Virus record (IMG/VR): IMGVR_UViG_3300001450_000167 | Location: 7,716 to 30,099 of that record | Direction: 5' to 3' (one strand) | Length of the DNA: 22,384 nt | DNA from: a virus | Shown here: positions 1-22,384 of the stretch, piece after piece | Numbering within the stretch: the stretch's first letter is position 1 | How the letters are laid out: each line of letters begins with the position of its first letter | Translations under genes and position numbers: made by a program | Notes under the pieces: model-generated | Databases searched by the model: none | The model's input: the letters and a program-made list of their open reading frames with translations, nothing else | What the model was told of the DNA's origin: nothing

Positions 1-3000
1 TTACCAATTAAGAAACTCATTCCAGCAGCATACGATAGTTTCTCACTACTTGTCATACCGTCAAATCTAGGGTCTCTAAACTCTCTTTCGTAATCACCAT
101 ACTGTCTAGTCATCATAGCAGGGTTAACTTTCATTAAGAATTTTAATCCTTCTTTAACACCTCTTTTAGATATTTCTTTTTTTGTTTGAGTTTTTAATAC
201 ATTTTTCCAAGCTTTTCTACCTATACTTTTTATTGGTCCACCAGTCACTAATCCACCTCCTCTATTTATAAGCACGTCAACAAGCATATCTATACCAGTA
301 CCTAAAGCTTGACCAAAGAAAGAGTTGTTGTAAGCTTTATTAAAGTCACCATCTATATCAAGGGCTACAAAATCTTCTAATCCTTTAACCTCACCTGTGA
401 AAGCTTCTATTTGATTCTCAAAATCTTTTTCTTCTTTTTCAGTTAAAAAAGGAGATTCTATAAGTAATGCTGTTCTAGCAAACATAGCACCAACGCCACC
501 CATTGATTTAGCTAGGTTACTACTTATTCTGTTAAGTATTATAGCAGGAGCTTCACCAAGATTCATTTCAGCATAGTTTGTAGCTTCGCCCATGCCTCCT
601 TCTTTTCTTTCTATTTTAGCTTTTAAGTCAGCCTTTTTAATACCTAAAGAAACAACTTCATTTATTTGTAACATGTTATCAACTTGCAATGATCTCATAT
701 AGTCGATATCATCTTGCATGTCTAAATAATCTAACGTATTTTCTTTTATTTCTGATTCAAATTTTATTGCTTGATCTTTTATAGTAACCTCTTCATCTAA
801 ACCGTCGTATATATATTTAGGAATTTCAAACTCTATACCACTTGGAGTTTTAATATTCATCATCGGCATCTTACTTATAGCTTCGCCTCTATTATCATAT
901 ATTATTTTATCTTTAACTGAAACTACTTCAAAACTTTTTATAGGTGTTTTATCATATTCATTAAATGTTGTTTCATACTGCTCTTGCGATCTCCCGGTAA
1001 TTTTACCGTCTTCATCAACTGTAAAACCTTTCTTTTCAAGCATTTTTACTTTTCTTTCGTAAGTATACTTATCGTTATCCAGGATCTTCTTAACGGAAGG
1101 TTGATTAGCTAAAGCGTCTTCACCATAGAACTTTAAAGCTTCTGTAAACGCATCACTAATTTCGTTTGAAAAGTTAACTTTTGATGTTATTTTGTGTATA
1201 GGACTATTATAGCCTGATAATTCACCAACAATGTCATTTAGTTTAGAAGATGTAAAATGTTGTTGCTTTGTTTCCTGATTAGCATAGTATTCTAAATTTT
1301 TAAATCTTTCCTTGTCAAAACGCAATTTTATATCTTCATTAGCATTATTACCAAGAAATTGTTTTATCTTTTCTAAAACTTCCGGTGTAGGATTTTCTAA
1401 TTCTTCAGGAGATAAGTTAATATACTCAGAACTTTTATTGTTAAAAAATTGTGCTTCAAGCTCTTGCACTTCTTGACCTATCATGTAGCCTTTGCTAGCA
1501 GCATTTCTTTTAGCTTCTATAGTACTAATACCTTCTTCTTGTTGCTGCTTTATAAACTCTACTCCTTCTTTATTAAATTTAGCATTATTAAAATATTGTT
1601 GATCATAAAGGTTTAAGTCTACTCCAAGTATTGATCCTATTTCATTGTCACTAAAATCTAAATCAACTGCATCATTATCACCTGGATCTCTATATATAGG
1701 TCTTCCAGAAAAATCCCTAGGAACATTAGCATGTAGTTTACCGTTTCTTTTATCGTAGTAAAAACCATATTCTAAAAATTTAGAATTATTAAATTTGTCA
1801 TCAACGTTAAAACCTTCTACGCCTTCATCTTTAATGCCTTTAAAATTTTCAACAGCGCTTTCAAGCTCTTCTTTAGAATCTACAACAAATTCAGCGTTAG
1901 ATCTAGCAATATCGAAATCTTTTTTAGCTTTAACTAAATCTTTGTTCTTTAATTTTTCTAATTTATTTTTTAACTGTACTTCTTCGTCAGTTATTACTTT
2001 TGCACCAGGATACTTTTCAGATCCTTTTCTATTTTTACTTAAATAATCTAATCTTTCTTTTGTAGATGCTATTTCAGATTCAACTGCTTCTACACTTTCC
2101 ACAGCTTTAGCCACATTTTCATCTCCTTTATAAAAAGTAGAAGTACTAGGATTGTAAGCTTCGCTTATTTCTGATGCTATATTTAAATCATCAGAGTCAG
2201 ATATTTTGTAAGCATTTTCTTCTTTCTTGTGTCTTAAAGCTTGTAGCTTTAAATTATAATCTTTTATATCATCCTTGCTAGTAGCTAAATCTATTTTGTT
2301 TTCTAAATCTTTTATTTCTTTATCAAAATCTCTAGATGTTGTAATTTCAAACTCTTTTCCCAGAATGTCAAAAGCACTAGTGGGAGTAACATCTCCTCTA
2401 TCGTTTACATCTACTACTAGTCTATCTTTTTCATTATAACCTTTAATTTTACCATTTTCATCTTGATAAATAACAGTGTATAAATCTACGGCTCTTGCGT
2501 CTGCATATGGAATAGCTTTTCCTCTTTCATTTACAAATACTTTTTCTCCTTTAATTTTATTACCTTCGTCATCTAATGGTAGTGTTTTATCTAAATCACT
2601 TATTATACCATCTTTATTAATGTCTTTTATGCCTTCTTTTAAATACTCACCAGTCCTAGCGTCTTGAACATCTTGATTAACACTACCATCTTCGTTAATA
2701 ATAGGTTGGCGCTCTGTTAGTTCAGAATCTTCATAAGGTATTATACCTAGTATTGTTTTATCTTTAAATTGATCATTACTTGAAAAGTCTAAACCAGTAT
2801 CCTCTATAGCTATATAATTATCACTAGGTGTATCTTCTCTGTCAAAATAATTACCTTTATCTAAAAATCTTTTAAAGTCTTCTACAGTTTTATTATCACC
2901 TCCATTGGACGTACTATTAAACTCAAATAGTTTTTCTTCTAAGAATCTTTTTTTAGGATCATTTCTCCAAGTGTCATCATCTTTAGGAAATAGATCGCTT

Positions 3001-3374
3001 GCTAAAGCTGTTTTACTTTCTTTTCTTCCACCAGTAATCTCATCTAACACATTAAAATATGTCCTAGATATATTACCTTTTTTCTCTTTATACTTTTTTC
3101 TTAAATTAGGATCTGCTTTCGGTATATACTCCGTAATATCTTCCTCTAATTGTAAATCCGTAACTTCTCCTGTTGCTGGGTCTTCCGTCGCTGCAACTGC
3201 AACATCCTCTGCAACGACTTCCGGCTTTTCCACGTCTACTTTTAGACTTTCAAAATCAAACTCATTACCATCACTTGATTCTTCCTCTTTTTTCTTTTCA
3301 TCATCTGGTCCTCCTGGAGTTACCATATCTACTTTTAGACTTTCAAAGTCAAATTCATTAAATTCCTCGATCAT
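1..3374 (-). CDS. Very large virion-associated protein, C-terminus outside window
   Basis: I checked this frame line by line: from ATG 3374 there is no stop to the left edge, giving 1124 full codons of a longer protein. The start is set by the ATGA overlap with the upstream TGA. Residues 1-70 are acidic and probably disordered and contain NEFDFESLKVD twice (6-16 and 37-47). D251-I-N-K-D-G-I-I-S-D-L-D262 is an EF-hand-like calcium loop. Charged heptad-rich segments, probably coiled coil, lie at about 340-390 and 410-490. Near 1015-1060 is a hydrophobic, glycine-rich stretch (FFGQALGTGIDMLVDVLI) that could be membrane-active. No enzyme family is recognised. By position, size and composition it may be an ejected internal virion protein; a tail-associated or virion RNA polymerase-like giant protein cannot be excluded without the rest. 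Confidence 0.82.
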   Translation of the reverse strand, partial: MIEEFNEFDFESLKVDMVTPGGPDDEKKKEEESSDGNEFDFESLKVDVEKPEVVAEDVAVAATEDPATGEVTDLQLEEDITEYIPKADPNLRKKYKEKKGNISRTYFNVLDEITGGRKESKTALASDLFPKDDDTWRNDPKKRFLEEKLFEFNSTSNGGDNKTVEDFKRFLDKGNYFDREDTPSDNYIAIEDTGLDFSSNDQFKDKTILGIIPYEDSELTERQPIINEDGSVNQDVQDARTGEYLKEGIKDINKDGIISDLDKTLPLDDEGNKIKGEKVFVNERGKAIPYADARAVDLYTVIYQDENGKIKGYNEKDRLVVDVNDRGDVTPTSAFDILGKEFEITTSRDFDKEIKDLENKIDLATSKDDIKDYNLKLQALRHKKEENAYKISDSDDLNIASEISEAYNPSTSTFYKGDENVAKAVESVEAVESEIASTKERLDYLSKNRKGSEKYPGAKVITDEEVQLKNKLEKLKNKDLVKAKKDFDIARSNAEFVVDSKEELESAVENFKGIKDEGVEGFNVDDKFNNSKFLEYGFYYDKRNGKLHANVPRDFSGRPIYRDPGDNDAVDLDFSDNEIGSILGVDLNLYDQQYFNNAKFNKEGVEFIKQQQEEGISTIEAKRNAASKGYMIGQEVQELEAQFFNNKSSEYINLSPEELENPTPEVLEKIKQFLGNNANEDIKLRFDKERFKNLEYYANQETKQQHFTSSKLNDIVGELSGYNSPIHKITSKVNFSNEISDAFTEALKFYGEDALANQPSVKKILDNDKYTYERKVKMLEKKGFTVDEDGKITGRSQEQYETTFNEYDKTPIKSFEVVSVKDKIIYDNRGEAISKMPMMNIKTPSGIEFEIPKYIYDGLDEEVTIKDQAIKFESEIKENTLDYLDMQDDIDYMRSLQVDNMLQINEVVSLGIKKADLKAKIERKEGGMGEATNYAEMNLGEAPAIILNRISSNLAKSMGGVGAMFARTALLIESPFLTEKEEKDFENQIEAFTGEVKGLEDFVALDIDGDFNKAYNNSFFGQALGTGIDMLVDVLINRGGGLVTGGPIKSIGRKAWKNVLKTQTKKEISKRGVKEGLKFLMKVNPAMMTRQYGDYEREFRDPRFDGMTSSEKLSYAAGMSFLIG
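3234..3359 (-). repeat. Two in-frame direct repeats encoding NEFDFESLKVD
   Basis: Minus-strand 3359-3327 and 3266-3234 encode the identical 11-residue peptide, 93 nt apart. They differ only at silent positions (for example AATGAATTTGAC against AATGAGTTTGAT), so the peptide rather than the DNA seems to be kept. They lie in the disordered N-terminus of the large left-edge protein. Confidence 0.85.
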
Positions 3375-6067
3375 TTTGTATATCTTTTATTTAATAACTC
3401 CATTCTTTTTTCGTAAGAAGAATATTTTTTAGGTAATATTCTATTATTTTTAGGATTAAATCCATCTTTTCTAGCTTCTTCATAGTATGCCTCAATAGCA
3501 TTGTTACGTGCGTCTTTCTCTGCTGGTGTACCAGTAGGCATTGCTTTTATTTTATCATAAGCTACTTTTCGTTTCTTTATAAAAGGAGCAGCTGTTTTTT
3601 GATACTTGTCATAATCAGCTTTTTTCTTTTTATACTTATCTTTATCTGCTTGTGAAGCGCTTGCTGCGGGTTTTGTAGGTTCTTTTGTTGCGTGTTTCCA
3701 AGATTCACTTCCGCTTTTCTCGTAAGTGTTTTTGTATAAATCTTGCATTTCGTCACGTAGTTTAGACTGATCTAATTTATTGTAATCTATATTACCTTTT
3801 ACTTCATTCCATTTTTCTTCGGTTGCTTTTTTATCAAATAAATAACTACGCCTATCATCACTATTTATATCACCATTAGCTATCATAGTAACAACCCTTG
3901 GATCCCAACCGGAGTTAAAGTTGAATTGTAACATTCCTGTTCTAAATTCTTCAGGTAACGAATCCCAATCATCTCCCCACATTTTAGGATTGTTTAATGC
4001 TAGTTTCCCGTTGTATTCACCTTTACCTAGGTTTTCTTTATTTATTTTATCTATAGTCTTTTTAACAGCGGCTTCATCTTCTCCATATCCACTACAAGGA
4101 ACTGCATTGCCTGAAGCATCTACGCAACCAACTGTGTTTTCTATACCTATCATAAAGTTTAAACCTGGAACTTCAGCAGGATCTCCTGATAATTCATCAA
4201 TATTGTTTCCATCAAACACGGTAATGTTGTCGTCAGCATAACTATTCATTCCTCCTTGTTGACTTACTAGATTAACACCTGCTGGGCTAGTGGTATTAGT
4301 TCCTGGAACTACAGCTGGGTTTTGCTGGTCATTCCCTTGTTGTGAGTTCATAGAGTTTTGATACTCAGTTTGAACACCAGCTTCTATAACATCACCATCA
4401 GCATCAACCGGTTGGTAGACTCCAGGGTTATCTACACTAAAACTCTGAGTCTTTGGTGGACCTTGTTTTATCATGTTTATTTCTACATCTGAAATACCAG
4501 AAGCTTTGTTTAATTCACTATCAAAAAGCTCTTCATTACTAGTATCTACAGCCCTTGGGTTTTTATTAGGATCACCTTTATAAGCTATAATTTCCGCATT
4601 TTCATCAATACTATTTGTTTTCATGTATTGTTTTAGCTCTTCGTCGGATATACCAGTTTCTTGCTGTATTTGTTTAGGAGTTTTATAAGTGGTTGTTCCA
4701 TTATTAGCCGCTGATAAACGACTTAAAGTAAGAGCTTTGTCTTCAGAGCTAGAAGGGTAGCTTTTAGCCATTTCAGCATTTTTATCATACAACGGTCTTT
4801 TTGCCTCTGCTTTCTTTTCAGCTAAATTTTGTTTTTGCTCTGTTATTCTTTGGCTTTTTATATCAGCGTCAGGTTGAGCAGATTCTTTATAAGCTTTTTG
4901 AGCTAATTGACTAGACAAAAGATTTCTTTGTATCTGCACATCGGCTTGATAAGCTTCTTTATCTGTATCATCAACTCGACCATCACCATTCCAGTCAGCT
5001 CCAGGAGGAACTGAGTCATGACCAGAACCTATCCATCTTGTAGTATTACCCATAGATTCCCAAACACCAGCTGCCTGACCTTCTACACCTGAGTCTAATA
5101 TGTAGTCCCAGTTACCTGGTGCGGTTAAAGAATCCCAATACTGTTTGTTATCGTAAATCTTTGTTGTAACAGATTTACCATCTTTACTTTCAGTTTGAGT
5201 TGACTTACCATAGCCTATATCTTTTTGTAATCCATCAATAGTACCAGCTAGTAATTCATCTACATTCGGCTGGTAAGAAATTGGATCATAAGCTTGAGTA
5301 TTTTTATTTTTATTCTTCTTTAAATAACCACTCATATCTAAGTCTTGAGCATACACTTCTTCAGGAAATTGATCTTCAAAATCATCTCTGCTCATATATT
5401 GAGGTTTGCCATCTTTCAATATTGGCTCTCCTTCTTCATCTTTCAATATAGAATTAGGATTATGGTACGTCATGGATTGGTTGGTACCATTAGCCTTGTT
5501 CATTGTTATATTAGCACCACCATTATCTACAAAGTCGTCATAAAGAGCGGTCATTCCAGGAGTGTTAGAGTTTAAAATGCTATTTGGATCTCCTTTAGGA
5601 AGTTCTCTTCTTTGCTTATAATCTTCTAAACTACCTTGAAAAAAACCCATAAACTCTTGTTGGTTTTCTATATTTTTCAATGCATCTGCCTCAGCTTTGC
5701 TTATTTGTTCAGCTGTACTATCAGGATCTAACTCTATTCTCATTAGATCATCTTTAATACCTTTACCCCAAGCTAGGTAAGTTTTATCAAAACTATCTCC
5801 TCCAGTGGAATAATCAGCTTCTGTTTCAGAAAGCTCTACATCCATTTTTTTAGAAGCATTTAACCAGCGTTGTTGCCTTGCTTTTTCCATAGCAGCTTGA
5901 TTCTTCTGGTATTTTCTATTTTTTTCGGCTTGTAATTTACTCCAATCTTTTATAACAGTGTTATAACCTTCAGCTGCTTTGTTAGCTGCTTGAGCTTGAG
6001 TAGATAGAGCACCTATATTTACACCCTCTGAATTAGATACGCTTTGTGGATTTTCGTAAGTTCCCAT
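3371..6067 (-). CDS. Large virion protein with possible peptidoglycan-degrading domain
   Basis: The product is 898 residues. The N-terminus (about 20-90) is Ala/Gln/Lys-rich helix, likely coiled coil. D358-W-N-G-D-G-R-V-D-D-T-D369 is a good EF-hand/dockerin-type calcium loop. Residues 634-735 look like a compact domain: IGIENTVGC (640-648), a second cysteine in VPCSGYG (656-662), then LPEEFRTGMLQFNFNSGWDP (704-723). The glutamate E643 near a helical NFNSGWDPR segment suggests a lysozyme- or transglycosylase-like fold used to open the cell wall during entry, but I cannot place it in a named family. The C-terminal 110 residues are strongly basic (KYKKKKADYDKYQ). No signal peptide is present, in keeping with delivery from the particle. 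The TGA stop overlaps the next start (ATGA). Confidence 0.72.
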   Translation of the reverse strand: MGTYENPQSVSNSEGVNIGALSTQAQAANKAAEGYNTVIKDWSKLQAEKNRKYQKNQAAMEKARQQRWLNASKKMDVELSETEADYSTGGDSFDKTYLAWGKGIKDDLMRIELDPDSTAEQISKAEADALKNIENQQEFMGFFQGSLEDYKQRRELPKGDPNSILNSNTPGMTALYDDFVDNGGANITMNKANGTNQSMTYHNPNSILKDEEGEPILKDGKPQYMSRDDFEDQFPEEVYAQDLDMSGYLKKNKNKNTQAYDPISYQPNVDELLAGTIDGLQKDIGYGKSTQTESKDGKSVTTKIYDNKQYWDSLTAPGNWDYILDSGVEGQAAGVWESMGNTTRWIGSGHDSVPPGADWNGDGRVDDTDKEAYQADVQIQRNLLSSQLAQKAYKESAQPDADIKSQRITEQKQNLAEKKAEAKRPLYDKNAEMAKSYPSSSEDKALTLSRLSAANNGTTTYKTPKQIQQETGISDEELKQYMKTNSIDENAEIIAYKGDPNKNPRAVDTSNEELFDSELNKASGISDVEINMIKQGPPKTQSFSVDNPGVYQPVDADGDVIEAGVQTEYQNSMNSQQGNDQQNPAVVPGTNTTSPAGVNLVSQQGGMNSYADDNITVFDGNNIDELSGDPAEVPGLNFMIGIENTVGCVDASGNAVPCSGYGEDEAAVKKTIDKINKENLGKGEYNGKLALNNPKMWGDDWDSLPEEFRTGMLQFNFNSGWDPRVVTMIANGDINSDDRRSYLFDKKATEEKWNEVKGNIDYNKLDQSKLRDEMQDLYKNTYEKSGSESWKHATKEPTKPAASASQADKDKYKKKKADYDKYQKTAAPFIKKRKVAYDKIKAMPTGTPAEKDARNNAIEAYYEEARKDGFNPKNNRILPKKYSSYEKRMELLNKRYTK

Positions 6068-6083
6068 ATATATATTATTATTC

Positions 6084-6740
6084 TTATCCGTAATGACCTA
6101 TTGCTGCTGATGTTACTCCACCTATCATAGAACCTATAGCGCCAGCTTGAGCTGCTGCTGCTTGACCTTCTGCTTGAGCAGCCAAATCAATTTGTTGTTG
6201 TGTTCTATTAAGCTGTTGCATTTCTCTATTCTCTCGCTGTTGAAACACGAATTGGTTACCAGCTACTTCAGCGTTTTGAACTCTTTGCTTTTCAGCTAAA
6301 ACTTGTCTTTGCTTGTCAGACTCACCTTGAGCTTTTAATTTCTCGTTATTAACCTCTTGCTGCTCAATACTTGCTGAAACGCCCATTTTACTTTTTAATG
6401 CTGCTTGAGCTAACGCTGTAGCACCACCAGCAGAAGCACCTGTAGCTCTTAATGTATCTAAAGTATTTGCTAAAGCTATATCAGCTTCTTGAATTTGCAT
6501 TTCTGCAGCTTGAGTTGCTACAGATAAATTAGCATAAGGATTAGATATGTCTCCACTTAAGTCTTCAACTCCTTCATAAGGATTTATTATAGCTTGTCTA
6601 TTAGCTTCTAATTTTGCTAATTGTCCTTCTTTTTCCAATCTTGTTGCTTCTGCTTTGTTTTTCGCGTTGTTTGACATAGCTAGTTGAACACCGCTTCCAA
6701 CCACCGCTATTGCCGCAACACCTGCTGCTACTCCTGCCAT
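6084..6740 (-). CDS. Small amphipathic protein, probable internal virion/ejection protein
   Basis: The product is 218 residues. It opens with an Ala/Gly/Val-rich hydrophobic helix (AGVAAGVAAIAVVGSGVQLA, residues 2-21) and closes with a second one (AGAIGSMIGGVTSAAIG, about 199-215). Between them is a long Gln/Glu/Ala/Lys helical region, likely coiled coil (EKLKAQGESDKQRQVLAEKQ). This layout, its length and its place after the tail proteins resemble internal virion proteins of podoviruses (such as T7 gp14) that insert in the host envelope on infection. I do not recognise a specific family, so the role is inferred from architecture. The ATG is one base after the GNAT stop. The N-terminal helix could be mistaken for a signal peptide, but no cleavage site or basic n-region is evident. 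Confidence 0.65.
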   Translation of the reverse strand: MAGVAAGVAAIAVVGSGVQLAMSNNAKNKAEATRLEKEGQLAKLEANRQAIINPYEGVEDLSGDISNPYANLSVATQAAEMQIQEADIALANTLDTLRATGASAGGATALAQAALKSKMGVSASIEQQEVNNEKLKAQGESDKQRQVLAEKQRVQNAEVAGNQFVFQQRENREMQQLNRTQQQIDLAAQAEGQAAAAQAGAIGSMIGGVTSAAIGHYG

Positions 6741-6741
6741 A

Positions 6742-7155
6742 TTAATAAAGTTTTTTAGTTAGCTCATGAGATTTTCTGGGATCTTTTGTCCATCCAAGTT
6801 TTTCATGAGTGTTAATTAAGTGTTGATTACCAGTTATAGTAAACATATATCTATATCCAGAAGAGTTAGCTACGTTCTCTGCACCTTTAATCAACAGCTC
6901 TAACGCTTCTTTTCTATCTTTGTTCTTGTATTCAGGATTAGAAATAACCCATTCAAGTATTGCTGCTTTTGAGTTTGTAGTATATAAAAACCCAGCAACA
7001 ACACCTATATTATCTTTTTCAACAATAAAACCACTAGTACCATTACCTGGTAAAAAATCTTTTGGTGGAGCAGTTCCCCAACCTCTCCAGTTTTCCCACC
7101 ACACTTTTAAAGTTTCGTAGTCTTTTTCTATTAAATTTCTTATATTAAATTCCAT
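6742..7155 (-). CDS. GNAT-family N-acetyltransferase-like protein
   Basis: This 137-residue protein has the size and strand-helix order of a minimal GNAT domain, which transfers acetyl from acetyl-CoA to an amine. GFIVEKDNIGVVAGFLYT (42-59) fits strands 2-3, AILEWVISNPEYKNKDRKEA (65-84) fits strand 4 and the start of motif A, and the segment around YMFTITGNQHLINTHEKLGW (103-122) fits the C-terminal motif with its usual LGW ending. The pyrophosphate-binding R/Q-x-x-G-x-G/A loop is poor: the place holds NKDRKEALELL with no glycine, so activity is uncertain. It sits inside the tail block and is coupled to the hub gene by TAATG and to the next gene by a 1-nt gap. Possible targets are a virion protein or a host factor; the sequence does not say which. 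Confidence 0.7.
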   Translation of the reverse strand: MEFNIRNLIEKDYETLKVWWENWRGWGTAPPKDFLPGNGTSGFIVEKDNIGVVAGFLYTTNSKAAILEWVISNPEYKNKDRKEALELLIKGAENVANSSGYRYMFTITGNQHLINTHEKLGWTKDPRKSHELTKKLY

Positions 7156-8873
7156 TATGAGGATATTGTATATGTTGTACCTATTGTAAAAATTTCTTTA
7201 AAATTAAAAGGATCAGTAGATTGATCTGTTTGTATCTTAGCTGTTAAATAATAACCTTTTAAACCAGTCATTTTGTTTCCAGAAATAACTTCACCTGGCC
7301 TTATTGGGTAGAAATTAGGATCAGCTGTGTTGTTGTTTGTAATTTTTTGAACTATATTTGCAACATATAGATTTTCTTTTCTGTCAAAACCAGCGTGTTT
7401 AGGTTGAGAAGTAATTGGATCCGTGTAATATCCCTCTTTGTAACTAAGTATAGTATCTGAATTGTCTGTAAACTCTCTTTCTACATTGTTTTGAATATCA
7501 AAACCTTGTTCACTACTAGTTAAGTTTTTCATTTCCCAACCATTAGAACCTTCGTAATTTATTGTGTTAAAGTTCTTCTTAGAAGATGGACTAACATTAA
7601 ATATAAAAGTTATACTAGAAGGCTCTGGTGTTAATCCATAGAAACTGTTTCTAAGATTATTACTATAATGAAGCCAAGATTGAGCACCAGTAAAAGAGTA
7701 GTAATTACTTTTTATACTACCCATAAACAATGGTTTATATTTAGAGAAACTAACCCAACCTCTTATATCGTCATCAAAAGATATTGTTTTATAATCATCT
7801 ATAGCGTCAGGAGTAGATAAGTGTTTTTGTATTGAGTTTATGTAATTTTTATTATTAATATCAAAACCACCAACAACTTTATCTTTAACCCACTTTGAAA
7901 ACAAACATGTTTCAGCATTGGCAGCACCAGTGTCTACAGCTACATCTATACTTACTGTTATTATTAATGTTTTTGGTATTGGTGAAGTTTCTATATCTAC
8001 TACTATAGGAGTTCCTGGCTGACCTGACGCTAATTCAACATCCATTCCTAACTCTATACTATCTAAATAATCTGAAGTAACATAAAACTGATTGCTATCT
8101 AAAGTGTTTTCAGTATAAACTTCTCCACTAACTGAGAATAATTGATTATCATTTAGTATTTTACCTAACTCGTCTCTAAAAAAGTCATACATGCCGTAAC
8201 CTGATATTTCAGTTAATCCGTCCCTAGAAAGTCTTAGTATAGCACCTCTATTAGCATCAGCAAAATATCTTCTAAATCCATAGTAAGCGAAAGACTCTGG
8301 GTTTTGGCTTATACCATAGTCACCCTCGTAAGGAGTTACAGTTCCAATAACGTTTTGAGAAGTTGTTACTGTTCCACCTCCTTCAGCTGAGTATATAGCA
8401 TCTTTATCTATCAACGCTCTACTTACTTTGTTTTCTTGAAAAACTGTTAAATCAGTATCTCTAGCATGTATCAATTGTATAGTGCCTTTTCCTGGATCAA
8501 CTGTTCGAGTTATGTCTTCTCCAATTGGAAACACATTAGTATTATTTACTCCTGTTCTAGAGTTAAATACACCTGAATATATTAAAGAACTTGATCTAAC
8601 TTTCAAATCATCGTCTTCTTCAGATAAAAAAGCTCTAGGACCAATTTGAGTAAAAGAGTTATTATATCCCCCTCTTATTCTAGATTCTTCTACGTAAAAA
8701 TTAGTTTCAGAATCTGAAGGATCAAAAATAGGGTAATTTATCTCATCAGCCCATGGTAAGCTAGGCCAATAGTCAAAACCATAATTAGATTGACTTGACG
8801 AACCAGCATCTGGATTAGCCATTCTCTTTAACAAAAAGGAATTAAAAAAACAAACTTCTACTTTAACACTCAT
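7155..8873 (-). CDS. Tail hub/stabilisation protein, C-terminal part encoded separately
   Basis: The product is 572 residues. Residues 60-260 read like the late section of crAss-like stabilisation proteins: ESRIRGGYNNSF (63-74), SSSLIYSGVFNSRTGVNNTN (94-113), HARDTDLTVFQENKVSRAL (136-154), VTPYEGDYGISQNPESFAYY (179-198) and RLSRDGLTEISGYGMYDFFRDEL (split around 214-236). These are beta-propeller blades. The LGM motif at 275-277 begins an inserted domain like that in the upstream gene. ATG 8873 lies 30 nt after the upstream TAG, in the same frame, behind an A/T leader (TAATTATAAT) with no Shine-Dalgarno sequence. M18 is a possible alternative start. The stop shares one base with the next ATG (TAATG). 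Both hub parts probably assemble together; that is inference. Confidence 0.77.
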   Translation of the reverse strand: MSVKVEVCFFNSFLLKRMANPDAGSSSQSNYGFDYWPSLPWADEINYPIFDPSDSETNFYVEESRIRGGYNNSFTQIGPRAFLSEEDDDLKVRSSSLIYSGVFNSRTGVNNTNVFPIGEDITRTVDPGKGTIQLIHARDTDLTVFQENKVSRALIDKDAIYSAEGGGTVTTSQNVIGTVTPYEGDYGISQNPESFAYYGFRRYFADANRGAILRLSRDGLTEISGYGMYDFFRDELGKILNDNQLFSVSGEVYTENTLDSNQFYVTSDYLDSIELGMDVELASGQPGTPIVVDIETSPIPKTLIITVSIDVAVDTGAANAETCLFSKWVKDKVVGGFDINNKNYINSIQKHLSTPDAIDDYKTISFDDDIRGWVSFSKYKPLFMGSIKSNYYSFTGAQSWLHYSNNLRNSFYGLTPEPSSITFIFNVSPSSKKNFNTINYEGSNGWEMKNLTSSEQGFDIQNNVEREFTDNSDTILSYKEGYYTDPITSQPKHAGFDRKENLYVANIVQKITNNNTADPNFYPIRPGEVISGNKMTGLKGYYLTAKIQTDQSTDPFNFKEIFTIGTTYTISS

Positions 8874-8903
8874 ATTATAATTACATGTTTATATTAAATA
8901 CTA

Positions 8904-11900
8904 CTATGCTGGCCATATTGTTGTACAGTTAAAAGGTCCGCTTATTTGATAACCAGGTTTAACTTTCCATGTTACAGTTAGTTGTCTATTTAATGATTGG
9001 CTACTACCGGTAGCGTCATATACTTTCAACTTAGCTCTAAACGTTGTTGTACAATCTAAAGCTCCTGAATCTGGAAGCCAATAAGTAGGGTTATTCTGTG
9101 GTCCACTTGGATTACCCCAACCGGATGTATCTACATAAGGTCCACTATCTTTATAATTTTGTTCTGGTGGAGGTACTGTAGTAGGTGTAGATGATATTTT
9201 ACCAAAAGCATTACCTGAATTAAAAGGTGGAAATATTTCACTAAGTATATTAAGAGCTCTAACTTTAGTAGCTAACACTTGTGGTAGCACAGAGACTGAT
9301 CCAGTTCCTTGAAAAGGTGGGACAGTTGCTGCAGCTGCATAAGAAGTATTTGCTACAGCTATGTACCTATTACCCATAACATTATTACCAAATGTGCCAC
9401 CTCCATAATAGGTCATAGGGTAAGATCCATCAGGTGTGTACTCTTGCCAACCACCAGCTCCAGCATTTAGTTTAGGCCAATAAAACTCTAAAGACTCAAG
9501 TAACCAAAAAACACCAATTGTTTTTGCTTTATCATTAAAATTATTAGCTGGTAGATTATAATTAGGATTGTTTACAGAGGAACCATTTATTCCGTCTAAT
9601 TGAATCAATTGGCACCAGTCTGAATTAGGATCTGAAGGATTCCATGAAAGGCTTGGAAAAGCTATATTTGTTTCTCTAGCAGGTTCACCGCTTAAGTCTA
9701 TATCGGTCAAAGAAACTAAACCAGTGGCTGGGTTTATATTATCCCAAGCTGGCATAATGTTTGAAAATCTATTATCTGGAGCTATAGTTATAAAGTTTTG
9801 AACTGGTTGACCTTGACTATTTAAGTTTTCAAACTTAAGGTTAAAAGTATAGTTTTCAGGTACAAAAGAAGACTGGGTATAAACTTTGTATTGCAACACT
9901 CTCATTCTAAAAGTGTTGTCTAAGTTATTTTTTACAATATCAAATAATGGTGTAGGAGTGTTAGGTATTGTATTTCCTAGCCCATCTAAAACACTGACTA
10001 TAGTAACGTTTGTATTAGGGTCGTTTATAGGACTACCAGAAGCTGTTAAAGGGTAAAAAGAAGTGGTTACAAATTGATTTACATCAAAAGCCTCAGTATA
10101 AGCAAAGTTTAAATCTTCAAAGCTAGTTGCTATAGAGTTGTCATTGGTAACAATTGCAGAATTAAGTTCTGCTATTAATCCACTTGTAGAAGTTTCGTAA
10201 AATATGTCTAAATTAGAAAGCACGGGTCTTGTTTCATAAACACCTAAACCAGGTTGAGATCCTATCAATACATCATCAGGAACAGTATTATTTGCTCCCT
10301 TTGGGCTAAAACCACCAGGTATACCTATTGCTTTTTCTGTTGCTATTTGGCCTATTAAAGGATTTGAATCTGTAGTTATTTCAGCAAATTTAGGAAATTG
10401 ACCTTGAAAAAATTGTGAACTACCTTGTATACTGTAAAAAGGACTTATACCTCTAGCCATGTCGGGAGAACCTGGGTTTATAAATTCAATATCACCGTTA
10501 TCATCTAATTTCCAAGCATCACCATATGTAGTAGGGCCGACGACTGCGTTAATAAATTCATACGCGTTTGAAGCCCATTTGTATCCAGATTTTGTTTCGT
10601 CTAAACCTAAATCTTTCCAATTACCAATTCTAGTAACCTCATCAGATACTAAACTTGGATAGTATTGGTTTTCTTTACCCTGTTGTTGACCTAGTTGATT
10701 TGCGTTATTACCCTCGAATATATTAACTCTTCCATATAACTCTACAGAAGAAGCAAATTGTTTGTCCTGTGCTCCTACTTCTTTTAAATCTCTTGGAATT
10801 TTATTTATATTGTCATTTATAAGAACTATAAAAGCTTCGTCACCAACTAAGTTATAACGATCCGTTGAGGTTGGTGCTATTGGTGCTGGGAAGTTTGCTT
10901 GGCTTCCATTCGCTTTAATAACATCTTGCCAGCTTTTTGGATAACCATTTAAAATACCAGGAAGATATACATTATAATACTCTTGTTCTTGTTGTTTTAC
11001 TACTATTTTAAAACTATACCAACCTAAAGGATTAGTTGTGTCAAACAGTCCAGGATAACCAAACTGAGAATCTGTTTCTGGAACAACATCTTGAAATAAA
11101 ACTTTTAAACTATTGCCAGGCCAAAGGTTAGGTTCACCAGTACCACTTGTTGCACTATCATACAAAGGTTGGCCAGCATTTCTATAAGGACTATATATTG
11201 AAGAGCCTACAAAACCAACAAGACCTTCTAATGTATCGTTAGCAGATAATATAACATCTGAATGTCTTCCATATCTATCAACTAGAACTACACCCACCTG
11301 ATAGGTTCTATTACCTTTTAATGTATGGTTTTGATATTCTTTGCGAAGAACAGGTGGAGAAAAAGAATCAGAAACAGTGTCTTTATATTTTTGATCAGCA
11401 CTTACCGTATAAGACAAATTACTTAATGAAGGGTTTTTAGCTACAAAATTACCGTAAACAACTCTATTACCCACAGACTCTTGAGTCAATGCTCTTATAG
11501 GGACTTTGTCATAAACTCTTGACAATTCGTTTTCAGGTAAAGTTCTTATAGGCTTTTTAGACTTGTAAGTATACTTAAAGTCGGTTGTATTAGTTAATAA
11601 TAAATCTTGCTGTTTTATAGTATCTAATACTTTTAAGCTTAAATCATCAGCTGCTTTATATATTATATCTATCTCTTTTACTTTTAATTTATCAACAATC
11701 TCACTAAAAGATCCGTAATTATTGCTAGATATATTGTAAGGTGCTAGTTGTATTATTACGTTAACAGTAGGATCTGTTCCCCCTATTTCAGTCTCTGGTA
11801 TTAATATAGTTTCACCAATATTCCAATTATTACCACCATTAACAACATTTATACTTATACCTGGTTTAGGTGGTCCAGAGACAGTAACATTTAATTCAGC

Positions 11901-13283
11901 TGAATTATTACCATTTAAATTCACATAAAAAACATCGTTATAAATACCTGCAGCATCATTAAAATCACCAGTATTTGTTATAGAACCTGCTAAATTAGGA
12001 GCGTTTAACAATACGCCTGATAGCGATTCATCCGCATAGTTATTAGGTGATGGTATAGTTAATCCTATTTGATTGACTTTGTTTTCCATAAAAGAAACTA
12101 TACTACTACTTAAAGCATTTGTTCTATCTGTCTTTTTCCAAGTAAAAGGACTAGTAGCAGTAGGTGATGTAATTATATTACTTCCTATATCTTCATAATT
12201 AAAAACGTCTTGAAAGTAACCATCTTGTTCAGGTATAAAAATATCTTGTGAAAAAGGAGCTATAGGAGAATACTCGTTATCATCAAATTTAAATCTATAA
12301 GATAGTTTAATAAACTTATCTTTTAAAAACTTTTTATCACCTTGAAAACCAGATTCATAAAAAGGGTTAGCTCCAACTATAATAACATCACCTATATTAA
12401 GAGAAACTCCTTCATCTACGGTTATTGTAAATAGAGAGTTGGTTACACTTCCTATATTTGTTATCTTAGGGTAAGGTTTAGGTATTGTAGCTCCATTGCT
12501 TGATCTAATAGCAATAGACATTCCTAATCTAATATATCCCTTTGGTTGGCTAGTTGGCAACGCTTCAAGAGTTATAGACGTACCCACAGCGTTTGACGCA
12601 ACTGTAAAATCGTTAAATAAGGGTAATTCTTTGCTAACAACATCTTTCATTGTTGATAAAACAACACCTTTGTCACCATACTCGTAATATTTTATAGGCT
12701 CATATGGATAATATTTAGCAACAGATACGTGGTCTTCATTATAGTAATATGGATTACCATCGCTAAAAGGATTTGATATAGCTCTATCTACATTAAACTT
12801 TCTAGGTTGATTTCTATTATCTGTAAAGTAAAATTGATTTTCTACTATATTAGTACCTGTTATTGGATGGGTTTTTGAAAAATTCAACCACGCGCCACCA
12901 ATTAGGAGCGTAGAAGAGCCAGATAACAAGCTATACATAACTATATAACATTCAGCTTTTGAAGGCTTTGTAGAGCTTATAGGAACATTAGCATGATTAG
13001 AAAGAGTAGTACCAGAACTATCATTCCAATTAGTTAAGAAAGCAAATATTCTATCATTATTAGTGTCCATGTGAAAACCAATAATTTCTAAGTTTTTAAC
13101 GTTTAAGCCAAAGTCTGTTAATAAAGAGTTTCCAACTATGTTTTCAACAGCGCCAACATCTGGACCTTCTGATCTACTTACTTGAATATTTACAGCATCT
13201 CTATATTCTCCATTTGGAATAAGTCTAGCGTCAATATCCTTATTCATTTTGGATTTAATAAAATTATTCTTTGTTTCAGCCAT
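8904..13283 (-). CDS. Tail hub/stabilisation protein, N-terminal two thirds (P22 gp10-like)
   Basis: This 1459-residue protein is the likely main body of the short tail. Its N-terminus has the diagnostic stabilisation-protein start SKMNKDIDARLIPNGEYRDA (11-30) followed by QVSRSEGPDVGAVENIVGN (34-52). Beta-propeller-like strands follow, such as ENQFYFTDNRNQPRKFNVD (148-166) and IKLSYRFKFDDNEYSPIAPF (325-344). Small inserted beta domains are visible: one with LGM at 253-255, and a glycine-rich one near 475-500 (NIGETILIPETEIGGTD). The C-terminus ends GPFNCTTIWPA, then TAG TAG and, three codons later, TAA, all in one frame. The following gene starts in that same frame and carries segments that normally lie further along this protein, so this looks like the first part of a split hub. 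The middle and C-terminal thirds are not recognisable. Confidence 0.8.
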   Translation of the reverse strand: MAETKNNFIKSKMNKDIDARLIPNGEYRDAVNIQVSRSEGPDVGAVENIVGNSLLTDFGLNVKNLEIIGFHMDTNNDRIFAFLTNWNDSSGTTLSNHANVPISSTKPSKAECYIVMYSLLSGSSTLLIGGAWLNFSKTHPITGTNIVENQFYFTDNRNQPRKFNVDRAISNPFSDGNPYYYNEDHVSVAKYYPYEPIKYYEYGDKGVVLSTMKDVVSKELPLFNDFTVASNAVGTSITLEALPTSQPKGYIRLGMSIAIRSSNGATIPKPYPKITNIGSVTNSLFTITVDEGVSLNIGDVIIVGANPFYESGFQGDKKFLKDKFIKLSYRFKFDDNEYSPIAPFSQDIFIPEQDGYFQDVFNYEDIGSNIITSPTATSPFTWKKTDRTNALSSSIVSFMENKVNQIGLTIPSPNNYADESLSGVLLNAPNLAGSITNTGDFNDAAGIYNDVFYVNLNGNNSAELNVTVSGPPKPGISINVVNGGNNWNIGETILIPETEIGGTDPTVNVIIQLAPYNISSNNYGSFSEIVDKLKVKEIDIIYKAADDLSLKVLDTIKQQDLLLTNTTDFKYTYKSKKPIRTLPENELSRVYDKVPIRALTQESVGNRVVYGNFVAKNPSLSNLSYTVSADQKYKDTVSDSFSPPVLRKEYQNHTLKGNRTYQVGVVLVDRYGRHSDVILSANDTLEGLVGFVGSSIYSPYRNAGQPLYDSATSGTGEPNLWPGNSLKVLFQDVVPETDSQFGYPGLFDTTNPLGWYSFKIVVKQQEQEYYNVYLPGILNGYPKSWQDVIKANGSQANFPAPIAPTSTDRYNLVGDEAFIVLINDNINKIPRDLKEVGAQDKQFASSVELYGRVNIFEGNNANQLGQQQGKENQYYPSLVSDEVTRIGNWKDLGLDETKSGYKWASNAYEFINAVVGPTTYGDAWKLDDNGDIEFINPGSPDMARGISPFYSIQGSSQFFQGQFPKFAEITTDSNPLIGQIATEKAIGIPGGFSPKGANNTVPDDVLIGSQPGLGVYETRPVLSNLDIFYETSTSGLIAELNSAIVTNDNSIATSFEDLNFAYTEAFDVNQFVTTSFYPLTASGSPINDPNTNVTIVSVLDGLGNTIPNTPTPLFDIVKNNLDNTFRMRVLQYKVYTQSSFVPENYTFNLKFENLNSQGQPVQNFITIAPDNRFSNIMPAWDNINPATGLVSLTDIDLSGEPARETNIAFPSLSWNPSDPNSDWCQLIQLDGINGSSVNNPNYNLPANNFNDKAKTIGVFWLLESLEFYWPKLNAGAGGWQEYTPDGSYPMTYYGGGTFGNNVMGNRYIAVANTSYAAAATVPPFQGTGSVSVLPQVLATKVRALNILSEIFPPFNSGNAFGKISSTPTTVPPPEQNYKDSGPYVDTSGWGNPSGPQNNPTYWLPDSGALDCTTTFRAKLKVYDATGSSQSLNRQLTVTWKVKPGYQISGPFNCTTIWPA

Positions 13284-13285
13284 AA

Positions 13286-14506
13286 TTAATGTTTAATCCA
13301 TTTAGATTTACCTCTCATAACTTGAGTAAATTCTTCTAACTTAATATTGCTTAATCTTATTTTAGCGTTGCGAAGTTTAGCATATCTTTCTTTTTTGTAT
13401 CTTTGAACTATATACTCCTGAACATTTGATCTACTAGCCAGAACAGCATGTGATATATGTGCATATAAAGCATCCTCTGCCATCTTTGGAACTTTAGTGT
13501 CCATATCATAGGCTAATCCATCAGAAATGTACTCTAAGATGATTAATTGACCTACTAGTCCACTTGAAAAAGAAAACTTACCTTCTCTTTCGTTTATAGT
13601 AAACCAACCATTTGTTTGTGAAACTTCCGGCTCTAAACCATATCTTCTACCTAAAAATAATTTAAACCAATCAAACCCATATACACTAACATAGTTATCT
13701 ATTTGATCTATAGTCAATTGACCTGTTATATTTAAATTATTATTTCTACTCCATCTTTTCTCTGTTATCGATTGATTAGCTTGATTATTTTCAGCAAATG
13801 AGTTTTGAGTGGGTATACCTGCAGCATCTTGAATAGGTAAGTCAGTTGGATTACTAGTTAATCTAGTAGGATATATAATATGTTTAATACCTGAATCGTC
13901 TACGTATGACAATTGTACATAATTAACGTAATCTTGTGGTATTGGAACAGATAAACTTGGTGGTATAGTAAGTTCTTGAGAATTAACAGATTTTAATGTA
14001 TCATATGAAAATTCTTGCAAACCTCTTTTAGCGTGAAATATTATATCAGATCTTTTACACCTAGGTATTAACTTATCCATACCTACGTAAGCAACCATAA
14101 AATTGTTTACTATATCAGTTAGACTTACATATTCGTAACCTCCGTAGTTTTGTTCTATTGCATTTTCTTTTAATTGGCACAGAATAAAATCGCCTGCAGT
14201 TGCGTATACAGGAGCATTTGGATCAGGAAATATTACTACCTCATTAGTTTTAACATTAGCAACTCCAGATGCATTTTCAGGTATAGTAACACCTGTAGTT
14301 AAATTTATTAAAGTATAGTTTGACGCGGAAGCTATTTGTACAGGTAGTGATGTATTTGGATCCCATTCAAAAGCGCCGACTAAAGGAGTGTTAAAACCGC
14401 TACCACTAGTAGTTGTATTACCAAAAGTAAAAACTGTTGGAGATGTTGTCTTAAGTACAACTTGACCAGAGTAATAAGCCGCGTTAGTTTCTTTTATTAG
14501 TCCCAT
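13286..14506 (-). CDS. Head-tail ring/tail tubular-like protein (second)
   Basis: The product is 406 residues. Residues 1-105 form a beta- and Thr/Gly-rich N-terminal domain (VVLKTTSPTVFTFGNTTTSG). The core begins around YVSLTDIVNNFMVAYVG and continues with RSDIIFHAKRGLQEFSYDTL and LSVPIPQDYVNYVQLSYVDD. This resembles the P22 gp4-like or tail tubular connector family annotated in crAss-like phages. The C-terminus is basic (RYKKERYAKLRNAKIRLS, ending KSKWIKH), suitable for contact with DNA or acidic portal surfaces. It precedes the tail hub gene by 2 nt. I am confident it is a virion connector; which ring it forms cannot be told from sequence. Confidence 0.72.
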   Translation of the reverse strand: MGLIKETNAAYYSGQVVLKTTSPTVFTFGNTTTSGSGFNTPLVGAFEWDPNTSLPVQIASASNYTLINLTTGVTIPENASGVANVKTNEVVIFPDPNAPVYATAGDFILCQLKENAIEQNYGGYEYVSLTDIVNNFMVAYVGMDKLIPRCKRSDIIFHAKRGLQEFSYDTLKSVNSQELTIPPSLSVPIPQDYVNYVQLSYVDDSGIKHIIYPTRLTSNPTDLPIQDAAGIPTQNSFAENNQANQSITEKRWSRNNNLNITGQLTIDQIDNYVSVYGFDWFKLFLGRRYGLEPEVSQTNGWFTINEREGKFSFSSGLVGQLIILEYISDGLAYDMDTKVPKMAEDALYAHISHAVLASRSNVQEYIVQRYKKERYAKLRNAKIRLSNIKLEEFTQVMRGKSKWIKH

Positions 14507-14509
14507 TTA

Positions 14510-15256
14510 TTATCTTTTTTCGTTAGATTCTTGTTGTGCTAATTCTTGTGAAGCAGCTTGAATTATTTGTGGATCTCTTATTACAAGACCTGTATATTGT
14601 AATATTTGCAGAACGACTTCTACTTGCTGGCTGTCACTTATTTCAAAATCAACAGACCCTGTGCTTGGTATAGTTCCAACTGGAGCAGGATCGTCATTGT
14701 TAAAAAGATATTGTCCTAAACTACCTATAGTGTATGCCCATACAACATCTTTTGGTTTTCTAATGTAGCTAAAACTAACATCTGTATCTAGCGGTGTTGT
14801 CACCTCTGGAAATACTGTTATCTTATCATCTTTGTAAGTAGCTATTGGAAAGTTTAGTGAAGGTTGAAGTATAGGAGATAAAGTTTGCTGCTTGTATTCT
14901 CTTTGACTAACAATTTCTACTTCAGGAGAGTTTATACCTCTATTGTAAAAAACAGAACCAAATCTATGTAGGTTAGTGGGTTGATGATAAATGTTAGTTG
15001 TAGGATTATTTGATGCTTTTTTTAGTTCTTCAAATATTTGAAACTCTTCTTTTATGTGATCCATTCTAGAGGCGAACTCAACATCCGTTTTAGGCATACG
15101 TATATACTGGTTATAATCTTCGAAAAAACTTTCAAAAATATCTAATTGAACTTGAGTAGCTATCTTGTTAAACTCATCAGGAGTTAAATAGCCTCTTTGC
15201 TCTTTGTTTAATATGCTTAACACAGTCGTGTATACAGTATTTACGTTTATTGCCAT
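14510..15256 (-). CDS. Head-tail ring/connector protein (first)
   Basis: This 248-residue protein probably belongs to the neck stacked below the portal. The N-terminal helix-rich segment NKEQRGYLTPDEFNKIATQ (17-35), continuing into DIFESFFEDYNQYI, is characteristic of a structural protein conserved in crAss-like and many marine Bacteroidota phages, where it lies just upstream of the other ring protein as here. A beta-rich centre (ITVFPEVTTPL, VSFSYIRKPKDVVW) and a C-terminal helix with Gln/Glu (AASQELAQQESNEKR) complete it. The stop is a tandem TAA TAA joined directly to the ATG of the next gene (3 nt spacing), so the two are probably co-translated. Family membership is recognised; placement as a ring subunit is inferred from context. 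Confidence 0.72.
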   Translation of the reverse strand: MAINVNTVYTTVLSILNKEQRGYLTPDEFNKIATQVQLDIFESFFEDYNQYIRMPKTDVEFASRMDHIKEEFQIFEELKKASNNPTTNIYHQPTNLHRFGSVFYNRGINSPEVEIVSQREYKQQTLSPILQPSLNFPIATYKDDKITVFPEVTTPLDTDVSFSYIRKPKDVVWAYTIGSLGQYLFNNDDPAPVGTIPSTGSVDFEISDSQQVEVVLQILQYTGLVIRDPQIIQAASQELAQQESNEKR

Positions 15257-15268
15257 TTTAGTATTTTT

Positions 15269-15297
15269 AAAAAAAAAGGGTGGCGAAATACCACCCT
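15269..15297 (-). terminator. Intrinsic terminator after the 259-residue gene
   Basis: On the minus strand AGGGTGG pairs with CCACCCT (7 bp, possibly 8 with an inner U-G pair) around the loop TATTTCG, followed by nine T residues. It begins 16 nt after the TAA of the upstream gene. The U tract ends only about 12 nt before the next start codon (15256), so downstream genes must be reached by read-through, antitermination or a promoter upstream of the hairpin. Confidence 0.92.
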
Positions 15298-15313
15298 AAT
15301 ATATAGTTACATG

Positions 15314-16093
15314 TTAATTTGTCTTTTTCTCTATAGACTTGTAAACCTGTAAGCCTTCATCTGTTTTAAACCAAGCGGCTAAAGCTGAATAAGGATGTTC
15401 GTCAAAAGGGACTTGCATTAGTACTCTATCATTACTTCCCCACATAAATGTTCTTTGATCTTGTGATAATTTTAAAATACCGTTCTCAGTAGCTTTAATT
15501 CCAAAGTTTCTAAGTTGTACGTTTTCATCATTAATTAAATCAATAAACAATCTAGGGTTTCTTCTTGCAAAAATTCTTATATCTCTAAGTAATTCTTTTG
15601 AAGATAGTTCAGAAACTCTAGACCCTACTTCTACTCTTAGTATTGCTTCTGCTGTATCTATATCTATATTAGCTGCTGCATTACTAGCATCTAACTCCAT
15701 ATCTAAATAGTCTAGATCATAAGTAGCCTGCTTTTTAGGAAGATACTCATCATATGTATTACCTTTTTGTGGATGGTATAAAGAAAGTAGCTTTTGTAAA
15801 TTTTGTTGCTCTTTAGGTACAAATAGTTTTCCTTTTTGAAAAACAATATGGCCTAAGTTTGATATTCCTTTTTGTTCATCTACAAAAGGAGATTTTTGAT
15901 TTTCAGCATATCTAAGCTCTCTTTGATGCCCTAATTTTTCATCAAAATATAACATAGGTGTTACAGGTGAGTGTCTTGTAGCTAGTCTAAGCGTTAAAGG
16001 TTTTTTATTTTTTAAAAAATATAGTCTATCTTTAAGTTCCCAAGTTTCTTTTACTTCAGTTTTTTCTGAAGATTTTTTAGTTTTTGTTTCCAT
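15314..16093 (-). CDS. Conserved phage protein of unknown function beside the capsid gene
   Basis: The product is 259 residues. I set the start at 16093 (METKTKKSS) because an 18-residue upstream extension of the frame would run through the capsid terminator hairpin and an A/T repeat, giving an implausible leader peptide. After a Lys/Glu-rich N-terminus, the segment LYFDEKLGHQRELRYAENQ and the following SPFVDEQKG form a motif I recall from this position in related phages. VFQKGKLFVPKEQQNLQKLLSLYHP follows, then a helical region. The C-terminal half (SSKELLRDIRIFARRNP, AALAAWF-like helices) looks globular, with no membrane segment or signal peptide. Its own flanking terminators suggest separate control of dosage. 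A role in the head, for example as a completion or decoration protein, is a guess from position. Confidence 0.8.
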   Translation of the reverse strand: METKTKKSSEKTEVKETWELKDRLYFLKNKKPLTLRLATRHSPVTPMLYFDEKLGHQRELRYAENQKSPFVDEQKGISNLGHIVFQKGKLFVPKEQQNLQKLLSLYHPQKGNTYDEYLPKKQATYDLDYLDMELDASNAAANIDIDTAEAILRVEVGSRVSELSSKELLRDIRIFARRNPRLFIDLINDENVQLRNFGIKATENGILKLSQDQRTFMWGSNDRVLMQVPFDEHPYSALAAWFKTDEGLQVYKSIEKKTN

Positions 16094-16116
16094 AATATAA
16101 TATAATATAATATAAT
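16094..16116 (-). repeat. (ATATT)4 pentanucleotide tract abutting the next start codon
   Basis: Between the capsid terminator and ATG 16093 the minus strand reads ATT (ATATT)4 ATG, with nothing else in the gap. It repeats the leader of the scaffold gene with one more copy. The position between a U tract and a start codon makes it the only place for a dedicated promoter core or ribosome landing site for the next gene. Confidence 0.75.
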
Positions 16117-16145
16117 AAAAAGCTAGAGTGCCGAAGCACCCTAGC
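16117..16145 (-). terminator. Intrinsic terminator after the capsid gene, UUCG tetraloop
   Basis: On the minus strand GCTAGGGTG pairs with CACTCTAGC (9 bp, one G-U), extended by a C-G pair closing a UUCG tetraloop (C-UUCG-G), and is followed by TTTTT. This is the most stable tetraloop type and a textbook Rho-independent terminator, 12 nt after the capsid TAA. The next start codon (16093) is only 23 nt past the U tract. Confidence 0.92.
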
Positions 16146-16156
16146 ATTAATTGTTA

Positions 16157-17713
16157 TTATGCTGTTGTGAATAGCATAAAGTTATTAGCAGCTTGAACCA
16201 CTAGACATCTTTCTGATAAAAAGTGAACATTCATAGCATCAAGACCTGATGTGTAAGCTCCGCCTACAGAACCAGTGATCCATGATTTCATTCTTCTATC
16301 ATCTGTCTCAGACGCTCTATAACGAGTGTGTAAGAAAGGTCTTCTGATATTTGATCCCAACATTTGATCATAAACTGTTGATGTTCCCGCAGGAATCATA
16401 ACACCTTGAATGTTTGGAGCAATACCTCTAGTTGAAGCATCATTTAGATATTTCCAGTCAGTTTTGTAGAAGTCATAAGAACCTCTTCTAAAACCAGAAA
16501 AACCAAAGTTAAGTGCCATATCTCCGTCGTTATCAAATAACCCGTAAGAAGCACCAGCTACTTGATTTACACCCGCTGCACCAGTAGTACCTTGAGTACT
16601 ACCGCCAACATTAGCGATCATATTATCCATAGCTAAAGCTAAAGTTCTATTACAGAAAATCATGTTTTCTTCAATAGCGCCTTCAAAATCTAACTGAGCT
16701 AATATTGTGTCAAAGTCAACTAAAGCAGCATTACCACCAGCAGCAGCTTGAGAGAATCCTTGGTATTCGTGACCTCTTTCACTTACAGCTGAGAATAAAC
16801 CTTGTGTACCTTTGTTACCTGGAGAACCAGCAGCACCTAAAGCAATTGCAGCAACTCCGGATCCAGCTACAGCTTTTTCACCTTCAACTAATACCATTTC
16901 AAGATAATCTTCATATCTTAATCTAGTCTCAGACTCAGACTTCAAATACCATAAGTATCCAGATGTTCCATCTTCAGTTGCAACTTCAACCCAACCGATC
17001 TGAGCAGTGTCAGAACCATTGATTTCAAATTTGTCTCTAATGATAACAGGTGAGTTACTATACTGAGTAAACTCTGGCTCAATAGAACCTAATTTATCAT
17101 CATCAGAACCTTTTTGCCATTCTGAACCGTATACAAATAGCGACATAGTATCAGCAGCTACAAATATTCCAGGAACTGCACTAGCAGCTAATAAATCAGT
17201 AGCTGTATAAGCAGCAACTGTAATTATAGCTTCTCTAGCTACACCAGCAGCACCACCAGTAGCAGCACCAACATTAGTAACTAATACTTTCATAGTGTTT
17301 CCAGCACCTGCACCAGATGTTGCATAAAGAACCAAAGTTTGATTTACTTTAATAGCACATTCTGAATTTACAGCTAAACCAGCAGCTGTAGCATCTGGAT
17401 CAATTTGAACAGTAATAGTAGTTGCTGTAGTAACAGCAGCTTGTTCGTAAGAAACGTGAAGTCTATTTTGTTCAGACCAAATTACTTGATCAGAAGTCAT
17501 AGGCATTTCAGCTCCTACCATTCTCAAGAAACCACCAATAGTTCGGTTTCCGTATCTTTCTACCTCTTGCTCATAAAGCTCTGGTAGATATTGTTGTGCA
17601 AAGTCATTAGCATCAGCCCCACCTTGGTTGAACTGAAGATAATTTGATTGCAGCGTCATTTTAGTTTGCGCTGGTTCTAAATTTGGACCCAACGCTGGAT
17701 TTAATCCTGCCAT
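16157..17713 (-). CDS. Major capsid protein (HK97 fold)
   Basis: This 518-residue protein forms the icosahedral shell. The C-terminal third carries the signature of capsid proteins from crAss-like and related phages: DDRRMKSWITGSVGG (471-485) and VHFLSERCLVVQAANNF (496-512). The N-terminal part (DANDFAQQYLPELYEQEVERY, 34-54) corresponds to the N-arm and E-loop approach. Residues about 98-195 are unusually rich in Ala, Gly, Thr and Val and look like an inserted beta domain, possibly surface-exposed; another Gly/Ala-rich stretch lies at 365-392. Its leader is purine- and A-rich (ATAAATAAAAACAAAACAAA) with no Shine-Dalgarno sequence. The gene is 16 nt downstream of the scaffold gene, and its stop is 12 nt from a strong terminator, as expected for the most heavily expressed late gene. 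Confidence 0.9.
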   Translation of the reverse strand: MAGLNPALGPNLEPAQTKMTLQSNYLQFNQGGADANDFAQQYLPELYEQEVERYGNRTIGGFLRMVGAEMPMTSDQVIWSEQNRLHVSYEQAAVTTATTITVQIDPDATAAGLAVNSECAIKVNQTLVLYATSGAGAGNTMKVLVTNVGAATGGAAGVAREAIITVAAYTATDLLAASAVPGIFVAADTMSLFVYGSEWQKGSDDDKLGSIEPEFTQYSNSPVIIRDKFEINGSDTAQIGWVEVATEDGTSGYLWYLKSESETRLRYEDYLEMVLVEGEKAVAGSGVAAIALGAAGSPGNKGTQGLFSAVSERGHEYQGFSQAAAGGNAALVDFDTILAQLDFEGAIEENMIFCNRTLALAMDNMIANVGGSTQGTTGAAGVNQVAGASYGLFDNDGDMALNFGFSGFRRGSYDFYKTDWKYLNDASTRGIAPNIQGVMIPAGTSTVYDQMLGSNIRRPFLHTRYRASETDDRRMKSWITGSVGGAYTSGLDAMNVHFLSERCLVVQAANNFMLFTTA

Positions 17714-17729
17714 TTTGTTTTGTTTTTAT

Positions 17730-18782
17730 TTATGTTCTTCGTTTGATTTTTAACTTAGAACCATCTCCACCGGTGACAGCTTTAACCTTCAATCCATTTA
17801 CAAAAACTTCTCCAGACGGATTAGGTCTAGCTTCGTTTGATATGTTTTTAGATTGAGCTAAAATGTTTTTAGAAGCATCGGCTTTGCCTTGCTCATAAAA
17901 ATGTTTAGCAATTGTATCCGCGTGTCTTGCAGCATAGATAGCTTTATGATAACCAGCTTGATCTTGAACACTTCCATCCTCGTTTAAGAACTTCTTAATA
18001 AATGTTGAAATGTCGGATTGGGCATCTGCAACTCCTTGAGCATTATTAACTTTATAATTAAAACTCTTTTCCCCTACATTGAAATCAAAACCTTTGAAAT
18101 CGTTTGAGAAAAACTTTTTAGTATTTTGTTTAAATGACTCATGTTGTTGTTTAGCTAAGTCTTGTGTTTTTTTATGATTGTTAAAAAATTCTAGAGCTTT
18201 TTGTTGTTCTTTGTTAGTATTAGGTTTAAACTTTATTTCCTCATAATACTTACTTTTAACTTCTTCTAAAAAACCTCTAGCTTTAACAACTTCTTCTTTT
18301 AAAGCGATTTGTTTTTTCTTTACATCTCGCTCTTCATCCACGTCTTCGTCAAATGAAAAAGAATCTTCTAATATATATTCTATTTCTTCTACGTTTAAGT
18401 GTGGTTTAGTATTTTTATAATATTCTTTTAGTAATATATCGTTATCTACTTTACTATAATCAGTATTTAACCTAACATAGTCTTCAACAGTTCCACCCGT
18501 TTCATTCATGAAACCTACTAGTTTTTCAATATTTTCTGGTAAGTTATTTTGAGTAGCTTCAACTTCTTTATTGATTTCCGTTTCTTCTTTAACTATTTCG
18601 GATAAAACAGGTTCTTCTTGGATATCTTCTTTAGTTTCAACTACATCAACTTCTTTTTCTATATCTTCTTTAATTTCTGAGCTTAAGTCAACTTTAACAT
18701 CAGATATACTTTCCTGTTGAGTTAAATTTTTAGGCTTTTTTTTCATTTTGAAATCACCTTCTTGTGTTTCTTTTTCTTCCAT
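17730..18782 (-). CDS. Probable scaffolding protein
   Basis: This 350-residue protein probably guides capsid assembly and is absent from the mature virion. The evidence is position (directly between portal and major capsid protein) and composition. Residues 20-80 are very acidic and probably disordered; a compact segment around LVGFMNETGGTVEDYVRLN (88-106) is a motif I associate with this gene in related marine phages. Charged helices, probably coiled coil, follow (about 150-215), and the protein ends in a basic tail (KLKIKRRT), the usual capsid-binding end of scaffold proteins. I chose ATG 18782 because it abuts the ATATT repeat leader. M13 (18746) is an alternative start with an AAGGTGAT stretch 8 nt upstream. 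No prohead protease is fused to it. Confidence 0.68.
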   Translation of the reverse strand: MEEKETQEGDFKMKKKPKNLTQQESISDVKVDLSSEIKEDIEKEVDVVETKEDIQEEPVLSEIVKEETEINKEVEATQNNLPENIEKLVGFMNETGGTVEDYVRLNTDYSKVDNDILLKEYYKNTKPHLNVEEIEYILEDSFSFDEDVDEERDVKKKQIALKEEVVKARGFLEEVKSKYYEEIKFKPNTNKEQQKALEFFNNHKKTQDLAKQQHESFKQNTKKFFSNDFKGFDFNVGEKSFNYKVNNAQGVADAQSDISTFIKKFLNEDGSVQDQAGYHKAIYAARHADTIAKHFYEQGKADASKNILAQSKNISNEARPNPSGEVFVNGLKVKAVTGGDGSKLKIKRRT

Positions 18783-18803
18783 AATATAATATAATATAAT
18801 AAT
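18783..18803 (-). repeat. (ATATT)3 pentanucleotide tract abutting the scaffold start codon
   Basis: On the minus strand the 25-nt gap between portal and scaffold is A/T only after the first few bases and ends ATT ATT (ATATT)3 directly before ATG (18782). A very similar (ATATT)4 tract precedes the 259-residue gene at 16093. It could act as an unstructured translation-initiation leader or hold -10-like TATATT elements; neither is shown by the sequence alone. Confidence 0.7.
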
Positions 18804-18807
18804 AAAC

Positions 18808-21249
18808 CTACATCATAGGCTCTTCTTGTGAATCCTCTTGTATATCCACTTGTTCTTCAACAACTTCATTAGATGCTGGAGTTCTTTGTTCCTCTACTTC
18901 AAAGTTAGTAGGTAGACCATCTGTTTGTCTTTGGTCTATCATTTGGCTTTGTTGAGTTGCTTGAATTTTAGATCTTTTATCTTTTCTATCTTCTATTCTA
19001 GTTTCTTTCTCTTGCATGGCTTTTACTTTTACTTTTTCAAGTTCCATGTCGTAGTTAAACTCTATTTCTAAAAGTTGCTTTTTTATTTCAGCTTCAGTCT
19101 GCATTCTTTGTATTTCCATTTGAGACTTAGCTTGTTCAAACTTAACATTTGTTTCAGATAGTGCTTGTTGTTTTTGAACTTCTGCCATAGCTGCTTGTTC
19201 TGCTGACTTGGCGTTAGCCTGTGCCTGCGCTTGAATCATTTGTTGTTGCGCCTGTTGGTCTGCTTTTTGTTTTTGCTTTCTTTTTATTTTTAGAAAAGCG
19301 TTAGCTAATTGTATATTATTTATCTCTCTAATATCTATAGCATCTTCTAAATATATTTCTTTTTGCTGAAGAGACATTTGTATATTTTGCTCTAGCATAG
19401 CTTTTTCTTCTTCGTCTGGCTCAAGTTCTAGAAATATACCAAAATCTTGAGGATTTTTTTCTACCAATTCATCTAAAGTTCTAACGTTGTATTTTGATAT
19501 ACTATTAATTAAAGCAGCTCTAGTTAAAGGAAACATTATTGCATCAGCTGATCTTAGCGCTATATTTTCTGCATTTCTTAGAGTTATATACAAAAATGAC
19601 TGTAGTATGTGTCTAGTTGCAGTGTTTGAATTAGCTGCTGCAAGTTTTTGTAAACCTACTAAAGATTTAGGATCTGGTGAACTACCGTCTCTAGCTTCGT
19701 TTAGTCCTGTTACATCTCTAATCATTTGAAGGTAATACTGGTAAGTTTGTATTAAGCTTTGTATTTTTGCTTGACTACCTGAGGCTTGTAGCTCCTGTAT
19801 AGGAACTTTTCCATGATTCATGTCACCGTCTTGAGTCATCGATCTACCAACTATACTACCAGTTTGAAAATACATATTTAATGCTTCTGCTGGATTATAA
19901 TTAGTACCATTACCTAAATCAACTTCCGCTAAACCATCTACGTCTATAAAAACACCATCAGGAACTACTCTAGATAAAACCTGCTGAAGTTTTAAGTGAG
20001 TTAACTGTATCATGTCAGCAAAACCAGTAACTCTGCTTACTAAAGACTCTATGCGTCCCTTATACATTCTAGGAGCACATATATTATAGTTCATATTAAC
20101 CTTAACAGTGTCTCCAAAAGGTCGTGTCATGTTTTCACACATCTTCCACTCCATCATTAATGGATGACCTAGTATTTTAGCACCACAAAATAAAACCTCT
20201 ATCGATCTTGAAGCTTTTTTAAAGTTATCACTTTCAGGAGGATTGAAAGTATCTGGTTTTTGAAGAACTTTTTCTAAACCATTATCTGTATGTTTTATTT
20301 TAAAAACTTGGTCTATATAAGTTTTATACTCAAAGTACAATACTTGAACAGTATTGTTATCTTGTCTACCGTTCCAATTTCTAGTGTAATCTGTGTTGCC
20401 AGGGTATTCTTGTATAGTTTTTAACTCTTCGTTAGTTAGATTAGGATATTGTTTTTTAACGTCGGCTAATGATATACTTTTAACTTCACCAACATAGTAT
20501 AAATCTTCAAAGTTTGGATCTTCAGTATAAGAATAAACTAGATTAGCAGGATCTACATAATCAACTACTATACCTTCTGACTTATTAAAGCTTGTTTTAG
20601 TAGCGCCAATACCTAGGACTGTTAAGTCATAAGCAACTCTTTTAGCTATTAAGTCATATTTATTATATGATAACACATTGTTTATAACTTCTTCTTCAGC
20701 CATTTCTACAGCTTGCTTGTAGCTCATCTGCATATGAACTTCAAACTCCGCTTCATCTGCTGGTACTTTTTCAGGATCTTTTGTGTTAGCTACGTTTATA
20801 CCTAACTTTTCCTGCATTGTACCTATAAGCTTCTGTTGTTTCATGTCAGAATAAAGCTCTTCAGCGTATTTAGTTCTTTTTTGAAGAGATGCTGGATCTT
20901 GAGCAAAAGCGTTTATAGTGTAGTTTCTACTAGATATTCCATTAACAACTATATCTACAAACTTTGGTATAACAGGTACTGGCTTCCAGTCTAAATTTAA
21001 ATAAGATAAATCGCCATTAATAGACATTTCATCTTTATACTTTTGAACAGATTGTTCTCCTCTAGCATATAGTCTTAGTGAGTAAAAATTACTATAATTG
21101 TCAGAAAATCTATCACCACCTCGGCCTGCCCAAAACCATTGACCCTCTATAGCTCTACCAACTTGTAAACCATAGTCATAAGACTTTTTCACATATTCTG
21201 GTACTACCTGATCTGGAAAAGCGCTGTTGCTATTTGTAAAAATCTGCAT
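18808..21249 (-). CDS. Portal protein
   Basis: This 813-residue protein should form the dodecameric ring at the head vertex through which DNA enters and leaves, and on which the tail is built. Residues 1-110 (GRGGDRFSDNYSNFYSLRLYARGEQ, then the segment around VPVIPKFVDIVVNGISSRN) and the middle region around ARDGSSPDPKSLVGLQKLA match portals of crAss-like and related Bacteroidota phages, and the length is right for that family. From about residue 650 the C-terminus becomes a long Gln/Ala/Lys-rich coiled coil (ADQQAQQQMIQAQAQANAKS), as expected for a portal barrel and crown, and it ends in an acidic tail (QEDSQEEPMM). Its ATG overlaps the TerL stop; no Shine-Dalgarno sequence is visible. The stop is TAG, and the next gene is in another frame, so TAG is read as a stop here. 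Confidence 0.88.
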   Translation of the reverse strand: MQIFTNSNSAFPDQVVPEYVKKSYDYGLQVGRAIEGQWFWAGRGGDRFSDNYSNFYSLRLYARGEQSVQKYKDEMSINGDLSYLNLDWKPVPVIPKFVDIVVNGISSRNYTINAFAQDPASLQKRTKYAEELYSDMKQQKLIGTMQEKLGINVANTKDPEKVPADEAEFEVHMQMSYKQAVEMAEEEVINNVLSYNKYDLIAKRVAYDLTVLGIGATKTSFNKSEGIVVDYVDPANLVYSYTEDPNFEDLYYVGEVKSISLADVKKQYPNLTNEELKTIQEYPGNTDYTRNWNGRQDNNTVQVLYFEYKTYIDQVFKIKHTDNGLEKVLQKPDTFNPPESDNFKKASRSIEVLFCGAKILGHPLMMEWKMCENMTRPFGDTVKVNMNYNICAPRMYKGRIESLVSRVTGFADMIQLTHLKLQQVLSRVVPDGVFIDVDGLAEVDLGNGTNYNPAEALNMYFQTGSIVGRSMTQDGDMNHGKVPIQELQASGSQAKIQSLIQTYQYYLQMIRDVTGLNEARDGSSPDPKSLVGLQKLAAANSNTATRHILQSFLYITLRNAENIALRSADAIMFPLTRAALINSISKYNVRTLDELVEKNPQDFGIFLELEPDEEEKAMLEQNIQMSLQQKEIYLEDAIDIREINNIQLANAFLKIKRKQKQKADQQAQQQMIQAQAQANAKSAEQAAMAEVQKQQALSETNVKFEQAKSQMEIQRMQTEAEIKKQLLEIEFNYDMELEKVKVKAMQEKETRIEDRKDKRSKIQATQQSQMIDQRQTDGLPTNFEVEEQRTPASNEVVEEQVDIQEDSQEEPMM

Positions 21250-22384
21250 TAATCTATTATTTTTGAGTGTAACCCTTTATTATTATATTTACCAAAACCT
21301 AAGTTTACAGTTTTTAAAGTTCTTTCTGAAATGGGTTTATAGCTGTTTCTATTACAAGCCATAATGGCTAAGCCAGAACTTATAGAAGCATCGTGTTTAG
21401 TTCTATTATTTATATCAAATCTACTCCAGTCTTCCAAAGTATCTTGATGATACATATCTCCGTAATTCTCATTTAGTCTACCTACATAGGAATCTATATA
21501 AGACTCTATAGCCGCGGCATGAGACTGTTTTATATCTTCACTTGAGTTTGGTATTCCTCCTATTTCTTTTTCTGTTATAGATAATTTATTCCAAACCTTG
21601 TCAGGTCTATTCATACTATAGCTTCTATAACCTCTTCTTTTTAAATAATACAGAAGTCTAGGTTTGTTATTTTCAGCAAGTATTGGCATACCGTAAAAAA
21701 CTAAAGCCATTAAAACGTCTTCAAAAAATATTTCCGCGGTTGGAGGTCTAGATATATATTCTAAAAAAAAATGATTTGGAGGAGCATCCTCCATGCTAAA
21801 TTTAGTTAGTCCATGTAGTGATCCGTTAGAACCTATCTTATCTACGGTTCCAGAAATATCATAACTATCGCAACCAAAAGCTCCAACATGTACGTTACCA
21901 GGTGTTTTGGATCCATTCTTTATAATCACTCTATTTTGAAGATCCTTAGGTGGAACCCAAGATATATGAAACCTACCATTTTGATTAGGGCTAAATACTA
22001 CTGATGTATCTTTAACACCATTAACCCATTGAAAATTACCTTTAGTTACTTTAGTCTTATTATTAAAGTCTTCGTTGAAGTCTATTTGTTCGTATATTTT
22101 TATTAAGTTGAACAGTGACTCTTTTGTTTCATCTCTGAAAGCGTGTTGCTCTGTTCTTGGAAATTGCCTATAGTATTCATTTAAACCATCTTGATCAGAC
22201 TTTAATCCATCTACCTCATTGTCCCAGTGTTCAATTACTCCGATTGTAATTGGAATACCATCAACTCCGATTGTTTTATTTTCTGGCGTAGTGAATACAG
22301 GTGATCCAAAAGTATCCATGAATCCTTCGTAGTTCCATTCCATAGGGATGAAAAGAGAATAGAGTCCGCTAGAAGTTTGTCCGT
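21249..22384 (-). CDS. terL: Terminase large subunit, C-terminal part (5' end outside window)
   Basis: This is the packaging motor subunit that cuts the DNA concatemer and pumps it into the prohead through the portal. The frame is open to the right edge: 13 sense codons precede the first ATG (22343), reading GQTSSGLYSLFIP, so that ATG is internal and the true start and the Walker ATPase domain lie outside. Counting from that Met, EYYRQFPRTEQHAFRDE (57-73) is the linker typical of TerL from crAss-like and related phages. An RNase H-like nuclease follows, with candidate metal ligands D159 (in GAFGCDSYD), E224 (in PILAENN) or E208, and D318 (in HDASIS). The TAA stop overlaps the portal ATG by one base (TAATG), which suggests translational coupling. 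The assignment as TerL is firm; the exact catalytic residues are inferred from motif spacing. Confidence 0.9.
   Translation of the reverse strand, partial: GQTSSGLYSLFIPMEWNYEGFMDTFGSPVFTTPENKTIGVDGIPITIGVIEHWDNEVDGLKSDQDGLNEYYRQFPRTEQHAFRDETKESLFNLIKIYEQIDFNEDFNNKTKVTKGNFQWVNGVKDTSVVFSPNQNGRFHISWVPPKDLQNRVIIKNGSKTPGNVHVGAFGCDSYDISGTVDKIGSNGSLHGLTKFSMEDAPPNHFFLEYISRPPTAEIFFEDVLMALVFYGMPILAENNKPRLLYYLKRRGYRSYSMNRPDKVWNKLSITEKEIGGIPNSSEDIKQSHAAAIESYIDSYVGRLNENYGDMYHQDTLEDWSRFDINNRTKHDASISSGLAIMACNRNSYKPISERTLKTVNLGFGKYNNKGLHSKIID

Follow-up and report, generated by a model that had tools for sequence, protein, structure and literature searches.

Two adjacent genes that probably encode the halves of a crassvirus-type muzzle in a clade of uncultured, mostly aquatic phages

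Two adjacent genes in a 22,384-nucleotide stretch of viral DNA (hereafter the window; part of the 30,099-base IMG/VR record IMGVR_UViG_3300001450_000167) probably encode the two halves of a crassvirus-type muzzle that was once a single chain, was divided by one fission within the insertion that forms its tip, and gained a cadherin-like tail on its first half (probability about 0.8). Both genes lie on the minus strand. Gene A (8904..13283; 1459 aa, ATG start, stop included) is the putative N-terminal muzzle chain and gene B (7155..8873; 572 aa, ATG start, stop included) the putative C-terminal chain, each delimited by its ORF and profile matches, with an intergenic spacer of 30 nt between them (8874..8903, minus strand). 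The muzzle controls ejection and is highly conserved among crassviruses, according to the accessible text of PMC10172136.

No Pfam domains were found in A, and B carries crAss_MUZ_C (residues 408–507; E = 1.3e-10, above its cut-off). PHROG 14478 (phrog_14478; 1474 positions, ‘virion structural protein’) corresponds to A at its positions 2–176 and to B at its positions 920–1096, and these matches to separate parts of one family were the first hint that both products belong to one chain elsewhere. A first-pass annotation of the window had named the pair a split tail hub or stabilisation protein; the stabilisation protein can be kept, as this is the crassvirus muzzle or nozzle, annotated ‘stabilization protein’ in gut phages, and the fibre hub was set aside. 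The N-terminal signature cited there (MNKDIDARLIPNGEYRDA) was located at A residues 13–30, and both of the blade sequences (VTPYEGDYGISQNPESF and RLSRDGLTEIS) were located in B. Among 50,697 phage records, no single place covered 80% of A or of B and there was no isolate of the split clade, with Cellulophaga phages (31–35% identity) at the top among the matches listed. The 137-aa gene that follows B (window 6742–7155) has a match to phrog_17252 and a weak one to the GNAT acetyltransferase family; in Cellulophaga phage phi38:1, a 133-aa gene is next after the single-chain muzzle.

Searches of PDB sequences with A, B, and the B profile returned nothing at E ≤ 1, and the structure was therefore taken from a predicted model. 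The AlphaFold model of B (43 sequences) had a mean pLDDT of 72, with values <50 for residues 1–57 and 61–122 and mostly >70 for the rest. Its best PDB match was the PhicrAss001 muzzle gp44 (Foldseek E = 2.4e-10; VIA Z = 14.8, 298 residues), while the best chain other than gp44 reached a VIA Z of 11.6. A propeller fold was found, in the AlphaFold model, for B only. The nozzle and hub proteins of podoviruses share this fold (P22 gp10, Sf6 gp8, and SU10, VIA Z about 9–11 against the B model; T7, with chains among the Foldseek matches of the B model), but they are single chains and lie farther from the B model than gp44 does. The ~120 low-confidence residues at the N-terminus of B would fit a segment that needs A, and a failure of prediction would look alike. 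When the stops were read through to model the junction (A 520 to B 150), the model had a low mean pLDDT of 51 and no PDB match at E ≤ 0.001.

The likeness to gp44 (PDB 7qok, 7qol; accessible text of PMC10172136) covers both ends of the muzzle. Using profile-profile alignment with 12 gut and Cellulophaga muzzle proteins, A residues 1–212, the N-terminal part with the first propeller blades (12648..13283, minus strand), were equivalent to gp44 1–186 (E = 4.8e-11), and B residues 122–507, the remaining propeller blades (7353..8510, minus strand), to gp44 1055–1330 (E = 9.6e-16). B residues 1–121 hold a strand motif (xEVxxFN) and the segment preceding the propeller (8511..8873, minus strand). There was no confident profile match to gp44 for A 213–1459, comprising the middle (213–829) and the tail. 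According to the same source text, propeller blade 3 of gp44 contains an insertion, the IG2 domain (318–1021), which serves as the platform of the crass fold. As A 212 corresponds to gp44 186 and B 122 to gp44 1055, the break falls within this tip insertion, such that the propeller is itself split, with the first blades in A and the rest in B. On gp44, the break probably lies in the second segment of the tip insertion, at about 940–1012, a place that we infer because the middle and tail of A have no confident match there. Attempts at an exact position using the single gp44 sequence and sub-profiles gave no placement, and for the 12 gut-type sequences the flanks align to gp44 and the junction itself is of low confidence. 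The profile alignments and crAss_MUZ_C establish homology to the N- and C-terminal propeller regions of the muzzle, but gp44 is one chain of 1371 aa, while the present system has two, the first of which (A) carries an additional cadherin-like tail. Since the two parts were two ORFs in 73/73 loci with both parts, and never one ORF (IMG/VR; A scan, best 80 of 435), A and B are filed as a muzzle-like split relative and not as a standard member.

Relatives were gathered from IMG/VR by scans with A and B (94 loci) and with the ctfjg026 and phi38:1 single chains (85 more loci; ctfjg026 scan, best 80 of 181). Together with the window and named phages, 186 sequences were classified by profile as split (n = 74), single-chain (n = 89), N-terminal part only (n = 22), or B part only (n = 1), counts that say nothing on natural frequency because A, B, or single-chain sequences were the queries with which the loci were picked. 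The sequences with one part alone (22 N-only, one B-only) look like contig ends. The 74 split loci of the classification, and of the motif and tail-HMM counts below, include L137, which was rejected as an independent split: its homology is continuous within one frame that has two internal stops. These stops, TAA and TGA, lie at L137:11723 and 12482 in the frame of a single-chain muzzle. Several other loci were irregular in their own ways. In L101 (Maribacter phage Panino), the muzzle runs as a single chain until a frameshift near 8998, in the propeller part, and the gene is annotated as two proteins; in L037 (14480–16433), B consists of two overlapping ORFs in different frames. The muzzle region of L206 (PV686213, Bohxovirus) is annotated as many tiny ORFs, as expected if a stop codon were reassigned and the standard code had been used. 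Two muzzle matches in cr108_1 lie in one chain of 2031 aa.

Single-chain muzzles of aquatic phages, among them Cellulophaga phage phi38:1 gp97, Flavobacterium phage elemoA gp25, and Podoviridae sp. ctfjg026 UOF82506 (annotated ‘structural protein’ or ‘virion structural protein’), resemble the pair in gene place, after the portal and the structural genes that come behind it, and in colinearity. Colinearity was assessed with profiles of 43 A and B rows, complete sets that leave out L037 and five B proteins cut by contig ends, and 39 single-chain rows, from which L101 and L177 were dropped. In these alignments (hhalign), A 1–829 corresponded to phi38:1 gp97 1–466 (E = 1e-70) and B 61–447 to gp97 876–1164 (E = 4e-46), with a weak colinear match between them of A 1012–1034 to gp97 814–836 and ctfjg026 932–954 (E = 0.004). 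This conserved motif (GLGVYETRPVLSNLDIFYETSTS; 10182..10250, minus strand) is the last stretch of A recognisably common with the single chains. Two landmarks flank the break: the A motif (Y/F)ET.P...(F/W)YE, which equals the single-chain FETEP...YE motif in the alignments, and the opening of B, xEVKYFN, which by eye equals the single-chain AIIDLDFFNCF strand. In single chains, the loop between the landmarks measures 22–46 residues (median, 34; n = 40), while in split genomes A extends 250–935 residues beyond its landmark (median, 434; n = 43). B starts 7–10 residues ahead of the strand motif in 43/43 cases, with L137 left out. The single chains thus differ from the pair in the short loop at the break site and in having no tail. 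The expectation from the window alone, that both products would prove to be parts of one homologue, holds to the extent that both are colinear to gp97; the cut is not at adjacent residues, the loop having been replaced by the tail of A and a new start on B.

That tail, A residues 1031–1459 (8907..10193, minus strand), has no counterpart in single-chain homologues. Among 40 of the 43 tails, 254/780 pairs were alike (BLASTP, E ≤ 1e-3). The tail profile resembled cadherin-type extracellular repeats, with 21 of the 23 PDB matches listed being protocadherins or cadherins (best E = 3.4e-5), and the B alignment and profile, used as a control, had no PDB match at E ≤ 1. Single tails barely reach the Pfam Cadherin family (3/40 members at E ≤ 5; best, 0.0092), being below the cut-off or unmatched. 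A tail HMM matched 71/74 split loci, 14/22 N-only loci, and 0/89 single-chain loci, with no match in any other ORF of the examined loci; the restriction to A ORFs of split or N-only loci places the gain of the tail at the split or soon after it. Among the examined loci, there was no intermediate whose single chain held the tail domain within the loop. From its profile, the tail appears to be a new adhesion-like extension.

A second feature sets B apart within the split loci. A motif (consensus AAAAA[C/T]AAGT[G/A]AT[A/T]AT) occurred within 90 nt before B in 52/74 split loci, compared to 1.3 expected by shuffling; the other 22, as sorted by eye, comprised near variants (n = 13), start-choice artefacts (n = 2; L037 and L137), and loci where the motif is absent (n = 7). 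The window has a degenerate copy before B (ATGTAATTAT; 8877..8886, minus strand) and a second copy (ATGTAACTAT; 15303..15312, minus strand) after the stop of a 277-aa gene and before a GC hairpin (15278–15296) that lies ahead of a 248-aa ring-protein-like gene. The succession of motif and GC hairpin after the 277-aa gene was seen in the window (15257–15313), L001, L007, L045, L053, and others, and the hairpin before the ring-protein-like gene has a T-run in some genomes and none in others. Across the split loci, the motif preceded the 248-aa gene in 51/74, the 277-aa gene in 7/74, and the 218-aa gene in 3/67, and was found before none of A (0/74), the capsid (0/71), the portal (0/51), or the 406-aa gene (0/74). 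It accompanies B in L087–L091, where another gene parts A from B, and its frequency in single-chain loci is close or equal to that expected by chance. Ten whole records held 21 copies (1–3 each), compared to 2 for the pattern read backwards, and 20/21 copies were on the A/B strand, as judged against the loci. Of six further sites, four (L199–L202) were ahead of a small ORF and a Cpn60-like gene (Pfam E = 2e-32, L199 only) and two (L203–L204) were ahead of a run of small ORFs that includes a 201-aa ORF (weak Cpn10 match, E = 0.05, L204 only). This pattern of sequence fits a phage promoter heading operons; the motif could alternatively be an RNA-processing site.

The long, variable C-terminal tail of A, the promoter-like element of B's own, and the other gene that may stand between the two would agree with a functional parting of A and B, with only one of them serving as the muzzle and the other as a structural or receptor-binding protein in its own right. 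This is unlikely, however, as each product holds only part of one propeller and conservation is among the highest in the N-terminal region of A and in the propeller part of B.

The distribution of split and single chains was examined with two trees. In a four-protein tree (capsid, portal, 406-aa, and 248-aa proteins; 90/134 rows kept at <93% identity, 47 of them labelled split including L137), 46 split rows formed one clade (SH-aLRT = 100) amid single-chain lineages, in a topology with an outgroup that is not clean and three rows on long branches. In a tree of the muzzle ends (26/43 split rows, 18/39 single rows, and 12 gut-type outgroup rows), the split clade was again recovered (SH-aLRT = 100), with the marine single chains as its sister (support, 91). 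All 12 gut and Cellulophaga muzzles examined were single-chain, and as every outgroup row is single-chain, one fission is the simplest history, with the split derived once, in the common ancestor of a large phage clade that is uncultured and mostly aquatic. In their records, the relatives phi38:1 and phi13:2 are placed in the Pervagoviridae and Pachyviridae. Phage tail protein genes are known to undergo fission, and the proposal first made from the window, that an ancestral single gene was divided and its second part given a re-made start, is supported by the colinearity to one homologue and by the one split clade amid single-chain relatives. The opposite direction, with two genes ancestral and fusions giving rise to the single-chain muzzles of gut and marine lineages, is quite improbable: with the marine single chains as sister of the split clade (support, 91), the direction does rest on the outgroup, but no fewer than two fusions at one and the same site would be required by the 12/12 gut and Cellulophaga single chains, single-chain lineages surround the split clade in the four-protein tree, albeit with its imperfect outgroup, and the tail of A is restricted to the split clade.

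Reading from 13283 to 7155 in a single frame gives A, then TAG TAG TAT TTA ATA TAA, more codons, and ATG 8873, and this ATG is indeed 1470 codons from ATG 13283, as the first-pass annotation had counted. The shared frame that it offered as a sign of a divided gene proved uninformative. In 56 non-redundant junctions from the 73 loci holding both ORFs (window included), B was in the frame of A in 25, offset by 1 in 12, and offset by 2 in 19 (probability of at least 25 of 56 at 1/3 = 0.051, kinship ignored), leaving 31/56 distinct junctions out of frame, and a single 30-nt spacer is common to many of the in-frame junctions. The first stop of A was TAA in 39/56, TAG in 14/56, and TGA in 3/56, so that TAG TAG and then TAA within six codons, though present in the window, is not the general pattern. 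Frame and stop pattern are no evidence for a divided gene. The distance from the A stop to the B ATG was mostly 26–43 nt; A and B overlap in L002, and gaps of 5–7 nt occur in L009, L019, and L069. An extra ORF is inserted between A and B in L085–L091 (for example L087:9580–9972), in L086 with a weak NTP_transf_2 match (Pfam, E = 0.02), and its LVGGA...KDIDI stretch is one which we take to be typical of nucleotidyltransferases. An ORF with a similar LYLVGG stretch precedes the chaperonin genes in L201.

Among 11 MAG contigs that matched the B profile, both regions were present in six, and the split was found in 6/6; the same break in these six contigs and in 73 loci excludes the assembly error that had been raised at the outset. 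The out-of-frame junctions, mixed stops, gaps and overlap, and inserted ORF rule out read-through, recoding, or frameshifting as the mechanism of the clade. That A and B are nonetheless still one protein (by read-through, suppression, or frameshift), or that the stops in this record are assembly or sequencing errors, would agree with the window junction, in frame with only TAG, TAG, and TAA as stops, and with the stop reassignment described for some crass-like phages (TGA in a Zeta phage; accessible text of PMC12386605), but deserves hardly any credence given the junction frames and stops above, the overlap or near-overlap in L002, L009, and L019, the nucleotidyltransferase-like gene in L085–L091, the same break in MAG contigs, and the conserved position of the B start codon.

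With A and B as the halves of one muzzle, the ancestral fission probably occurred inside the insertion forming the distal tip domain (the IG2/crass region, nested in propeller blade 3). The N-terminal blades, and probably most of the tip insertion, stay with A, which gained a free C-terminal cadherin-like tail; B restarts just ahead of the conserved tip-region strand and supplies the remaining blades. A and B would be separate products, with a phage promoter of its own probably also serving B, and A would bind B before or during tail assembly, closing one propeller. Six A:B pairs may form the gate, with the tail of A projecting from the tail tip and possibly helping host-surface contact. We infer that A and B co-assemble into one muzzle. 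A fuller arrangement can be offered only tentatively, namely a gate propeller of two polypeptides in which the N-terminus of B completes a tip domain that A alone could not finish, the freed C-terminus of A has become a fast-evolving, cadherin-like host-contact arm, and B has its own late promoter, through which it could be produced without relying on the long A message. Just as speculative is the part of this arrangement in which the late promoter of B is one of at most three copies of a phage motif that also heads the chaperonin operon.

The literature searched yielded no report of a split muzzle, nor of one in two chains whose tip bears a free, adhesion-like end. For annotation, two adjacent ‘structural proteins’ in phages of this clade would represent one muzzle. 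The clade with two chains reveals where the muzzle tolerates a break, and it was at this site that a probable host-contact domain was added. The two-chain muzzle may thereby serve as a natural two-component system for testing how the gate assembles and opens.
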